Positions 1 to 64,000 of a DNA stretch of 64,000 nucleotides are shown piece after piece (within the stretch, counting starts at the first letter, position 1; each line of letters begins with the position of its first letter). The notes under the pieces were generated by a model. It was not told where the DNA came from and did not search any database. It saw nothing but the letters and a program-made list of their open reading frames with translations. This stretch comes from Ignavibacteria bacterium RIFOXYC2_FULL_35_21. GTDB lineage: Bacteria > Bacteroidota > Ignavibacteria > Kapaibacteriales > UBA2268. A program made the position numbers and the translations under genes. Location: the NCBI GenBank assembly GCA_001804705.1, contig MHAY01000015.1, forward strand, positions 1-64,000. The letters run 5' to 3'.

Positions 1-39
1 TCAGGACAAGACAATTTAATATATAAAATTATCCAAAAA

Positions 40-70
40 CAACCCCCTTACCCCCTTTGATAAGGGGGAA
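40..70. repeat. Dispersed G/C-tract palindromic repeat, copy upstream of queA
   Basis: A 31-bp element runs CCCCCTTACCCCCTTTG then ATAAGGGGG, a C-run/G-run inverted repeat. Near-identical copies occur at 527-557 (two differences, inside queA) and 5972-6002 (one difference). Its right end places AAGGGGG 4 bases before the queA ATG. Confidence 0.85.
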
Positions 71-72
71 TA

Positions 73-1479
73 ATGTCAGTACAAATTATGCTGGATGATT
101 ATATACCAAAAATAAATCTTGAAGAGTACAATTATGAATTGCCGCATGAAAAAATTGCAGAATACCCTTTAGAAGACCGTTCAAGCAGTAAACTGTTGTT
201 TGCAAATTCAACAACAAAAAAGATTTCACATCATAAATTTAAACAATTACCTGATTTAATACCTGCCGGTTCTTTACTAGTATTTAATACAACAAAAGTG
301 ATTCCAGCAAGACTATTATTAAATAAGCCGACGGGTGGATCGGTTGAGCTGCTGCTGGTTGAACCTGTTTTGGAAAATTCCCCTGAATCTTCCTTTTATA
401 AAGGGGGAAAAAATGCAGACCCACAGATTTCACTTAATATGAGAGGTGAATGCAGGTGGTTATGTATTATTGGTGGAAAAAGAGTAAGGGATGGATTGGT
501 ACTTTCTGTTGAAATTGAAAATATTAACAACCCCCTTACCCCCTTTGTTAAGGGAGAACACCTTGTTTTGAAAGCTGAAATACTCGAAAGAAAAGGGAAT
601 GAAGGAATTGTTCATTTTAACTGGAATCCTGCTAAACTTACTTTTGCCGAAGTGATTACCATGCTTGGTAAAATTCCATTACCACCTTACATAAAACGTG
701 AAGTCGAATTTAATGATAAAAGATGGTATCAGACTGTATATGCTCAATCGAATGGCTCTGTTGCCGCACCAACGGCGGGTTTCCATTTTACTAATGAAAT
801 AATTAAACAACTAAAAAATAAAAATATTCAAACAGAAAACATTGTTCTACATGTTGGCCCGGGCACTTTTAAACCGATTGATGTCGAAAACGTATATGAA
901 CATGAAATGCATTCGGAGAGAATTAGTGTATCGAAAGAAACAATAATCAACCTGATAGCTTATATTAGAAGTGTAGAAAATCCCCCTGAATCCCTCCTTC
1001 GACAAGCTCAGGACAAGCTCTTTGGTAAAGGGGGAAACCGTAGGATAATAGCTACGGGTACTACTACCCTGCGAACATTAGAATCTTTATATTGGATAGG
1101 CTGCAAAATTTTATTTAATAAACATCTTAAAAATGATGACATTCAAACATTAGAGCAGTGGGAAGCTTATGAAATAGCTAAAAATAATAAACTGCCTTTT
1201 GCCGATGAATCATTGAAAAAATTATTATTTTATATGTCAATTAATAATATAAATGAATTTACAGCAAGAACAAGCCTATTCATAATACCGGGTTATGATT
1301 TCAAAATAGTGAATGGCTTAATAACAAATTATCACCTTCCGAAAAGCACACTGCTCCTGCTCGTAGCGGCATTTACCGGCAAAGAGTTCCGGAAAGAGAT
1401 TTATGATTCTGCTTTAAATAATGATTATCGCTTTCTCAGCTACGGAGACTCATCGTTAATTACGAATTATGAATTATGA
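73..1479 (+). CDS. queA: S-adenosylmethionine:tRNA ribosyltransferase-isomerase
   Basis: QueA transfers and isomerises the ribosyl part of S-adenosylmethionine onto preQ1 in tRNA, giving epoxyqueuosine at the wobble base. Family motifs are plain: NTTKVIPARL near residue 72, VELLLVEP near 91, then APTAGFHFT, HVGPGTFKPI, ATGTTTLRTLES, NGLITNYHLPKSTLLLLVAAF (split across the C-terminal third) and YRFLSYGDSSLI at the end. At 468 residues it is longer than typical QueA (about 340-410). Part of the excess is three in-frame copies of a dispersed palindromic repeat, near residues 102-113, 152-162 and 303-322. The ATG at 73 follows an AAGGGGG tract supplied by a further repeat copy, which can act as the ribosome binding site. 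An in-frame ATG at 88 is a possible alternative start. Confidence 0.95.
   Translation: MSVQIMLDDYIPKINLEEYNYELPHEKIAEYPLEDRSSSKLLFANSTTKKISHHKFKQLPDLIPAGSLLVFNTTKVIPARLLLNKPTGGSVELLLVEPVLENSPESSFYKGGKNADPQISLNMRGECRWLCIIGGKRVRDGLVLSVEIENINNPLTPFVKGEHLVLKAEILERKGNEGIVHFNWNPAKLTFAEVITMLGKIPLPPYIKREVEFNDKRWYQTVYAQSNGSVAAPTAGFHFTNEIIKQLKNKNIQTENIVLHVGPGTFKPIDVENVYEHEMHSERISVSKETIINLIAYIRSVENPPESLLRQAQDKLFGKGGNRRIIATGTTTLRTLESLYWIGCKILFNKHLKNDDIQTLEQWEAYEIAKNNKLPFADESLKKLLFYMSINNINEFTARTSLFIIPGYDFKIVNGLITNYHLPKSTLLLLVAAFTGKEFRKEIYDSALNNDYRFLSYGDSSLITNYEL
378..409. repeat. Dispersed palindromic repeat inside queA (copy 1)
   Basis: This diverged member of the C-run/G-run repeat family has TTCCCC at one end and GGGGGAA at the other. 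It is read in frame within queA and encodes the segment around NSPESSFYKGGK, where other QueA proteins have no comparable low-complexity stretch. The reading frame stays open. Confidence 0.7.
527..557. repeat. Dispersed palindromic repeat inside queA (copy 2)
   Basis: This 31-bp copy matches the element at 40-70 with two differences. It lies in frame within queA and is translated as a segment containing PLTPFVKGE. The same sequence therefore serves as an upstream leader in one place and as coding sequence 490 bp later. Confidence 0.85.
979..1037. repeat. Composite repeat inside queA (copy 3)
   Basis: The flanks are the C-run (CCCCCTGAATCCC) and the G-run (GGTAAAGGGGGAA) of the palindromic family. 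Between them lies a member of a second family, CCTTCGACAAGCTCAGG, followed by a partial duplication of itself. The composite is read in frame and is translated as PPESLLRQAQDKLFGKGG. It looks like one repeat nested in another. Confidence 0.75.
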
Positions 1480-1552
1480 ATTACGAATGGTGGGTAATTA
1501 TTAATGAAAGAAATGTTTAATTTTGATATTTGTAATTGGGGAAAAATCGCAT

Positions 1553-1580
1553 GAGATTCTTCGCTTTGCTCAGAATGACA
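1553..1580. repeat. Dispersed repeat of the TTCGCTTTGCTCAGAATGACA type
   Basis: A short intergenic repeat between queA and mtgA. It belongs to the same family as the inverted-repeat element at 24220-24306 and the fragments at 45299-45324 and 57731-57750. No coding role. Confidence 0.7.
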
Positions 1581-1590
1581 TGAAAATTTT

Positions 1591-2274
1591 ATGATTAAGA
1601 GATTATTTAAAATTTTATTTTGGTGTGTAATCAGTTTTTTTATTTATTCGATTTTAATAGTTGTAATATATAAGTTTGTGCCTCCGCCTGTTACACCTGT
1701 TATGATTATCAGGGTGTTTGAGGGTTTTCTCGATGGAAAATTTGTCGGCATAAGTTATGTCTGGAAATCTTATGATGAAATAGCACCAAGCATGTTTAGA
1801 GCAGTAATTTCAGGTGAGGATGCACGCTTTATGAGGCATGATGGGATTGACTGGAAAGCTGTCAGAACGGCACAAAGATATAATGAATTACATGTAGGGA
1901 AAAAACTTCACGGAGCAAGTACAATAACAATGCAGACAGCCAAGAACGCTTTTCTTTGGCACGGAAGAAACTATGTAAGAAAAGGATTAGAAGTATATTT
2001 TACATATTTGATTGAAGCTATTTGGGGTAAGAAGAGAATCCTTGAAGTTTATGTCAATATTGTTGAATTTGGAGATGGGATTTATGGTGTTGATGCGGCA
2101 TCCCGGGAATATTTTCATAAATCTGCAAAGGATTTGACAAGGCGACAGGCGGCATTGCTGGGAGCGGTGCTTCCGAATCCAAGGAGGTGGTCACCTGACG
2201 CTCCGACAAAGTATATTGAGAAAAGGGTAAAGTTTATACAGGGAAGAATGAACTCAGTCCCAATTCCAAAATAA
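1591..2274 (+). CDS. mtgA: Monofunctional biosynthetic peptidoglycan transglycosylase
   Basis: This GT51 enzyme polymerises lipid II into glycan strands at the outer face of the inner membrane. The 227 residues begin with a membrane anchor (about residues 9-31). The donor-site motif follows as EDARFMRHDGIDW, with the expected catalytic glutamate at 76. Further GT51 motifs are GASTITMQTAKN, RKGLEVYFTYLIEAIWGK, ILEVYVNIVEFGDGIYGV and AALLGAVLPNPRRW. There is no transpeptidase domain, so it is the monofunctional form and of normal length. It lies between queA and mutS on the same strand with repeat-filled spacers, so co-transcription is possible but not shown. Confidence 0.95.
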   Translation: MIKRLFKILFWCVISFFIYSILIVVIYKFVPPPVTPVMIIRVFEGFLDGKFVGISYVWKSYDEIAPSMFRAVISGEDARFMRHDGIDWKAVRTAQRYNELHVGKKLHGASTITMQTAKNAFLWHGRNYVRKGLEVYFTYLIEAIWGKKRILEVYVNIVEFGDGIYGVDAASREYFHKSAKDLTRRQAALLGAVLPNPRRWSPDAPTKYIEKRVKFIQGRMNSVPIPK

Positions 2275-2355
2275 TTACTAATTAATAATTACTAATGTAT
2301 TTTGTACCCTATAAATTGAAATAAGAAAAAAATATTTATTTAATTTAGAATAAAG

Positions 2356-5022
2356 ATGAAGGAAAAAGAAACACCATTGATGAGGCAGTATAGCCAGATG
2401 AAAAACAAGTATCCCGATACGATATTGCTTTTCCGTCTCGGTGATTTCTTTGAGACATTCAATGAAGATGCTGTTATAACATCTAAGGTATGCGGTATAA
2501 CCCTTACCAAAAGACACAACGGTTCGGCAGGTGAATGTCCTTTGGCAGGATTCCCCCATCATCAGCTCGATGCTTACCTTCCGAAATTAGTCAGAGCCGG
2601 TTATCGTGTCGCTGTATGCGAACAACTTGAAGACCCTAAACAGGCTCGTGGTATTGTCAGGCGTGGTGTGATTGAAGTCGTTACTCCCGGTGTTGCAATG
2701 TATGATAAGCTTCTCGAAACCAAGAAAAACAATTACGTGTGTGCAATCGTATTAAATAATTCAATCACAAATTTTATTGCAGGCATCGCCTGTGCAGATG
2801 TGTCAACAGGTGAATTCATCGTCTCTGAATTTTCAGCTCACTCAATTTTGCAAGTTCTGGAAACATTGACACCATCTGAAATAATCATCAGCAAGGAACA
2901 GAAAAACGAATTAATTGAAATACTAAATAAACTATCCTTCAAACCTCCTTTAACGAAACTCGAACCCTGGATATTCGATAATCAGTTCGGAAGAGAAGCT
3001 ATGCTCGGGCATTTCAAGACACAAAATCTTAAGGGATTCGGTATTGATGAATATTCTGTTGGAATTGCCGCCGCAGGAGCTATACTTCATTATATCAAAG
3101 AAACACAGAATGGTGAAATTAAACACCTGAAAAAAATATCATTGTATAATCCGTCTGAATTTATGATTCTGGATTATGCAACAAAAAGGAATCTTGAAAT
3201 CACTTTTTCTATGTTTGAAGGAACAAAAGAAGGAAGCCTTATATCAATAATTGACAAGACCTGCACCCCCATGGGAGGCAGACTGTTAAAAAAGTGGCTC
3301 ACAAGGCCTTTATTAAATATCGAGCAGATAAAGAAAAGACTCTCAGCCGTTCGTGTCTTATATGACAATGATAATAAAAGAAAAAATCTCAGAGAAACAT
3401 TACAGGAAATCGGAGATATTGAAAGGTTGATTTCAAAAATCTGCACAGGCAGGGCTAATCCGAGAGATGTTGTTGCTCTCAAATTAAGCATTGCGAAAAT
3501 TCCCGATATAAAAAAACAACTTGGAGCATTTAATTCTCAGCCTTTGAATACACTAATAAACAGGTTGGAAGATGTCAATGATGTTGTTGAAATGATTTCC
3601 AAATCAATGGTTGATGAACCATCTGTTCAGCTTGGAACAGGAAATGTTTTCAGGCACGGCTATTCATCAGGCCTCGATTCCTATGTAGATGCAAAAACCT
3701 CAGCAAAAGAATGGGTAAATGATTACCAGGAAAAAGAAAAACAGGAATCAGGAATTCCTTCACTTAAAGTTGGGTTCACCTCCGTTTTCGGATATTATAT
3801 CGAAATCACAAATGCTCACAAAGACAAGGTTCCTACCCGTTATGACAGGAAACAAACTCTTACTAATGCCGAAAGATATACTACTCCCGAATTAAAACAA
3901 TTCGAAGAGAAGATTCTTAATGCCGAGGAAAAAATATTAAAGTTTGAACAGGATTTATTCCAGGAACTCAGAAATAAAATTGCATTACATACAGAAAAAA
4001 TACAGGATAATGCAGGAACAATTTCAATTATTGACTGCCTGCAATGCTTTGCAGAAACTTCCAAGGAGAATAATTATAATGATCCTGAGATAGATGATTC
4101 AGACATTATTGATATTGTTGAAGGGAGACATCCTGTAGTAGAAAAATTATTAGAAATCGGAGAGAGTTTTCATCCTAATCCGACAAAACTCGATGCAAGC
4201 AATGAACAGATTCATATTATAACAGGGCCAAACATGTCAGGAAAATCATGTTACCTGCGGCAGGTTGCACTGATTGTATTATTAACACAGATTGGTTGTT
4301 TTGTGCCAGCAAAAAAAGCAAAAATAGGTTTGGTTGACAGAATATTCACACGAGTCGGTGCACAGGACAACATTACAGCCGGTGAAAGTACTTTTCTTGT
4401 GGAGATGCAGGAAGCGGCTAATATAATGAATAATGCAACTTCAAAAAGTTTGATACTCCTTGATGAAGTTGGAAGAGGAACTGCCACTTATGACGGTATT
4501 TCAATTGCATGGGCAATTACCGAACATATTCATGATACGATTGGTGCAAGAACTCTCTTTGCTACTCACTATCACGAATTAAATGACATTGCAAACAGGT
4601 ATGACAGGATTGTTAATTACAAAGTGGAAGTTGTCGAAGCCGGTGATACAATTATTTTTTCACACAGGGTAATGCCCGGAACAAGCGACCACTCATTTGG
4701 AATTCACGTTGCTCAAATGGCAGGATTGCCAATTGAAGTAACCGGCAGAGCTAATATAATTATGAAATCGCTTGAAGAAAGCAGTAAGGAAAATGGTAGT
4801 GGAGACCCTTCGACTTCGCTCAGGGTGACAGATACAGACACTAAAAGGATTGAAGTAAAAAAGGCAAGGCACATTCCCGACCAGCTTGCTATATTTGAAT
4901 TCAGGGATGATTTGTTGAGAGAGCAAATATTAAAAATAGAAATTGATAGCTTATCACCGCTTGAAGCATTAAAGACCTTGTCTGCCATGCAGAAAGAAGC
5001 GAGGAAGAAAATTAATAATTAA
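2356..5022 (+). CDS. mutS: DNA mismatch repair protein MutS
   Basis: MutS recognises base mismatches and small loops and couples this to ATP-driven recruitment of MutL. The N-terminal mismatch-binding motif is RLGDFFETF, with the Phe-X-Glu at residues 31-33. The connector, core and clamp follow. The ATPase has Walker A GPNMSGKS near 624 and Walker B LILLDEVGRG near 700, then the signature ATHYHEL. Length (888 residues) is normal. Around residues 817-827, in the linker before the C-terminal segment, an in-frame dispersed repeat is translated as DPSTSLRV. No strong Shine-Dalgarno precedes the ATG. The N-terminal sequence from MKEKETPLMRQY matches the family start. Confidence 0.97.
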   Translation: MKEKETPLMRQYSQMKNKYPDTILLFRLGDFFETFNEDAVITSKVCGITLTKRHNGSAGECPLAGFPHHQLDAYLPKLVRAGYRVAVCEQLEDPKQARGIVRRGVIEVVTPGVAMYDKLLETKKNNYVCAIVLNNSITNFIAGIACADVSTGEFIVSEFSAHSILQVLETLTPSEIIISKEQKNELIEILNKLSFKPPLTKLEPWIFDNQFGREAMLGHFKTQNLKGFGIDEYSVGIAAAGAILHYIKETQNGEIKHLKKISLYNPSEFMILDYATKRNLEITFSMFEGTKEGSLISIIDKTCTPMGGRLLKKWLTRPLLNIEQIKKRLSAVRVLYDNDNKRKNLRETLQEIGDIERLISKICTGRANPRDVVALKLSIAKIPDIKKQLGAFNSQPLNTLINRLEDVNDVVEMISKSMVDEPSVQLGTGNVFRHGYSSGLDSYVDAKTSAKEWVNDYQEKEKQESGIPSLKVGFTSVFGYYIEITNAHKDKVPTRYDRKQTLTNAERYTTPELKQFEEKILNAEEKILKFEQDLFQELRNKIALHTEKIQDNAGTISIIDCLQCFAETSKENNYNDPEIDDSDIIDIVEGRHPVVEKLLEIGESFHPNPTKLDASNEQIHIITGPNMSGKSCYLRQVALIVLLTQIGCFVPAKKAKIGLVDRIFTRVGAQDNITAGESTFLVEMQEAANIMNNATSKSLILLDEVGRGTATYDGISIAWAITEHIHDTIGARTLFATHYHELNDIANRYDRIVNYKVEVVEAGDTIIFSHRVMPGTSDHSFGIHVAQMAGLPIEVTGRANIIMKSLEESSKENGSGDPSTSLRVTDTDTKRIEVKKARHIPDQLAIFEFRDDLLREQILKIEIDSLSPLEALKTLSAMQKEARKKINN
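4806..4830. repeat. Dispersed repeat inside mutS
   Basis: CCCTTCGACTTCGCTCAGGG is followed by TGACA, a member of the family also seen at 61017-61038 and inside the queA composite repeat at 979-1037. It is read in frame in mutS near residues 817-827 without breaking the gene. Confidence 0.75.
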
Positions 5023-5050
5023 CAATTCACAATTAACAATTTTAAATTGA

Positions 5051-5947
5051 ATGAAAACACTTGGAATAAATAAAAATTATTTAGCGATAGAGGAAAAATA
5101 TTCAAATTTGAATGATTCGGCAATAGCCGTTGTGTCTGCTCCTTATGAACACTCTACAAGCTACGGAAAAGGCGCTTCACTTGGTCCTAAAGCAATTCTC
5201 AAAGCAAGTGCATTCGTCGAGTTCTATGATGATGAATTTGAGAGAGAGCTTTGTTTTGATTTGGGTATTGCAACAATAAAACATATTAAATTTAAAAAGA
5301 AATATGACAAAGAAGCACTCGAATTAATCAAACAGCAAGTTGATGAATTTATACGAATGGGAAAGTTTGTTGTAACTCTCGGCGGTGAGCATACAATCTC
5401 AATAGCTCCTATTGAAGCTCATTACAAGTACTACCCTAACATGAGTATATTACATTTTGATGCTCATTCGGACTTAAGAGATAGCTATGAAGATTCAAAA
5501 TATTCCCATGCTTGTTTTATGGCAAGAGTTATCGAGTTCTTTCCACCTGAAAAGGTTATTCAGGTTGGTATAAGGGCTCAATGTATAGAAGAAGCACAAT
5601 TAATAAAAGAAAAAGGAATAAAAACTTTTTATGCATCAGCAATAAGAAGAAATCTTCATGGTGAAAACTGGCAGAAGAAGGTTGTTGATACATTGTCTGA
5701 TGAAATCTATATTACATTTGATATAGATTATTTTGACCCGTCAATAATGCCCTCAACAGGTACTCCTGAACCTGACGGATTCTTTTACAACGAGACGTTA
5801 GAAGTTTTCAGAGAAATAAATAAGCAAAAGAAAAAAATTATTGGTTTTGATGTCGTAGAATTAGCTCCAATCGAAACACTTCACCATGCAAATCTTACAA
5901 CAGCCAGATTGGTATATAAATTGCTTAACTATGCCTTTAATAGGTAA
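5051..5947 (+). CDS. speB: Agmatinase / arginase-family ureohydrolase
   Basis: A binuclear manganese ureohydrolase. Agmatinase, which converts agmatine to putrescine and urea, is the most likely activity. All metal-binding motifs are present: GGEHTIS near residue 115, LHFDAHSDLRD near 138, SHACF near 157, and TFDIDYFDPS with GTPEPDG near 222-240. The C-terminal GFDVVELAP is typical of the agmatinase branch. Length (298) fits the family. Guanidinobutyrase or another arginase-fold activity cannot be excluded from sequence alone. It sits 28 bp after mutS on the same strand. Confidence 0.85.
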   Translation: MKTLGINKNYLAIEEKYSNLNDSAIAVVSAPYEHSTSYGKGASLGPKAILKASAFVEFYDDEFERELCFDLGIATIKHIKFKKKYDKEALELIKQQVDEFIRMGKFVVTLGGEHTISIAPIEAHYKYYPNMSILHFDAHSDLRDSYEDSKYSHACFMARVIEFFPPEKVIQVGIRAQCIEEAQLIKEKGIKTFYASAIRRNLHGENWQKKVVDTLSDEIYITFDIDYFDPSIMPSTGTPEPDGFFYNETLEVFREINKQKKKIIGFDVVELAPIETLHHANLTTARLVYKLLNYAFNR

Positions 5948-5971
5948 GTTGTTACTAATTAAGTTATTAAA

Positions 5972-6002
5972 CAACCCCCTAACCCCCTTTGATAAGGGGG
6001 AA
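5972..6002. repeat. Dispersed G/C-tract palindromic repeat upstream of the PorE-like gene
   Basis: A 31-bp copy differing at one position from that at 40-70. Its G-run lies 10 bp before the preferred ATG of the next gene, the second case in the window where this element abuts a translation start. Confidence 0.85.
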
Positions 6003-6012
6003 TGAGGAAAGT

Positions 6013-7542
6013 ATGGTAAAATATAAAAATATATCTTTAATAATACTGATAATTTTTTGCATTTGTTCAGCTTATTCGCAGAGGATAGTCAAGTATGCGG
6101 AAAATCTCGGACCTGCGGTTAACAGTGATTGTGACGAGCTGATGCCTGTTCTCTCCCCCGATGGAAATACATTATTTTACTGCCGCGGCGAATGTGCGGG
6201 AAATATTGGCGGACAGGATATATGGATGACGCGGAAAGACTCAAACGGTGCCTGGGTTGATGCGTGGAATCTTGGTACTCAGTTAAATAATAAGTTCAAC
6301 AATTTTGTTGCATCTATCACACCCGACGGACAAAAACTTTTGCTTGGCAATGTATATGCCGCCGACACCTTGATTGACAGGGGAATTTCAATCAGCCATA
6401 AATTAGAAACTGGTGCATGGAGCATTCCTCAGAAAGTCAATATTCAGGATTATTACAACCTCAATCAGCAGTCGAGCTTTTTCCTTACCAATGATGGTAA
6501 TGTGCTCCTGATGACAATCGAAAGGGACGATTCCTACGGGCAAAAAGATATATATGTTAGCTTCCGGATGAAAAACGGAGATTGGTCTGTTCCAATGAAT
6601 ATTGGTCCGGTCGTTAATACATTCGGTGATGAGTTCTCCCCTTTTCTTGCTTCGGATGGAATAAGCCTTTACTTTTCATCAAACGGATGCGGTGGTTTTG
6701 GTGATGCCGATATATTTGTTACAAGAAGATTAGACAGTACCTGGCTGAAATGGTCTAAGCCTGAGAACATAGGTCCCGATATTAATACTCCGGGCTGGGA
6801 TGCTTATTATAAAATTTCACCATCGGGTGATTATGCATATTTTGTTTCAACAAACAACACTTTCGGGCAGGGAGATATTTACAAAATCAAAATGGCTGAC
6901 CCTGTGAGGCAGGTGCCTGAAGTGCTTGTCAAAGGTTTGGTAATCAATTATAAGACACGGTTGCCGCTTGGTGCGGCGGTTGTTTTCCGCAATGCCGAGA
7001 ACAATGAATTATTTGGTACTGCACGTTCATTTCCCAACACAGGTGATTATCAAATCGTGCTGGAAGCAGGTGTGAAATACAGTTACAGGGTCGAACTTCA
7101 GGGATACATCAGTGCTTACGGCATTATTGATTTATCAACAGTAAATGAATTTCAGGAAATTGAAAATGATATTGAGTTAATTCCTGTCGGCGATTCGCTC
7201 AGGTGCATAAGAAATATTTTCTTTGAAACGGCAAAGCATGATTTATCTGACGAAGCAAAATTTGAGCTGAACGGGCTTGCAGACCTTCTGCTCAGCCATC
7301 CTGATTTTGCCCTCGTTATTACAGGGCATTGCGACAGCACAGGAACAGAAGCTTTCAACCGTATTCTCGGATTCAAGCGTGCTGAAGAAGCAACTCAGTA
7401 TCTTATTGAAAAAGGTATAGAGCAAACAAAAATAGCATACCGGGGATTAAGCTGGACAAGCCCAGTAGCTACAAACAAAACCACATTCGGAAAGCAACTA
7501 AACCGCCGTGTCGAGTTCGTGGTGTTCAAGAGTGAGAAGTGA
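6013..7542 (+). CDS. PD40 propeller / OmpA-domain envelope protein, PorE-like
   Basis: An exported protein of 509 residues. A signal peptide ends near SAYSQR. It is followed by PD40 (WD40-like) blades carrying SPDGNTLFYCRGE, TPDGQKLLL, SSNGCGGFGDADIF and SPSGDYAYFVS. A carboxypeptidase-regulatory-like domain comes next, then a C-terminal OmpA domain with IFFETAKHDLSDEAK, TGHCDSTGTEAFN and QLNRRVEFVV. This order resembles PorE, the peptidoglycan-binding periplasmic protein of the T9SS, although the usual TPR part is missing here. The start at 6013 is chosen for its GAGGAAAG ribosome site and clean signal peptide; an upstream ATG at 5989 would overlap the repeat. With SprA and PorV in the window, a T9SS role is plausible but inferred. 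Confidence 0.78.
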   Translation: MVKYKNISLIILIIFCICSAYSQRIVKYAENLGPAVNSDCDELMPVLSPDGNTLFYCRGECAGNIGGQDIWMTRKDSNGAWVDAWNLGTQLNNKFNNFVASITPDGQKLLLGNVYAADTLIDRGISISHKLETGAWSIPQKVNIQDYYNLNQQSSFFLTNDGNVLLMTIERDDSYGQKDIYVSFRMKNGDWSVPMNIGPVVNTFGDEFSPFLASDGISLYFSSNGCGGFGDADIFVTRRLDSTWLKWSKPENIGPDINTPGWDAYYKISPSGDYAYFVSTNNTFGQGDIYKIKMADPVRQVPEVLVKGLVINYKTRLPLGAAVVFRNAENNELFGTARSFPNTGDYQIVLEAGVKYSYRVELQGYISAYGIIDLSTVNEFQEIENDIELIPVGDSLRCIRNIFFETAKHDLSDEAKFELNGLADLLLSHPDFALVITGHCDSTGTEAFNRILGFKRAEEATQYLIEKGIEQTKIAYRGLSWTSPVATNKTTFGKQLNRRVEFVVFKSEK

Positions 7543-7558
7543 TTTCTCACATAAAAAT

Positions 7559-8989
7559 TTATAAATCAGGAGGCAATTCTCCTGTCATCTCAGTCATTTC
7601 TTCCATTCGTTTTATAACTTTACCTGATTTATCATATTTAGATAATTCCATTCTAAAAATATCATAATCAATTGCTTTTCTAAAATATTTGTTATATAAA
7701 GTTCTAATGAAACTAATGAAATTCTCTTTACCAATTTGTTTCCTGACATAATGAAAAATTAGCGGACCTTTAAAATATTGTATAGCATCACTTGGACCAG
7801 CCATAGAGACAGGGATATCATAAATTGTATTAATACAATTTTTGCTAAACAAATATTTTAAATCACTGATATAAGTATTCAGGCTGTCTTTACCATATTC
7901 AGACTCAATATACATCCATCTAATGTACTCAGCTAATCCTTCGGTAACAAATTTATATAGCCTTGTATTAAATTTATAATAATAATATCCCCATAGATGA
8001 GCTATCTCATGTGAAATCCAACTTAAATTTTGTGTATATATATAATTTGTATCGGCAGAATCATTATTGAAAGAATTATTCACAATTTCAGGAAAAATAC
8101 TTTTATTCTTTAGTTTATCAAATGTTTTGAATATTGACTTTATACTTCTCTCGTAAGAAATTCTATTTTTTTTTGCTAACATTAAACTTCCAACCATTAT
8201 AGATTTTCTTGAGGTCATTGCATAGAAACCACTATCAGGTATTTCATATAATCTTAATTTATCGTCTTTGTAACCACAAATTATAGTATTAAAGCAATGA
8301 AAAGATTTACAAAATTCATTCATGACATTATTGGTAATTGAAGTGTCATGATTGACAAAATAAAATTCGAGTTCTTTACTATCAATCATTTTTTTTGATA
8401 TTGAATAACTGTTTTTTGGAGATATTATTAATAAATAACCATTTATATTTTCATTTTTCCAGGTATAGTATGAATGATTTTTATCAGATGTTGAGAATAG
8501 CAAATCACCTGTTGAAAATGCTTCATAATTCAGTGGGGTTTCTATATCTAACTTGATTGTTGTAATATCCTCATAATTAAATGGACACCACATATTCACA
8601 TCTGAAACACTAAATATTTTATTATGGCTGAACATATCTATTGGGATTTGGTATTCAATATGAAGTGATAATTGTTTGTATTCTTGAAATTGTGCCGGAA
8701 TATCAATGAATATTGAATAAGAATTGAATTTATAAGAAACCGGATAATTTTTATCATTTGCAGATAATTGTATGTCCGTTATTCTTGCAAGGCTTGTGAA
8801 TCGAAATGAGATTTTTTCTTTTGGCTCTGTTTGTTTAATATGCATAATAGATTTTACTTTCAGATTTTTGTTTAAAGTGTCATAACTGACTTTCATTTCA
8901 TACGAAATTACATTGAAACTTTGAGATTGTTGTTCACTACATGATAGAAGTGAGATGAAAAATAATAATATAAAAAAGTAAATTTTCAT
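7559..8989 (-). CDS. Lipoprotein with M1-type metallopeptidase motif
   Basis: The product is 476 residues with a lipoprotein signal (lipobox near LLSC, residues 14-17). The N-terminal half is beta-rich. Near residues 328-351 is HEIAHLW, followed 18 residues after the second histidine by a glutamate in TEGLAEY. This HEXXH-X18-E spacing is that of the gluzincin M1 family. The usual GXMEN exopeptidase motif is not seen; a GFYAMTS segment lies in the comparable place, so aminopeptidase activity is uncertain. It is transcribed convergently with the PorE-like gene, 16 bp apart, and divergently from the next gene. Probably an envelope-attached peptidase or peptidase-like protein. Confidence 0.7.
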   Translation of the reverse strand: MKIYFFILLFFISLLSCSEQQSQSFNVISYEMKVSYDTLNKNLKVKSIMHIKQTEPKEKISFRFTSLARITDIQLSANDKNYPVSYKFNSYSIFIDIPAQFQEYKQLSLHIEYQIPIDMFSHNKIFSVSDVNMWCPFNYEDITTIKLDIETPLNYEAFSTGDLLFSTSDKNHSYYTWKNENINGYLLIISPKNSYSISKKMIDSKELEFYFVNHDTSITNNVMNEFCKSFHCFNTIICGYKDDKLRLYEIPDSGFYAMTSRKSIMVGSLMLAKKNRISYERSIKSIFKTFDKLKNKSIFPEIVNNSFNNDSADTNYIYTQNLSWISHEIAHLWGYYYYKFNTRLYKFVTEGLAEYIRWMYIESEYGKDSLNTYISDLKYLFSKNCINTIYDIPVSMAGPSDAIQYFKGPLIFHYVRKQIGKENFISFIRTLYNKYFRKAIDYDIFRMELSKYDKSGKVIKRMEEMTEMTGELPPDL

Positions 8990-9172
8990 TATCCAAATAT
9001 TGAAATCAATATCAAATTGTTCTCTATATTCCTCTAATTTAATAAAATATTTCTTATAATATTCTCATCTCGCAACTATTTATTAATTTTACCGTAAACC
9101 AAAACAACGAATAACGAATAGTGAATATTGAATAATAATTTGATTTTTTATTTATTTATAAAAGGGCGTTCT

Positions 9173-12100
9173 ATGAAGAAAGCATCACTTATTGTATTAT
9201 TTATAATACTACCTTTTTGCTTAAACATTTTAGCAAAAGACAAACCAAAAGAAAAAGATACAACAGACCTTATGGCTTCATCGGTTTTCAGCGGGCTGAA
9301 GCTGAGATTAGTAGGACCGGGTTTGACATCTGGCAGGATTGTTGATATTGCAGTCAATCCGAAAAACCACAGCGAATATTACCTCGCTGTTGCCTGCGGC
9401 GGCGTATGGAAAACCACAAATGCAGGACAGACATTCTCTCCTATTTTTGACGGGCAGGTTTCTTTCTCGATTGGATGCGTTACGATTGACCCGAACAATC
9501 CATTCGTAGTATGGGTTGGAACGGGCGAAAACAACAGCCAGAGAAGTGTCTCTTATGGTGATGGTATTTACAAATCCATTGACGGCGGAAAAAGCTGGAC
9601 AAATATGGGATTGAAAAAATCCGAACATATAGGCAAAATTCTGGTTGACCCACGAAATTCAAATGTCGTATATGTAGCCGCACAGGGACCACTCTGGGGA
9701 CCCGGTGGCGATAGAGGCTTATATAAAACAGCGGATGGAGGGAAGAATTGGGAGAAAGTTCTGACTATCAGCGATAACACAGGTGTTTCTGATATAGTAT
9801 TTGACCCTCGCTGTCCCGATGTGATTTATGCTTCATCATACCAGAGAAGAAGACACGTGTGGACATTGATTGACGGCGGTCCCGAAGGTGCAATATACAA
9901 ATCGGTTGATGCAGGAAAAACATTTGATAAGCTGACAAACGGATTACCAAGCGGGTATGTAGGAAGAATCGGGCTTGCCGTCTCCCCTGTTAATCCTGAT
10001 ATGGTTTATGCCCTAATTGAAACAGCCGATGACAAAGGAGGTTTTTACCGTTCCACCGACAGAGGGGCATCATGGGAAAAAAGAAAAAGTTATTCTACAC
10101 CGGGAGCACAATACTACCAGGAGATTGTCTGCGACCTAAAGGATGCCGATAAAGTATATTCACTCGAAACTTATTTCCAGGTTTCCGAGGATGGCTGTAA
10201 GACATTCCGCCGAGTTGGAAACAAACACAGGCATGTTGATGACCACGCACTCTGGATTGACCCTGACGACACAAAACACTTGATAGTCGGTGGTGACGGA
10301 GGATTATATGAAACTTTTGATATGGAGAATTGGCGTCACGTTGATAATCTTCCTGTTACACAATTCTACCGTATCACAGCAGATAATTCGGAACCGTTTT
10401 ACTATGTTTATGGCGGCACACAGGACAATTCCACATGGGGAGGACCTTCGAGAACTACTAATTCCGGTGGTATCACTAATGATGAGTGGTTCCTCGTTGT
10501 CGGCGGAGACGGATATAAATCGCAGGTTGACCCCAAAGACCCTAATATCGTTTATGGTGAATTTCAGTATGGCGGGCTTGTCAGATTTGACAGAAAGAGC
10601 GGCGAAGCAATGTTCATTCAGCCACAGCCGGAAAAAGGTGAGGCTCACCGCTGGAACTGGGATACTCCCCTGCTGATTAGCCCTCATTCAAATACCAGAT
10701 TATATTTTGCTGCAAATAAATTGTTCAGAAGTGATGACAGGGGAAACACATGGACAACCATTAGTGGGGACCTTACACGTCAGATAGACAGAAACCAGTT
10801 AAAAGTTATGGACAAGGTTTGGGACCCTGAAGCTGTAGCAAAGAATGTATCTACTTCGTTATTTGGAAACATTGTTTCAATGATGGAATCTCCTGTTAAA
10901 GAAAATCTAATATATATTGGAACTGATGATGGTTTGATACAAGTAACAGAAGACGGGGGAAAAAACTGGAGAAAAATTGAAAAGTTTGAAGGAGTGCCTG
11001 AAACAACTTATGTTTCTGAGGTGTACGCTTCACTGCATAATGAGAATGTAGTTTATGCAGCTTATGATAATCATAAGAATAACGACTTCCTGCCATACAT
11101 TTTGAAAAGTAATGACAAAGGACAAACATGGACATCAATTGCCGGTAATCTACCGAAGAATGGTTCAGTATATACAATACAGGAAGATTTTGTAAATCCC
11201 GATTTGTTATTCGCAGGAACTGAGTTTGCATTATTTTTTACAATTGACGGTGGAAAGAAATGGATACAACTCAAAAGCGGTTTACCTCCAATTGCAGTGA
11301 GAGACCTTGAACTGCAAAAACGAGAGAATGATTTAATTGTCGGAACTTTCGGAAGAGGTATATACATACTTGATGATTACACACCTTTGAGGAATATCAA
11401 TCAGGAACAACTCGAGAAAGAAGCTTTCATGTTTCCAATTAAAGATGCCTTGATGTATGTGCAGGATGATTCGAAAGTAAAACACGACTTAGGCGAAACA
11501 TTTTACCGTGCCGATAATCCTCCGTTTGGTGCTATATTCACTTATTATCTGAAAGATTCTTACAAGACAAAAAAGGATTTGCGCAAAGAGGAAGAAAAGA
11601 AAGCCGAAAAAGATGGAAAACAAGTAAAATATCCTACACTTGAAGAATTAACCCAGGAGGATATTGAAGAAGCACCATACCTGATTTTCACAATTACGGA
11701 TGAGAGTGGGTATATTATTAGGAAATTAAAAACATCCGCTTCAAAAGGTATAAACCGGCTCACATGGGATTTGACTTATGCTTCACCTTTTCCGGTTGAT
11801 GAAAAAACAGACCCGAATAAACAAAATGGTATGCCGGTATTACCGGGTAAATACAAAGTCTATTTGTCAAAGAGTATCAATGGTGAAATCACTCAATTGA
11901 CTGAACCTGTTGAGTTCACCTGCAAAGTATTGAAGAATGCCACTCTACCGGCAGGAAACAGGAATGAGCTTGTAGATTTTCAGAAGAAAGTAGCAAACTC
12001 ACAGAAAGTGATATATGCTATTACAAATATTCTGACCGAAACAAAGAAGGAAGTGAAACTTATAAAGACGGCTTTGTTGGCTTCTGAAGGAACTCCGAAA

Positions 12101-12433
12101 GAACTTTTAGAAAAGACAAGAAAAATCGAACTTGATTTAAACGAAATATATAATTCATTGTATGGTAACTCTTCAATATCGAACAGGAACGAAAATCAGC
12201 CTCCATCAATACTCGACAGATGCAATTATATCATCTGGGGTGTATGGGCAACTTCGTCAGACGCTACGCAAACTCAAAAGGATGCTTATAAAATTGTGGT
12301 TGATGAATTCACGCCGGTATATAACAATCTGAAAAATATTGTTGAAACCGATTTAAGAGGTATCGAGAAAGAGATGGACAGGCTTGGCTCTCCGTGGACA
12401 CCGAACAGGTTTCCTGAGTGGAAGGGAGAATAA
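9173..12433 (+). CDS. Exported sortilin/BNR-type beta-propeller protein
   Basis: A 1086-residue exported protein of the VPS10/sortilin-like family often annotated as glycosyl hydrolase. A signal peptide (residues 1-21) is followed by two sets of propeller blades with Asp-box motifs: SIDGGKSW, TADGGKNW, SVDAGKTF, STDRGASW, RSDDRGNTW, TEDGGKNW, SNDKGQTW and TIDGGKKW. The C-terminal third has a charged segment (KKDLRKEEEKKAEKDGK), a beta domain (ASKGINRLTWDL) and a helical tail. ATG 9173 is preferred over upstream 9128 because it opens the signal peptide after an AAAGGG site. No catalytic residues for a glycosidase can be assigned, so the activity is unknown. No clear T9SS sorting domain at the C-terminus. 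Confidence 0.8.
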   Translation: MKKASLIVLFIILPFCLNILAKDKPKEKDTTDLMASSVFSGLKLRLVGPGLTSGRIVDIAVNPKNHSEYYLAVACGGVWKTTNAGQTFSPIFDGQVSFSIGCVTIDPNNPFVVWVGTGENNSQRSVSYGDGIYKSIDGGKSWTNMGLKKSEHIGKILVDPRNSNVVYVAAQGPLWGPGGDRGLYKTADGGKNWEKVLTISDNTGVSDIVFDPRCPDVIYASSYQRRRHVWTLIDGGPEGAIYKSVDAGKTFDKLTNGLPSGYVGRIGLAVSPVNPDMVYALIETADDKGGFYRSTDRGASWEKRKSYSTPGAQYYQEIVCDLKDADKVYSLETYFQVSEDGCKTFRRVGNKHRHVDDHALWIDPDDTKHLIVGGDGGLYETFDMENWRHVDNLPVTQFYRITADNSEPFYYVYGGTQDNSTWGGPSRTTNSGGITNDEWFLVVGGDGYKSQVDPKDPNIVYGEFQYGGLVRFDRKSGEAMFIQPQPEKGEAHRWNWDTPLLISPHSNTRLYFAANKLFRSDDRGNTWTTISGDLTRQIDRNQLKVMDKVWDPEAVAKNVSTSLFGNIVSMMESPVKENLIYIGTDDGLIQVTEDGGKNWRKIEKFEGVPETTYVSEVYASLHNENVVYAAYDNHKNNDFLPYILKSNDKGQTWTSIAGNLPKNGSVYTIQEDFVNPDLLFAGTEFALFFTIDGGKKWIQLKSGLPPIAVRDLELQKRENDLIVGTFGRGIYILDDYTPLRNINQEQLEKEAFMFPIKDALMYVQDDSKVKHDLGETFYRADNPPFGAIFTYYLKDSYKTKKDLRKEEEKKAEKDGKQVKYPTLEELTQEDIEEAPYLIFTITDESGYIIRKLKTSASKGINRLTWDLTYASPFPVDEKTDPNKQNGMPVLPGKYKVYLSKSINGEITQLTEPVEFTCKVLKNATLPAGNRNELVDFQKKVANSQKVIYAITNILTETKKEVKLIKTALLASEGTPKELLEKTRKIELDLNEIYNSLYGNSSISNRNENQPPSILDRCNYIIWGVWATSSDATQTQKDAYKIVVDEFTPVYNNLKNIVETDLRGIEKEMDRLGSPWTPNRFPEWKGE

Positions 12434-12450
12434 AATTTTGAGTTTTAGTT

Positions 12451-13638
12451 ATGAATTCTGAAATTATTAAAAGCATAGATTATTTAGAACTTCTTCAGGA
12501 AGTAAAGTCTAAGATAAGAAATGCCCAGATTAAAGCGGTTGTGCGTGTTAATTCAGAGCTTATTCTGTTGTATTGGGAATTGGGCAGGATGATAATTGAA
12601 AAGCAATCATTTACTAATTGGGGTGATGGTCTTATTGAACAGTTAAGTAGAGATTTGTCTAATGAATTTCCTGATTTGAAAGGATTTTCATTAACCAACT
12701 TGTACACAATTCAAAGATGGTATAACTATTATAGTAACAATAAAGCAAAAGTGCAACAAGTTGTTGCAGAATTTATAAAGAAATCCTCTTTTACAAAACT
12801 GCAACAAGTTGTTGCAGAATTTGAGGTAAATTCTAAGTCTAATCATAATAATGACTTAAATATATTTTCTAATAATATAAAAATCCAACAACATGTTAGA
12901 CAAATTGAAATTTCAAAATTATTATCTCTAATTCCCTGGGGACACAATATTGAAATTATTCACAAATGCAAGGACATTGATTCTGCATTATTTTATGTTG
13001 CAATAACAATCGAAAACAATTGGTCACGAAGCGTTCTTGTGCATCAAATCGAAACAAAACTATTTGAGAGGCAGGGTAAGATTATCAGTAATTTCGAACT
13101 AACATTACCCAAGCCACAATCGGATTTGGCTCTTCAAACGTTGAAAGACCCTTATATTTTCGATTTTCTGTCAATGAAGGACAAAGCCGATGAAAAAGAT
13201 ATTGAGGAGCAATTAACATCCCACATTACAAAATTCCTATTAGAACTAGGAACAGGTTTTGCCTATTTGGGAAGACAGTATCACCTTGAAGTCTCAGGAA
13301 AAGATTATTATTTAGACCTGCTTTTTTATCATCTAAAGTTAAGATGCTTTATTATTATCGAATTGAAGGCAGTTGACTTTAAGCCTGAATTTGCAGGAAA
13401 ACTAAATTTCTATTTGTCTGTTGTTGATGATTTATTGAAAAACGAAAATGACAATTCAAGCATTGGTTTGATTCTCTGCAAAACAAAGGATAAGATTACA
13501 GCCGAATATGCATTACGTGGTATGTCACAGCCGATAGGTGTTGCTGAATATCAGCTTGTAAAAGCTATTCCTGATAACTTAAAATCCTCTTTGCCAAGCA
13601 TTGAAGAAATAGAAATGGAATTGATGAAATATGAATAA
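12451..13638 (+). CDS. DUF1016-type PD-(D/E)XK nuclease domain protein
   Basis: A YhcG/DUF1016 family protein of 395 residues. The N-terminal helical domain has LLYWELGRMI and GFSLTNLYTIQRWY. The C-terminal nuclease fold has IPWGHN near residue 167, GTGFAYLGRQYHLEV, then YYLDLLFYH, and IIIELKA near 310, giving the Asp...Glu-X-Lys catalytic set. Family members are associated with mobile elements and restriction-like loci; cellular function is not settled. The linker carries a 22-bp perfect direct repeat (12753-12774 and 12801-12822) that doubles the peptide QQVVAEF. It lies just downstream of the propeller gene and before tRNA-Val. Codon use is more AT-rich than its upstream neighbour, which fits transfer. 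Confidence 0.85.
   Translation: MNSEIIKSIDYLELLQEVKSKIRNAQIKAVVRVNSELILLYWELGRMIIEKQSFTNWGDGLIEQLSRDLSNEFPDLKGFSLTNLYTIQRWYNYYSNNKAKVQQVVAEFIKKSSFTKLQQVVAEFEVNSKSNHNNDLNIFSNNIKIQQHVRQIEISKLLSLIPWGHNIEIIHKCKDIDSALFYVAITIENNWSRSVLVHQIETKLFERQGKIISNFELTLPKPQSDLALQTLKDPYIFDFLSMKDKADEKDIEEQLTSHITKFLLELGTGFAYLGRQYHLEVSGKDYYLDLLFYHLKLRCFIIIELKAVDFKPEFAGKLNFYLSVVDDLLKNENDNSSIGLILCKTKDKITAEYALRGMSQPIGVAEYQLVKAIPDNLKSSLPSIEEIEMELMKYE
12753..12822 (+). repeat. 22-bp direct repeat inside the DUF1016 gene
   Basis: GCAACAAGTTGTTGC followed by AGAATTT occurs twice, 48 bp apart (12753-12774, 12801-12822). The first 15 bases are a perfect palindrome with a central G. The spacing is a multiple of three, so the repeat duplicates QQVVAEF in the interdomain linker. 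Confidence 0.9.
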
Positions 13639-13726
13639 AATTATTCTAAATTATTATGTTAAATTCTGAGTTAAACAAAAAAGAATAAACTATTCATTAT
13701 TCACTTTTCACTATTCATTGATTTCG

Positions 13727-13801
13727 TGGTCGCTGCGGGGTTCGAACCTGCGACCTTTCGCGTGTGAGGCGAACGCTCTAGACCAACTGAGCTAAGCGAC
13801 C
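13727..13801 (-). tRNA. tRNA-Val (anticodon CAC)
   Basis: On the minus strand a cloverleaf is clear. The acceptor stem GGTCGCT/AGCGACC is perfect and followed by A73. The D arm is GCTC/GAGC, the anticodon stem TTCGC/GCGAA, and the 7-base loop CTCACAC has anticodon CAC (valine). The variable loop is AGGTC. The T arm is GCAGG-TTCGAAC-CCCGC, whose third pair is an A-C mismatch. No CCA is encoded. Confidence 0.9.
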
Positions 13802-14189
13802 TTTTTCTAATTAATAATTGACTATGGATAATTCATGTTGGGGCTGAAAATTTTCAGCCCCTACAATTTATTTAATATTTTCTGTCCCTGCATCATTCAA
13901 AATTACGGTTATTATCTTTCAGGTACAAACCATTTTTCTTTGATAATATTACTATTCATACAATTTTTATTTTGTAAATCAGTCAAAATCATTGGAGAAC
14001 GGCACAATTTTTACTAATTTATTATTTGTAATATTTTACAATTAAATGAAAGGTCTATATCGGAACATACTTCTACCTTTGTATCAATAAAATAATTTTT
14101 TATATGTTTTTTTTGCACTGTATAATCTTTATCATAATATTTTCAATGATGAAGAAGAACAGTATTGTTTAAACTAATAAGAGCAAGTT
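13802..14189. other. Intergenic region between tRNA-Val and sprA
   Basis: It holds a perfect palindrome at 13837-13864 (GGGGCTGAAAA/TTTTCAGCCCC core), a dispersed element also seen at 22573-22601 and, as a related form, at 32383-32410. A 60-codon open frame starts inside that palindrome and shows no family resemblance; it is not called. The remainder is AT-rich and must contain the sprA promoter, which I cannot place. Confidence 0.6.
13837..13864. repeat. Dispersed palindrome (GGGGCTGAAAATTTTCAGCCCC)
   Basis: A perfect 22-bp palindrome flanked by GTT and TAC. Related copies are at 22573-22601 and 32383-32410. It could form a stem-loop in transcripts of either strand. Its function is unknown. 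Confidence 0.8.
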
Positions 14190-17100
14190 TTGGGTAGAAG
14201 TCTGAAAAAAATAATTAATTCTGTCGTTATTGTATTTTTTCTTTTCATTTTGTCGGGAAAATGCTCTCCTGCATTAGCTTTGGAAGGAAATTACTTTGCA
14301 TTTAACTACCCTGCTTTTAATTTTCATTATACAATTTTTTCAACACTCTCTCTTTATAATCCTTCATTTTGGCTTTCCTTCAGTCAACCGTTACCCTTTC
14401 AATTAGACAGTTCAATAACAGATTCTACAATGAAGGATACTAGTGATGTATCCAATTTGAAAGACACAAGTAAAGTTACCACGTTAAAGGATACTAGTGA
14501 TGTATCCAATTTGAAAGACACAAGTAAAGTTACCATGTTAAAGGATACTAATGATGTATCCAATTTGAAAGATACAAGCAAAAAGGAAACAACCTATAGT
14601 AAAACTACTCCATTTGAGAGAATTGACACACTGCATCCAAAAACAGAAATAAAGAACCACCCCAAAGGTTTTAGCAGTTATTCTACAATTGATAAAGAAG
14701 TTGATACATTAACAACACATTTTGATATTGATAAGCATGATATTGGATACTCATATAACATTGGCCTTGACGAGTATTTAAAAATCAGGAAGAAATCAAT
14801 TCAGAATGTACTTTGGGACTCCTTAATGGCGAGATACAGCCTTGCAGAAGCTTTGTCCGGCGGCGACCTTGCCAGGTTAATCAGCCAGTCAACCGGTTTA
14901 ACCATTCCGGTACCACCAAATCCAATTATGGGAATTTTCGGAAAACCAACTATTAATATAAACGTTCAGGGTGAACTCAACTTAACACTCGGTTGGAGAT
15001 GGGATTCGCAAAACCTTGGAGCCGTATCGGCTTTTGGCCAGACGCAAAGCACACCTATTTTCAATCAGGATATCAGGGTAAATGTTTCCGCAAAAATCGG
15101 AGACAAACTTAAACTCACAACCGATTGGAATACACACAGGCAGTTCGATTACGATAATAAATTCAAATTAGGATTCGAAGGTGATGATGACGACATCATC
15201 AAACTGGTTGAGCTTGGAAATGTAAACTTGCCGCTTCCTACAACGTTAATCAGGGGAGGACAAACTCTTTTCGGAGTAAGGTCTGATTTTCAGTTTGGCC
15301 CGCTTTTTCTGAAGACAATTTTTTCACAAAGACGCGGTGAAAGAAAATATGTAGATGTTAGGGGTGGTACAAGCAGAATGCCATTCCAAATCAGAGCTTA
15401 TGATTATGCACGAAATCATTTTTTCCTCGATACAGCCTATCGTTCTATTTACAGAGAATATTTTAAAAACTCAACCGGTGTTATTCCTTCAAATGGCCAG
15501 GCTATTAGAGTCAAAGAAATTGAAGTTTGGGAATCGGAAAATAACATACAGAATGCTGCAGTTTATTCGACTTATGCAGTTGCATTCGCTGACTTAAATC
15601 CTATTAAAGCAAAACAGGGTGTAAAGTATGCTGATAGTTTGAAAAAGGTACCTGTATCGACAGGAATTGTGGAAGCGGGCCAGTTCGTAAAGTTGGATTC
15701 AACAAGGTTTAAGATTGATTATAACCTCGGAACACTTACCGTATTAAATCTCCGGGCTGACAGGTATTATGCCGTTTCATACCGTGTTGAAGGAGCAACG
15801 CTTTCTAATGATGATGATGAATACTTTGGTTCATTTTCAAGTATGCCGGGTTCAGGTACAAAAGATACTTTGATACTGAAACTGATACATAGAACAAATT
15901 TGTTACCAGCCTACAAAACGCTATGGGCAAGGCAGATGAAAAACATTTATTCTATAAATGCAACGAATGTCAATCCTGATGATACAAGAATAGCGGTATG
16001 GTACTTAAACCAAAATAATGATTCAAGCGATGTTTTGCCCGGTGCTCCTGATAAATTAGTAACGATACTTGGAGTTGACAGGGTTACTAACAGCACGGGG
16101 AATCCAACGCCCGACGGTGAATTTGATATGCGTCCGCCTTTTTTCAATTTTGAAAGAGGTGAAATTACTTTTCCCAGTCTTGAACCATTCAGGGAAGGAC
16201 TGCAAAGTTATTTCATCAAACAAGGTAATGAACAGCTTGCCGCACAATTCATATATAATGAGATTTACGATACAACCTACGAAGTTGCCCGAAGAAATAC
16301 CGGAAGAGATAGATTCATAGTATCGGGTGAAGTTTCCGGCAGGGCGACAAACAAGATACCTTTGGGTGCATTCAATCTGGCTCAGGGCAGTGTGAAAGTT
16401 TCTCTTGACGGAGTACCGCTTAGGGAATTCGAAGATTATGTTGTGGACTATTATTCCGGGATGTTGACTATCAGAAATCAAAGGGCATCATTGCCCAATG
16501 CAAATTTAAAAATCGAATATGAAGCCAATGATGTCTTTAATATATCAACAAGAACTTTAACAGGAATAAGAGGAGATTACCAGCTTTTCAAGTCGCGAAA
16601 ACTAAATGCAGGGCTTGGTTTTACACTAATGTACTATGACCAGTCTGCTATTATTGACAGAGTGAGGCTTGGCGAAGAACCTGTGTCGAATACAATGTTC
16701 GGACTCGATACAAAATTGCAGTGGGATACTCCCTGGTTAACAAAAATGCTGGACGCACTACCCTTTTATGATACAAAAGCCACATCATCACTTCAACTTA
16801 GGGGTGAATGGGCTATTACTTTTCCCGAACCTAATAAAAGAACATCAGAAGTTACATCAGACTTCAATGAACCTGTCGTTTACATTGACGATTTTGAAGG
16901 AGCCCAACGATATATTTCTCTCGGATTATCCGCGGCACAATGGATTCATTCTGCACAGCCTGTAGATACACTTATAGGACCGGATGACCCGGCAAGAGCA
17001 AAACTCAGAGGGAAGATGCATTGGTTCCAGTATTTTATTCCAAAGGTACCAATCAACCAAGTTTATCCCCAAAAAGACATAGTTCAGGGACGTTCTAACA

Positions 17101-20100
17101 TCAATCCATTGAATGTCATCTTTAATCCTGTGATGAGAGGTATTTATAATCAGAATCCCTTATTCCTCGATTCACTCGACAGAGATTTCAATCCTGCTGA
17201 CGAATTTGGCAGTAAACCTGAAAACAGGGAGAAGATATGGTCGGGTATGGAAAGGCTGTTTTCATCATTTAATACTAACTTCGATACTGAAAATATTGAT
17301 TATATTGAAATAATGATGAAAATTGATGTTCGGGAGCCCGGAAAAACAAGGATGTTTATTGATTTGGGACAAATTAGTGAAGATATTATACCAAACGGAA
17401 TACTAAACACCGAGGATGGAATTACAAAAGCAAATCCTGTGGCAAATAATATAATTGACCCCGGAGAAGATATTGGGATTGATGCACTCGATGATGCTCA
17501 GGAGAGGGCGTCAGGCTTATATCCTATGCCATTAGACCCTAATGGTGACCCGGCAAGAGATAATTACTTTTTTGATTTCGGGAAAGATGACAATAAACGT
17601 AATGAAAATGATTTCAGGAAATATAATAATTTTGAGGGAAATTCTCTCGTATCGGAAATTGGGCAATTCCCTGATACGGAAATACTGAATAAGAATAACG
17701 GCCAAACTATATCTCTTGATAACAGCTACTATACATATGAGGTGAATTTACTACCAATACCTGAGATTAATCCGCAAATAGTCGGTGGTTCGCCGCAATA
17801 TGGATGGTATCTATACAGAATACCAATCAGGAAGCCGAAATCGAGTGTAGGGAACCCATCTTTTGCAAATATTCAGTACATAAGAGTATGGTTTAAAGGC
17901 GGGCAGTTCGCCGCACAAATAGCTGACTGGAGATTGGTTGGTGCCCAGTGGCAAAGAGTGAATAACTTCCAGGAAAATGTTACGGTGGATGATAGCGTAC
18001 TTCAAATATCATTCGTAAACATCGAGGAAAACAGCGAAGCGCCGAATTATTACACAATGCCACCCGGCGTCCAGGCACCAAGGCAGTTGAACAATCCTGA
18101 CCCAAATCAGGATATTAGATTGAATGAACAATCCGTAGCAATAAGCGTAAGAAATCTGAGGTATGGGGAGGAAAGAATGGCTACAAGGATTTTCCGGCAG
18201 TTAGATTTGTTTTATTATAAATACCTTAAGTTTTTTGTTCATGGCGATGGCACAATGCCTGACAACATAGTTCCGGGAGCTATACCAAAAGCGTACACAT
18301 ATCTCAGGTTCGGTATTGATTCTGCAAATTACTATGAATATAGAAGGCCCCTGTTACGTGGTTGGCAGGATATTAATATCATATTATCACAATTAACGGC
18401 AATTAAACAAGTAAGGGATTCTCTTGGAATTTTATCGAGGCAGGCATTCCCTGTGCCTGGTGACCCGCTCGCTATTTTTGCAATTAAAGGAAATCCTACT
18501 TTAACAAGAATACAATTTTTCGGATTCGGAATTTCAAATCCTGCCGAAAGATATCCAAATGAACTTTCGACAACGATGTGGATTGACGAACTGAGGCTGT
18601 TAAGCCCCGAACATAGAAGCGACTGGGGAGGTGTCGGCAGCTTCGACATGAAACTCGCCGATTTAGGAAATATCAATGCAAATGTTTCGCACACTAATCC
18701 CAACTTTCACATGCTGGAAGAAAGGTTTGGCAACAGAATCAGTTCAACCAACTGGTCATTTAATGCCCAGGGAAATCTTGAAAAGTTTGCACCTGAATCC
18801 TTCAAGAATATGAGGATTCCGATTTCATACAGCCATTCGGAATATGTACTGGACCCTGAATTTGTTTCAAACAATGACGTTAAGCTGACAGATGCCGCTG
18901 ATGCGGCAGGTGAAAGGGCAAGGATAGATGCTATAAACCGCGGCTTATCAATCGAACAGGCTCAGGTAATCAGTGATGAAACAAGAAGAGCAACCATAAC
19001 AAAATCGCAGACTCTACGAGTTCTCGATAGTTGGGCTTTAACAGGCATCAGGCTTGGAATTCCAATCAATTACTGGCTGATTGATGATACCTTTAATAAA
19101 TTAACATTAGGATATTCATATTCACAGGAATGGGAGAGGTCGCCTGTCGTTGCAGAACGCTTTAGCTGGCAATGGAATTTTACAACTCAATATAGTATTC
19201 AGTTTACGAAACTTTTGACTGTGGAACCATTCAAATGGGCAGAAGAAAAACCCTTTTTTAATGTATATAAAGACATGAAAATTAATTTTGCCCCTTCAAA
19301 TTTTACTGCATCATTTAATCTAACAAGAAGAAGAATTACGGAACAATCAAGGTTTTTGGAAACGCCAAGCCCGGTATTTCGTGAGTTTTCTGCGCAAAGG
19401 CAGGCACAGTTTACATGGAAATTTACTGAAAATGGTTTCCTAAGCCCTGCTTTGGATTATAATGTTTCGACAATCAGCACACTTGTTCCTTTTGAACTGG
19501 ATGAGACGGGACAACAGAGAACAGGAAGCCAGATAGCATCGCTGATGTTCCTCAGAAACGGAAATCTCGTGAATCTTGGCGATATAAATAATCATATGCA
19601 GACGGTTACTTTGAATGTTAAACCGAGACTGCCTATAGGGGCTTTTCATAAGTATATTGATATGTCGGGTTCGTTTGTAACAACATACAATTGGCTGAAT
19701 CCTTTACAACCTGACCCCGCAATTCGGGATATAGCAAAATCTGCAAGCTGGAGGAATACGATTAGGTTTAACACCGGATTTAAATTTAAGACAATGACCG
19801 ATGACCTGTTTGGAATATTGTCATCTACCCTTATAAAGAGAATTCCCGACAAAGATACTTCAGGGCCAACCGTGATTGGGAATATCCTAAGAACCATTAA
19901 GACAATATTTTTTGATTTCGATAAGGTTGATTTGATTTTTACACAGTCCGGGAATTCGTTGAATCCCGGAGTAATGGGTGGTACAGGTATTACGAATTTT
20001 TGGGGTTTCTGGCGTAACAATGACGACATGCTTGGGCCAAGTCTTGCATACCAGCTTGGCCTGGTTTCTAATCCTCACGGTGGGTTCAGGATACACCCAT

Positions 20101-21218
20101 CGTCAAGTTTTCCATTTTTTGGTTTTGAAACATTTCCGGGTAAAAGGCCTCCAAATGCTGTCTTACAAGATAATTTCCAACAAAAAACTACTTTTGAGAT
20201 TAAAACATCAAGAAAGCTCTGGGAAGGAGCAGTTTTAGACTTGAATTGGTCAACTGAATTCGGATTTAGTAAGAACCAGACTGTACTAACCGATGGCGTC
20301 GGAAATCCGACATTTACGAACATAATTTCGCTTGAATCACTAAACAGGACTTATTTTAGTATTCCGCCAATTTTCGGAATGAATATATCAAATAATACTG
20401 TCGAGCATATAATAAGTTTGTATAATACCAGAAAAACGGAAATTGACAGGTTACCGGTTGATACAATTCAAAAGAATCAAATGTTATTGCTCGCCCTTTC
20501 GGAATCTTTCAGGGATGGACTTGAGTTTTTTAGTATCTTCGGGGGACCCGGTGGCGTGTATTTGCCAGCTATTAACTGGGGATTCAGATGGGAAGGCCTG
20601 GAAAAATGGGAGATATGGAATAAGACTTTAAAGAATGTTTCGGTTGAGCATACTTATACTTCTAAGTATTCGGAAGTGGCACAAATTACAGATAATGGAA
20701 AAACGATACAAACACAGATGGTACAAGTGGGATTTCAGCCTCTGATTGGTATTAATATGGGTTTTAATGAAGATAAGCTGAAAGGAGTGATGACTGCATC
20801 TTTCAGACTATTGACAACAGCATCATATAATTTGCTCACATCCAACAGAAATACAATTTCAAAGCAGGCAACTACAGAGATGCAGATTCAGGCTAATTAT
20901 GCGATGAGAGGATTTGAATTTCCATTTTTAGGCCTGAATTTGAAGAATGACCTTGAATTTATCTTCTTCACATCATATAAAAATAATAAAACTGCAACGT
21001 ATGACATATATGATTACCAGGGAGAAAACGGACAAACAATACAGGGCAATACACAGCTTACCATTGAACCACGTGTAAGGTATTCTATGAGTAAAAGAGT
21101 AACTGCTTCATTTTTTGTAAGGTATGACGGCACTTTCACTGAAGGAGCGGCACAGCCGGGTTACAGCACAACACAAGTGGGCTTAGACATAAGAATTAGT
21201 ATTGCAGGTGGTAGATAA
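14190..21218 (+). CDS. sprA: T9SS outer-membrane translocon protein SprA
   Basis: A 2342-residue SprA homologue, the giant outer-membrane barrel through which type IX secretion cargo crosses. Near residues 220-400 the highly conserved N-terminal region is obvious: IPVPPNPIMGIFGKP, LTLGWRWDSQNLG, TTDWNTHRQFDYDNKF, GNVNLPLPTTLIRGGQ and LFGVRSDFQFGPLF. Beta-strand-rich sequence continues to the end. The signal peptide is near residues 5-31. No ATG fits the N-terminus: the frame opens after a stop at 14178-14180 and the first start is TTG at 14190, with CTG at 14202 as alternative. Residues 82-131 come from a 54-bp tandem repeat (2.8 copies) rich in KDTS. Partners PorV and a PorE-like protein are elsewhere in the window. 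Confidence 0.95.
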   Translation: MGRSLKKIINSVVIVFFLFILSGKCSPALALEGNYFAFNYPAFNFHYTIFSTLSLYNPSFWLSFSQPLPFQLDSSITDSTMKDTSDVSNLKDTSKVTTLKDTSDVSNLKDTSKVTMLKDTNDVSNLKDTSKKETTYSKTTPFERIDTLHPKTEIKNHPKGFSSYSTIDKEVDTLTTHFDIDKHDIGYSYNIGLDEYLKIRKKSIQNVLWDSLMARYSLAEALSGGDLARLISQSTGLTIPVPPNPIMGIFGKPTININVQGELNLTLGWRWDSQNLGAVSAFGQTQSTPIFNQDIRVNVSAKIGDKLKLTTDWNTHRQFDYDNKFKLGFEGDDDDIIKLVELGNVNLPLPTTLIRGGQTLFGVRSDFQFGPLFLKTIFSQRRGERKYVDVRGGTSRMPFQIRAYDYARNHFFLDTAYRSIYREYFKNSTGVIPSNGQAIRVKEIEVWESENNIQNAAVYSTYAVAFADLNPIKAKQGVKYADSLKKVPVSTGIVEAGQFVKLDSTRFKIDYNLGTLTVLNLRADRYYAVSYRVEGATLSNDDDEYFGSFSSMPGSGTKDTLILKLIHRTNLLPAYKTLWARQMKNIYSINATNVNPDDTRIAVWYLNQNNDSSDVLPGAPDKLVTILGVDRVTNSTGNPTPDGEFDMRPPFFNFERGEITFPSLEPFREGLQSYFIKQGNEQLAAQFIYNEIYDTTYEVARRNTGRDRFIVSGEVSGRATNKIPLGAFNLAQGSVKVSLDGVPLREFEDYVVDYYSGMLTIRNQRASLPNANLKIEYEANDVFNISTRTLTGIRGDYQLFKSRKLNAGLGFTLMYYDQSAIIDRVRLGEEPVSNTMFGLDTKLQWDTPWLTKMLDALPFYDTKATSSLQLRGEWAITFPEPNKRTSEVTSDFNEPVVYIDDFEGAQRYISLGLSAAQWIHSAQPVDTLIGPDDPARAKLRGKMHWFQYFIPKVPINQVYPQKDIVQGRSNINPLNVIFNPVMRGIYNQNPLFLDSLDRDFNPADEFGSKPENREKIWSGMERLFSSFNTNFDTENIDYIEIMMKIDVREPGKTRMFIDLGQISEDIIPNGILNTEDGITKANPVANNIIDPGEDIGIDALDDAQERASGLYPMPLDPNGDPARDNYFFDFGKDDNKRNENDFRKYNNFEGNSLVSEIGQFPDTEILNKNNGQTISLDNSYYTYEVNLLPIPEINPQIVGGSPQYGWYLYRIPIRKPKSSVGNPSFANIQYIRVWFKGGQFAAQIADWRLVGAQWQRVNNFQENVTVDDSVLQISFVNIEENSEAPNYYTMPPGVQAPRQLNNPDPNQDIRLNEQSVAISVRNLRYGEERMATRIFRQLDLFYYKYLKFFVHGDGTMPDNIVPGAIPKAYTYLRFGIDSANYYEYRRPLLRGWQDINIILSQLTAIKQVRDSLGILSRQAFPVPGDPLAIFAIKGNPTLTRIQFFGFGISNPAERYPNELSTTMWIDELRLLSPEHRSDWGGVGSFDMKLADLGNINANVSHTNPNFHMLEERFGNRISSTNWSFNAQGNLEKFAPESFKNMRIPISYSHSEYVLDPEFVSNNDVKLTDAADAAGERARIDAINRGLSIEQAQVISDETRRATITKSQTLRVLDSWALTGIRLGIPINYWLIDDTFNKLTLGYSYSQEWERSPVVAERFSWQWNFTTQYSIQFTKLLTVEPFKWAEEKPFFNVYKDMKINFAPSNFTASFNLTRRRITEQSRFLETPSPVFREFSAQRQAQFTWKFTENGFLSPALDYNVSTISTLVPFELDETGQQRTGSQIASLMFLRNGNLVNLGDINNHMQTVTLNVKPRLPIGAFHKYIDMSGSFVTTYNWLNPLQPDPAIRDIAKSASWRNTIRFNTGFKFKTMTDDLFGILSSTLIKRIPDKDTSGPTVIGNILRTIKTIFFDFDKVDLIFTQSGNSLNPGVMGGTGITNFWGFWRNNDDMLGPSLAYQLGLVSNPHGGFRIHPSSSFPFFGFETFPGKRPPNAVLQDNFQQKTTFEIKTSRKLWEGAVLDLNWSTEFGFSKNQTVLTDGVGNPTFTNIISLESLNRTYFSIPPIFGMNISNNTVEHIISLYNTRKTEIDRLPVDTIQKNQMLLLALSESFRDGLEFFSIFGGPGGVYLPAINWGFRWEGLEKWEIWNKTLKNVSVEHTYTSKYSEVAQITDNGKTIQTQMVQVGFQPLIGINMGFNEDKLKGVMTASFRLLTTASYNLLTSNRNTISKQATTEMQIQANYAMRGFEFPFLGLNLKNDLEFIFFTSYKNNKTATYDIYDYQGENGQTIQGNTQLTIEPRVRYSMSKRVTASFFVRYDGTFTEGAAQPGYSTTQVGLDIRISIAGGR
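14433..14583 (+). repeat. 54-bp coding tandem repeat in sprA
   Basis: About 2.8 head-to-tail copies of an 18-codon unit encode KDTSDVSNLKDTSKVT plus two residues. Copies 1 and 2 differ at a single base (ACG to ATG codon); copy 3 carries a few changes and ends early. It lies between the signal peptide and the conserved region. Confidence 0.9.
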
Positions 21219-21694
21219 AAGTGAGTTAATTGTTAACAGTGAAAAGTTGTGGATATATTCTATTAATTTTCAATTTCCAATTTCCAATTTTCAATTTTTA
21301 ATGAATTTTCAATGAACAAATTATCAAAATATTCAATTTTATCAATGTCTATTTTCCATTTCCTAATTCCAATAATTGATTTTTCAAATAATAACTGATG
21401 TATAGCAAATTAAAAAACCTTATCAATTCAGATAAAACTTAGTAAAAATGTAATGACTCTACATAAAACCTTATTATTCACTAAACCTGTTTTGTATTAT
21501 TCTATTGTCAATTCTTTTTTAATAAGGTTAAATAAACCGGATTCCTATTTCTATACTAAGGTTCAAAGGCCATTATGCAACATGAGATAATAATTATGAA
21601 ATGCGTTTTATAAATAGATTAAATAATGGTATTTTTGAGGCTATTAATTTTACAGGAACAATGTTGTTACAGAAATATAAAATTTGGTTATATA
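21219..21694. other. Intergenic region between sprA and nfnA
   Basis: A 476-bp AT-rich gap. At 21267-21313 there are degenerate tandem TTTTCAATTTCCAA units, also found at 57888-57935. No coding signal or convincing terminator was found. The frame that extends nfnA upstream to 21626 has no family support. Confidence 0.6.
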
Positions 21695-22549
21695 ATGAAT
21701 AAAATAATTGAAGCGAGATTTTTGGCACCCGATATTAAACTATTCAAAATTGAAGCATCGAAAATTGCACAAAAAAGAAAAGCAGGCCAATTTATCATAT
21801 TGAGGGTTCATCCCGATGGTGAGAGAATACCACTTACAATTGCCGACTCGAATAGTAAAGATGGTACGATAACGATTATTGTACAAGGTGTTGGTAAAAC
21901 GACAAAACAGCTAAATACTTTAGAAGCTGGTGAATATATTCAAGACCTTGTCGGGCCTCTTGGAAAGCCTTCGGATATAGAAAATTTCGGAACGGCAGTT
22001 AGTATTGGCGGAGGCGTAGGCACCGCAATTGCATTTCCAACTGCTAAAGCTTTGAAGGAAGCAGGAAATCACGTTATAAGTATAATCGGTGGCAGAACAA
22101 AGGAACTTGTACTCCTGGAAGATGAGATGAGGGCTGTCTGTGATGAAGTATATCCGACAACGGATGATGGCTCTTATGGCTATCATGGTTTCGTTACAAA
22201 TAAACTGCAGGATTTATTAAATGAAGGCAGAAAAATTGATTTTGTGCTTGCAATAGGGCCTATACCAATGATGTCGGCAGTAGCAGAAGTAACCAGGCCT
22301 CATGGTATTAGAACAGTTGTCAGCCTGAACCCGATTATGGTAGATGGTACGGGAATGTGTGGCGGATGCAGGGCAATCGTTGATGACAAAACAGTATTCG
22401 TCTGTGTTGACGGCCCTGAATTCGATGCTCATAAAGTTAATTTTAATATTTTAACAAAGAGAAACAGGATGTATTTATTGCAGGAAAAAGTATCTTACGA
22501 GCATTACTGCAAATTGGAAAGAAAGATTAAGGAAGAAGTGGAAGTATAA
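21695..22549 (+). CDS. nfnA: NADH-dependent ferredoxin:NADP+ oxidoreductase, alpha subunit
   Basis: The 284-residue product has a ferredoxin-NADP reductase fold: an FAD-binding barrel with RKAGQFIILRVHPDGERIPLT (split around residues 23-44), an NAD-binding half with SIGGGVGTAIAFP, and a C-terminal [2Fe-2S] motif in GTGMCGGCRA and VFVCVDGPEFDAH. This is the small subunit of NfnAB, which bifurcates electrons between NADPH, NAD+ and ferredoxin. The related sulfide dehydrogenase SudB has the same architecture. ATG 21695 is chosen because the conserved sequence begins at MNKIIEARF; the upstream extension is unsupported. nfnB follows after 93 bp, supporting assignment as a pair. Confidence 0.88.
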   Translation: MNKIIEARFLAPDIKLFKIEASKIAQKRKAGQFIILRVHPDGERIPLTIADSNSKDGTITIIVQGVGKTTKQLNTLEAGEYIQDLVGPLGKPSDIENFGTAVSIGGGVGTAIAFPTAKALKEAGNHVISIIGGRTKELVLLEDEMRAVCDEVYPTTDDGSYGYHGFVTNKLQDLLNEGRKIDFVLAIGPIPMMSAVAEVTRPHGIRTVVSLNPIMVDGTGMCGGCRAIVDDKTVFVCVDGPEFDAHKVNFNILTKRNRMYLLQEKVSYEHYCKLERKIKEEVEV

Positions 22550-22572
22550 AAGTGTTGTGTTTTGAATTAAAA

Positions 22573-22601
22573 TGTAGGGGTTGAAAATTTTCAACCCTTT
22601 G
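22573..22601. repeat. Dispersed palindrome between nfnA and nfnB
   Basis: TGTAGGGGTTGAAAA followed by TTTTCAACCCTTTG, a diverged copy of the palindrome at 13837-13864. It sits inside the presumed nfnAB transcript. Confidence 0.7.
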
Positions 22602-22642
22602 TAAAATTGAAAATTGAAAATTGAAATTTTTTTTAGTGGAGA

Positions 22643-24073
22643 ATGGAAATGGCTGGTATAACACCGAAAGAGAGAATGGCTATTCAGCGCCATCATATGT
22701 TAGAGCAAGACCCTGATGTTAGAAATAAAAATTTTAGTGAAGTAAATCTGGGATATACTGTCGAGTTAGCAAAAGAGGAAGCATTAAGGTGTATTCAGTG
22801 TAAAAAACCTCTGTGTATTGACGGATGCCCTGTAACGATAAATATTCCTGCATTTATAAAGAAAATAGAAGAGGGTGATTTTAAAGCTGCTGCCGCTATA
22901 CTTAAAAAAGATAATGCATTGCCTGCAGTCTGCGGAAGAGTATGCCCCCAGGAAGAACAATGTGAAAAAGTTTGTATCGTAGGAAGAAAGAATGCACCTG
23001 TTGCTATCGGATATCTCGAAAGGTTTGCCGCCGATTGGGAAAGAGAAAATCTCGGAATACAATTAGCAGAGAAAAAACCAAGTAGCGGAAAGAAAGTTGC
23101 TATTGTTGGCGGAGGGCCTGCCGGATTGAGTTGTGCAGGGGACTTGATTCAAATGGGACATGATGTAACTGTATTCGAAGCCTTACATGAAATTGGAGGT
23201 GTTTTAATTTATGGAATACCTGAATTTCGTCTGCCCAAGGCAATAGTCAAGGCAGAAGTCGAGGGTTTAAAGCAAATGGGGGTGGAATTTCGTACAAATT
23301 CTGTTATTGGCTTAACAGATACTGTTGATGAATTACTACAGGAATATGATGCAATTTTCATTGGAGTCGGTGCAGGACTACCCTACTTTTTGAATATACC
23401 GGGGGAACAGTTAAACGGAGTTTATTCATCTAATGAATATCTGACACGAGTGAATTTGATGAAGGCGTATGACTTTCCGAGAAGCGATACTCCTATGTTT
23501 AATATAGAAGGAAAAAGAGTAGCCGTTTTCGGTGGCGGCAACACAGCAATGGATGCTGTGAGAACTTCATTGAGACTAGGAGCAACCCGGGGAATGATAA
23601 TATACCGCAGAACAGAAACTGAAATGCCTGCCAGAATAGAGGAGATTCAACATGCAAAAGAAGAAGGTGTTGAATTTATGCTTCTTGCCGGTCCGCTCGA
23701 ATTTCATGGTACTGAAGATGGATGGCTGAGAAGTGTAACAATACAGAAAATGGAACTTGGAGAACCCGATGCTTCCGGCAGAAGAAGGCCTGTTCCAATA
23801 GAAGGTGCTATTGAAGAAATTCCTATCGAAGTAGCTGTTATTGCCATAGGAAATGGTTCGAATCCAATAATAAGCAAAACCACACCTGACCTTAACGTAA
23901 ATAAATGGGGCAATATATTAGTGGATGAAAACACAATGAAGAGCAGTAAGAAGGGTGTTTTTGCCGGAGGAGATATCGTAACAGGTGGTGCTACCGTAAT
24001 ACTCGCTATGGGAGCAGGGAGAAAAGCAGCAAAAGCAATTGATGAGTACGTAAAAAATAAAGATATCTGGTAA
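22643..24073 (+). CDS. nfnB: NADH-dependent ferredoxin:NADP+ oxidoreductase, beta subunit
   Basis: A 476-residue flavoprotein of the glutamate synthase small-subunit type. The N-terminal domain has two cysteine clusters, CIQCKKPLCIDGCPV near residue 50 and CGRVCPQEEQCEKVC near 93, which bind [4Fe-4S] centres. GGGPAGLSCAGDL near 157 binds FAD, and FGGGNTAMDAVRTSLRLGA binds NADPH. The C-terminal VFAGGDIVTGGATVILAMGAGR completes the fold. Glutamate synthase GltD is very similar, but the adjacent nfnA and the absence of gltB argue for NfnB (or SudA). The start at 22643 follows GTGGAGA; ATG 22649 is two codons later. Confidence 0.9.
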   Translation: MEMAGITPKERMAIQRHHMLEQDPDVRNKNFSEVNLGYTVELAKEEALRCIQCKKPLCIDGCPVTINIPAFIKKIEEGDFKAAAAILKKDNALPAVCGRVCPQEEQCEKVCIVGRKNAPVAIGYLERFAADWERENLGIQLAEKKPSSGKKVAIVGGGPAGLSCAGDLIQMGHDVTVFEALHEIGGVLIYGIPEFRLPKAIVKAEVEGLKQMGVEFRTNSVIGLTDTVDELLQEYDAIFIGVGAGLPYFLNIPGEQLNGVYSSNEYLTRVNLMKAYDFPRSDTPMFNIEGKRVAVFGGGNTAMDAVRTSLRLGATRGMIIYRRTETEMPARIEEIQHAKEEGVEFMLLAGPLEFHGTEDGWLRSVTIQKMELGEPDASGRRRPVPIEGAIEEIPIEVAVIAIGNGSNPIISKTTPDLNVNKWGNILVDENTMKSSKKGVFAGGDIVTGGATVILAMGAGRKAAKAIDEYVKNKDIW

Positions 24074-24219
24074 ATTTTATTACTCAATTATATTGAATAA
24101 TTTACAATTTTTATTAATTTGGACAGAACTTTGTTTTGTCCTTTTATTTTTAGTTATTCGTTTTATTTATTTAATACTAACACGATAACAAGAGTAATTA
24201 AATGAAAAGATTTAATAGA

Positions 24220-24306
24220 TGTCATTCTGAGCATAGCGAAGAATCTAACTTACTTATAATTCAGAAATTAGATTCTTCATTCCGCTTTGCTCCATTCAGA
24301 ATGACA
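24220..24306. repeat. Long imperfect inverted repeat (GTCATTCTGAGC type)
   Basis: GTCATTCTGAGCATAGCGAA with GAATCTAA on the left pairs with TTAGATTCTTC and GCTTTGCTCCATTCAGAATG on the right, enclosing a short loop. It is the largest member of the repeat family also seen at 1553-1580, 45299-45324 and 57731-57750. It would form a long hairpin upstream of the acyltransferase gene. Confidence 0.85.
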
Positions 24307-24350
24307 TACATTATTCTACTAATTTTGTTTTAAATTTGGTATAAGAACTG

Positions 24351-25598
24351 ATGTCAGAAAAAAATAATGAACTCCCAAACTCTGTTGAGGGAAAGGAATA
24401 TAAAAATAAAAATATCAAGGCAAAACTGCTGTCCTCGCAGCGTATCACTACATTGGACCTTGCACGTATTCTCGCAATGATAACAATGATTATGGGACAC
24501 TCCCTGGATGCGATTGCTACACCTGCCGAATTGGATATATCACAATTTCCCTGGAATATCTGGCATTACATCAGAAGATTCACCGCTCCGATATTTCTCA
24601 CGGTTTCGGGTGCCGTTCATGTTTTTGCAAATAAAAGGGATGAAAATGGAAGGTTACAAAGGAAGACAATAATCAGAAGAGTAAAAATTGCTGTTATTCT
24701 TTCTGTAATTGGTTATTTGTTCATGTTTCCGGCATATTCCTTTTTTGATGCTTTTTTTATCGAGGCGAAGTTATGGAGACCATTTTTTCAAGTTAACATA
24801 TTACAATTGATTGGTTTTTCTCTGCTATTTGTATTATTGTTATTTTTAATAACGAAAAAGGATAAAACATTAGGAATAGTATCTTTCTCATTGGCAGTTA
24901 TAATAACTATATCATCTCCTTTTATACATAGTATTAACTGGTTTAATTATTTACCTGAATTCTTCGCTGCTTATCTATCAACAGAACACGGTTCCATGTT
25001 CCCTGTATTTCCTTATACAGGCTTTATGTTATATGGAGTTGCTTTTGGTATAATTCTAAAAATAATGGACCCTGAAAAAAGAACAAAATTTTTAATATGG
25101 GCAGGTGTTCCAATAGGTTTAGTATTTCTAATTCCAAGCTTCTTTCTTACCGATTTCTTCAAATATGAAATGGCATTCAAAGTATTGGACAAAGTAAATC
25201 CGGGAATAATTCTCAACCAGATTGGTGTGGTTTTCATTGTTCTTGCTTTTGCCGGTGTTACTTATACTTATACAAAAAAAATATCATTCTATTATGCTTT
25301 CTTTGGGAAGAATGCTCTGTTTATATATGTTGCCCACTTGATATTTTTGTTTGGTTCGGGTTGGTTCCCAAGTATTGCGAGGCTGTATCCAAAACAAATT
25401 CATATTCTACCATCCATCTTAATTTCAATAATAATTGTTCTTTTAACCTTGGGAACAGCATATTTTTACGAGTTTACTATAAATAAATTTCCGAATGCCA
25501 GAAAATATTATAAATACGCATTTTACATTATTCTTGTATATTTTCTTATTATTGGTACTTTAGCTCAGTTGATTTACCAGGAACTTTTTGCCGGATAG
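24351..25598 (+). CDS. Polytopic membrane acyltransferase-like protein (DUF1624/HGSNAT-type)
   Basis: A 415-residue integral membrane protein with about ten predicted hydrophobic segments. The N-terminal motif RITTLDLARILAMITMIMGH, then RRFTAPIFLTVSGAVH, matches the catalytic region of the heparan-alpha-glucosaminide N-acetyltransferase-like/DUF1624 family, in which the histidine in the first helix is thought to carry the acetyl group. Substrate is unknown. The next two genes, on the same strand, encode a GT-C glycosyltransferase-like and an O-antigen ligase-like protein, so modification of a surface polysaccharide is a reasonable inference. Confidence 0.7.
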   Translation: MSEKNNELPNSVEGKEYKNKNIKAKLLSSQRITTLDLARILAMITMIMGHSLDAIATPAELDISQFPWNIWHYIRRFTAPIFLTVSGAVHVFANKRDENGRLQRKTIIRRVKIAVILSVIGYLFMFPAYSFFDAFFIEAKLWRPFFQVNILQLIGFSLLFVLLLFLITKKDKTLGIVSFSLAVIITISSPFIHSINWFNYLPEFFAAYLSTEHGSMFPVFPYTGFMLYGVAFGIILKIMDPEKRTKFLIWAGVPIGLVFLIPSFFLTDFFKYEMAFKVLDKVNPGIILNQIGVVFIVLAFAGVTYTYTKKISFYYAFFGKNALFIYVAHLIFLFGSGWFPSIARLYPKQIHILPSILISIIIVLLTLGTAYFYEFTINKFPNARKYYKYAFYIILVYFLIIGTLAQLIYQELFAG

Positions 25599-25690
25599 AA
25601 AAATGAAAATAGAAAATTTAGATTATCAATTTTTAAATGAAAATCAATTTGTTAAAGAAACTTCTGAAAAATTGAAATATTATGCTAGAT

Positions 25691-25761
25691 TGTCATTCCT
25701 GCGAAAGCAGGAATCCGGTTCTGGAGCAACATTATGGATACCCGCTTTCGAGGGTATGACA
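25691..25761. repeat. Dispersed inverted repeat (GTCATTCCTGCGAAAGCAGG type)
   Basis: TGTCATTCCTGCGAAAGCAG on the left matches CCCGCTTTCGAGGGTATGACA on the right as an imperfect inverted repeat. This is a common dispersed element of environmental genomes whose translation gives FLRKQESG...WIPAFEGMT. A 67-codon open frame at 25588-25791 runs through it. Confidence 0.85.
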
Positions 25762-25810
25762 TATAGAGAATATTTTTCAGATGTTTGTTAAAATAATTGC
25801 AGGTTAATAA

Positions 25811-27331
25811 ATGAAATACCTCGGGATTCTTACGGTTGTTATTTTTGTTGCGATTTTTTCATTATCATTCAGAAACGAAACGTCCATCATTGACCACCCA
25901 ATTATCGAAGATGCATATTACACATTTTCAGTTGCAAAAAACATAGCACATGGAAATGGTATCAGTGCTGACGGAGAAAATCTGACAAATGGATTTCAAC
26001 CATTATATACCTTCCTGATTGTACCTGCATTTGCAATTACAAATAATGATTATTTGTCAGTTAGAATAATTTTTATCTTTTTGGTACTTCTATTTACAGC
26101 ATCAGCATTTTTATTTGCATCAATAATACGAGACACTTTTTCTGAATTATTAAAAATAGGTAAAAAGGAATTGTATTGGATATCCTTTTTTATTTACTTA
26201 TCCTCAACTTTATTTTTTAAAAATCAACTTAATGGCCTGGAAACAGGATTAATATTTTTCTTATTATTAGCATTTATAAGATATTATCAGAAAATAGATA
26301 AATTTAATTATAAAAACATTATTATACTTGGTGTATTACAAGGATTATTGGTTATTACAAGAATTGATTCTGTTTTTCTTGTTATAATATTTTTCATTTT
26401 TATCCTTACAAAAAAAGAAATGGCGTTTAAGAACCGATTAATTTTTGCTTTATTATCCGGCTTAATAGCATTCATCATTTCTTTGCCATGGTGGTGGTAT
26501 AATTACCATTATTTTAATTCAATAATGCCATCAAGCGGACGTTCACAATTTGGTTATGACTTCAAAATCCATAGAATTTTTAACATTTTAAGTGCTATAG
26601 CACAAAATTTAGTACCTGACACTTATACTTTTGATAGAGTTATAGTTGGTTGGGGTGGTATTTTTGCCAGGTTTGGATTGGTGATTTTTATTATTTTATT
26701 TTTAAAAATAAAATTACCAGGTTTAATAAAAAAATTGTCTGATAATAATAGAATGAATTATAGATTTTTAGAAATTCTATATGTCGTAACTCTATTTTCG
26801 ATTGTATTAATATTTTGGTATTTCTTATTCTCATCAGCGAGCCATTTTTATCACAGATACCTGTGTTCAATTACATTAATTGGTCAAATATTAACTGTCA
26901 TATTCATTAGTTATTTGTTTGTGAATAAAAAAATATTTTATTACAGTTTAACATCATTATTGGCAATGGCTTTGGTCATTATTACCGTTACTCTTCATTC
27001 GGGAAAATTAATGAACAAAAGTCAATTTTATAAATACCAGTTGCCACTTGTGATGAAATATGTACCAGAAACTGAATTTGTTTCCGCATCTCAAAGCGGA
27101 ACACTTGGTTTTTTTAGGAAAAAAGTTTTAAATCTTGATGGAAAGGTTAATAATGATGTATTAAAATATAATAAGAGAATACCCGAATATCTATCTTTAA
27201 AAAAAGTAAAATGGTTTTGTGACTGGAAATTTTTTGCAGAGTTAAATTTAGGAAACAATCCTGAAAAAGCAGGTTGGAAATTAATACACCGTTATGGAGA
27301 TTTTAATTTATACCATAAATCATCGGAATGA
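25811..27331 (+). CDS. GT-C fold membrane glycosyltransferase-like protein
   Basis: A 506-residue polytopic protein. The first periplasmic loop reads IIEDAYYTFSVAKNIAHGNG, then TNGFQPLYTFL, with the acidic DAYYTF motif expected of GT-C enzymes (PMT/ArnT/GT39-like) that use polyprenyl-phosphate sugars. Ten or more hydrophobic stretches and a C-terminal soluble tail follow. Donor and acceptor are unknown. It is preceded by the acyltransferase-like gene and followed by an O-antigen ligase-like gene, suggesting a small envelope-glycan locus. Confidence 0.72.
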   Translation: MKYLGILTVVIFVAIFSLSFRNETSIIDHPIIEDAYYTFSVAKNIAHGNGISADGENLTNGFQPLYTFLIVPAFAITNNDYLSVRIIFIFLVLLFTASAFLFASIIRDTFSELLKIGKKELYWISFFIYLSSTLFFKNQLNGLETGLIFFLLLAFIRYYQKIDKFNYKNIIILGVLQGLLVITRIDSVFLVIIFFIFILTKKEMAFKNRLIFALLSGLIAFIISLPWWWYNYHYFNSIMPSSGRSQFGYDFKIHRIFNILSAIAQNLVPDTYTFDRVIVGWGGIFARFGLVIFIILFLKIKLPGLIKKLSDNNRMNYRFLEILYVVTLFSIVLIFWYFLFSSASHFYHRYLCSITLIGQILTVIFISYLFVNKKIFYYSLTSLLAMALVIITVTLHSGKLMNKSQFYKYQLPLVMKYVPETEFVSASQSGTLGFFRKKVLNLDGKVNNDVLKYNKRIPEYLSLKKVKWFCDWKFFAELNLGNNPEKAGWKLIHRYGDFNLYHKSSE

Positions 27332-27371
27332 TACGTCGAATTATTGAATTATATAAACGATTAAAGACAAA

Positions 27372-28841
27372 ATGGTTCAGATATATTTAATATTAATGTT
27401 TATTACAATCTTTTTGTATAACTACCAGGTGTTTCCACTTGACAGGACATACGGTGTTACATCATTGGATTTGGTTACATTATTATTTTATCTTTATTTT
27501 ATTAAAAGAATTATTTGGAATGGAGATAAGCTAACGATTGGCTGGCACAAAGCAATTTATTTTTTTATCGGACTATTTATTGCTGTTTTGCTTTCGGGAT
27601 TAACACCTCTGTTAGGTGGTTCCTCACCAAATTTATTCCAATTTCTGAAAACTTCTATCCACATAATATTCTTAGGTTTTTTTGTATTTATAGCTGTATC
27701 TTATCCTATCAAAACAGAGACATGGACAAATGTTATAAAAATGTGGCTAATCCTCTCTATTATTATTAATATTTTCGGGATATATCAAATACCTGCACGT
27801 GCATTCGATTTGCCTTTTGCATGGCTCGATTTCACAAATATCAGCATGGGTATAAGAGGTTCGATAGATATTGAAGAAATAAAACAGTTAAGCCTCCATT
27901 GGGGTAACTTCTATAGGGCAACGTCGATTTTCCCCGAACCGTCTGCTTTGGCTTCATTTAATGTAGTTATATTCACTTTCTTATTAGTACCATATATTCA
28001 AAAAACAAAAGCTTTCTTTAAATCGAGAATTGTCAATGTAATTCTCTTTATTACGACATTAGCAGGATTATTTCTTACATTTTCGATGACAGCATTTGCT
28101 GGGGTATTTTTGGTAATAACCGGGATATTTCTGCTTGAAAGCTTCAAAAGATTAATTCCATTGATTGTTATTTTAATATCCTCGGTTTTGATAATTTTTT
28201 TGACAGACTCCCTGGTTAAAAGTTTTGCAGGTGTCAGCGTTGCCGAGTTATTCCAGAATAGGATTGAGGGAATATGGCATTATGGTTCTGTTAATAAGGA
28301 AGGAATGGAAGGTGAATCTATTTATGGGAGAATGAATACAGCCAAGAGAAGCCTTAATATTTGGAAGAAACACCCCATAAATGGCTGTGGTATTGGGTTA
28401 ACAGCTTATGATAAAGAAGAAGACATTTATTTCAGTGATTTTTCATCGCTTACTGCACTTGCTGAAACAGGTTTGGTAGGTTTTATATCATTGACAGGAA
28501 TGTTCATTGCTCTTATAATTATTTCCGGAAAATATATAACAAATAAAAAATTATTTTCAGATTTAACAATGGAACACAAGCGGCTCCTTGGAATATTATT
28601 TTATTTAATGCTACACCAGGTTTTAATCAATTTTATTACCGGAAATAATCTTGTTAAAGATTCATTGTGGGTTCCTCTCGGAATGATTTTTTCAATTATT
28701 AATGTTACAATCATTAAACAAGGGGGCAAGGTATTTACAATCAGTTTGATGAAAGCACCTTTGAAGCAAACTTTTCTCAACGCATTAAATAAAAGTGTAA
28801 TATCAGAAGAAAAAAAACCGTATAAAAAACCTCTTCAATAA
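27372..28841 (+). CDS. O-antigen ligase/polymerase-like membrane protein
   Basis: A 489-residue protein with about eleven hydrophobic segments. The long loop has ATSIFPEPSALASF and later HPINGCGIGLTAYD with LAETGLVGFISLTGMF, the pattern of the Wzy/WaaL O-antigen ligase superfamily. It would join or polymerise lipid-linked sugars at the periplasmic face. It follows the GT-C gene by 40 bp on the same strand. Whether it is a ligase or polymerase cannot be told from sequence. Confidence 0.75.
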   Translation: MVQIYLILMFITIFLYNYQVFPLDRTYGVTSLDLVTLLFYLYFIKRIIWNGDKLTIGWHKAIYFFIGLFIAVLLSGLTPLLGGSSPNLFQFLKTSIHIIFLGFFVFIAVSYPIKTETWTNVIKMWLILSIIINIFGIYQIPARAFDLPFAWLDFTNISMGIRGSIDIEEIKQLSLHWGNFYRATSIFPEPSALASFNVVIFTFLLVPYIQKTKAFFKSRIVNVILFITTLAGLFLTFSMTAFAGVFLVITGIFLLESFKRLIPLIVILISSVLIIFLTDSLVKSFAGVSVAELFQNRIEGIWHYGSVNKEGMEGESIYGRMNTAKRSLNIWKKHPINGCGIGLTAYDKEEDIYFSDFSSLTALAETGLVGFISLTGMFIALIIISGKYITNKKLFSDLTMEHKRLLGILFYLMLHQVLINFITGNNLVKDSLWVPLGMIFSIINVTIIKQGGKVFTISLMKAPLKQTFLNALNKSVISEEKKPYKKPLQ

Positions 28842-29268
28842 AAAAAGTGTAGAGTTTCGAGTTTTGTGTCTTGGATGATTACCTATAACCAGGAAAATAT
28901 AAAATTTCATATTCTATAAATATTTTTTTTGGAAATCTCAAATATTCATATTAAATTAACCATGAAATCGTAAGTCTATAAAAAAAAAAACTTAGCAATT
29001 TTGTTTGATAATTCTTTGTTAAAATAGATTTTGTAAATCACAAAACATTGAATTAATCAGGGAGTAGTAGCTTATGAAGAAAAAAAACATCAATAACTAA
29101 TCAAAAAATATTTCACTTTGTTTTATTGAAAAACAAAGAGCCGAAGGGCGAGCCCTGCGGCTCCAAACGTTACCGTTCTCACCCGCAAAGGAGTTTCGCT
29201 AATTCTAAGCGGATGTGAGGGCAAAATTATCAAATAATTTTGTTTAATTAAAATTAGAGAGGTTTATT
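28842..29268. other. Intergenic region with a structured leader
   Basis: The first 270 bp are AT-rich with nothing recognised apart from a tiny frame of nine codons beginning at 29074 (MKKKNINN), which follows GGGAG. From 29116 to 29242 the region holds a run of four strong stem-loops, listed separately, ending 26 bp before the next ATG. Confidence 0.6.
29116..29242 (+). ncRNA. Candidate structured RNA leader of four consecutive hairpins
   Basis: Four stem-loops follow one another. (1) 29116-29138 CTTTGTTTT/AAAACAAAG, perfect. (2) 29138-29163 GAGCCG-A-AGGG, CGAG loop, CCCT-G-CGGCTC. (3) 29178-29219 CTCAC-CCGC paired with GCGG-AT-GTGAG. (4) 29222-29242 CAAAATTAT/ATAATTTTG, perfect, followed by TTT. 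The second and third stems are GC-rich in a very AT-rich spacer. No known riboswitch core (for example a B12 box) is recognised. The last hairpin could be an attenuator for the gene at 29269. A degraded mobile-element end is an alternative. Confidence 0.5.
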
Positions 29269-29910
29269 ATGAAAAAGTATTTTTTATTTATAGTAATTTT
29301 ATTATTAATAAGTATTTCAAAAATTACATATTCTCAAGTTGCCCAATGTTTCCCTGGATTTATTTCTAATTTCATTTTTGCTAATTACCCGATCCCTAAT
29401 TATGGTGATTGTAATGTATTAATAGAATATTGTTGTAAATGGGACCCAGTAAATAAACGTGTTGATGCATATTTTAATGGTTTTAATGCTTATAGTTCTT
29501 GTATGCTATATATTACCGATTGGGATATTTTTATGAAATGGATTAATGCTCAAATTGCAGCAAGTGATTTTTGCTATGAATATTTCCCTCCTTGTGATGA
29601 ACCAGAAGCTGGATGGATCACTAAAGTTGTACATATCGCACAATGTAATTATTTTGAAAATAAACTACCGCCTGCCCCAGGCGAAAATGAATATTTTTTA
29701 CATTTATATCCATGTGGTTATGGTAATGAATGTATTTATTATTATAGAACTTGTTATGATTGGCAAATTCATGATTGGGTAACTGAGTTTGACCATAGTG
29801 AAATCGTTGGAACACCTGATTGTCCTTTAACAGTCCCGGAATTACCACCACAAGGTAAAACCTGGAATGAATATTGGATAACAAGGTGCTTTGCAAAACA
29901 ATGTCAATAA
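29269..29910 (+). CDS. Cysteine-rich exported protein of unknown function
   Basis: A 213-residue protein with a signal peptide ending near ITYSQ (residue 22). The mature part holds 14 cysteines in about 190 residues (including YCC, PPC and a C-terminal KQC) and is rich in aromatic residues, especially Tyr and Trp, and proline. An even cysteine number and export suggest disulfide bonding. I recognise no family. It is preceded by a GAGAGG ribosome site and by the hairpin leader, and followed by a T9SS cargo gene. Codon use is very AT-rich, like the next gene and unlike the housekeeping genes upstream, which suggests later acquisition. Confidence 0.75.
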   Translation: MKKYFLFIVILLLISISKITYSQVAQCFPGFISNFIFANYPIPNYGDCNVLIEYCCKWDPVNKRVDAYFNGFNAYSSCMLYITDWDIFMKWINAQIAASDFCYEYFPPCDEPEAGWITKVVHIAQCNYFENKLPPAPGENEYFLHLYPCGYGNECIYYYRTCYDWQIHDWVTEFDHSEIVGTPDCPLTVPELPPQGKTWNEYWITRCFAKQCQ

Positions 29911-29997
29911 ATTGAAATTTCTATATGCGGAGCAAGTTTAATAACTTGCTACATATATTTAAAAAAAAATGTTAAGAAAAATAAATATTAATAAGTT

Positions 29998-32352
29998 ATG
30001 AAAAAATATATAAAATTGTTAGCGTTCATTGTTATTAATTCAATTAATATATTTTCACAAGATAGTATATTTAATAATCTAGAATATTACAGAGTAACTG
30101 CAAATTACAATGGTTCTGCTTATAATGGAAATACAATTTTGGTTTATGGTGTCGGAGGAGTAATCATTCGTTCACTGGATGATGGTAATAATTGGTTACA
30201 GACTAATTTAAACGATTCATTTAATATTGTAAAAATTACAAATATCAATAAAAACTTTTTTGGTATAATTGATAAAAGATATATAATAAAATCAATTGAT
30301 GATGGTAGAACCTGGCAACAATATGATTTTGGAGACACTACAGATTTTTATAAAATTATTGCTTATGATGATAAATTATATTGCCTTAGTAAATTCAGAA
30401 TACTTATCTTAAATCATCAAATGGAATTATTGAAAAATTATTCTTTAATCTCAGATACTACATATTTTGATTTTACTATAACAAATAATAATTTAATTTA
30501 TTCAGCAGGCAAAGGAAAGCTTGGTATAATTGATTTGACTAATGATAACACAAATTTTATTGATTTAAAGGATATAGGTATTTGTTCGGATTGTCCTGTT
30601 ATTAAAAATTTGTTTTCCGATGCTGATATAACTTATTTTAATTTGAATTATGATTTATATGAATATGATGGTAATAATATTAAACTAATTTTCACCCCCA
30701 TAAAATCAGGAATTTATGCTGCAAATAAAGGGGAGGTTTTTGAACTTTATAACATTATTAACACCTCTTCTAATCTCGATTCATTGTATTTTATAAAAAT
30801 CAATAAAGTAACAAAAAAAGACTTACAAATAAAAAAACCGGGTAATGATAGATACATAAGTGGACTCATATTTAAAGATCTTAATTTTATTACTAAAGAT
30901 ACAATTATTGCAGTAGGTAAAGATAAACTTATATATATGTCTTATAATAGAGGAACAAATTGGGTATTAAAATCTCATTTTAATGTTTCCTCCGATTATG
31001 GTGATATATTTATGTTTGATAGTCTTCATTCGAATCGGGCAAGTAAATATGCCAAATTTGTAAAAACAACCGATGGGGGAATAACATGGCTTCCACAAAA
31101 AAATTATAATCCAAACTTTATCAATTTAGAATTCAGCGACCCTTCAAATTTTGGTAAGACATTTTTTTCAGATAAAAATAATGGTTTTGTATACAGGCAA
31201 GAAAAGATTAAAGGTGAATTAAATCTTGCATATACAAAGGATGGCTGTGAAACGGTTAATTTAAAAAATGTAGATGAATTGATTATTAATCCACCTGATA
31301 AGTCATATATTTCTTTATATCATAATAATAATATAATTTTTGTAATCCCTAGTTTTTACAATAATAAATATATAGTAGATAAATATACTCATATATTTAG
31401 ATTAAACGACACACTTGGACTGATAAAAAGAACATTTATTGACTCTGCACAGATTTTGTTTATGGATAAATTTGAGAATAATGTTTTATATGCCATATTA
31501 ATTAATTATAGATATCCCAGGATTGAAAACAATCATTGGTATTTTGACAGTTTAAATTATAGTTTGATAAGTTCTGTTGATAATGGGGATTCATGGAACA
31601 AGGAAATGGATTTTGATTTGCCCAAATCGGATTTTTGGCCCTCTTCAATTACAAAAGTTAAAGATAATATATTTATTCCCTTTACATATTATCCCATTGA
31701 TTTTTCATCTCATAAAACAGATATATTCTTGTTGAATATTAAAACAAAACAGTTAAATAAAATATTATCTGATGATAGTCTTTATGTAAATACATATGGA
31801 ATTATTAGTATAAATGATAGAACATATTTTAACGGAAATATTCTTACTAAAGATAAATGGTGTGCTGAAATTTTAGTAAATGATGATATTGATAACCAAC
31901 CAACAGTTTGGAGAGCTCTGCCGCCACAGAAAAGATATCGTTATTTTATTTCTGCAAAAAACGATAGTTTAATTTATTTATTTGGCTATGATTCATTATT
32001 CAATTCAAATGTTATTTGGTTTGCTAAATCAAAAAAAATTACAGGCGTGGAAGTGCAAACTGAAGTATTAAATAAAATGTATTTAACTCCTCCTTCACCC
32101 AATCCAGCTAAAGATTTTGTCAAAACAAGAATTTACTGGGATAATAATTATGATTTTGAAGATGCATCAATTAGTGTATATAATATATTAGGGTATCAAA
32201 TCTTAGATAAAAAACAATTTTCTTTTACACAAATTAATTCATATTCGGGTGAATTAATATGGGATTCTTCGAATTATCCAAGTGGTGTTTATTTTATTTC
32301 GGTAAAACTCGGACCAAATTCTATAACACTTCCGTTAGTTATAATACATTAA
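29998..32352 (+). CDS. Secreted repeat protein with T9SS C-terminal sorting domain
   Basis: A 784-residue protein with a signal peptide (through NIFSQ, residue 21) and a body with BNR-like segments such as RSLDDGNNW, KSIDDGRTW, KTTDGGITW and SSVDNGDSW, implying a beta-propeller. The last ~85 residues form a Por-type sorting domain: LTPPSPNPAKDFVKTRIYW, SISVYNILGYQI and YPSGVYFISVKLG. It should cross the outer membrane by the T9SS represented here by SprA and PorV. The binding target is unknown. The coding sequence is markedly AT-rich. Confidence 0.82.
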   Translation: MKKYIKLLAFIVINSINIFSQDSIFNNLEYYRVTANYNGSAYNGNTILVYGVGGVIIRSLDDGNNWLQTNLNDSFNIVKITNINKNFFGIIDKRYIIKSIDDGRTWQQYDFGDTTDFYKIIAYDDKLYCLSKFRILILNHQMELLKNYSLISDTTYFDFTITNNNLIYSAGKGKLGIIDLTNDNTNFIDLKDIGICSDCPVIKNLFSDADITYFNLNYDLYEYDGNNIKLIFTPIKSGIYAANKGEVFELYNIINTSSNLDSLYFIKINKVTKKDLQIKKPGNDRYISGLIFKDLNFITKDTIIAVGKDKLIYMSYNRGTNWVLKSHFNVSSDYGDIFMFDSLHSNRASKYAKFVKTTDGGITWLPQKNYNPNFINLEFSDPSNFGKTFFSDKNNGFVYRQEKIKGELNLAYTKDGCETVNLKNVDELIINPPDKSYISLYHNNNIIFVIPSFYNNKYIVDKYTHIFRLNDTLGLIKRTFIDSAQILFMDKFENNVLYAILINYRYPRIENNHWYFDSLNYSLISSVDNGDSWNKEMDFDLPKSDFWPSSITKVKDNIFIPFTYYPIDFSSHKTDIFLLNIKTKQLNKILSDDSLYVNTYGIISINDRTYFNGNILTKDKWCAEILVNDDIDNQPTVWRALPPQKRYRYFISAKNDSLIYLFGYDSLFNSNVIWFAKSKKITGVEVQTEVLNKMYLTPPSPNPAKDFVKTRIYWDNNYDFEDASISVYNILGYQILDKKQFSFTQINSYSGELIWDSSNYPSGVYFISVKLGPNSITLPLVIIH

Positions 32353-32382
32353 TACCTGCAAAATCATTTCGCTTGTTAATTT

Positions 32383-32410
32383 AAGGGCAGATTTGGAATC
32401 TGCCCCTACA
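32383..32410. repeat. Dispersed palindrome downstream of the T9SS cargo gene
   Basis: AAGGGCAGATTTGGAATCTGCCCCTACA, a stem-loop of the family at 13837-13864, lies between convergent genes. It could terminate transcription in either direction, although no U-tract is evident on the plus side. Confidence 0.7.
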
Positions 32411-32456
32411 TTTTGAAATTTACATTCTACATTTTGCATTCTAAATTCTGCATTAT

Positions 32457-33539
32457 CTACTTATTCTCTTTCATAAATTCTTCCATGAATTTCACTAATG
32501 CTTCGACTGCATCCATAGGACAGGCATTATAGACAGAAGCCCTAACACCTCCTACGCTGCGATGGCCTTTGAGGTTTGTCATATTGTATTTCTTTTTTGC
32601 CTCATCAATAAATTTTGCTTCAAGTTCAGGTGTATTCAGGTTCCAGGTGATATTCATCAATGAACGGTCTTCCTTATTCGGAATAGTGCCTTTGTAGAAA
32701 TCAGAATGAGCATCAATATAATCATATAATAATGCGGCTTTCTTAATATTATTTTGTTCGACAGCTTCCAATCCGCCTTGTCCTAAAATCCATTTGAATG
32801 TTCTGCCTACAATATACACAGGAAGACAAGGTGGTGTGTTAAACATCGAATTTGCATCTGTATGTGTCTTATAAGCAAGCATCGTAGGAACATTATCCTT
32901 TTGTTTTTCCAGTAATGATTTTTTGATAACAACCATTGTAACTCCAGCGGGGCCTATGTTCTTTTGGGCACCGGCATATATAAGACTGAACTTAGAATAA
33001 TCGAGAGGACGGCTCATAAAGTCTGAGGACATATCGGCGATAAGAGGTACATTTCCTGCATCAGGCATTTTTTGCCAGCGAGTACCGTATATTGTATTGT
33101 TTGTCGTTATGTGTGCATAATCGGCATCGGGATTGAATTTAATACCTTTCGGGATATAATTAAAATTTTTATCTTCGGAAGAAGCAACTACATTAGTCTC
33201 CCCTACCCATTTGGCTTCCTTCACGGCTTTCTTTGCCCAATAACCTGTCGTTACATAGTCGGCTTTTTTATTTAAAAAATTCATTGGGACCATAAGAAAT
33301 TGAAGACTGGCTCCTCCACCGAGGAATAGTACAAAATATTCATCAGGTGATAAGCCGAGAATCTTCAATCCATCATTTTGCGTTTCCACAAACATAGCGT
33401 CATATTCCTTTGAGCGGTGGCTCATCTCCATGATTGACATTCCGGTATTATTGTAATCCAAAACAGCTTTCGATGTTTCTTCCAAAACGGGAATCGGTAA
33501 AATTGCAGGACCAGCAGCAAAATTATAAGCTCTTTTCAT
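32457..33539 (-). CDS. serC: Phosphoserine aminotransferase
   Basis: SerC converts 3-phosphohydroxypyruvate and glutamate to phosphoserine. The 360 residues open with YNFAAGPAILPIPVLEE and carry the PLP-lysine in YAGAQKNIGPAGVTMVV near residue 193, with SMMEMSHRSKE-type and DMSSDFMSRP motifs. Length is normal. It lies divergent to the TauE gene and near serA, the preceding pathway step, though on the opposite strand. ATG 33539 follows an AAGGAG site. Confidence 0.96.
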   Translation of the reverse strand: MKRAYNFAAGPAILPIPVLEETSKAVLDYNNTGMSIMEMSHRSKEYDAMFVETQNDGLKILGLSPDEYFVLFLGGGASLQFLMVPMNFLNKKADYVTTGYWAKKAVKEAKWVGETNVVASSEDKNFNYIPKGIKFNPDADYAHITTNNTIYGTRWQKMPDAGNVPLIADMSSDFMSRPLDYSKFSLIYAGAQKNIGPAGVTMVVIKKSLLEKQKDNVPTMLAYKTHTDANSMFNTPPCLPVYIVGRTFKWILGQGGLEAVEQNNIKKAALLYDYIDAHSDFYKGTIPNKEDRSLMNITWNLNTPELEAKFIDEAKKKYNMTNLKGHRSVGGVRASVYNACPMDAVEALVKFMEEFMKENK

Positions 33540-33677
33540 AAAATCAAACTCCTTATTTAGTTTCGTTAATCTTTTACGTTATTATACGTTATTTTGAAAA
33601 CAAAGTTAACATTTTTAAACTACATTTTCAGCAGGAAAAAGTCAATAATTCTCAAAATTTTAGCTAATTTTATCTTT

Positions 33678-34421
33678 ATGAACGGAGACATAATTTTTAT
33701 AATTGTATTAGTAATTATTTTCATATCATCCCTATACCGGGCTACGTTTGGTTTTGGTGATGCTCTCATTGCAATGCCTTTGCTAGCATTATTAATGAAC
33801 ATCAAAATAGCTACTCCTATCGTAGCTTTTATGGGTTTTACCGTTTCTGTATTTATACTCTTAGGAAACAGGGAGAAACAGAATCTTGGCAAAATCTGGC
33901 AGTTGGTTGTTTTTTCAATCATCGGCATTCCTATAGGATTGCTTTTCCTGAAAGGTATTAATGAAAATGTTGTAAAAATTGTACTGGCACTAATACTCAT
34001 TATATATTCTTTATTCAGTCTAACATATCCAAAGCTATATTTAAAAACAAATAAATCTGCTTTTGCGTTTGGAATTGTATCAGGAATTTTGGGTGGTGCA
34101 TATAATACAAACGGACCTCCAATCATAATGTATGGAACACTCAGGAAGTGGACACCTGAAGAGTTCAGACTGCTATTGCAGGGAGTATTTTTGCCCACAA
34201 ATATGTTTATTATAATAGGACATGGTTTTGCAGGTTTATGGACAGGCGATGTTGTTAAGGCAATGCTCTATGCTTTGCCTACAGTAATGGTAGCTACAAT
34301 AATCGGAAACATATTGAATAAAAGAATAAGTGCTGAGAAATTTGAAAAGCTGGTATATTATTTTTTAATTGGAATAGGATCGATATTGCTTATTCAAGCT
34401 GTGATAAAGATTATTAATTAA
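33678..34421 (+). CDS. TauE/SafE family membrane transporter
   Basis: A 247-residue membrane protein with about eight helices. ATG 33678 gives the usual N-terminus (MNGDIIFIIVLVIIF, then RATFGFGDALIAMPLLAL). The second half-repeat has GGAYNTNGPPIIMYGTLR. Members export or import sulfite, sulfoacetate or other organic anions; the substrate is not evident. An upstream in-frame TTG at 33594 would add 28 residues without family support. It separates serC from serA and its 3' end overlaps by a few bases the convergent small frame at 34414-34688. Confidence 0.82.
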   Translation: MNGDIIFIIVLVIIFISSLYRATFGFGDALIAMPLLALLMNIKIATPIVAFMGFTVSVFILLGNREKQNLGKIWQLVVFSIIGIPIGLLFLKGINENVVKIVLALILIIYSLFSLTYPKLYLKTNKSAFAFGIVSGILGGAYNTNGPPIIMYGTLRKWTPEEFRLLLQGVFLPTNMFIIIGHGFAGLWTGDVVKAMLYALPTVMVATIIGNILNKRISAEKFEKLVYYFLIGIGSILLIQAVIKIIN

Positions 34422-34688
34422 TTTCGGGTAAATCCTTCTTTTTTTTACTAAACTTTGATTTTAATCTTATAAAAAATTCTTTTATACTTTCTCTGTTTTT
34501 ACCAATTTGATAACCGATTATCAGCAATAAAAAGCCAAAAATAAAGTAATTTTCCTTTAATTTTTCCTCAGCCCTAAAAATGGTGTTAGTAATAATTAAA
34601 AAGAATAGAAGATAAAAATAAATTAATAAGAATTGACCTAAATCTCCTTTTGCAGGTTTGAATAATGTTTTAAAGTTATTTTTTCCAT
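34414..34688 (-). pseudogene. Small membrane protein gene broken by an apparent one-base loss
   Basis: ATG 34688 opens a frame that stops after 16 codons. Adding one A to the six-A run just after the ATG joins MEKNN to a frame open to 34414, giving about 91 residues. It would have two hydrophobic segments (FLLIYFYLLFFLIITNTIF and FIFGFLLLIIGYQIG) and a basic tail ending KKKKDLPEIN. The downstream frame alone has no usable start. Whether the base is missing in the cell or in the assembly cannot be told. The family is not recognised. It lies 28 bp after the DUF2442 gene on the same strand. Confidence 0.5.
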
Positions 34689-34715
34689 AATTTATACCCT
34701 TTATCTGAAAAAGAT

Positions 34716-34982
34716 CTATACTTCAATCCATTCCGGTAAATTTTCATTTGTTAATTTATAATATAAAGTTTCAGGAGCAATATCCAAATTATCTGCCCAG
34801 CAGATTGTACCTATATCTTTATTTATATAGAAATTCTTGAAAAAGTCTATATCCTTAAACTTTGAAAATAATCCTTTTTTATTAATATACTCTTTAAAGT
34901 CAAGAATACCGTTAACACTATTTTCAAAAAAAAGGTGAATTCGATAATCATCAATATATTTTGCATTAATAATATCGTGCAT
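34716..34982 (-). CDS. DUF2442 family protein
   Basis: An 88-residue protein with the DUF2442 pattern: YRIHLFFENSVNGILDF, then GLFSKFKDIDFFKNFYIN, then GTICWADNLDIAPETLYY. DUF2442 genes commonly follow DUF4160 genes in toxin-antitoxin-like pairs, as here (47 bp gap on the same strand). Molecular function is unproven. The partner DUF4160 frame is damaged. Confidence 0.85.
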   Translation of the reverse strand: MHDIINAKYIDDYRIHLFFENSVNGILDFKEYINKKGLFSKFKDIDFFKNFYINKDIGTICWADNLDIAPETLYYKLTNENLPEWIEV

Positions 34983-35028
34983 TATTACACCCTAATTAAA
35001 TTGGTTCAATTGTATGAAGTGTTTTACC

Positions 35029-35252
35029 TTACTGTGCTAAATTCCAATTAATTAATAGCTCATCTTTATGTTGAACTGCCCATTCAAAACAAGTCCTAAT
35101 GCCTTGGAAGGTAATGAACCCTCCAATATTGAAAAATCATTGATTTTAATTGATACATTGTATTCACCATATCTTGCATGAAAATGTGGTGGATTATGTT
35201 CATCAAAATATATCGCTATAACAATACCATAAAACCTGCATATCTCTGGCAT
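35029..35252 (-). pseudogene. DUF4160 family gene with a 3' frameshift
   Basis: The open frame 35052-35252 starts MPEICRFYGIVIAIYFDEHNPPHFH in pieces and matches DUF4160 up to KALGLVL, then diverges (NGQFNIKMSY) and stops early. Adding one T to the TTTT run in that codon restores FEWAVQHKDELLINWNLAQ and a stop at 35029, which is the expected family C-terminus. The gene is therefore either frameshifted or misassembled by one base. Its partner is the DUF2442 gene downstream. The pair resembles a toxin-antitoxin module. Confidence 0.75.
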
Positions 35253-35448
35253 ATTTATTTATCTTACGTTATTATTAATTATTTATTTTCCTAAAATAGC
35301 AGACCATTACCTTAAATCAAAACGAGGAATGAATTGATTATTGTTATATTATTATTACTTAAATTCATTTTATCATCTATCCGATTTTCCTTAACTTTGA
35401 GGCTGAATTTAATTCATTTTATTGTAAATGATAAGATAAGGAGGAGCA

Positions 35449-36354
35449 ATGAAAATTTTAATTTCGGATGGTATTGAATCTGCCGGCGGGAATATGCTGC
35501 AAGACGCCGGACATGAAGTTGTTAATCAGAAATTCACACCTGATGAGCTTCTGCAGGCGATTCCTGATTTTGACTGCATTATGGTTCGTTCGGCAACAAA
35601 AGTTACTAAGGAAGTTATTGACACGGGGAAAAAGCTGAAAGTCATTGCCAGAGGCGGCGTCGGGCTTGATAATATTGATGTAGTTTATGCAAAAGAAAAG
35701 GGTATAAAAATACTAAATACACCGGGTGCTTCTTCCATTTCAGTCGCAGAACTGGCAATTGCACATATGTTTGCAGTATGCAGGTTTTTGAATCTCAGCA
35801 ATACGGAAATGCGAAGCGGTAAATGGCCCAAGAAAGAATATTCAAAAGGATTGGAACTTACCGGCAAAACACTTGGCATAATGGGAATCGGAAACATAGG
35901 CAAAGAAGTCGCAAAACGTGCCTTGGGACTTGGTATGTCTGTGATTGCATTCGACCCTTATGTTACTTCAATTGACCTGAATGTTAAACTTGTTTCGAAA
36001 GATGAGCTAATTGCACAATCGGATTTCATTTCAATGCACATGCCATTCATTAAAGCTGAAGGTCCATCACTTACAGCAAAAGAATTTGCAAAAATGAAAA
36101 AAGGCGTTATCGTTATTAATTGTGCAAGAGGCGGAGTTGTATCAGAAAAAGATTTACTCGATGCTTTGAACAATGGTACAGTAGCCGCCGCAGGTATTGA
36201 TGTATTCGAAACTGAACCTCCTTCGGAAGCACAGAAGGAATTAATTAATCATCCGAGAGTATCGGTTTCTCCACATATCGGTGCATCAACAATGGAGGCA
36301 CAGTTGAGAGTAGGAGTTGAGATTGCACAAAAAGTTATTGAGGCATTGAAATAG
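35449..36354 (+). CDS. serA: D-3-phosphoglycerate dehydrogenase, short form
   Basis: This enzyme oxidises 3-phosphoglycerate to phosphohydroxypyruvate in serine synthesis. The 301 residues comprise only the catalytic D-2-hydroxyacid dehydrogenase unit. Motifs are RGGVGLDNIDV near 75, the NAD-binding GIMGIGNIGKEVA near 145, catalytic Arg in NCARGGVV near 225, Glu in DVFETEPP and His in SPHIGAST. The ACT or ASB regulatory domains of longer SerA forms are absent, so serine feedback is unlikely in this protein. A strong AAGGAGGAG site precedes the ATG. serC and DUF1015 are its functional neighbours. Confidence 0.93.
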   Translation: MKILISDGIESAGGNMLQDAGHEVVNQKFTPDELLQAIPDFDCIMVRSATKVTKEVIDTGKKLKVIARGGVGLDNIDVVYAKEKGIKILNTPGASSISVAELAIAHMFAVCRFLNLSNTEMRSGKWPKKEYSKGLELTGKTLGIMGIGNIGKEVAKRALGLGMSVIAFDPYVTSIDLNVKLVSKDELIAQSDFISMHMPFIKAEGPSLTAKEFAKMKKGVIVINCARGGVVSEKDLLDALNNGTVAAAGIDVFETEPPSEAQKELINHPRVSVSPHIGASTMEAQLRVGVEIAQKVIEALK

Positions 36355-36356
36355 TA

Positions 36357-36442
36357 ATTGATTGCTTTCTGAGCAAAGCGAAAAATCAATAAATAGTACC
36401 TATTAAGTTGCCCCCTTTTTCAAAGGGGGATTAAGGGGGTTT
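36357..36442. repeat. Two dispersed repeats between serA and DUF1015 gene
   Basis: At 36357-36390 is an inverted repeat, ATTGATTG...CAATCAAT-type, with GCTTTCTGAGCAAAGCG at its centre. At 36411-36440 is a C-run/G-run member (CCCCCTTTTTCAAAGGGGG then ATTAAGGGGG). Both belong to the families seen near queA and at 24220. Confidence 0.75.
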
Positions 36443-36533
36443 CCAAGATTCCTCACTAAGTTCAGAAAGATCTGTTATAAATTATAGTTCCAAATTTTTT
36501 TTAATTTATTTATTGTAATTATAGGAAAAGTAT

Positions 36534-37775
36534 ATGGCGATTTTTAGACCGTTCAAGGCATTCAGGCCACTTCCTCAATACGCCCAGGAAGTAGCCGCTA
36601 AGCCTTACGATGTATTAAATTCAAATGAAGCAAAAGAAGAAGTGAAGGGACATCCATTGTCCTTTCTACATGTTGGAAAACCGGAGATAGATTTAGACCC
36701 AAACATTAATCATTATGACCCCCAAGTCTATGAAAAGGGTAAAGAGAATTTGATGAAGTTAATAAATGATGGGATACTTAAAGAAGACGAAGCACCATTT
36801 TTCTATGTTTATGCACAGACCATGGATGGCAGGACTCAGTATGGCTTGGTGGGATGTGCCTCGGTTGATGATTATTGGAATGATGTGATTAAAAAGCATG
36901 AAAAAACACGTAAAGACAAGGAAGATGACAGGTCAAATCATGTGAGAATTACAAACTCACATTCAGGTCCCATCTTTCTCACATACAGAGATAATGACGA
37001 AATCAATAAAATTGTAACACAAATAACAAATGAAGCACCTGAAATTAATTTGGTGGCTCTCGATGGAATTCGGCATCAGTGCTGGGTGATTAGGGATAAA
37101 GATAAAATTGAAAAAATAAGAAATACCTTAGCTAATGTTCCGAATTTTTATGTGGCTGACGGCCATCACCGTTCTGCCGCCGCTGGTATTGTCGGAAGAG
37201 AAAGACAAAAAGCAAATCCAAATCACAAAGGAGATGAAGAATATAATTTCTTTCTTACTGTACTTTTCCCAGCCAGCCATTTATATATAATGGACTATAA
37301 TCGTGTAATCAAGGACCTGAACGGTTTGACAAAAGAAGAATTTTTTGAAAAGCTGGAAAAACATTTCACAATCACTGAGTCTAATTCAAGGTTCAAACCA
37401 GCAAAAAAAGGTGAAATCGGAATGTATATTGATGGGAAATGGTTTCAATTAAATATAAATGCTAATTTACTCAGAAATCCCGACCCGGTGGAAAGCCTCG
37501 ATGTGGCTATATTGCAGAAATATGTCAATGATGAAATTCTCGGAATAGACGACCCTCGAACGAGCAAACGCATTGATTTTGTAGGCGGAATCAGAGGGTT
37601 GGAAGAATTGGAAAGACGGGTCAATTCAGGCGAGATGAAACTTGCATTTGCAATGTATCCAACATCCGTTAATGAGCTGATGAAAATTGCAGATGCAGGA
37701 AAAATCATGCCGCCCAAGTCAACATGGTTTGAACCCAAGCTGAGGGATGGCTTGTTTGTGCATTTTTTGGATTAG
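36534..37775 (+). CDS. DUF1015 family protein
   Basis: A 413-residue cytoplasmic protein of the DUF1015 family. Conserved features are FRPFKAFRPLPQYAQEVAAKPYDVL at the N-terminus (split), YVADGHHRSAAA near 227, and RIDFVGGIRGLEEL near 345. DUF1015 genes are often neighbours of serA and serC in this part of the bacterial tree, and this locus keeps serA and the gene adjacent on one strand. A role connected to serine metabolism has been suggested by that context; its biochemistry is not established from the sequence. Confidence 0.88.
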   Translation: MAIFRPFKAFRPLPQYAQEVAAKPYDVLNSNEAKEEVKGHPLSFLHVGKPEIDLDPNINHYDPQVYEKGKENLMKLINDGILKEDEAPFFYVYAQTMDGRTQYGLVGCASVDDYWNDVIKKHEKTRKDKEDDRSNHVRITNSHSGPIFLTYRDNDEINKIVTQITNEAPEINLVALDGIRHQCWVIRDKDKIEKIRNTLANVPNFYVADGHHRSAAAGIVGRERQKANPNHKGDEEYNFFLTVLFPASHLYIMDYNRVIKDLNGLTKEEFFEKLEKHFTITESNSRFKPAKKGEIGMYIDGKWFQLNINANLLRNPDPVESLDVAILQKYVNDEILGIDDPRTSKRIDFVGGIRGLEELERRVNSGEMKLAFAMYPTSVNELMKIADAGKIMPPKSTWFEPKLRDGLFVHFLD

Positions 37776-37857
37776 GATAACAGTCTGAACCGCAGATTTA
37801 GCTGATTATTGGATTTCGCAGATTTTATAAATCATCATTATAAGATGGGGATTATTT

Positions 37858-37928
37858 TTACTTCTTCTCTCTCTTCTCCAGAATACTCAACACTCGATTG
37901 CATTTTTCTTTTGTTCGTTTGACTATTA
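37858..37928 (-). repeat. Degenerate copy of the ftcD 3' end (R4)
   Basis: On the minus strand the 71 bp read IVKRTKEKCNRV, LSILEKREKK and a TAA stop, the same residues that end FtcD except one (Thr for Ala). At DNA level it matches 40193-40263 with about eleven differences, mostly silent. It closes the left end of the toxin-antitoxin array, just downstream of the first PemK module. Confidence 0.9.
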
Positions 37929-37935
37929 ATTCAAC

Positions 37936-38271
37936 TTACTTTTTTAGGTAATCACTCAACCTATTGACAATTAATTTATAACTTTTCTGAGATATAAAAC
38001 CTAAAAAACCTTCATTGAATCTTTTTGGTATTATTGACAAATAGCACGTTCTTATTAGTGAATCTTTTATTAATCCGGATGTTCTAAAATCTGATGAGTT
38101 ATTATCAATAATCAAATCCACTCCTTCAATATATTGATGGAGTTGGGTGGAAATTGTGCACACTAATAAATCGCCATATTTGGGTAAGATTTTTAATATT
38201 AAGGATGGCCTTTTCTTAAAAGTCCCATCCGAAGAAATAATATCAGCAAGTATTATATCACCTTCTTTCAT
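37936..38271 (-). CDS. PemK/MazF-family toxin, module 1
   Basis: A 111-residue member of the PemK/MazF endoribonuclease family. MKEGDIILADI, KKRPSLILKI near residue 20, DLLVCTIST near 34, and SLIRTCYLSIIPK near 71-83 match the MazF-fold layout, in which RP-x-L-I/L and a later polar residue form the RNA-cleaving site. The ATG overlaps the stop of its antitoxin (ATGA, 38268-38271). It is a diverged paralogue of the toxin at 38671-39009. It lies on the same strand as ftcD, between tail copies R4 and R3. Confidence 0.8.
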   Translation of the reverse strand: MKEGDIILADIISSDGTFKKRPSLILKILPKYGDLLVCTISTQLHQYIEGVDLIIDNNSSDFRTSGLIKDSLIRTCYLSIIPKRFNEGFLGFISQKSYKLIVNRLSDYLKK

Positions 38272-38519
38272 TTGTTAAAATGAAAATTTGGATCATAATC
38301 GGGATTTGGTTCTTTAATCATATCGGATGTATATTCGGGTTCATCATCAGAATATGTTCTTGCAAAGTTCATCATTGCAAACCTGTACCATTCTTCATCT
38401 TCGTTTGAATCATCAATATCATATTCCAAAGGTTTGAAATTAATTTTCATTTTTTCTAACATTTCTTTTAATAGAATATACTCATGTTTATCTGCAGGAG
38501 TAATAATTAATGATGTCAT
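38268..38519 (-). CDS. Antitoxin partner of PemK/MazF module 1
   Basis: An 83-residue acidic protein ending in a conserved tail (DDEPEYTSDMIKEPNPDYDPN). The same tail, with changes, ends the module 2 antitoxin, and is probably the toxin-binding peptide. The N-terminal MTSLIITPADKHEYILLKEML is also shared. No DNA-binding fold is obvious. Position upstream of and overlapping the toxin supports the role; the family name is uncertain. Confidence 0.72.
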   Translation of the reverse strand: MTSLIITPADKHEYILLKEMLEKMKINFKPLEYDIDDSNEDEEWYRFAMMNFARTYSDDEPEYTSDMIKEPNPDYDPNFHFNK

Positions 38520-38581
38520 ATTTACCTCTTATTAATAAACATTTGTTTAAACGATTTATAGTAATTTTTATTAATAATTTA

Positions 38582-38647
38582 TCACTTCTTCTCTCTCTTC
38601 TCCAGAATACTCAACACTCGATTGCATTTTTCTTTTGCTCGTTTGAC
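38582..38647 (-). repeat. Degenerate copy of the ftcD 3' end (R3)
   Basis: On the minus strand this reads VKRAKEKCNRV and LSILEKREKK followed by TGA, identical in protein to the FtcD tail. At DNA level it is nearly identical to R4 and less so to the real ftcD end. It separates PemK modules 1 and 2. Confidence 0.9.
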
Positions 38648-38670
38648 CTTTGTTTCAATTATTGAAATTC

Positions 38671-39009
38671 TCAATTACTGATTAAATAATTACTTAATCT
38701 TTTTAGTAGCAATCTATGCAATTCATTTGATATCTTTCCTATTGCACCATTTATTCCTTCGTTAGGAATAACTGTTAAATAACCTAGGCGAATAACTGAA
38801 TCATTCTTCAGTCCTGTGCTATCAAACTCTGCATGATTTTTCAAAATTATCTCATCAAATCCTTCTACATATTGATGAATATTTGAACTGATACCACAAA
38901 CCAGATAGTCATCATATTTCTGTAATTTCTTTAATAATAGTGCCGGCCTTTTCTTAAAGGTTCTGTCTGATTGTGGAAAATATGCAGTAACAATATCCCC
39001 ATCGTTCAT
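38671..39009 (-). CDS. PemK/MazF-family toxin, module 2
   Basis: The product is 112 residues from ATG 39009 (MNDGDIVTAYF), chosen because it overlaps the antitoxin stop as ATGA (39006-39009), exactly as in module 1; an upstream ATG at 39024 adds five residues. PemK/MazF motifs are KKRPALLLKK, YLVCGISS and SVIRLGYLTVIP. It is related to the module 1 toxin but clearly diverged, so this is not a recent duplication. Likely an mRNA-cleaving ribonuclease held by its antitoxin. Confidence 0.82.
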   Translation of the reverse strand: MNDGDIVTAYFPQSDRTFKKRPALLLKKLQKYDDYLVCGISSNIHQYVEGFDEIILKNHAEFDSTGLKNDSVIRLGYLTVIPNEGINGAIGKISNELHRLLLKRLSNYLISN

Positions 39010-39269
39010 ATTTTTTTTATCCAATTGGGATTATAATCTGGATTTGGTTCTTTTATAATAGCATTTTCATAATCAGGTTCATCTTCACCATAAGCTCTAT
39101 TGAAGTTTATTAAAGAAAAACGCAACCATTCATCTCTTTCTTTATCATAGTCTGTTTCTTTATTATCATCAGGTTCAATCTTTTCAAAATCAACCTGCAT
39201 CTTATTTAAAAGCTCATATACCAATAACAATTCTTGCTTTGTTCTCGGTTTAACTAAAATTGATGTCAT
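39006..39269 (-). CDS. Antitoxin partner of PemK/MazF module 2
   Basis: An 87-residue acidic protein. MTSILVKPRTKQELLLVYELLNKM (split) aligns with the N-terminus of the module 1 antitoxin, and the tail EDEPDYENAIIKEPNPDYNPN aligns with its C-terminus. The central part is variable. It overlaps the toxin start by 4 bp. Assignment rests on this pairing and on the paralogy. Confidence 0.72.
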   Translation of the reverse strand: MTSILVKPRTKQELLLVYELLNKMQVDFEKIEPDDNKETDYDKERDEWLRFSLINFNRAYGEDEPDYENAIIKEPNPDYNPNWIKKI

Positions 39270-39347
39270 ACTAAAACCCTTTAAAAATACAATTATTTGT
39301 AACGATTATTATAAAAGATAATTTTATTTTACAGGTCAATTAAATTA

Positions 39348-39409
39348 TCACATCTTCTCCCTTTTCTCCAAAATACTCAATACTCGATTGCATAATTTTT
39401 TGCTTTTTG
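39348..39409 (-). repeat. Degenerate copy of the ftcD 3' end (R2)
   Basis: The most diverged copy: minus-strand translation gives CNRVLSILEKREKM and a TGA stop, preceded by a run of A with an indel relative to ftcD. It separates PemK module 2 from the PIN module. Confidence 0.82.
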
Positions 39410-39422
39410 TTGAAAAGATTAT

Positions 39423-39629
39423 TTATCTTTTTTTTTCTCTTTTAGTATAAATCGCTTTGGCAACATCGTCAATTGTTAAGCCTTTATGGAATATTTCTCT
39501 TTCTTTAGTATAATCGCCATATCCGATTTCAAATTGTTCGAGAAATCTAAGAGTACCATAATAACCCAATCTCTCTGTCAAGGCTTTCATACCTTCCCTT
39601 CGAATTTCATTTAAACTTGTTGTTTGCAT
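39423..39629 (-). CDS. Putative antitoxin-like partner of the PIN protein
   Basis: A 68-residue protein, MQTTSLNEIRREGMKALTERLG at the start (split), with LRFLEQFEIGYGDYTKERE and a basic KREKKR end. Similar short proteins (RREGMKALTERLG...GDYT) occur beside PIN-domain genes. Its ATG overlaps the PIN stop as TAATG, so the two are translationally coupled. Unusually for an antitoxin, it follows the toxin. Function is inferred from context only. Confidence 0.65.
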   Translation of the reverse strand: MQTTSLNEIRREGMKALTERLGYYGTLRFLEQFEIGYGDYTKEREIFHKGLTIDDVAKAIYTKREKKR

Positions 39630-40069
39630 TATAAATACTCCTTAATAAATTCAATAGGATTTTCAACTTTAATTTTAATAATATTTTTGTTTTTTTTAGC
39701 TAATGAAATCAATTTATCATCTGTTGTTAACAGTACATTAACTTCTGCTATAATAGTGGTAGCAATATACAATGCATCAAATGTTTTAAATCCAAATTGC
39801 TCAATTTCCTTAGCATAATTAATTATTTCATTATTTAATAATACCTTGTTACTTGATTTGTTCAGTAGTTCCATAGCTAATTCTCTTTTTAAATCATCAG
39901 GATTCAAATTTAATTCAAATTCCAAAACATCGCTTGAAACTAATTCAAATAATCCTAAATCAATCCGATTAAGAATATATTCAATCGAAATTGTTTATAT
40001 TCTTATTCTTTCAAGTGTCTGGTCATCGAAAGCTCTACTATAACAACAAGTATCAAGATAAATCTTCAT
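39629..40069 (-). pseudogene. PIN-domain toxin gene with an in-frame stop
   Basis: From ATG 40069 the frame reads MKIYLDTCCYSRAFDDQTLERIRI, then TAA at codon 25, then stays open and PIN-like to 39629 (LVSSDVLEFELN, EQFGFKTFDALYIATTI, LLTTDDKLI). The acidic residues expected of a PIN nuclease are present: LDT near residue 6, a glutamate near 50, DALYIA near 100 and TTDD near 118. The full frame is 146 codons, normal for VapC-like PIN proteins. An internal ATG at 39925 would lose the first catalytic Asp. The toxin is probably inactive unless the stop is read through or is an assembly error. Confidence 0.82.
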
Positions 40070-40192
40070 ATATTTAAAAATTATTTAATATTGAAATCAA
40101 ACGTTTTACTTATTTATTAATTTTATTATACTATTCCGATTCGATTATATTCAAAATCAAGCTATTCAGCTTCAGTTGACAATTAAGATAAC

Positions 40193-41818
40193 TTACTTTT
40201 TCTCTCTCTTCTCCAAAATACTCAATACACGATTGCATTTTTCTTTAGCTCTCTTAACTATTGCATCAGCTTCTTCTAATGTTTGTTTTTTAAATGTTTC
40301 ATCTTGAATGCCGGGAAGATTGATAAGTACATTTTTATATGCACCCCAGATACCTGTTTCGATTGAACGGGCTCCGACTTCGACATCCGATTTTGAAGCT
40401 ATATTGCCATATTTAGCAAGTTCAATCATAGAATCCCATGTACTGTCACCAAGACGCATTGTTGTAAGAGGAATTTCGATTGCTTTTTTCAAACCTGTCT
40501 GCATTGCGGTATTACGTGCGGCTTGCTGTTCCGGTGAGTCCTTTGGCATTCGCACACCTTCAAGATAGTCGTTGAATGCGTTAGTGTCGGCATCAATCAT
40601 CGGAATAAGTTTTTGTGTAATTTCATACAGAGGCGGAATAATTTTTCTCATCTTCGGTTCCACATTGTCAAATTTGCGGACACCATAAGTAAGACGGGAA
40701 ACCATTGTTCCTAATCCGACTCCGAGAGAAGTCAAAAGTGCAGACACAGAGCCGCCTCCGGGAGCGGATGTTCTTGCGGCAACGCTTTCGACAAATTTCC
40801 TGACACTTAATGAAGCCAGTGGTTCTTTTGCTTCTTCAGCAACAATATATTCAATAATTTTCTTTTCCGGTTCAAATTTTGAAATAGAGTTTAAACCAAG
40901 CCGGTCAACGACAAGTTTGATTTTCTGGTCTTCCTCGATGATAAATAAATTTTCTTTTTTGATGTAATAATCGGCAGCCATGAGAATTGCACCGAGCGGC
41001 ATCAAACCTACCAACTCGGAGCCGGCTATACCAACATTCAAGGCTTTCGCTTCTTTAAGCACTTGTTCAAATACAATATGAGGAGGTGAAACAAGATAGT
41101 TTGTCATATTTATCGAAACCTGAGCCATATTATATTCTTCGACAAACCAGCCTATCGCTTTTATTTCTTTCATCAAACCCGGCTCATCCTCTCCCCTGCC
41201 AGCTTCACGAATATTCAAGGCTATCCGATGTGCCTGGTTGTTTGTACCAAGAATATTAATGTTATAAGCAATTAGGAAAAATCTTGCACCCGTAACTGTA
41301 GCTCCCCATTCAGGTACAAACTCAGCAGGGCCGAAATCCGGCTTCCAATCTGTGGTTTTAATCCTTCCCGCTAATTCTTCATACTCCCCTTCTCTGATTT
41401 GCGGTAATTTTTTTCTATATTCTTTTTCCTGAGCATATTCATAAAGGTATAGAGGAATACCGATTTCTTCTGCGGCTCTTCTGCCAAATTCCTTCGCACA
41501 TTCGACGCAATCCTCCATTGTAACGCCAGCTACAGGAACAAATGGACATACATCCATTGCACCCATGCGGGGATGTTCGCCGTGATGATTACGCATATCA
41601 ATCAGCTTCCGTGCAACTTTAGCCGAATTCAAAGCCCCTACCACAACAGCTTCGGGAGAGCCGACAAAAGTATAAACAGTGCGGTTTGTTGATTTGCCCG
41701 GGTCAACATCGAGCAAGGTACAGCCGGGTGTCTGCCTGATTGCATCTGCAATTGCTTCGATAATTTCAGGATTTCTTCCTTCGGAGAAATTCGGTACACA
41801 TTCTACTAACTTTCTCAT
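40193..41818 (-). CDS. ftcD: Glutamate formiminotransferase / formimidoyltetrahydrofolate cyclodeaminase
   Basis: A fused two-domain enzyme of 541 residues. The N-terminal formiminotransferase half (MRKLVECVPNFSEGRN, HHGEHPRMGAMDVCPFVP, RGEDEPGLMKEIKAIG) moves the formimino group of formiminoglutamate to tetrahydrofolate in histidine degradation. From about residue 335 the cyclodeaminase half begins (SVRKFVESVAARTSAPGGGSVSALL, split). The last 20 codons (KEKCNRVLSILEKREKK end) are present three more times downstream at 39348, 38582 and 37858, between toxin-antitoxin modules. No other histidine-degradation gene is nearby. Confidence 0.95.
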   Translation of the reverse strand: MRKLVECVPNFSEGRNPEIIEAIADAIRQTPGCTLLDVDPGKSTNRTVYTFVGSPEAVVVGALNSAKVARKLIDMRNHHGEHPRMGAMDVCPFVPVAGVTMEDCVECAKEFGRRAAEEIGIPLYLYEYAQEKEYRKKLPQIREGEYEELAGRIKTTDWKPDFGPAEFVPEWGATVTGARFFLIAYNINILGTNNQAHRIALNIREAGRGEDEPGLMKEIKAIGWFVEEYNMAQVSINMTNYLVSPPHIVFEQVLKEAKALNVGIAGSELVGLMPLGAILMAADYYIKKENLFIIEEDQKIKLVVDRLGLNSISKFEPEKKIIEYIVAEEAKEPLASLSVRKFVESVAARTSAPGGGSVSALLTSLGVGLGTMVSRLTYGVRKFDNVEPKMRKIIPPLYEITQKLIPMIDADTNAFNDYLEGVRMPKDSPEQQAARNTAMQTGLKKAIEIPLTTMRLGDSTWDSMIELAKYGNIASKSDVEVGARSIETGIWGAYKNVLINLPGIQDETFKKQTLEEADAIVKRAKEKCNRVLSILEKREKK

Positions 41819-41840
41819 AATTCTTCGTTCTTATTTTCTG

Positions 41841-42440
41841 TTATTTGATAATATATATTTTGATATTAGATACGCTTCCAATCCATCTTTTTGTTGCCTT
41901 GTCCTGAGGAAATACTATTGAACCACTTTTGAATATTTTATTTTTTTCATCGGTTGTAATATTTTTTATTTGCAAATAAACCCTCTCAACTATTGATTTC
42001 TGTAATTCTCTTTCTACCATTGATAAGTCAACTATACCCTTTTTGCCCTTCACATCCAATACTTTAATTGTATCACCAACCATACCTTTGACATTATTTA
42101 GAATCAGGATGGGAGGAATTTTTATGTTGTTTGCATCATAATCAAAATAAGTTGACGTAATTGCTTCTCCGCTTGATGATTCTGCAACAATCATGAGACG
42201 GCATTTTTCCTGTTCGGATAAATGCTTTAAGTTTTCAGAAATAATTTCATTAACATCAACACAAATATATTTTCCAATACTCTTTTTTGATGATGTCAGA
42301 AATTCAACAGTCTTTGTTTTATTATTTTTATTAATATCATTCAGGTCAATATTAATTTTAGCTAATTCATAAGGATGGTCAGCAGAATATAGAAATATTG
42401 CCGTGCTAATAAAAATAAATATGATAATTAATGTTCTCAT
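41841..42440 (-). CDS. Exported protein of unknown function
   Basis: A 199-residue protein with a signal peptide (LIIIFIFISTAIFLYSA, cleavage near residue 20). The mature part is mixed charge, with a segment GKYICVDVNEIISENL, and ends in SIVFPQDKATKRWIGSVSNIKIYII. I do not recognise a family. It lies 22 bp upstream of ftcD on the same strand and divergent from panD. Probably periplasmic. Confidence 0.6.
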   Translation of the reverse strand: MRTLIIIFIFISTAIFLYSADHPYELAKINIDLNDINKNNKTKTVEFLTSSKKSIGKYICVDVNEIISENLKHLSEQEKCRLMIVAESSSGEAITSTYFDYDANNIKIPPILILNNVKGMVGDTIKVLDVKGKKGIVDLSMVERELQKSIVERVYLQIKNITTDEKNKIFKSGSIVFPQDKATKRWIGSVSNIKIYIIK

Positions 42441-42601
42441 TTTCCTGTTAAAAATTATCTAACTAAATATAAATATGCAAATTAACACATTTTAATTATT
42501 TTTTGATTTAAAATGTTTTCTCAGCATACTTCATTGAATTAAAATAAATTTGACGTAATTTTGTTTCTGTAAATGATAATATCTTTATCATATAGCAGGA
42601 T

Positions 42602-43000
42602 ATGAAAATGCAAAGAATAATGCTGAAATCAAAAATACACAGGGCGAGAATAACCAATTCGAACCTTTATTATGAAGGCAGTTTTACGATAGATGAAGAA
42701 ATACTCGAAGAAGCTGATATACTCCCATACGAACAAGTTTCCGTTGTAAATATAAACAATGGCGAACGTTTTGAAACTTATGTTATACCAGGTAAGCGCG
42801 GTGGAAGAGACTTTTGCCTGAATGGTGCTGCAGCACGCAAGGGTGCAATCGGAGATGAAATGATAATTATCAGCTATACTCATCTCAATGATGATGAAAT
42901 AAAAGAGCATAAGCCAACAATTATTTTGGTTGATAAAAACAATAATATAATCGAGAAATCTTATTCGGCAGAACCAAAAAAGAAATTCATATCCAATTGA
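42602..43000 (+). CDS. panD: Aspartate 1-decarboxylase proenzyme
   Basis: PanD makes beta-alanine for pantothenate and coenzyme A. The 132-residue proenzyme contains the self-cleavage site Gly-Ser in YYEGSFTID, giving the pyruvoyl group, plus [12 protein letters not shown] and [19 protein letters not shown]. If translation starts at the second ATG (42608) the cleavage serine is residue 25, as in the classical enzymes. The first ATG has an AGCAGGA site upstream. The downstream NTP-transferase gene starts 2 bp after the panD stop, so the two probably form an operon. Confidence 0.95.
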
Positions 43001-43001
43001 A

Positions 43002-43775
43002 ATGAGTTCTGAGAAAAATCAAAATCCTTGTATTATCATATTAGCCGCAGGCAAAGGCAAGAGGATGAATAATCCTTCTTTGGCTAAAGTGATGGCCACG
43101 CTTGATGGAAAACCATTAATCGAACACGTACTCATAGAAGCAAATAAGTTATTACCAGAAAAAATCATTATAGTTGTCGGACACCAAAAAGACAATGTGA
43201 TTGACTATGTACAATCACTAGGATTTAGCAATATTTCTTTTGTAGAACAGAAGGAGCAGTTAGGTACCGGACACGCAGTCAACCAAGCAAGATCTGAATT
43301 ATTAAACTATGATGGAGATATACTTATTCTTGCCGGGGATGTGCCATTGCTAAGTTCGGAAACACTTATTAATTTTATTGAGAATCATAAAAAGAATGAA
43401 TCGGATGTCTCTGTTCTCACGGCATTAGCACCAAATCCTTATGGTTATGGTAGAATTATTAGAGATGATGAAGGTAATTTTATTAAAATTGTAGAAGAGA
43501 AGGACGCTTCGGAAGATGAACAAAAAGAGAACGAAATAAATAGCGGTGTTTTTCTTTTGAAGTCTGATTTATTATTTGATTCCCTGCAGGCTGTTTCAAA
43601 TCAAAATTCACAGGGAGAGTACTATTTGACAGATATAATAGAAATATTGAAAAGAAAAAATGTGAAAGTCTATGCCTATGCAGGAGCAGAATTTGATGAG
43701 TTGCAAGGTGTCAATTCGCCTGAGAATTTGAAAAAAGTCGAGGAATTTTATTATATTGGAAAAAGTAAAAAATAA
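43002..43775 (+). CDS. GlmU-like UDP-N-acetylglucosamine pyrophosphorylase domain protein
   Basis: A 257-residue nucleotidyltransferase of the GlmU N-terminal type. It has ILAAGKGKRM near residue 11, KPLIEHVLIEA, EQLGTGHAVNQA, GDVPLLS near 109, YGRIIRDDEG, and EINSGVFLL with GEYYLTD. The left-handed beta-helix acetyltransferase domain of full GlmU (about 450 residues) is absent. The gene ends cleanly, so this is a stand-alone uridylyltransferase rather than a break. A separate acetyltransferase would be needed if it serves cell-wall precursor synthesis. It is tightly downstream of panD. Confidence 0.85.
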   Translation: MSSEKNQNPCIIILAAGKGKRMNNPSLAKVMATLDGKPLIEHVLIEANKLLPEKIIIVVGHQKDNVIDYVQSLGFSNISFVEQKEQLGTGHAVNQARSELLNYDGDILILAGDVPLLSSETLINFIENHKKNESDVSVLTALAPNPYGYGRIIRDDEGNFIKIVEEKDASEDEQKENEINSGVFLLKSDLLFDSLQAVSNQNSQGEYYLTDIIEILKRKNVKVYAYAGAEFDELQGVNSPENLKKVEEFYYIGKSKK

Positions 43776-43790
43776 TTTTGAGATTGTAAC

Positions 43791-44177
43791 TTGATTAACA
43801 CTCAAAAACAAATTGATTATTGGAAAAATAGTGCGTTGTCAGATATTGATACTGCAGAGATTTTATTTAAAAAAAATAAATTAAAAGAATGCCTTTTCTT
43901 TTGTCATTTAACAATAGAAAAAATTTTAAAGGCTCATTTCACTAAGATTTATAATCAAATTCCTCCAAAAACACACAGCTTAAATTATCTTATCGAAAAA
44001 ATAGAAATATCAATTGATGATGATATTTTTAACTTATTTGGTATATTAATGAATTATCAAATTGAAGGCAGATATCCCGATTATGAACCAGAAAGGTTAA
44101 GTGTTGATGAGACAATAGAATTGTTAAAAAAAACTAAAGAAGTGCTAAAATGGTTGATGCAAATGTTATTGAATTGA
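43791..44177 (+). CDS. HEPN domain protein
   Basis: A 128-residue helical HEPN protein: YWKNSALSDIDTAEILFKK, CLFFCHLTIEKILKAHF, PPKTHSLNYLIEKI and GRYPDY. The frame starts at TTG 43791; no in-frame ATG lies near the N-terminus. The canonical RX4-6H ribonuclease motif is not evident. Its end overlaps the start of the nucleotidyltransferase gene by 28 bp, the usual arrangement of HEPN-MNT toxin-antitoxin pairs. Confidence 0.82.
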   Translation: MINTQKQIDYWKNSALSDIDTAEILFKKNKLKECLFFCHLTIEKILKAHFTKIYNQIPPKTHSLNYLIEKIEISIDDDIFNLFGILMNYQIEGRYPDYEPERLSVDETIELLKKTKEVLKWLMQMLLN

Positions 44178-44473
44178 TTAAAAAATATTTAAACGAACTT
44201 AAACTCAATGGAATTGAAATTTCAAAAGCAATTCTTTTTGGGAGTTATGCCCGGGCAGAACAACACAAAAACAGTGATATTGATTTGTTACTAATTTCGC
44301 CACTTTTCGATAACGGAAGCAATAAATATGCAGGAAAAATTTGGCAATTAACAAAAGTTTCAAATTATAAAATTGAACCGATAGCTGTTGGAGAAAAAAG
44401 GTTCAAAGAAGATGATGTAAGTCCCCTTCTTGAAATTGCAAGAATAGAAGGAATAGAAATTTCTTTTCCCTGA
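44150..44473 (+). CDS. MNT-type nucleotidyltransferase, partner of HEPN protein
   Basis: A minimal nucleotidyltransferase of 107 residues with the motif FGSYARAEQHKNSDIDLLLI near 27-46. In characterised HEPN-MNT systems the MNT protein is the antitoxin and adds AMP to the HEPN toxin. The catalytic GS and DXD are intact. It overlaps the HEPN gene and is followed 9 bp later by mce. Confidence 0.85.
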   Translation: MVDANVIELIKKYLNELKLNGIEISKAILFGSYARAEQHKNSDIDLLLISPLFDNGSNKYAGKIWQLTKVSNYKIEPIAVGEKRFKEDDVSPLLEIARIEGIEISFP

Positions 44474-44482
44474 TAAAATAAA

Positions 44483-44884
44483 ATGATAAAATCAATCAAT
44501 CATATCGGAATTGCCGTTAAAGATCTGGATGCAAGTATTGATATATTCAGGAAGATTTTCTCTTTTGATGAAATTCATCGTGAAAAAGTTGAATCTCAAA
44601 AAGTTGAAATTGCATCCTTTAAAGTCGGAGATGTTTTAATTGAATTGACAGCAGCCACTGATGAGACATCACCAATTTCCAAATATTTGGAAAAAAAAGG
44701 TGAAGGAATTCATCATATTGCATTTGAAACCGATGATGTTAATAAAGAACTGGGGCGGCTTTCAAAAGAAGGAATACAGTTAATCAATCAGACTGCAACT
44801 GAGGGTGCACATGAAATGCAAATTGCATTTCTGCATCCAAAATCTACTAATGGAGTATTGATAGAGTTGTGTCAGAAGAAGTAA
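44483..44884 (+). CDS. mce: Methylmalonyl-CoA epimerase
   Basis: A glyoxalase-fold enzyme of 133 residues that interconverts (R)- and (S)-methylmalonyl-CoA in propionate metabolism. Metal ligands are visible: His in INHIGIAVKDLD near 7, Glu in VLIELTAATDE near 53, His in GIHHIAFETDD near 77 and Glu in GVLIELCQKK near the end. Length is exactly family-typical. No mutase genes are in the window. Confidence 0.92.
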   Translation: MIKSINHIGIAVKDLDASIDIFRKIFSFDEIHREKVESQKVEIASFKVGDVLIELTAATDETSPISKYLEKKGEGIHHIAFETDDVNKELGRLSKEGIQLINQTATEGAHEMQIAFLHPKSTNGVLIELCQKK

Positions 44885-44903
44885 AGTGGATTTTTTAATT
44901 AAT

Positions 44904-45215
44904 CTATTCACTATTCCTCAAAATATCTGATAAAATACTTGCCGGTTCAAGATTTTTGAGTTCACTTTCCAAGACACATTTGGGTTCGATACGTGACTCA
45001 ATTTTGTATGCAAGTAAAAATAACTTCTTTGAAATTTCAATTTTTTTACTCTTATCCCGGGATTTTAAAATTACAGCAACATCAATATCGCTGTCTTTTC
45101 TTTGAGTACCTTTAGCATAAGAACCATATAAAAGAATTTTATTGACATCAAATTCTTTTTTAACGAGATTACTATATTCGATAAGTTTTGATAATATTTC
45201 TTGTTTTACTTCCAT
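44904..45215 (-). CDS. MNT-type nucleotidyltransferase without an evident HEPN partner
   Basis: A 103-residue protein with YGSYAKGTQRKDSDIDVAVIL near residues 30-50, the minimal nucleotidyltransferase motif. No HEPN or other small gene lies directly beside it: mce is convergent and the next gene is gpmA. It may be a solitary antitoxin-like relic or act with the HEPN protein at 43791. Confidence 0.82.
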   Translation of the reverse strand: MEVKQEILSKLIEYSNLVKKEFDVNKILLYGSYAKGTQRKDSDIDVAVILKSRDKSKKIEISKKLFLLAYKIESRIEPKCVLESELKNLEPASILSDILRNSE

Positions 45216-45298
45216 TTATAATCAATTGTAAAATACATTCAACTTTAAGATTTTGATTAATAAATTAATATAAGTTTAAATCTGAAAATATACTGTAT

Positions 45299-45324
45299 GG
45301 ATTCTGAAATAAATTCAGAATGAC
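45299..45324. repeat. Dispersed hairpin repeat downstream of gpmA
   Basis: GGATTCTGAAATAAATTCAG followed by AATGAC forms a TTCTGAA/TTCAGAA stem and shares the AGAATGAC end with the 24220-24306 family. It lies in the 3' region of gpmA, between it and the MNT gene. Confidence 0.6.
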
Positions 45325-45341
45325 AAAAGAATAATCGAAAT

Positions 45342-46106
45342 TTAATCACCATTCAAAACCCGAATTTCTTTTCCTTGTGATGCCACAGCAGCCATTGATT
45401 TCTGTATTTCCTCGAAATCACCGAGATAGTATTTATTCCAGGGACGCAAATCGTCATCAAGTTCATAGATAAGTGGTATGCCTGTAGGAATGTTGTAATT
45501 TATTATTTCATCTTCACTCATATTATCAAGATATTTGACTAATGCACGCAGACTGTTGCCATGAGCTACAACTAAAACTCTTTTTCCGGCTTTAACTGAT
45601 GGAGCTATTGCATCATGCCAGAAAGGAATAAAACGATAATAGGTATCTTTAAGACATTCACCGAGTGGTAGGACATCTTCACTTAACTCCTGATAGCGGG
45701 GATCTTTGGCGGGATACATTTCATCATCTTTGCTTAGATGAGGAGGTGGTGTATCGTAGCTCCGTCGCCAGAGTAGGACTTGTTCCTCACCATATTTCTT
45801 TGCTGTCTCGGTTTTATTCAAACCTTGTAATGCACCATAATGCCTTTCGTTAAGCCTCCATGATTTAATAAAAGGTACCCACATGAGGTCAAGTCCATCG
45901 AGAATGATCCACATTGTCCTTATAGCTCTTTTTAAAACGGATGTATAGACTATGTCGAAGGTATAGCCTTCTTCCTTGAGCAATCGTGCCGCTTCCCAGG
46001 CTTCTTCCTCACCTTTATCTGAAAGGTCAACATCTATCCATCCTGTAAATCGGTTTTCTTTATTCCAGACACTTTCGCCGTGTCTTATTAAAACTAATTT
46101 TTTCAT
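45342..46106 (-). CDS. gpmA: 2,3-bisphosphoglycerate-dependent phosphoglycerate mutase
   Basis: It interconverts 3- and 2-phosphoglycerate in glycolysis and gluconeogenesis. The 254 residues start [13 protein letters not shown], with the phospho-histidine in [22 protein letters not shown] carries the catalytic glutamate and active-site arginine, and [12 protein letters not shown] holds the second histidine. Length is normal. It lies downstream of pckA on the same strand but a strong hairpin (46158-46194) separates them. The ATG follows AGGAGG. Confidence 0.96.
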
Positions 46107-46157
46107 TTTTATACCTCCTGCATCTGAATTCAGGTAAATGTAATCAAATTACATTCC

Positions 46158-46194
46158 AAAAAAAGCCTGTTAATAAAAAATCAGCAGGCTTTTA
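46158..46194 (-). terminator. Rho-independent terminator after pckA
   Basis: On the minus strand AAAAGCCTG pairs with CAGGCTTTT across an AT-rich loop and is followed by a run of T. It lies 12 bp after the pckA stop and before gpmA. Confidence 0.82.
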
Positions 46195-46205
46195 ATTATA
46201 GAATA

Positions 46206-47855
46206 TTATCTAACACGCTTGGGGCCTGCATTTATTACATCATCGGGAATCCCTTCAGCGAATAATTTAAAGTTCTCTATATAACGTGCAGCAAGGGCAT
46301 CGTATTTCATCCAATATTCGTTTTTGTTACCCCAGGCATTAGATGGTTCGAACACATCATCAGGAACACCCGGACAGGTAAGCGGCACTTCAAAATTGAA
46401 TAATTTATCCTTACGGTATTTCACATTGTCAAGTAATCCATCGAGAGCTGCATTGAGCATATTTCTTGTATGACGAATGCTGATACGTTTCCCTACACCG
46501 AATTTTCCTCCAATCCAGCCTGTATTTACAAGCCAGCAGTTAGCCCCATGTTTTTCCATCTTTTGTCTAAGGAGATTTGCATAAAAGAAAGGATGGTGAA
46601 CCATAAACGGTGCCCCAAAACAGGCACTAAATGTGATTTCAGGTTCAATACCCAAACCAATCTCTGTTCCTGCAATTTTTGATGTATATCCGCTAATAAA
46701 ATGATACATAGCCTGGTTCATGTCCAATCTTGCTATAGGAGGTAGAACACCTGTGGCATCGCAGGTCAGAAATATAACATTCTTGGGATGTGTGCGTGAC
46801 ATTTTCTCAGGCACAGCATTTGGAATAAACTCGAGCGGGTATGAAGCCCTAGTATTCTCTGTACGGGATTCATCGTCTAGGTCAATTCTTCGTGAAGCCG
46901 GGTCCCATATCACATTTTCAAGTATAGTGCCGAATCTCCTCGTGCATGCATAAATCTCAGGTTCTGCTTCTGCCGAAAGTCTTATAACCTTAGCATAACA
47001 TCCGCCTTCAAAGTTAAAGACACCTTCATCACTCCATCCATGTTCATCATCTCCAATCAATTTGCGTTTCGGGTCGGCAGAAAGAGTTGTCTTTCCTGTT
47101 CCGCTTAATCCAAAGAACAATGCAACATCCCCATTGTCGCCAACATTCGCCGAACAATGCATCGCCATTACATTTTCTAAGGGTTTGAGATAATTCATAA
47201 TAGTAAAAATTGTCTTTTTGACTTCGCCGCCATAACTTGAACCAGCGACAATTGCGAGACGTTGAGAAAAATTAATAATCATTGCAGTTTCGGAACGAGT
47301 GCCGTCAATAGCCGGTTCGCACTTGAATGATGGAGAAGCTATCATGGTAAATTCAGGAACATGCCTTTTCAATTCGTCACGGTTTGTTATTTTAATGAAC
47401 ATGTTTCTTGCGAAAAGGCTCTGCCAGGCAGTATCAGTTATTATTCGAATAGGCATTCGATAATTAGGGTCAGCACCAACATAGCAATCCTGAACAAACA
47501 ATTCTTCGCCTTGCAGGAATGCTTGTAATCTGGTTAGTAAATTTCCAAACTTTTGCGGGTCAAACGGGCGGTTATATACACCCCACCAAATATTATTTTC
47601 AGTTGTTTGTTCTTTCACGATGAATTTATCATTTGCAGCGCGGGCTGTCCATTTCCCTGTATTAACGACAAACGGTCCCCCATAAACAACATGCCCTTCT
47701 CCTCTGAAGACAGCTTCTTCATAAAGAGCTGATGTCGGTAGATTCCAGAAGACGTTGTCAAGGTACTGAAGTCCATGATTCTTCAATTTATAATCACTTG
47801 CATATTCACCTGCGTGTTTTATTGCAGGTGTATCAAACTCTAGATATTTTGTCAT
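46206..47855 (-). CDS. pckA: ATP-dependent phosphoenolpyruvate carboxykinase
   Basis: PckA converts oxaloacetate and ATP to phosphoenolpyruvate and CO2. The 549-residue protein has the P-loop FFGLSGTGKTTLSADPKR near residue 240, LIGDDEHGWSDEGVFNFEGG (split) with the metal-binding aspartate, and VNTGWIGGKFGVGKRISI near 440. ATG 47855 is preferred to an in-frame TTG at 47861, because it overlaps the aminotransferase stop as ATGA and has GAGGG seven bases upstream. Coupling with the upstream aminotransferase, which can supply oxaloacetate from aspartate, makes metabolic sense. Confidence 0.97.
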   Translation of the reverse strand: MTKYLEFDTPAIKHAGEYASDYKLKNHGLQYLDNVFWNLPTSALYEEAVFRGEGHVVYGGPFVVNTGKWTARAANDKFIVKEQTTENNIWWGVYNRPFDPQKFGNLLTRLQAFLQGEELFVQDCYVGADPNYRMPIRIITDTAWQSLFARNMFIKITNRDELKRHVPEFTMIASPSFKCEPAIDGTRSETAMIINFSQRLAIVAGSSYGGEVKKTIFTIMNYLKPLENVMAMHCSANVGDNGDVALFFGLSGTGKTTLSADPKRKLIGDDEHGWSDEGVFNFEGGCYAKVIRLSAEAEPEIYACTRRFGTILENVIWDPASRRIDLDDESRTENTRASYPLEFIPNAVPEKMSRTHPKNVIFLTCDATGVLPPIARLDMNQAMYHFISGYTSKIAGTEIGLGIEPEITFSACFGAPFMVHHPFFYANLLRQKMEKHGANCWLVNTGWIGGKFGVGKRISIRHTRNMLNAALDGLLDNVKYRKDKLFNFEVPLTCPGVPDDVFEPSNAWGNKNEYWMKYDALAARYIENFKLFAEGIPDDVINAGPKRVR

Positions 47856-49069
47856 AACCAATCCCTCACTAATTTTCTAAGTCCAATATACAGTTCATTC
47901 GGCGAATCGGGGTCGAGTGCCCATTTTATTCTCTCAATACCTTCGGTTATATCTTTTATTGAACCACATGTTGAAAGTCTTAGAAATCCTTCCAGGCCAA
48001 ACTCGACACCAGGCACAGTAACAACCCGAACTTTTTCAATGAGAAAATTAGCGAGCTTTATGGAATCCTTGTTATAATAACTGAAATCTGCAAAGCAATA
48101 GAATGCTCCATCAGGTTTATAAGCTCTGACACCATTAAATGCATTAAGCCGTTCCATCATAACATTTCTATTATTTTCTAGTGTGAGCCTTAGGCTTTCG
48201 ACAGATGATTGCACACCATTCAAAGCTCCGACTGCAGCTTTCTGCATGATAACCGAAGGTCCTGAGGTTTGATGAGACTGAATGTTTGTCATTACCTCAA
48301 TTAACTTTTTATTGGCAACCGCCCAGCCGATTCTGAAACCTGTCATTGCATATTGCTTGGACACGCCATTAATGACAATCAGTTTGGAATTTTCTGTCAA
48401 ATCTTTTGCATAATTATAACAATTAATTGGCTTTCTTCCATCAAAAATCAATCGGTGATAGATGTCATCCATTATTAGGTATAATCCTTTTCTTTCGCAG
48501 AAATCAACAATCTCAGCTATGAATTGTTCTGAATACATGGCTCCTGTCGGGTTGTTAGGACTATTGATGATTACACATTTTGTATAGGAAGTAACAAGTC
48601 TTTCAATATCACTCAATCTTGGATAGAACGAACCATCCTCTGCAAGACAAGGAACTGGAACTGCTCCAATCATCTTTGCCATTTCTGGATAACTCACCCA
48701 ATAAGGTGCAGGAAAAATCACTTCTTCCTGTGGATTGAGAATTGCCTGAAGAGCAACCATGATTGCCTGTTTTGCTCCACTCGATGCAATTACGTTTTCA
48801 GGAGCAACCTTCCTGTTGTAAAAATCTTCTGTATAGCGTATTATTGCCTGCTTCAGAGCAGGAATACCATCTGCAGGAGTGTATCTAACCTCTCCTGAAT
48901 TTATAATACCGGCCGCAGCAACGAGTGCATCCAACGGAGCTTTGCTCTTCGGTTCTCCTCCCCCAAGGTGAATCACAGGCTCACCCTTATCCCTGAGTAT
49001 AGCAGCAATTTCATTCAGCTTCAGGGTTGCAGATGCACTGATTGACCTTCCAATTAAACTAATACTCAT
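47852..49069 (-). CDS. Aspartate aminotransferase (class I/II PLP enzyme)
   Basis: A 405-residue enzyme of the AspC-like subgroup. Motifs: LGGGEPKSKAPLDAL near 38, NSPNNPTGAMYS near 177, MDDIYHRLIF near 205, PLP-lysine in NGVSKQYAMTGFRIGWA near 237, and FLRLSTCGS near 370. It interconverts aspartate and oxaloacetate, though prephenate or other substrates are possible. Start ATG 49069 is chosen since the family begins at MSISLIGRSIS; a further 25 upstream codons to 49144 are basic and unsupported. The GGAG at about 14 bp upstream is a little distant. It overlaps pckA by 4 bp. Confidence 0.88.
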   Translation of the reverse strand: MSISLIGRSISASATLKLNEIAAILRDKGEPVIHLGGGEPKSKAPLDALVAAAGIINSGEVRYTPADGIPALKQAIIRYTEDFYNRKVAPENVIASSGAKQAIMVALQAILNPQEEVIFPAPYWVSYPEMAKMIGAVPVPCLAEDGSFYPRLSDIERLVTSYTKCVIINSPNNPTGAMYSEQFIAEIVDFCERKGLYLIMDDIYHRLIFDGRKPINCYNYAKDLTENSKLIVINGVSKQYAMTGFRIGWAVANKKLIEVMTNIQSHQTSGPSVIMQKAAVGALNGVQSSVESLRLTLENNRNVMMERLNAFNGVRAYKPDGAFYCFADFSYYNKDSIKLANFLIEKVRVVTVPGVEFGLEGFLRLSTCGSIKDITEGIERIKWALDPDSPNELYIGLRKLVRDWL

Positions 49070-49621
49070 CTTACTAAATTCATCTCCTTTATTTCTGATA
49101 TACTCTTTTTTAAAAAATTTCTTTAATTTGAATAATGTAAACAATAATCATAAGTACTTTAAAATAAACTTCAAAATTGCTGAAAATAATCAGAAACAAA
49201 AAATTTTTTGTTTTAAATAATATTTATTTAAGATTGATAAAATTTAATATGACTGATAAATCTCCCGACAAATTACTCATCATTAAATCTTATAAATTTT
49301 TTAATTAAAAAAACTTTTCATTTGTGGAATTTATAATTAAATTTGCAGTTCAATAAGTCGTTGGATTTAAATTATTAAGAAAATAATTCAAAGGTTTAAT
49401 AATGACTTTTGAAAATTTGATTTGTTAAGATTGTGTGAAAATTTTTTAAAAAAATGATTTTTTTTGAGACCAAATTCCGTTTTATGTGTCATTATAGTTA
49501 GATAAATGACAAATTTAAAAAATATACAATATTTGTATTCCTGTACAATCAGGTATTAACAATAAAAAAGGAGGCGGAATCGGGTAATCAGTACCAAATT
49601 GTAATATAATACTGATATTAA
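49070..49621. other. Intergenic region between aminotransferase and VTC genes
   Basis: An AT-rich divergent promoter region of about 550 bp. It should carry promoters for the aminotransferase-pckA operon and for the VTC operon. A purine-rich GGAGGCGG lies at 49570-49577, 45 bp before the VTC ATG, too far to be its ribosome site. No coding frame or repeat family is recognised. Confidence 0.5.
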
Positions 49622-50416
49622 ATGTTTAATTCCGTTGAACAAAAAGAAGCTCATACATTAAAGCAGTTTGACACTGCTTCTCTTGAATATGTAAATACCC
49701 TGAACCTTAATAACCGTCAGGATACCAAATATGCTTTCAGGAATAGTGAACTACCAAATGTACTTCAAGATTTAAAAAATAATTATAAGATTTTAGATAT
49801 TCAAAATAATAAAGTATTTCTTTATGAAAACCTCTATTATGATACTCCCGATTTATTCATGTACTTTCAGCATCATAACGGCAAACTTAACAGATATAAA
49901 ATCAGGTATAGAAAATACAGAGACAATAACACAATATTTTTTGAAATAAAGAAAAAAACAAATAAGCAAATAACAATTAAAAATAGGATTCAGGCAGAAA
50001 AAATCGAAAATTCCCTAACCAAAGATGCAAATGATTTGATTGAAGAAGAAGTAGATACAAAACTCGAAAATCTATCACCCAAACTTTGGATTAATTATTC
50101 CCGGATTACGCTTGTCCATAATGAACGTAATGAAAAAGTTACTTTCGACAAAGACCTTTCATTTAAAGGCATGGTAAATGGCTGGTCATACCTCCCGGGA
50201 CTGGTTATAGCTGAAATCAAACAGGAAAGATTTAATCCTAATTCAGATTTTATTAAACTCATGAATAGATTTAGAATTCGAAAAATAAGGATAAGCAAAT
50301 ATACAACCGGTAGTATAATGGCTTATCCTGAAATAAAATATAATAGATTTAAACCAAGATTACTATTTATTAACAAGCAATGCGAAAATCAGGATGGATA
50401 CTTCAAATTTCTTTAG
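49622..50416 (+). CDS. VTC-domain polyphosphate polymerase-like protein
   Basis: A 264-residue protein of the VTC domain, a tunnel-shaped triphosphate-binding fold related to the eukaryotic polyphosphate polymerase. Basic tunnel residues fit: RQDTKYAF near 38, ENLYYDTPDL near 68, KLNRYKIRYRKY near 90, FFEIKKKTNK near 108 and VIAEIKQERF near 196. Bacterial members usually sit beside DUF4956 membrane proteins, as here with a 23-bp overlap. Whether it makes polyphosphate is not established. Confidence 0.87.
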   Translation: MFNSVEQKEAHTLKQFDTASLEYVNTLNLNNRQDTKYAFRNSELPNVLQDLKNNYKILDIQNNKVFLYENLYYDTPDLFMYFQHHNGKLNRYKIRYRKYRDNNTIFFEIKKKTNKQITIKNRIQAEKIENSLTKDANDLIEEEVDTKLENLSPKLWINYSRITLVHNERNEKVTFDKDLSFKGMVNGWSYLPGLVIAEIKQERFNPNSDFIKLMNRFRIRKIRISKYTTGSIMAYPEIKYNRFKPRLLFINKQCENQDGYFKFL

Positions 50417-51032
50417 CTTTAACATATTAAACGGAGATTTTTACTTGCATTTCACTTTAAGATTTGTCATAAATATTATTTCAATATTTATTATAACCAA
50501 ACTAATTTATTTTCATTTCAGAAGAAAAAGGGAATACCTTTTCACTTTCTTCGTGCTTAATATTCTTGTCTTTCTGGTATGTTTCTTACTGCAAAGTACT
50601 CAATTAAGCATTGGATTTGCCTTTGGTATTTTTGCCATCTTTTCCATTCTGCGATACAGGACAATCACAGTACCTATAAAAGAAATGACCTATGTTTTCA
50701 TTTCAATTGCAGTAGCTCTGATAAACTCTCTTCTGAGCAATCAAAATACATATCTCTTCATGGGTATCACGAATTTGATAATTATTGTTGGTATATATAT
50801 TCTTGAGAAAGTATTTGTTAAGAATGAGAGTCAAAAAGAAGTTATTTATGAAAAAATTGATTTGATTAAACCTGCCAATCACAACCTGCTGATTCAGGAC
50901 CTCAAAGATAGAACAGGGCTTAACATACACAGATTCGACATAATCAGAATTGATTTTCTGAGAGATGTCGCAAGGATACGTGTATATTATTATGATAAAT
51001 TCCATACCGACGACCATGACCTTAATAGATAA
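50394..51032 (+). CDS. DUF4956 family membrane protein
   Basis: A 212-residue protein with four or five membrane helices and a soluble C-terminal domain. The signature IGFAFGIFAIFSILRYRTIT with IKEMTYVFISIAVALINSLL (split) is the DUF4956 hallmark. The C-terminal part has LLIQDLKDRTGLNIHRFDII and ends with a ferredoxin-like segment. It overlaps the VTC gene and is thought to act with it in the membrane; the mechanism is not known. Confidence 0.88.
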   Translation: MDTSNFFSFNILNGDFYLHFTLRFVINIISIFIITKLIYFHFRRKREYLFTFFVLNILVFLVCFLLQSTQLSIGFAFGIFAIFSILRYRTITVPIKEMTYVFISIAVALINSLLSNQNTYLFMGITNLIIIVGIYILEKVFVKNESQKEVIYEKIDLIKPANHNLLIQDLKDRTGLNIHRFDIIRIDFLRDVARIRVYYYDKFHTDDHDLNR

Positions 51033-51059
51033 TTACGAATTATAAATTACGAATTACGA

Positions 51060-51752
51060 ATGAATTCAGATAAGATTATTCGTTGTTTAAAGCTCTGTAA
51101 ACATAGAAAATATTTTAGGACTTTTCTATTAACAATAATATTTTTATTTAACTTCTTGCTTATTAAAGCACAGAACCCTGATACAGAGCTATGGACGGGT
51201 TTTAGTATTGACTTTCCTATAATTGATAACTTTAGCATCGAGCCTGCCGAACAATTCAGGTTTGACCATGGAATCAGTGAACTGAAATCAGCAATTACAG
51301 AGATAAGCCTGAAATATAAATTTAATAAGTATTTTAAAGTATTAACTACATACAGGTTATATGTCAGGCCTGAACTGCCGAATCATGCTATTTATTTAAG
51401 CGGCTACTTTACTTATGATATTGAACCTTTCGAATTAAAATATAAATTGACATATAAGAAAAAATTTGAAGAAGATAATAAGACAGAAGAACACATACGA
51501 AATAAAATTACTGTTGAATATGAACTTGCCAAATGGATAAAACCATTTATTGCTTATGAATTGTTTTACAGGCTAAATTACAAAAAAGGTGATAGATTCG
51601 ACAACTATAGATTTTATATCGGATGTAATTTAAAAATAAATAAAGACCATGAAATTCAGCTATACTATATGAGAGAAGAAGAAATAAACATGAAAAATCC
51701 CAAAAGAACAAATATCATCGGTGTATTTTATAATATTGATAGTTGGTTTTAA
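51060..51752 (+). CDS. DUF2490 family outer-membrane protein
   Basis: A 230-residue exported protein. The signal segment (FRTFLLTIIFLFNFLLIKAQ) is followed by alternating beta strands typical of a small barrel: ELWTGFSIDFPI, FSIEPAEQFRFDHG, YFKVLTTYRLYVRPE, and a C-terminal IIGVFYNIDSWF ending in an aromatic residue. This matches DUF2490. It is third in the VTC-DUF4956-DUF2490 run, 27 bp after DUF4956 across an AT-rich microrepeat. Confidence 0.78.
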   Translation: MNSDKIIRCLKLCKHRKYFRTFLLTIIFLFNFLLIKAQNPDTELWTGFSIDFPIIDNFSIEPAEQFRFDHGISELKSAITEISLKYKFNKYFKVLTTYRLYVRPELPNHAIYLSGYFTYDIEPFELKYKLTYKKKFEEDNKTEEHIRNKITVEYELAKWIKPFIAYELFYRLNYKKGDRFDNYRFYIGCNLKINKDHEIQLYYMREEEINMKNPKRTNIIGVFYNIDSWF

Positions 51753-51798
51753 ATTTAGTGAATAGTGAAAAATTATAATTAATAAAATTGTATTTAAT

Positions 51799-51817
51799 GT
51801 CAGGAGTAACTCCTGAC
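51799..51817. repeat. Short palindrome between convergent genes
   Basis: GTCAGGAGTAACTCCTGAC is a perfect hairpin between the DUF2490 gene and the convergent barrel gene. It may be a terminator for either direction, but no T-run follows. Confidence 0.6.
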
Positions 51818-51831
51818 AAGGTCAAAACAAT

Positions 51832-52635
51832 TCAGAATGAATCAATGTATTCAATGCCTAATCTTCTTACAGCTCTTTGGCCTCCGGCTGAATGATTAAA
51901 CAAATCTATAAATTGAAGTTCAACAGTCATATTTTGTGTAAAAGCAAAACGCAATGCTAAATTCAATAATCCTCTTTTATCCATGATTAAACCGGGCTTT
52001 TCATCGAGAGTTGCATTATACTCTATATTAACCGAACCTCTGTTGCCTAATGATTGTTCTAACCCGGCATAATAATTTGGAACTCTATCAGAAGGTAAAG
52101 GTTCGAGCGAATAATTTATACCACCATGAAAAGCAAGGCTGCCAAATTTCCAAGTGTAACTCTTGCTGGCTGTCAGAAAAAATCCCGGAGATAAATTTTG
52201 AAATCTTTTTAAGTCAGCCGAATAAGAACCTCTACCCTGAGAATTGAAACCAATTAAAATGGCCGGGAAACCTAATGATTCATCAAATATTCTGATTCTG
52301 ATAAGAACTCCCGGCAGGCTTTGCCATGTTACTTCCCCATTACCGAGAATATTTGTCCCTCCAAAACTTAGTCCCATATTAAAATTTGAAAATGGAGATG
52401 CATTTATTTCGGCAAAGAGTCCGGAATTTTCGAAAATATTTGAATAGATTGAAAACGAATATTTGGGTACAATACCGGCTGTTGGCATATTAACTATATA
52501 AAGCGATTCATACCTTGCTTTCTCACCTGATGAACCCTGGGCATTTAAATCTAATGAAAAAATGAACAAAATAATTAACAGAAAACTACTATTGATAATT
52601 TTATTTCCTTCTAATATTTTTTCCGAACCAAACAT
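51832..52635 (-). CDS. Predicted outer-membrane barrel protein
   Basis: A 267-residue exported protein; a hydrophobic segment (SSFLLIILFIFSLDLNA) follows an N-terminal hydrophilic stretch. The body has glycine- and aromatic-rich amphipathic strands and conserved-looking phrases IVNMPTAGIVPKYSFSIY, FNMGLSFGGTNI and NIEYNATLDEKPGLIMDK. This resembles YjbH-like envelope proteins, but I am not certain of the family. It is divergent from the lipoprotein gene at 52713. Confidence 0.62.
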   Translation of the reverse strand: MFGSEKILEGNKIINSSFLLIILFIFSLDLNAQGSSGEKARYESLYIVNMPTAGIVPKYSFSIYSNIFENSGLFAEINASPFSNFNMGLSFGGTNILGNGEVTWQSLPGVLIRIRIFDESLGFPAILIGFNSQGRGSYSADLKRFQNLSPGFFLTASKSYTWKFGSLAFHGGINYSLEPLPSDRVPNYYAGLEQSLGNRGSVNIEYNATLDEKPGLIMDKRGLLNLALRFAFTQNMTVELQFIDLFNHSAGGQRAVRRLGIEYIDSF

Positions 52636-52712
52636 TTGATAAATTAAAACTCCTAATAATCGTTATAACAACATAATTAATATTAAATTTTAAAATAATT
52701 TGTACAAATATT

Positions 52713-53537
52713 ATGCCTAAATTAATTTCTATTTTGTTATTGTCAGCACTTTGGATTTACGGCTGCAGTACAACAAAAATAATTGATAAGAATCCTCCGC
52801 CTTATCGTTCTGATGTTAGTTTGCTCGTTAATTCGGGAAATGCTGTATTTAATTTCAGTATGAAAGCAATACAAAACGATGGGCAGGATAAATTCGATTT
52901 TATTAATGCAATTACTACAGTAAAACTCGAAATACTGACTCCTGAAGACACAGTGTTCCATAACTTAGAATTCACCCAGTTAGACATTAAGGGAACAACA
53001 GAAAAGGAAAAACAAACTTCTTTGACAGTGTCAGGTTCTGTCAGCTGGATGCTCCCTTTAAAATTTAATCTGGAAGATATGAAGTTCAGATTCAAAATTT
53101 TCGCAAATAATAAGTTTTATGATATTACGAAAACTTATGATGATATTTATACGGAAGCCGAAGAAGATATGCCTGCTTTAACATTAGAACCGTTTATTGA
53201 AAATCAAACTTACAATTCTGCAGTATTTGGCGTTATTGCCAAACGAAATAAAACTGTTGAAAATGAATATATCCCTACATCTGAAACATTCAGGGTTGAT
53301 ATCTTAAATCAAAAAGAGCATGTTGTTTGGAGTTCAAGTTATGGACAAAACTTTCTACAGGTTCTAAATCCTGTGCTACCTGCTTCAAAAGGTGAGACTC
53401 ATAAATATACTATGGAATGGAACGGGAAAACATCTAATCAAATACCACTTACGGCAGGCGAATATACTTTAAGAATGACTATACCGGCTAAACCGACACC
53501 TTATACAACATCAATGAGGTTCAACTGGAACCAATGA
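52713..53537 (+). CDS. Lipoprotein of unknown function
   Basis: A 274-residue protein with a lipobox at LWIYGC (Cys 18). The remainder is predicted beta-rich with TAGEYTLRMTIPAKPTPY near the end. No family was recognised. Its TGA overlaps the ribD start (ATGATAG, 53534-53537), so the two are translationally coupled, although the functional link is not evident. Confidence 0.7.
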   Translation: MPKLISILLLSALWIYGCSTTKIIDKNPPPYRSDVSLLVNSGNAVFNFSMKAIQNDGQDKFDFINAITTVKLEILTPEDTVFHNLEFTQLDIKGTTEKEKQTSLTVSGSVSWMLPLKFNLEDMKFRFKIFANNKFYDITKTYDDIYTEAEEDMPALTLEPFIENQTYNSAVFGVIAKRNKTVENEYIPTSETFRVDILNQKEHVVWSSSYGQNFLQVLNPVLPASKGETHKYTMEWNGKTSNQIPLTAGEYTLRMTIPAKPTPYTTSMRFNWNQ

Positions 53538-54637
53538 TAGCTTCATACGAACAAACCATGAAAAGAGCTATTACGTTAGCTCTCAAAGGTGTTGGATATG
53601 TGTCTCCGAACCCCCTGGTTGGAGCTGTCATAATTAAAAATGATGAAGTCGTTGCAGAAGGCTGGCATCATAAATTTGGCGGGAAACACGCCGAAATTGA
53701 TGCCATTGACAATGCCAAGGGAATTGATTTGACAAACAGTACACTGGCTATAAACCTTGAGCCATGCTCTCATCATGGAAAAACACCTCCATGTACAACT
53801 GCTATAATTGAAAAAAAATTTTCTAGGGCCATTATCGGGATTAAAGACCCAAATCCGCTTATAGTCGGCAAGGGTATGGATATATTGGCAAATGCAGGTG
53901 TAGAGGTTATTTCAGGTGTTCTGGAAAACGAATGCCGTTGGCTCAATAGGTTTTTCATTAAGCATATTACTACCGGATTCCCTTATGTCATTTTAAAAGC
54001 TGCCCAGTCCATTGACGGATGTATAGCAACCTCAAAAGGTGAGTCACAATGGATTTCCAGTGAAGAAAGCCGTAAACGAACCCATCATTTAAGAGCCTTT
54101 GTCGATGCTGTGATTATTGGCAGAAGAACAGCAGAGATTGATAATCCCAGCCTGACCGTTCGTGATGTCAGCGGAAGAAACCCATTTAGGGTAATTCTTG
54201 ATTCCGAACTTTCTTTGTCCCAATCAAATAAAGTGTTCAGTGATAATGAAAAATATAAAGTGATTATTGTTTGCCATGAGAATTACCACCATTCAAAAAA
54301 AGCCGAAAATCTGAGAGCCGCAGGGATTAATATTTTAGCAGTAGAAGAAGATGAAGATTCTAGGATGAGCCTAAAAGCTATTCTAAAGTCATTATATTCG
54401 GACTACCGCATTGGCTCAGTCATGGTTGAAGGAGGGGCAGGCATATTCTCATCTTTTGCACGCTCAAATTTAATAGATGAACTTCATATTTTTACTGCTC
54501 CAAAAATAATAGGTAACGGCATTCACTCTTTTGATAAATTTAATATTAACCGTCTTGCTTATGCTACAAATTTAAAACTAATTTCAACGGACAAGAGCGG
54601 CGATGATATACATTCCGTTTTTGTCGGCACGCAATAA
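53534..54637 (+). CDS. ribD: Riboflavin biosynthesis deaminase/reductase RibD
   Basis: A bifunctional enzyme of 367 residues for two steps of riboflavin synthesis: deamination of the pyrimidine, then NADPH-dependent reduction of the ribosyl group. The deaminase half has zinc motif HAEIDAI near 54 and EPCSHHGKTPPCTTAI near 78. The reductase half starts near 148 (PYVILKAAQSIDGCIAT), with VIIGRRTAEIDNPSLTVR and MVEGGAGIFSSF near 294. Full length. Other rib genes are not in the window. Confidence 0.95.
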   Translation: MIASYEQTMKRAITLALKGVGYVSPNPLVGAVIIKNDEVVAEGWHHKFGGKHAEIDAIDNAKGIDLTNSTLAINLEPCSHHGKTPPCTTAIIEKKFSRAIIGIKDPNPLIVGKGMDILANAGVEVISGVLENECRWLNRFFIKHITTGFPYVILKAAQSIDGCIATSKGESQWISSEESRKRTHHLRAFVDAVIIGRRTAEIDNPSLTVRDVSGRNPFRVILDSELSLSQSNKVFSDNEKYKVIIVCHENYHHSKKAENLRAAGINILAVEEDEDSRMSLKAILKSLYSDYRIGSVMVEGGAGIFSSFARSNLIDELHIFTAPKIIGNGIHSFDKFNINRLAYATNLKLISTDKSGDDIHSVFVGTQ

Positions 54638-54862
54638 AACCAAAATTTAAAATATCCAAAATTCAGATTCAAATTATATCAGATTATTGCTTTCACTGAG
54701 ATGCAACAAATTCTTTACAAAAGTTTTTATTAAAAACCAAAAAAAATTTTAAATAATAAAAATAAAAATTCATTTTAATAGTCTCATTAAATAATAGTTA
54801 GATTTACCTAATTATAAATTTAGTATCAATAAACTTTTTATAAATTAATCAAGGGGAGTGCT

Positions 54863-57673
54863 ATGAGTGTTTATACAAATAAAAGGCAAAAAAAACGATT
54901 TCTGAATAAAAAATTCCTAATCATTCTGTCGGCATTAGCTGTATGGTTTAGCATCAGCTTATATGCACACAGAGCCGGCATGACAGGAAAGACATCAACG
55001 ACATCGGGTGGTTGCTCCTGTCATAGTTCAGGTGCTAACTCATCCGTGACAGTTTCAAATACAAGCGGAAGCGGGAGTTATGTGTTCGACCCAAATTCCA
55101 CTAATTCGTTTTCCGTTACAGTTGCTCATGCAAGCCAGCCTGCTTGCGGTGTTAATATCGCAGTCAAAACCGACCAAACCGGGAATACAAATGCAGGTTC
55201 CATGTCACCGGGCTCAGGGCTGCAAAATATAGGAGGCGAGCTTACTCATACAACTGCTTTCATGTTGTCCGGTGGACAAGTAACTGTTAATTTCACCTGG
55301 ACTGCACCTGCAACACCGGGTGTTTATTATCTGAGAGCAATCAGTAATGCAGTAAATAATAATTTTTCAAATGACCCCGGAGACATTTGGAATTGGATGA
55401 CATTGCAGCAAGTAACTGTAGCCGGCATTACAGTTTCAGCACCTAACGGAGGTGAATCCTGGTGTGCCGGGACATCGCATAATATAACATGGACATCCAT
55501 TGGAATTACGACAGTAAAAATTGAAATTTCCAGTAACGGAGGTGGTTCATATTCACCGCTCGCTTCGGGTATTTCCGCGGCTGCCGGTAGCTGGGCATGG
55601 AATATACCTTCCGGTCAAACCCCAGGTAACCAATACAGAATCAGAGTTACGGATGAAACAAATGCAAACCGAAAAGATGAAACAAATGCGAATTTCACCG
55701 TTGCTTCAGGATTGTCAATTACTGCTCATCCCGAATCGCAAACATCATGCACAGAAAGGCCAGTTCAGTTTTCAGTAACTGCTACGGGCGGTGGTTTGAC
55801 TTATCAATGGAGAAAAAGCGGTTCAAATATCAGCGGGGCAACTGCAAGCACCTATTCAATTGCTTCTGTTAAAGCCACTGATGCTGGTGTATATGATTGT
55901 ATTGTAAGTAGTGCCTGCGGAAGTCCTGCTACAAGTAATCCTGCAACTTTAACTGTTGACATTACTCCTTCAATCACAGGACAGCCACAATCACAGACTG
56001 TTTGCAGAGGTGAAAATGTCAGTTTTACTGTTACTGCTATCGGAACTGAAATTACTTATCAATGGAAAAAGAATGGTACTAATATTGGCGGAGCTACAGG
56101 AACTACATATTCAATAAACAATGTTCAGGCAACCGATGCCGCCCAATACTCTGTCGAAGTATCCGGGAAATGCACACCGGCTAAGACAAGCTTCCCTGCT
56201 GTATTAACAGTGAACACTGCACCTGTAATAAGTGCAGAACCCGATTCTCTGGAAGTTTGCCTCGGTAAGCCTGCTGTGTTTAATGTACTTTCTTCGGGAT
56301 TGAACAATACCTATAAATGGTTCAAGAATGATGTTGAAATTCCAAACTCAAATTCACCGTCATACAGTATAACTGCCGTCAGTAAAAATGATGCAGGGAG
56401 CTATCATGTGGTGATTAGTAATAGCTGCACGCCTCAAACAATGAGCCGTAAGGCTTTGCTCGCCGTTAACGAGGCTCCGTTTATTCTGAATCAGCCTGAA
56501 GCACAGACGGTTGATGCCGGAGCTAATGCATCATTTACTGTTGAAGCAACTAATGCTACAGGCTATCAATGGAGAAAGAATAATAATAATCTGGCAGGCA
56601 AGATTGCATCAACTCTTTCTCTGACTAATGTTCAGTTGGCTGACTCAGGTAATTATGATTGTGTCGTATCCAACGATTGCGGCAAGGATACAAGCATAGC
56701 TGTTAGACTAACTGTCGAGCCAATCGGAGCAGGCCCGCTTCTGACTTTCAGCACTAATAATATTGACTTTGGTGTTGTCATTATTGATAGTGATAAAGAC
56801 ACGACGCTTTCTACTTTAATCAAAAACTCGGGAACTACAAAGCTCGATGTTACGGGCATGAGCATATCAGGCAAGGACAGTGCCGAGTTTTCAATAGCCG
56901 GTGCTTTTGCTCCATTCTCATTGGAGCCGAATGAAACCAAGAGTATTTCATTGAGATTCAGCCCTGTTTCAGGAGGCAACCAGACTGCTGTACTGAGGTT
57001 TACCAGTAATTCGAATAAAGATACATCAGTTGTATTAACCGGATTCGGCGGAGTTGTAACTGCATCTGTTTCAAAGCCGGTTCTGAATTTCGATACTACA
57101 ATCACAAATATTCCTATTCAAAATTCATTTTCACTGAATAATACAGGTAATGTTGAAATTGAAATTTTGCAGATGGAAATTACAGGCTCCGGTGCTTCAT
57201 TCTTCAATGTTGAGTCGCCTGCGACGCCGTTCACCATTGAGTCGGGTGGTTCACAGGATGTTGTAGTATCTTTCAATCCTGTGTTGGCAGGATTGGCAAC
57301 TGCACAAATGAACATCTTTGTTAGGAACATGACTGACAGCATTGCAGTGATGCTTAACGGAATAGCGGTGATTTCAGGTGTTGAGGATTCGGAATTGTTA
57401 AAAGGTAAATTGTCCGGTTATCCTAATCCATCGGCAAATGCAGTGTATATCACATTTGAAACAACAGAACAAAAGCCCTACCGGGTAGCTATTTATGACC
57501 TGCTCGGCAATCTTGTAAAAACTTATGATGGAACAAGTTCTTCAAACGGCATTAACACTGTCAGATGGGATGGCACTGATACAAACGGCAATAGCTGTGG
57601 CACAGGCGCATACTTGTGTGTTCTCGACACAAAGGGGGTGATGAGAACAATGCGGCTAAATATTATAAGATAA
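54863..57673 (+). CDS. Secreted multidomain Ig-like protein with T9SS sorting signal
   Basis: The product is 936 residues. A signal peptide (residues about 14-35) leads to a choice-of-anchor V/Reeler-like domain opening with SGGCSCHSSG. A Ser-Thr-rich anchored-type domain (APNGGESWCAGTSHNITWTS) follows, then four Ig-like repeats of about 85 residues (each with a TYQWRKSGSN-type core and GVYDC-type cysteine), and a HYDIN/ASPM-like region (FGVVIIDSDKDT...LRFSPVSGG). The last ~90 residues form a FlgD/Por-type sorting domain (YPNPSANAVYITFE, VAIYDLLGNLVKTY). A strong AAGGGGAG ribosome site precedes the ATG. It is probably exported by SprA and surface-anchored or released. Ligand unknown. Confidence 0.85.
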   Translation: MSVYTNKRQKKRFLNKKFLIILSALAVWFSISLYAHRAGMTGKTSTTSGGCSCHSSGANSSVTVSNTSGSGSYVFDPNSTNSFSVTVAHASQPACGVNIAVKTDQTGNTNAGSMSPGSGLQNIGGELTHTTAFMLSGGQVTVNFTWTAPATPGVYYLRAISNAVNNNFSNDPGDIWNWMTLQQVTVAGITVSAPNGGESWCAGTSHNITWTSIGITTVKIEISSNGGGSYSPLASGISAAAGSWAWNIPSGQTPGNQYRIRVTDETNANRKDETNANFTVASGLSITAHPESQTSCTERPVQFSVTATGGGLTYQWRKSGSNISGATASTYSIASVKATDAGVYDCIVSSACGSPATSNPATLTVDITPSITGQPQSQTVCRGENVSFTVTAIGTEITYQWKKNGTNIGGATGTTYSINNVQATDAAQYSVEVSGKCTPAKTSFPAVLTVNTAPVISAEPDSLEVCLGKPAVFNVLSSGLNNTYKWFKNDVEIPNSNSPSYSITAVSKNDAGSYHVVISNSCTPQTMSRKALLAVNEAPFILNQPEAQTVDAGANASFTVEATNATGYQWRKNNNNLAGKIASTLSLTNVQLADSGNYDCVVSNDCGKDTSIAVRLTVEPIGAGPLLTFSTNNIDFGVVIIDSDKDTTLSTLIKNSGTTKLDVTGMSISGKDSAEFSIAGAFAPFSLEPNETKSISLRFSPVSGGNQTAVLRFTSNSNKDTSVVLTGFGGVVTASVSKPVLNFDTTITNIPIQNSFSLNNTGNVEIEILQMEITGSGASFFNVESPATPFTIESGGSQDVVVSFNPVLAGLATAQMNIFVRNMTDSIAVMLNGIAVISGVEDSELLKGKLSGYPNPSANAVYITFETTEQKPYRVAIYDLLGNLVKTYDGTSSSNGINTVRWDGTDTNGNSCGTGAYLCVLDTKGVMRTMRLNIIR

Positions 57674-57691
57674 AATATTCCGTTTCGAAAG

Positions 57692-57728
57692 AAAGGCGGT
57701 TCGGAAAAATCCGGACTGCCTTTTTTTT
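57692..57728 (+). terminator. Rho-independent terminator of the Ig-like gene
   Basis: AAAGGC-GGTTCGGA pairs with TCCGGACT-GCCTTT (one wobble) around a short A-rich loop and is followed by eight T. It begins 19 bp after the stop. Confidence 0.9.
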
Positions 57729-58225
57729 GCCATCCTGAGCCAGTCGAAGAAAATACAATATCAATACTATTTTTACCACAAAGAACACAAAGTTTTTCAC
57801 AAAGCACGCAAAGAAATTTGGTTATAGAGAGCCAAAAAGGTGCAGATTTGTGCATCCGGAGCAGATTTGACAGAGTTTTGTTTCTTCAATTTTCAATTTC
57901 TAATTTTCAATTTTCAATAAATTTTCAATTCTAAATTTAAAAATGCAGAATTAAGGACAAATCTAATTTTACCACAATGCATCTGAGTTTTGCACAGAGT
58001 ATCACAGAGTTTTTTGGAAAATGTCAGGTTTTGCCTCATATTTTTTAATTTTGAAATTGCCCTTGGGGAATAAAATTGATTTGTAAGGAGTAAGCAATAT
58101 TCTATTTGAGGAAATAAGGCAAAAAATGTCCTGTTTTGTCTCTGTTTGTCATGGTGTTGTTAAACTAGTGGTGTTTTTTTGTGCCAATTGGTGACTAAAG
58201 TCAAGAGGTGAAGTAAAACCAAACC

Positions 58226-58345
58226 CCACTATCTAAAGATAGTGGCTATTCATCCCGGAATATCAAAGAACATGCGGTGCAAAGATAAGGTTGATTGGAT
58301 GATATGTCAAGAAAAGGATTTTAATAACACCACACTTTAGTGTGG
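58226..58345. repeat. Pair of perfect short hairpins, IS200/IS605-end-like
   Basis: CCACTATCTAAAGATAGTGG at 58226-58245 is a perfect hairpin followed by CTATTCATCCC. CCACACTTTAGTGTGG at 58330-58345 is another. Short imperfect-free hairpins of this kind resemble the ends recognised by HUH transposases, but no transposase gene is present, so a non-autonomous element is only a possibility. Confidence 0.5.
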
Positions 58346-58371
58346 CGGTGCTGTGGTGATGACGATTTCCT

Positions 58372-58589
58372 CCCCCCATGCTGAAGCATGGGGTTATTCT
58401 CACGCAGAGCCGCAGAGACGCAAATTGTCTGAACGGCGATTTGTGTGATTTGTGTGATTTTGAGGGTTTGGTTAACCCCGCTTTTTAAAGTGAGGGCTGG
58501 GATGAAGCTGTGGGGCTCGTCTCTTGTCCCCCCCATGCTGAAGCATGGGGTTATTCTCACGCAGAGCCGCAGAGACGCAAATTGTCTGA
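58372..58589. repeat. 61-bp perfect direct repeat containing a hairpin
   Basis: Copies at 58372-58432 and 58529-58589, 157 bp apart, are identical. Each starts with the hairpin CCCCATGCTGAAGCATGGGG, continues TTATTCTCACGCAGAGCCGC and ends CAAATTGTCTGA. The spacer contains another partial hairpin (CCCCGCTTTTTAAAGTGAGG). Confidence 0.9.
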
Positions 58590-59125
58590 TGTGGGATTAG
58601 TGTGATTTATGTGATTGGGGTGATTTTTATTTTATACACATATCCTACTCTTCCTCAAGGAAGGGAGATTTTTTATGGATTATACGCTATGGATTCCGTA
58701 TCAAGCAAGGAATGATATTCTGACTAATTTCCAATTCCTAATTGATTAAAAAATATCCCCTGCCCGCTCTTGCTCGAGGGAACAGGGGATTTTGACAAAT
58801 CGACGGGCTTGTCCTAAGATTGCCGAGATGCTCATAGTAACTGTCATTGATTCCGTGTCAGGCACGGCATGACAGTCTGTGGATTTGCATTTTCATCCAA
58901 TAAACCCACAATTATAATTTATTCGTCATCAATGTTCATTTTGAAAGGGAACCCCCTTAATACCCCATCGGGAAAGGGGGCCCCATTCGTCTTTCTTAGC
59001 ATTTCTTCTAAAGAACGATTCAATATTTAAAATTTGTAATTCCTAATTGATTTCCTCCCCCCTCTCCCCTCCTCTTGCCCGAGGAGGGGATTTTGACCCT
59101 TCGAAAAGAGCCACAACCGAAGGGC

Positions 59126-59290
59126 TTAGGGTGGAATTTCGACTGATTCTTTATCAAACCCGAAATAATAGGCCGGGACAGGGTTTTCAGTTATTTCAGC
59201 GACCCTATTAGAAACTAAAAACCTGCTGTCCCAGCCATAAATGAAGTATTCGCAGTACTTCAACATATTATTTTCTGATTTAATTATCAT
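59126..59290 (-). CDS. Small protein (54 residues) downstream of a lipoprotein gene
   Basis: ATG 59290 is preceded by GGGAG at good spacing and lies 20 bp after the lipoprotein stop. The product begins MIIKSENNMLKYCEYFIYGW and ends FDKESVEIPP. It is hydrophilic with no signal peptide or recognised family. The ribosome site and tight spacing, not homology, support it. Its 3' end abuts the repeat-rich region. Confidence 0.5.
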   Translation of the reverse strand: MIIKSENNMLKYCEYFIYGWDSRFLVSNRVAEITENPVPAYYFGFDKESVEIPP

Positions 59291-59310
59291 CTGTTTCTCC
59301 CTTCACACAG

Positions 59311-59871
59311 CTATTGGGCACCGCAATCCTGCAAAGTGTAACTATTATATCCGTACCAGGCGCCCTTTGATTTTATCTTGACTATTTCCACACTGAAGCC
59401 GTCACTGGCAGAGCTATAACCGCCTCCATCGGGTGTTACAACAGAAATATAAGTCATGAAATAGAATGTTCCAACGTTAATGTACTGTTGTATATCTGAC
59501 AGAGGCAGTGTAAAAGAATAAGTGCTAACGTAATCGCTGTTAACCGAATGAAAAGGGTACTGCTTCGGGTTTCCTCTTTTCGTCGGTGCAGCCGGGCCCA
59601 ACCAAACGTGCATTTCACCCGGTTCGGCTAAGTAGGTGCCGTCTAAAGTATAGGTGATATATACATTGTCAAGGTCATTAGCAACTCCTACAATTCCGGC
59701 TAATGTTGTCCGGTCAATATATAAATCGAAATACCGTTCGCCGCAGGGACTTTCAATTGATGTCGGAATCTGCCATTGCTCGTCATTAACAATCGTTGGA
59801 TTTTCGCTGCATCCAAATATTGTTAAAGCTAATATCAGCAACACTAAGTATGTTAATTTATTTGAGAACAT
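59311..59871 (-). CDS. Lipoprotein of unknown function
   Basis: A 186-residue protein from ATG 59871, which follows a near-perfect GGAGGT site. Signal and lipobox are YLVLLILALTIFGC (Cys about 20). The mature part looks like a single beta-sandwich domain: ERYFDLYIDRTTLAG, VYITYTLDGTYLAEPGEMHVW, YSFTLPLSDIQQYI and a C-terminal LQDCGAQ. A longer frame to 60066 adds sequence with no support. No family recognised. A 54-residue frame follows it closely. Confidence 0.72.
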   Translation of the reverse strand: MFSNKLTYLVLLILALTIFGCSENPTIVNDEQWQIPTSIESPCGERYFDLYIDRTTLAGIVGVANDLDNVYITYTLDGTYLAEPGEMHVWLGPAAPTKRGNPKQYPFHSVNSDYVSTYSFTLPLSDIQQYINVGTFYFMTYISVVTPDGGGYSSASDGFSVEIVKIKSKGAWYGYNSYTLQDCGAQ

Positions 59872-60221
59872 AAGACCTCCATCAATAATGAAAAGATATT
59901 TATAAAAAGGTTCATCAACCCTTGTGTCAAAAATTTCATTAGTTACTATTCTCATTTCATTTCCGGTCATTATCTTTTTAATATTTATCTTATGCAAAGG
60001 TAAGGTAAGAAAGAATTGCAGGGTATCAGTCAAATCCTGATTTTTATGTAGGTGTTTGCCTGACAAAAATTATTTAATAATTGTTGTGAAAATTTTTGGT
60101 ACAGATGTTCAATACCTTCGAGGTTAACGAAAGAGTATCGTGGACAGAGGCTGGGGATTGGGGAATGGGGAATGGGAAATTGTGAATGTATATGATAATC
60201 CCTAATCCCAACATTGGAGAA

Positions 60222-60851
60222 TTATTCAATCAAATCGTTCTTGATGGCGTAGTTAGTCAGTTCCGCATTTTTTTTCATGCCCATTTTTTCGAGAATACGC
60301 ATTCGATGAGTGCTGACCGTCTTATCGCTGATAAAAAGTTCACCGGCAATTTCTTTGACTGATTTACCGTTAGCCAGCATGCACATTATTTGAAATTCTC
60401 TTTCGGAAAGTTTCTCATGCGGAGCAATACTGAGGCCGCCTTTTTTATCTAATACCATTTTTTCTGCCAAAGCAGATGAGATGTAAGTTCTGCCGGATAA
60501 AACCGTTTTAATCGCAGTTGTAAGCTCTTCATAGACACTGTCTTTACTTAAATAACCCGAAGCACCTAATTTTAATGCACGAATTGCAAGCTGCTCCTGC
60601 TTATGAATACTTAGGATAAGAAATATGCCTTTCTTATCCTTGTCTTTAAGTGTTTTGAGGATATCAAGGCCGCTTAAGCCCGGCATTGAAATATCCATGA
60701 TGACCAAATCGAATTCATTTTTTTCTAATTTTTCAAGAGCTTCGTAACCGTTTACCGCCTCAACAATAAACGGTATAATATCCAATTTTTTTAAAATCAT
60801 TTTCAGCCCCTCCCTGACAACATAGTGGTCATCTGCAATAAGTACTTTCAT
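60222..60851 (-). CDS. NarL/FixJ-type response regulator
   Basis: A 209-residue two-domain regulator. The receiver has the acidic pair in ADDHYVVREGL, phospho-accepting Asp in LVIMDISMPG near residue 54 and Lys in GYLSKDS near 104. The C-terminal LuxR-type helix-turn-helix reads LSEREFQIMCMLANGKSVKEIA (split) and ISDKTVSTHRMRILEKMG. No histidine kinase gene is adjacent, so it is an orphan here. Targets are unknown; the AT-rich spacer upstream of the divergent aconitase X operon might be one, but this is only positional. Confidence 0.92.
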   Translation of the reverse strand: MKVLIADDHYVVREGLKMILKKLDIIPFIVEAVNGYEALEKLEKNEFDLVIMDISMPGLSGLDILKTLKDKDKKGIFLILSIHKQEQLAIRALKLGASGYLSKDSVYEELTTAIKTVLSGRTYISSALAEKMVLDKKGGLSIAPHEKLSEREFQIMCMLANGKSVKEIAGELFISDKTVSTHRMRILEKMGMKKNAELTNYAIKNDLIE

Positions 60852-61207
60852 TTGAGGACCTATAAATTAATTTGATTAATAAAAAATCTAAATATAAGCA
60901 AAAGGCTAATCTCTTAAAAGAATTGCCTTTGATAATTTTTTTACTCAGTTCATTAATTTTTTTAAATTACAGAACTTTCACTCTCTGCTTCTTAGCGTCC
61001 CGGTGTAATAAAAAATCCTTCGATAAGCTCAGGGTAACAAGGTTATGAGTATTTAAAAAATTCTCAAAGACACAGGAAATTGTTATTTTTGATTTGTTGT
61101 AAGGTTGTCTTGATTTGACTTGATATTTGATGTAAATAAAACAACACCCTGAATCCCCCTTGGATAAGGGGGAACTTTCAAAATGATAATTTTCAAAAAT
61201 AGGAGAT
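60852..61207. other. Divergent intergenic region before aconitase X genes
   Basis: 356 bp between divergent transcription units. It contains a CCTTCGATAAGCTCAGGG repeat at 61017-61038 and a C-run/G-run member at 61146-61174 (CCCCCTTGGATAAGGGGG core). An AGGAG site directly precedes the aconitase X start. Promoters are not identified. Confidence 0.6.
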
Positions 61208-62476
61208 ATGATGAAACTTACGGGTGAAGAGAAAGAGATGCTTGGCGGGAAGGAAGGTCCCGTAGTTGCTGAGGCGATTGATTACCTTGTGCAATTCGGA
61301 GAGGCATTCGGTGCCGAAAAGCTGATTGATATTGTTTATTGTCACTACCCTGCCGAGATGGGGATTTATGAAGGGATGGTGGAGGAAGCAGTCGGGTATT
61401 CAAATACCGGAGTGAGAGTAAAAGTACCTACGACTTCATCTACCTTATGCTCGGATTTGGAAAAACCTGAAATCACAGACATACCAAAACCACTTGCCGA
61501 GCTTCAGGCAAAGATAGAGCCTGCACACAGAAGAATGGGCATACTCGAGACATACACATGCACACCGCAGTTACTTGGATTCATACCTCCGTTCGGCTCT
61601 TATAATGCATTGGTCGAAAGCAGTGCTATTATATATTATAATTCCGTGCTTGGTGCAAGAACGAACCGTGGTGGCATGTTTACACGCTTTTCGGCAGTAA
61701 CGGGAAAATATCCTCTGATGGGCTACCTGCTGGATGAAAACAGGAAAGGCACTCATTTGTTCAAAGTGAAACTACCGACTGAAATGCTGGAAAACTATGA
61801 TGTGTGGTGTGCATTGGGATTTCATATTGGCAACATAGTCGGAAGTGATGTACCGGTGATTGATGTCCCAATTAAACACGTGAAACAGGAGTGGCTTCTA
61901 GGGCTTGGAGCCACACTGGCAACAGCAGGCTCTGTAACGCTTTTTCATATACCCGGGGTAACACCAGAAGCAAGAACAATCGAGGAGGCATTTCACGGTG
62001 ATGTTCCGAAAGATTATTATGAAGTAACAGAAAAAGAAATTAATGTTATTTACAAAAAACTAACAACTATTGAAAACGGGGCAGAAATTGATTTCGTTAA
62101 TTTAGGATGTCCGCATTATAACCTCGAGCAAATCAGGTATGTGGCTGATAAGTTAGACGGAAAGCGGGTTGCGGATGGTGTACGGTGCTGGATATGTACA
62201 AATAGAATGACACGCAAGCAGGCTGAGTATTCGGGTTTTGTCGAAAAAATTGAAAGAGCCGGAGCAAAGGTTATTGCCGATACATGTCCCGTGGAAAGCC
62301 ATATGAGAATTTCGACCTGCAAGGACTTTGGATTAAAGACACCGAATGTAGATGCCATGGTATGCAATAGTGGAAAAATGTTGAGGTATGTCGGAGATTT
62401 GATTGGATGCAAGACTGCATTGACAAACATTGATAAGTGCATTGAGTCGGCAATCACAGGGAGGTTTGAATTATGA
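61208..62476 (+). CDS. Aconitase X catalytic (large) subunit
   Basis: A 422-residue AcnX-type dehydratase. It begins KLTGEEKEMLGGKEGP and carries ETYTCTPQLLGFIPPFG near 119, GARTNRGGMFTRF near 152, NLGCPHYNLEQI near 299 and ADTCPVESHMRI near 357, giving cysteines expected to hold an iron-sulfur cluster. Related enzymes are archaeal phosphomevalonate dehydratase and bacterial cis-3-hydroxyproline dehydratase. The substrate cannot be told here. ATG 61208 is directly followed by a second ATG; an AGGAG site precedes them. It overlaps the small subunit by 4 bp. Confidence 0.88.
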   Translation: MMKLTGEEKEMLGGKEGPVVAEAIDYLVQFGEAFGAEKLIDIVYCHYPAEMGIYEGMVEEAVGYSNTGVRVKVPTTSSTLCSDLEKPEITDIPKPLAELQAKIEPAHRRMGILETYTCTPQLLGFIPPFGSYNALVESSAIIYYNSVLGARTNRGGMFTRFSAVTGKYPLMGYLLDENRKGTHLFKVKLPTEMLENYDVWCALGFHIGNIVGSDVPVIDVPIKHVKQEWLLGLGATLATAGSVTLFHIPGVTPEARTIEEAFHGDVPKDYYEVTEKEINVIYKKLTTIENGAEIDFVNLGCPHYNLEQIRYVADKLDGKRVADGVRCWICTNRMTRKQAEYSGFVEKIERAGAKVIADTCPVESHMRISTCKDFGLKTPNVDAMVCNSGKMLRYVGDLIGCKTALTNIDKCIESAITGRFEL

Positions 62477-62877
62477 AAAATTTTAATGTAAGAAAGATCG
62501 TAAGGGGGAATGTTAGCGGAGAGGCTGTGGTACTGCCGGGAAGTTTTTCTTTTCTGGGTGATGTGGATATGAATACATCCGAAATAATTTCAGCAGACAG
62601 TCCTGAAAAAGGAAATTTCATAAAAGATAAAATTCTGATTTACAAGGATACGAAAGGTTCATCAGGCGGGATGGTGGTGCTGATGACTATGGCGAAGAAA
62701 GGGATTGCACCAAAAGCAATTGCCACAGTCAAGCCTGTGGATTACAATCTCGCAGAGGGAGCCATACTAACCAAAGTGCCATTTGTATGCGAACCTGATG
62801 GTGATATTCTGAATGAAATCAAAACGGGTGATTTCGTTTATTTTAATTCTGATGAAGGAATTATAAGTGTTGATTAA
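62473..62877 (+). CDS. Aconitase X swivel (small) subunit
   Basis: A 134-residue swivelling-domain subunit, with VLPGSFSFLGDVDMNTSEII in the middle (split), IYKDTKGSSGGMVVLMTMAKKG and DEGIISVD at the end. It completes the active site of AcnX. Separate large and small subunits are typical of the archaeal phosphomevalonate dehydratase type; many bacterial AcnX are fused. The ATG overlaps the large-subunit TGA (ATGA). Confidence 0.88.
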   Translation: MKNFNVRKIVRGNVSGEAVVLPGSFSFLGDVDMNTSEIISADSPEKGNFIKDKILIYKDTKGSSGGMVVLMTMAKKGIAPKAIATVKPVDYNLAEGAILTKVPFVCEPDGDILNEIKTGDFVYFNSDEGIISVD

Positions 62878-62905
62878 AGAAAAATAATTCTGATTGTAAA
62901 AAAAA

Positions 62906-62924
62906 AGGGGAATAAAATTCCCCT
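62906..62924. terminator. Bidirectional terminator between aconitase X and porV
   Basis: AGGGGAATAAAATTCCCCT forms a hairpin flanked by an A-run on the left and TAAATTTTAT on the right, placed between convergent genes. Confidence 0.8.
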
Positions 62925-62950
62925 AAATTTTATCATATAATTTAATATTG

Positions 62951-64000
62951 TCAGTTCCAATCAACCATTAAAGAAAATCTCATAGTGTTCGCCAGAGGAT
63001 GATTTTCTTCGATAGTATTGATAAAGCTGAAATCGAGCCTGAAAATATCGTACCTTACACCTGCACCGAAGTTCCAGAATTGCCTGCCTCCTAATCTCGT
63101 AGGCTCGTAAAAATAACCAGCCCTAAGAGCAACAAGTTCTTCATACCAATATTCGGCACCGATAGCAAACTCGACCCCGGGATTTTTCCAGCCGGTTATT
63201 AAGGAAGTAGGAATTGGATCGGAGTTAGATACATAACCAGTGGTATCACCTGTGCTGTCAATAATAAAATTAACCTGCCTTCTGACCAACAATTTTGAAA
63301 CATCAAAAGATAATTTCAAATCATTGAACTCATCTTTTACAATATTGAAAGCGGCACCAAGCCTTAATGATGTCGGCAGAGGATCTGATTCGTTTCTATA
63401 AGTAACTTTTGGGCCAACATTCTGTAAATTCATACCCAGGGATAATAAATCCTGAGCTTCCCAGCCGAAAATATCGAGGTTCTGCGGTTTCCACAGCAAA
63501 CCAAGGTCAAATCCGCCGCTGATTCCTGTACCTGCACCCTGCTGTCCGGGTGAGGCAGGAGCAAGGTTTGACTGGATATATCTTAGCTGGAAACCGAGCG
63601 ATAAATCGGTTGCAATAATAGTTCCATAGGATAATCCAATGGCAAATTCATTAGAAATAAATTTTCCAAGAACAACACCTGATTCATGCGTTCTTGTGAA
63701 CTCGCCGAGGTTCATGAAAATAAAATTGAAAGCGACAGTTCCGTCCAAATCTTCAAAGTACTGTCCAATTGTACCATAGCTATAAAACAGGTCAGCATTA
63801 AATTGAGGAAGCCATTTTGAAAACGTAAGAGAGACCTGCCTGTAAGGAGTTCTGTCACTTTCGGTTTTATATTCATCTTCGAGGTAGCCGTGGAAGCCTA
63901 AGCCTGCAGGATTCCAGAATACGGCATTAATATCGTCTGCTATGGCTGTGCCTACTTCTCCCATACCGCTTCCCCGAGCATCTGGCGATATAAGCAGAAA
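62951..64000 (-). CDS. porV: PorV-family outer-membrane protein (partial, runs off the window)
   Basis: The frame continues to the right edge: the residues before the first ATG read FLLISPDARGSG, the usual mature N-terminal region of PorV, so the start lies beyond 64000. The visible ~349 residues then give MGEVGTAIADDINAVFWNPAGL (split) and a beta barrel of FadL-like fold ending NTMRFSLMVDWN with an aromatic-rich strand. PorV is the T9SS shuttle that takes cargo from the SprA channel to the attachment complex. A paralogue of the same UPF0164/PorV family is an alternative. Confidence 0.85.
   Translation of the reverse strand, partial: FLLISPDARGSGMGEVGTAIADDINAVFWNPAGLGFHGYLEDEYKTESDRTPYRQVSLTFSKWLPQFNADLFYSYGTIGQYFEDLDGTVAFNFIFMNLGEFTRTHESGVVLGKFISNEFAIGLSYGTIIATDLSLGFQLRYIQSNLAPASPGQQGAGTGISGGFDLGLLWKPQNLDIFGWEAQDLLSLGMNLQNVGPKVTYRNESDPLPTSLRLGAAFNIVKDEFNDLKLSFDVSKLLVRRQVNFIIDSTGDTTGYVSNSDPIPTSLITGWKNPGVEFAIGAEYWYEELVALRAGYFYEPTRLGGRQFWNFGAGVRYDIFRLDFSFINTIEENHPLANTMRFSLMVDWN

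Follow-up and report, generated by a model that had tools for sequence, protein, structure and literature searches.

The queA gene in the window (positions 1-64,000 of contig MHAY01000015.1, the whole stretch of DNA analysed; coordinates refer to it unless a locus is named) carries three short palindromic repeats that are translated in frame. We attribute them, with a probability of about 0.85, to REP-like mobile palindromes that are purged from genes except where they enter tolerant loops in frame, and that drift thereafter. The in-frame insertion, the empty sites in relatives, the relative ages, the depletion in genes, the flat codon-position divergence, and the position in loops of a predicted model are direct observations.

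The history that we propose is as follows. The main repeat, family A, and its co-resident palindromes would be REP-like elements, small, mobile, and non-autonomous, which insert widely and are purged by selection from nearly all genes in which they land. Surviving genic copies would be those that keep the frame, carry an open frame, and lie in a linker or a surface loop. After fixation, a copy would persist through speciation and drift without constraint at the protein level; occasionally it would duplicate in tandem, take up a nested element, or have its site taken over by a different palindrome. QueA would thus have been hit at least four times, by three family A insertions and one nested family C core.

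Three translated palindromes in queA and their ages

The ORF at 73-1479 is identified as QueA by a TIGR00113 score of 314.8 bits, which exceeds the cut-off of 267.45 bits. The features of the gene are:
38-70, forward strand: family A palindrome, 33 nt, just upstream of queA
73-1479, forward strand: queA (long QueA paralog, 468 aa), carrying three inserts
376-411, forward strand: insert 1, in-frame family A, peptide NSPESSFYKGGK
523-558, forward strand: insert 2, in-frame family A, exactly 12 codons, peptide INNPLTPFVKGE
979-1035, forward strand: insert 3, in-frame compound of 19 codons, NPPESLLRQAQDKLFGKGG
997-1020, forward strand: family C core nested in insert 3, CTTCGACAAGCTCAGGACAAGCTC, 24 nt, frame kept

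All three copies lie on the sense strand, and the repeat is 31-36 nt long. The first-pass annotation described three in-frame palindromes in queA, one of them nearly identical to the element in front of the gene, and we find both: the copy at 526-558 shares 94% identity with the upstream copy. Its assignment of the three to a single repeat family holds in that family A is present at every site, but not at site 3, where family A arms AATCCCCCTGAATCC...TTTGGTAAAGGGGGAA surround the family C core. Two QueA paralogs are present in genomes of the order: the window gene belongs to the long type (about 400-470 aa), and the other type is short, at about 350-375 aa (observed at G000:C64:60550-61587 and in relatives).

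To place the inserts on the protein, we use an AlphaFold2 model built from 20 aligned QueA sequences. The fold is intact and well modelled (pTM 0.83). Residues 103-113 and 308-320 have pLDDT values below 50, and the mean over the block around 151-160 is 55; these low-confidence segments (pLDDT about 40-60) are the inserts, placed between regular elements. Alignments to the best PDB relatives (1vky, 1yy3, and 1wdi) extend over both flanks of the inserts but leave the inserts themselves uncovered. All family-invariant QueA residues are intact, including those flanking the inserts. In the predicted model, then, all three inserts are in low-confidence loops of an intact fold, in agreement with the earlier proposal of intact motifs around insertions in tolerant loops.

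QueA was aligned with 24 relatives from the same genus, family, and order, with codon alignments for the insert sites; a search among named genomes finds no close QueA relative. The congeners compared are G001 (the nearest species), G002, and G003. At site 1, a 12-codon segment is present in G001 and G002 and an 11-codon segment in G003, and no other genus has it; G001 still reads AAT CTC GCT GAA TCC CAC TTT AAT AAA GCG GGA AAA. No relative compared has an insert at site 2, so that insert 2 occurs only in this genome. Site 3 holds 19 codons here, a decayed 11-codon family A insert in G001, and none in G002 and G003; G015, of another genus, has a short unrelated-looking extension nearby. At the level of sequence, the alignment proves that the segments are insertions, and QueA proteins from the rest of the family and order, outside the genus, lack them. 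The refuting outcome named in the first-pass annotation, conservation of the segments in distant relatives, is therefore not seen.

Judged from the same alignment, insertion at site 1 goes back to the ancestor of the genus and that at site 3 to the ancestor common with G001. From presence and absence among the congeners, site 1 was filled first and site 3 next; the family C core and insert 2 followed, unordered relative to each other. Insert 1, which differs from the nearest subfamily consensus by 4 substitutions in 36 nt (counted by eye), is by this dating the oldest of the three. The insertions claimed earlier are therefore borne out, but they are not of equal age. Since the compound A/C form is also found elsewhere in this genome and in G001, insert 3 may come from conversion rather than from fresh nesting.

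Palindromes in other genes, their strand, and their probable mobility

Matches to the family A core far exceed chance: 5 with at most 3 mismatches in the window (0.07 expected) and 102 with at most 2 mismatches in the genome of 4.15 Mb, against 0 when the sequence is reversed. The gene survey covers 1.57 Mb of this genome, with sampling that favoured contigs with family A matches. There, a family A profile (nhmmer) gives 134 matches of at least 12 bits and 0 in reversed sequence; in-ORF matches weaker than about 12 bits were treated as chance and left out. After merging, 98 copies are intergenic and 21 genic, a density of 0.016 per kb in genes and 0.38 per kb between genes, which is 24-fold lower inside genes. 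Apart from those at queA, family A copies in the window are:
5970-6002, forward strand: between genes, at the start of the next ORF
36410-36442, reverse strand: intergenic
61142-61174, forward strand: intergenic, upstream of the ORF at 61208

Across the 1.57 Mb, about 20 genes recognised by Pfam contain in-frame palindromes, which belong to family A or to one of four other families; ORFs with an element before the first ATG (in L077, L126, L134, and L118) were left out of the validated set. queA is not special among the genes of this uncultured bacterium. Each insert adds a loop of 8-19 residues; the enzymes affected include QueA (three times), MutS, valyl-tRNA synthetase (ValS), and AroE-AroK. 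Pfam-recognised hosts of in-frame family A include a carbamoyltransferase, a molybdopterin-binding dehydrogenase, an FAD oxidase, and RNase R, with two copies each in a laccase-like protein and a UvrD/PDDEXK helicase-nuclease. ValS holds two family A copies and one family C copy in frame, as does a chorismatase-like gene. The AroE-AroK fusion gene (L110:14349-15842) holds five in-frame palindromes (three A, one Cb, and one F), all with counterparts in G001. Family C, read as DPSTSLRVT or FDxAQxDK, is found in MutS, ABC-F, RecN, a sigma-70 factor, a GGDEF protein, an OmpA protein, and an FAD-binding dehydrogenase subunit. Family D (MSGVTPD) is in frame in an aminotransferase and other genes, and family F in DHQ synthase. 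One of these copies lies in the window:
4807-4830, forward strand: family C insert (TGTC-tagged, CGTC-REP-like) in mutS, peptide DPSTSLRVT

A tandem AATTACG-type heptamer builds the QueA C-terminus (ITNYEL; window 1456-1492, common to G001), and the same type of heptamer is in frame in the chorismatase-like gene (L110, about 10330-10375; GGITNYELRITNGG).

For 15 further genes, congener orthologs were aligned; at most of them, the orthologous sites are empty or decayed. Many inserts, including ones in AroE-AroK, ValS, the aminotransferase, MutS (decayed in G001), and DHQ synthase, are common to G001 and absent in G002 and G003. The family C insert in ValS and the ABC-F insert are unique to this genome, and sharing is older for RNase R, the laccase, and a metallophosphatase. 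Inserts have grown in tandem in the helicase and FAD oxidase of G001 and in the metallophosphatase of G003. At the molybdopterin dehydrogenase and carbamoyltransferase sites, where this genome has family A, G001 has a relative of it, family H (THPLIPSQEGK), which is dispersed and occurs in G018 too, and the ValS family A site in G003 holds a seemingly decayed family C.

Both main families favour the sense strand inside genes. Sense to antisense counts for family A are 18:3 in genes versus 23:28 between co-directional genes (Fisher p 0.0017); for family C they are 14:1 versus 12:24 (Fisher p 1e-4). A purely neutral model blind to orientation does not predict this bias, which counts against our explanation in that form. 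Stop codons are rejected as its cause, because mean open frames favour antisense for family A (1.58 sense, 2.24 antisense) and are about equal for family C (1.96 and 1.99). RNA hairpin stability is likewise rejected, as a clear difference is seen in one subfamily only. Both open sense frames of family A, NPPESPFDKGG and IPLNPPLIKGE, are in use; therefore a peptide preference is unlikely as the sole cause.

The bias could instead reflect strand-specific entry, with sense insertion into transcribed genes by single-strand transposition or an RNA-linked route. The sense excess in genes and its lack between them, its persistence when each validated gene is counted once (10:2 for family A, p 0.024; 10:0 for family C, p 1.6e-4), the stop-codon prediction, and the use of both sense frames point that way. 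However, spacers between co-directional genes carry no sense bias, some antisense in-frame copies persist (that in the metallophosphatase in three congeners), and copies within a clade are non-independent. We consider this route unlikely, though the most serious alternative. A broader form, in which strand-aware entry is coupled to re-use of the same in-protein sites, families replace or nest in one another, and loops act as long-lived docking sites, seems to us equally doubtful.

Family A is patchy, being strong here and in a few genera (9 of 247 phylum genomes at a strict cut-off). An exact 28-nt match occurs in two named records, both Bacteroidetes/Bacteroidota MAGs distantly related to this genome. 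Also against purge and drift, the family A-rich G018 has almost none inside genes. Of its sampled copies, 71/73 are intergenic and 0 are sense in a gene, and the share in genes is 2/73, versus 21/119 here (p 0.002). In this sister genus (loci L234-L253), about 305 family A cores, nearly all intergenic, often form inverted pairs 30-40 nt apart, REPIN/BIME-like.

Family A may be moved by a Y1/HUH or similar enzyme. PF01797 (Y1/RAYT) matches occur at six places in this genome, at least two of them among family D and E palindromes in a REPtron-like arrangement and others beside further repeats; the RAYT genes examined have either other palindromes or no palindromes at their flanks. None of the six has family A beside it, and across genomes the number of RAYT matches does not follow that of family A cores (G007 has 14 and 2, respectively). 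RAYT is therefore rejected as the family A driver. That none of the transposases could be linked to family A counts against our explanation, as does the lack of a readable target-site duplication. REPtron-like Y1/RAYT loci are L108 (G000:C72:25001-36476), L107, and L104; in L078 and L108, runs of N lie inside the repeats flanking two transposase genes.

Selection on the inserts

Fifteen inserts common with G001 were compared with the rest of the same genes by identity at each codon position. Values are 0.84/0.85/0.81 for the inserts and 0.89/0.92/0.64 for the flanks. The second position is less conserved in the elements than in the flanks (p 9e-4), as is the first, and across these 15 inserts codon-position identity with G001 gives no sign of amino-acid constraint. 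Because the shared inserts lack a codon-position signal, the inserted peptides look unselected, and they are presumably neutral for enzyme function.

A function maintained by selection, as an mRNA hairpin or as a peptide, is improbable. Third-position identity in the elements does exceed that of the flanks (0.81 versus 0.64, p 7e-6), which is suggestive of slower decay at the DNA level, and some elements are near-identical between species (23/24 nt in the aminotransferase, 35/36 nt in the helicase). However, the third-position value is confounded, in that our own copies were picked by likeness to the consensus, and such a choice by profile score itself lowers divergence; we do not accept DNA-level purifying selection as proven. 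The lower conservation at first and second positions argues against peptide constraint, the insert is often missing from G002 and G003, and RNA hairpin energies give no consistent separation of sense and antisense copies.

An assembly or binning artefact, or decay of queA to a pseudogene, is scarcely credible: the assembly is fragmented (105 contigs) and some relatives have repeats at the ends of contigs, but independent congener assemblies have the same inserts at the same sites, and queA keeps 468 open codons, every family-invariant residue, and a gene-body codon-position identity of 0.81/0.91/0.59, as in a gene under selection.

Relation to known repeat systems

In-frame palindromes in unrelated genes, apparently tolerated by the proteins, are described for Rickettsia palindromic elements (PMC10969869, PMC3733652). 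As there, dispersed palindromes lie here in frame in unrelated functional genes, with empty sites in relatives. Unlike those elements (about 150 bp, Rickettsia), ours are 21-36 nt, belong to a Bacteroidota-like lineage, comprise several families at once, and offer dated orthologous sites with tandem or nested growth. The earlier description of a different repeat in a different lineage is thus correct. Its Rickettsia precedent is real but not confined to that genus: intragenic in-frame GTAG and CGTC REPs occur in many species, for example Opitutus terrae and R. conorii (PMC3733652).

According to the same source, GTAG/CGTC REPs are 20-40 nt palindromes, mostly intergenic and some in ORFs, with hosts that include tRNA synthetases and UvrD/RecB-type genes, and in recB, two Xanthomonas species have different REPs at nearly the same position (PMC3733652). 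Short palindromes are likewise in frame in tRNA synthetase and UvrD-type genes here. The available text of PMC3733652 contains no description that we found of strand bias or codon-position neutrality for intragenic GTAG/CGTC REPs. The kind of event is already known; what stands out here is the unusual density, the dating by sister species, and the strand bias.

These inserts form a dated series (recent, middle, and old) of peptide insertions in conserved enzymes of a lineage outside Rickettsia, and therefore make it possible to measure how fast selfish DNA turns into neutral protein sequence. The sense pattern in genes, absent between genes and opposite to the stop-codon prediction for family A, is a lead on how the elements move. 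In many proteins of such genomes, loops of this unselected kind will be encountered during alignment-based annotation and structure prediction.

The families differ in their likeness to known classes. The PF01797 genes flanked by families D and E resemble RAYT/REPtron systems, unlike family A, which lies beside none of the six matches (PMC6006769). As regards MITEs, which would have terminal inverted repeats and a target-site duplication, only a short hairpin is seen here, and the relatives are too diverged for a duplication to be read. Family A copies carry neither the GTAG tag nor, at either end, the CGTC/TGTC tag. In families C, Cb, and F, the likeness is to CGTC REPs, in the TGTC variant; the marks of CGTC REPs are a CGTC/TGTC tag, an 8-9 bp stem with AT first, and a CCA tail. 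By inspection, families C and Cb have the TGTC tag and an imperfect stem, and family F, read on the other strand as TGTC-ATTCTGAA-loop-TTCAGAAT-CCA, fits the CGTC REP layout.
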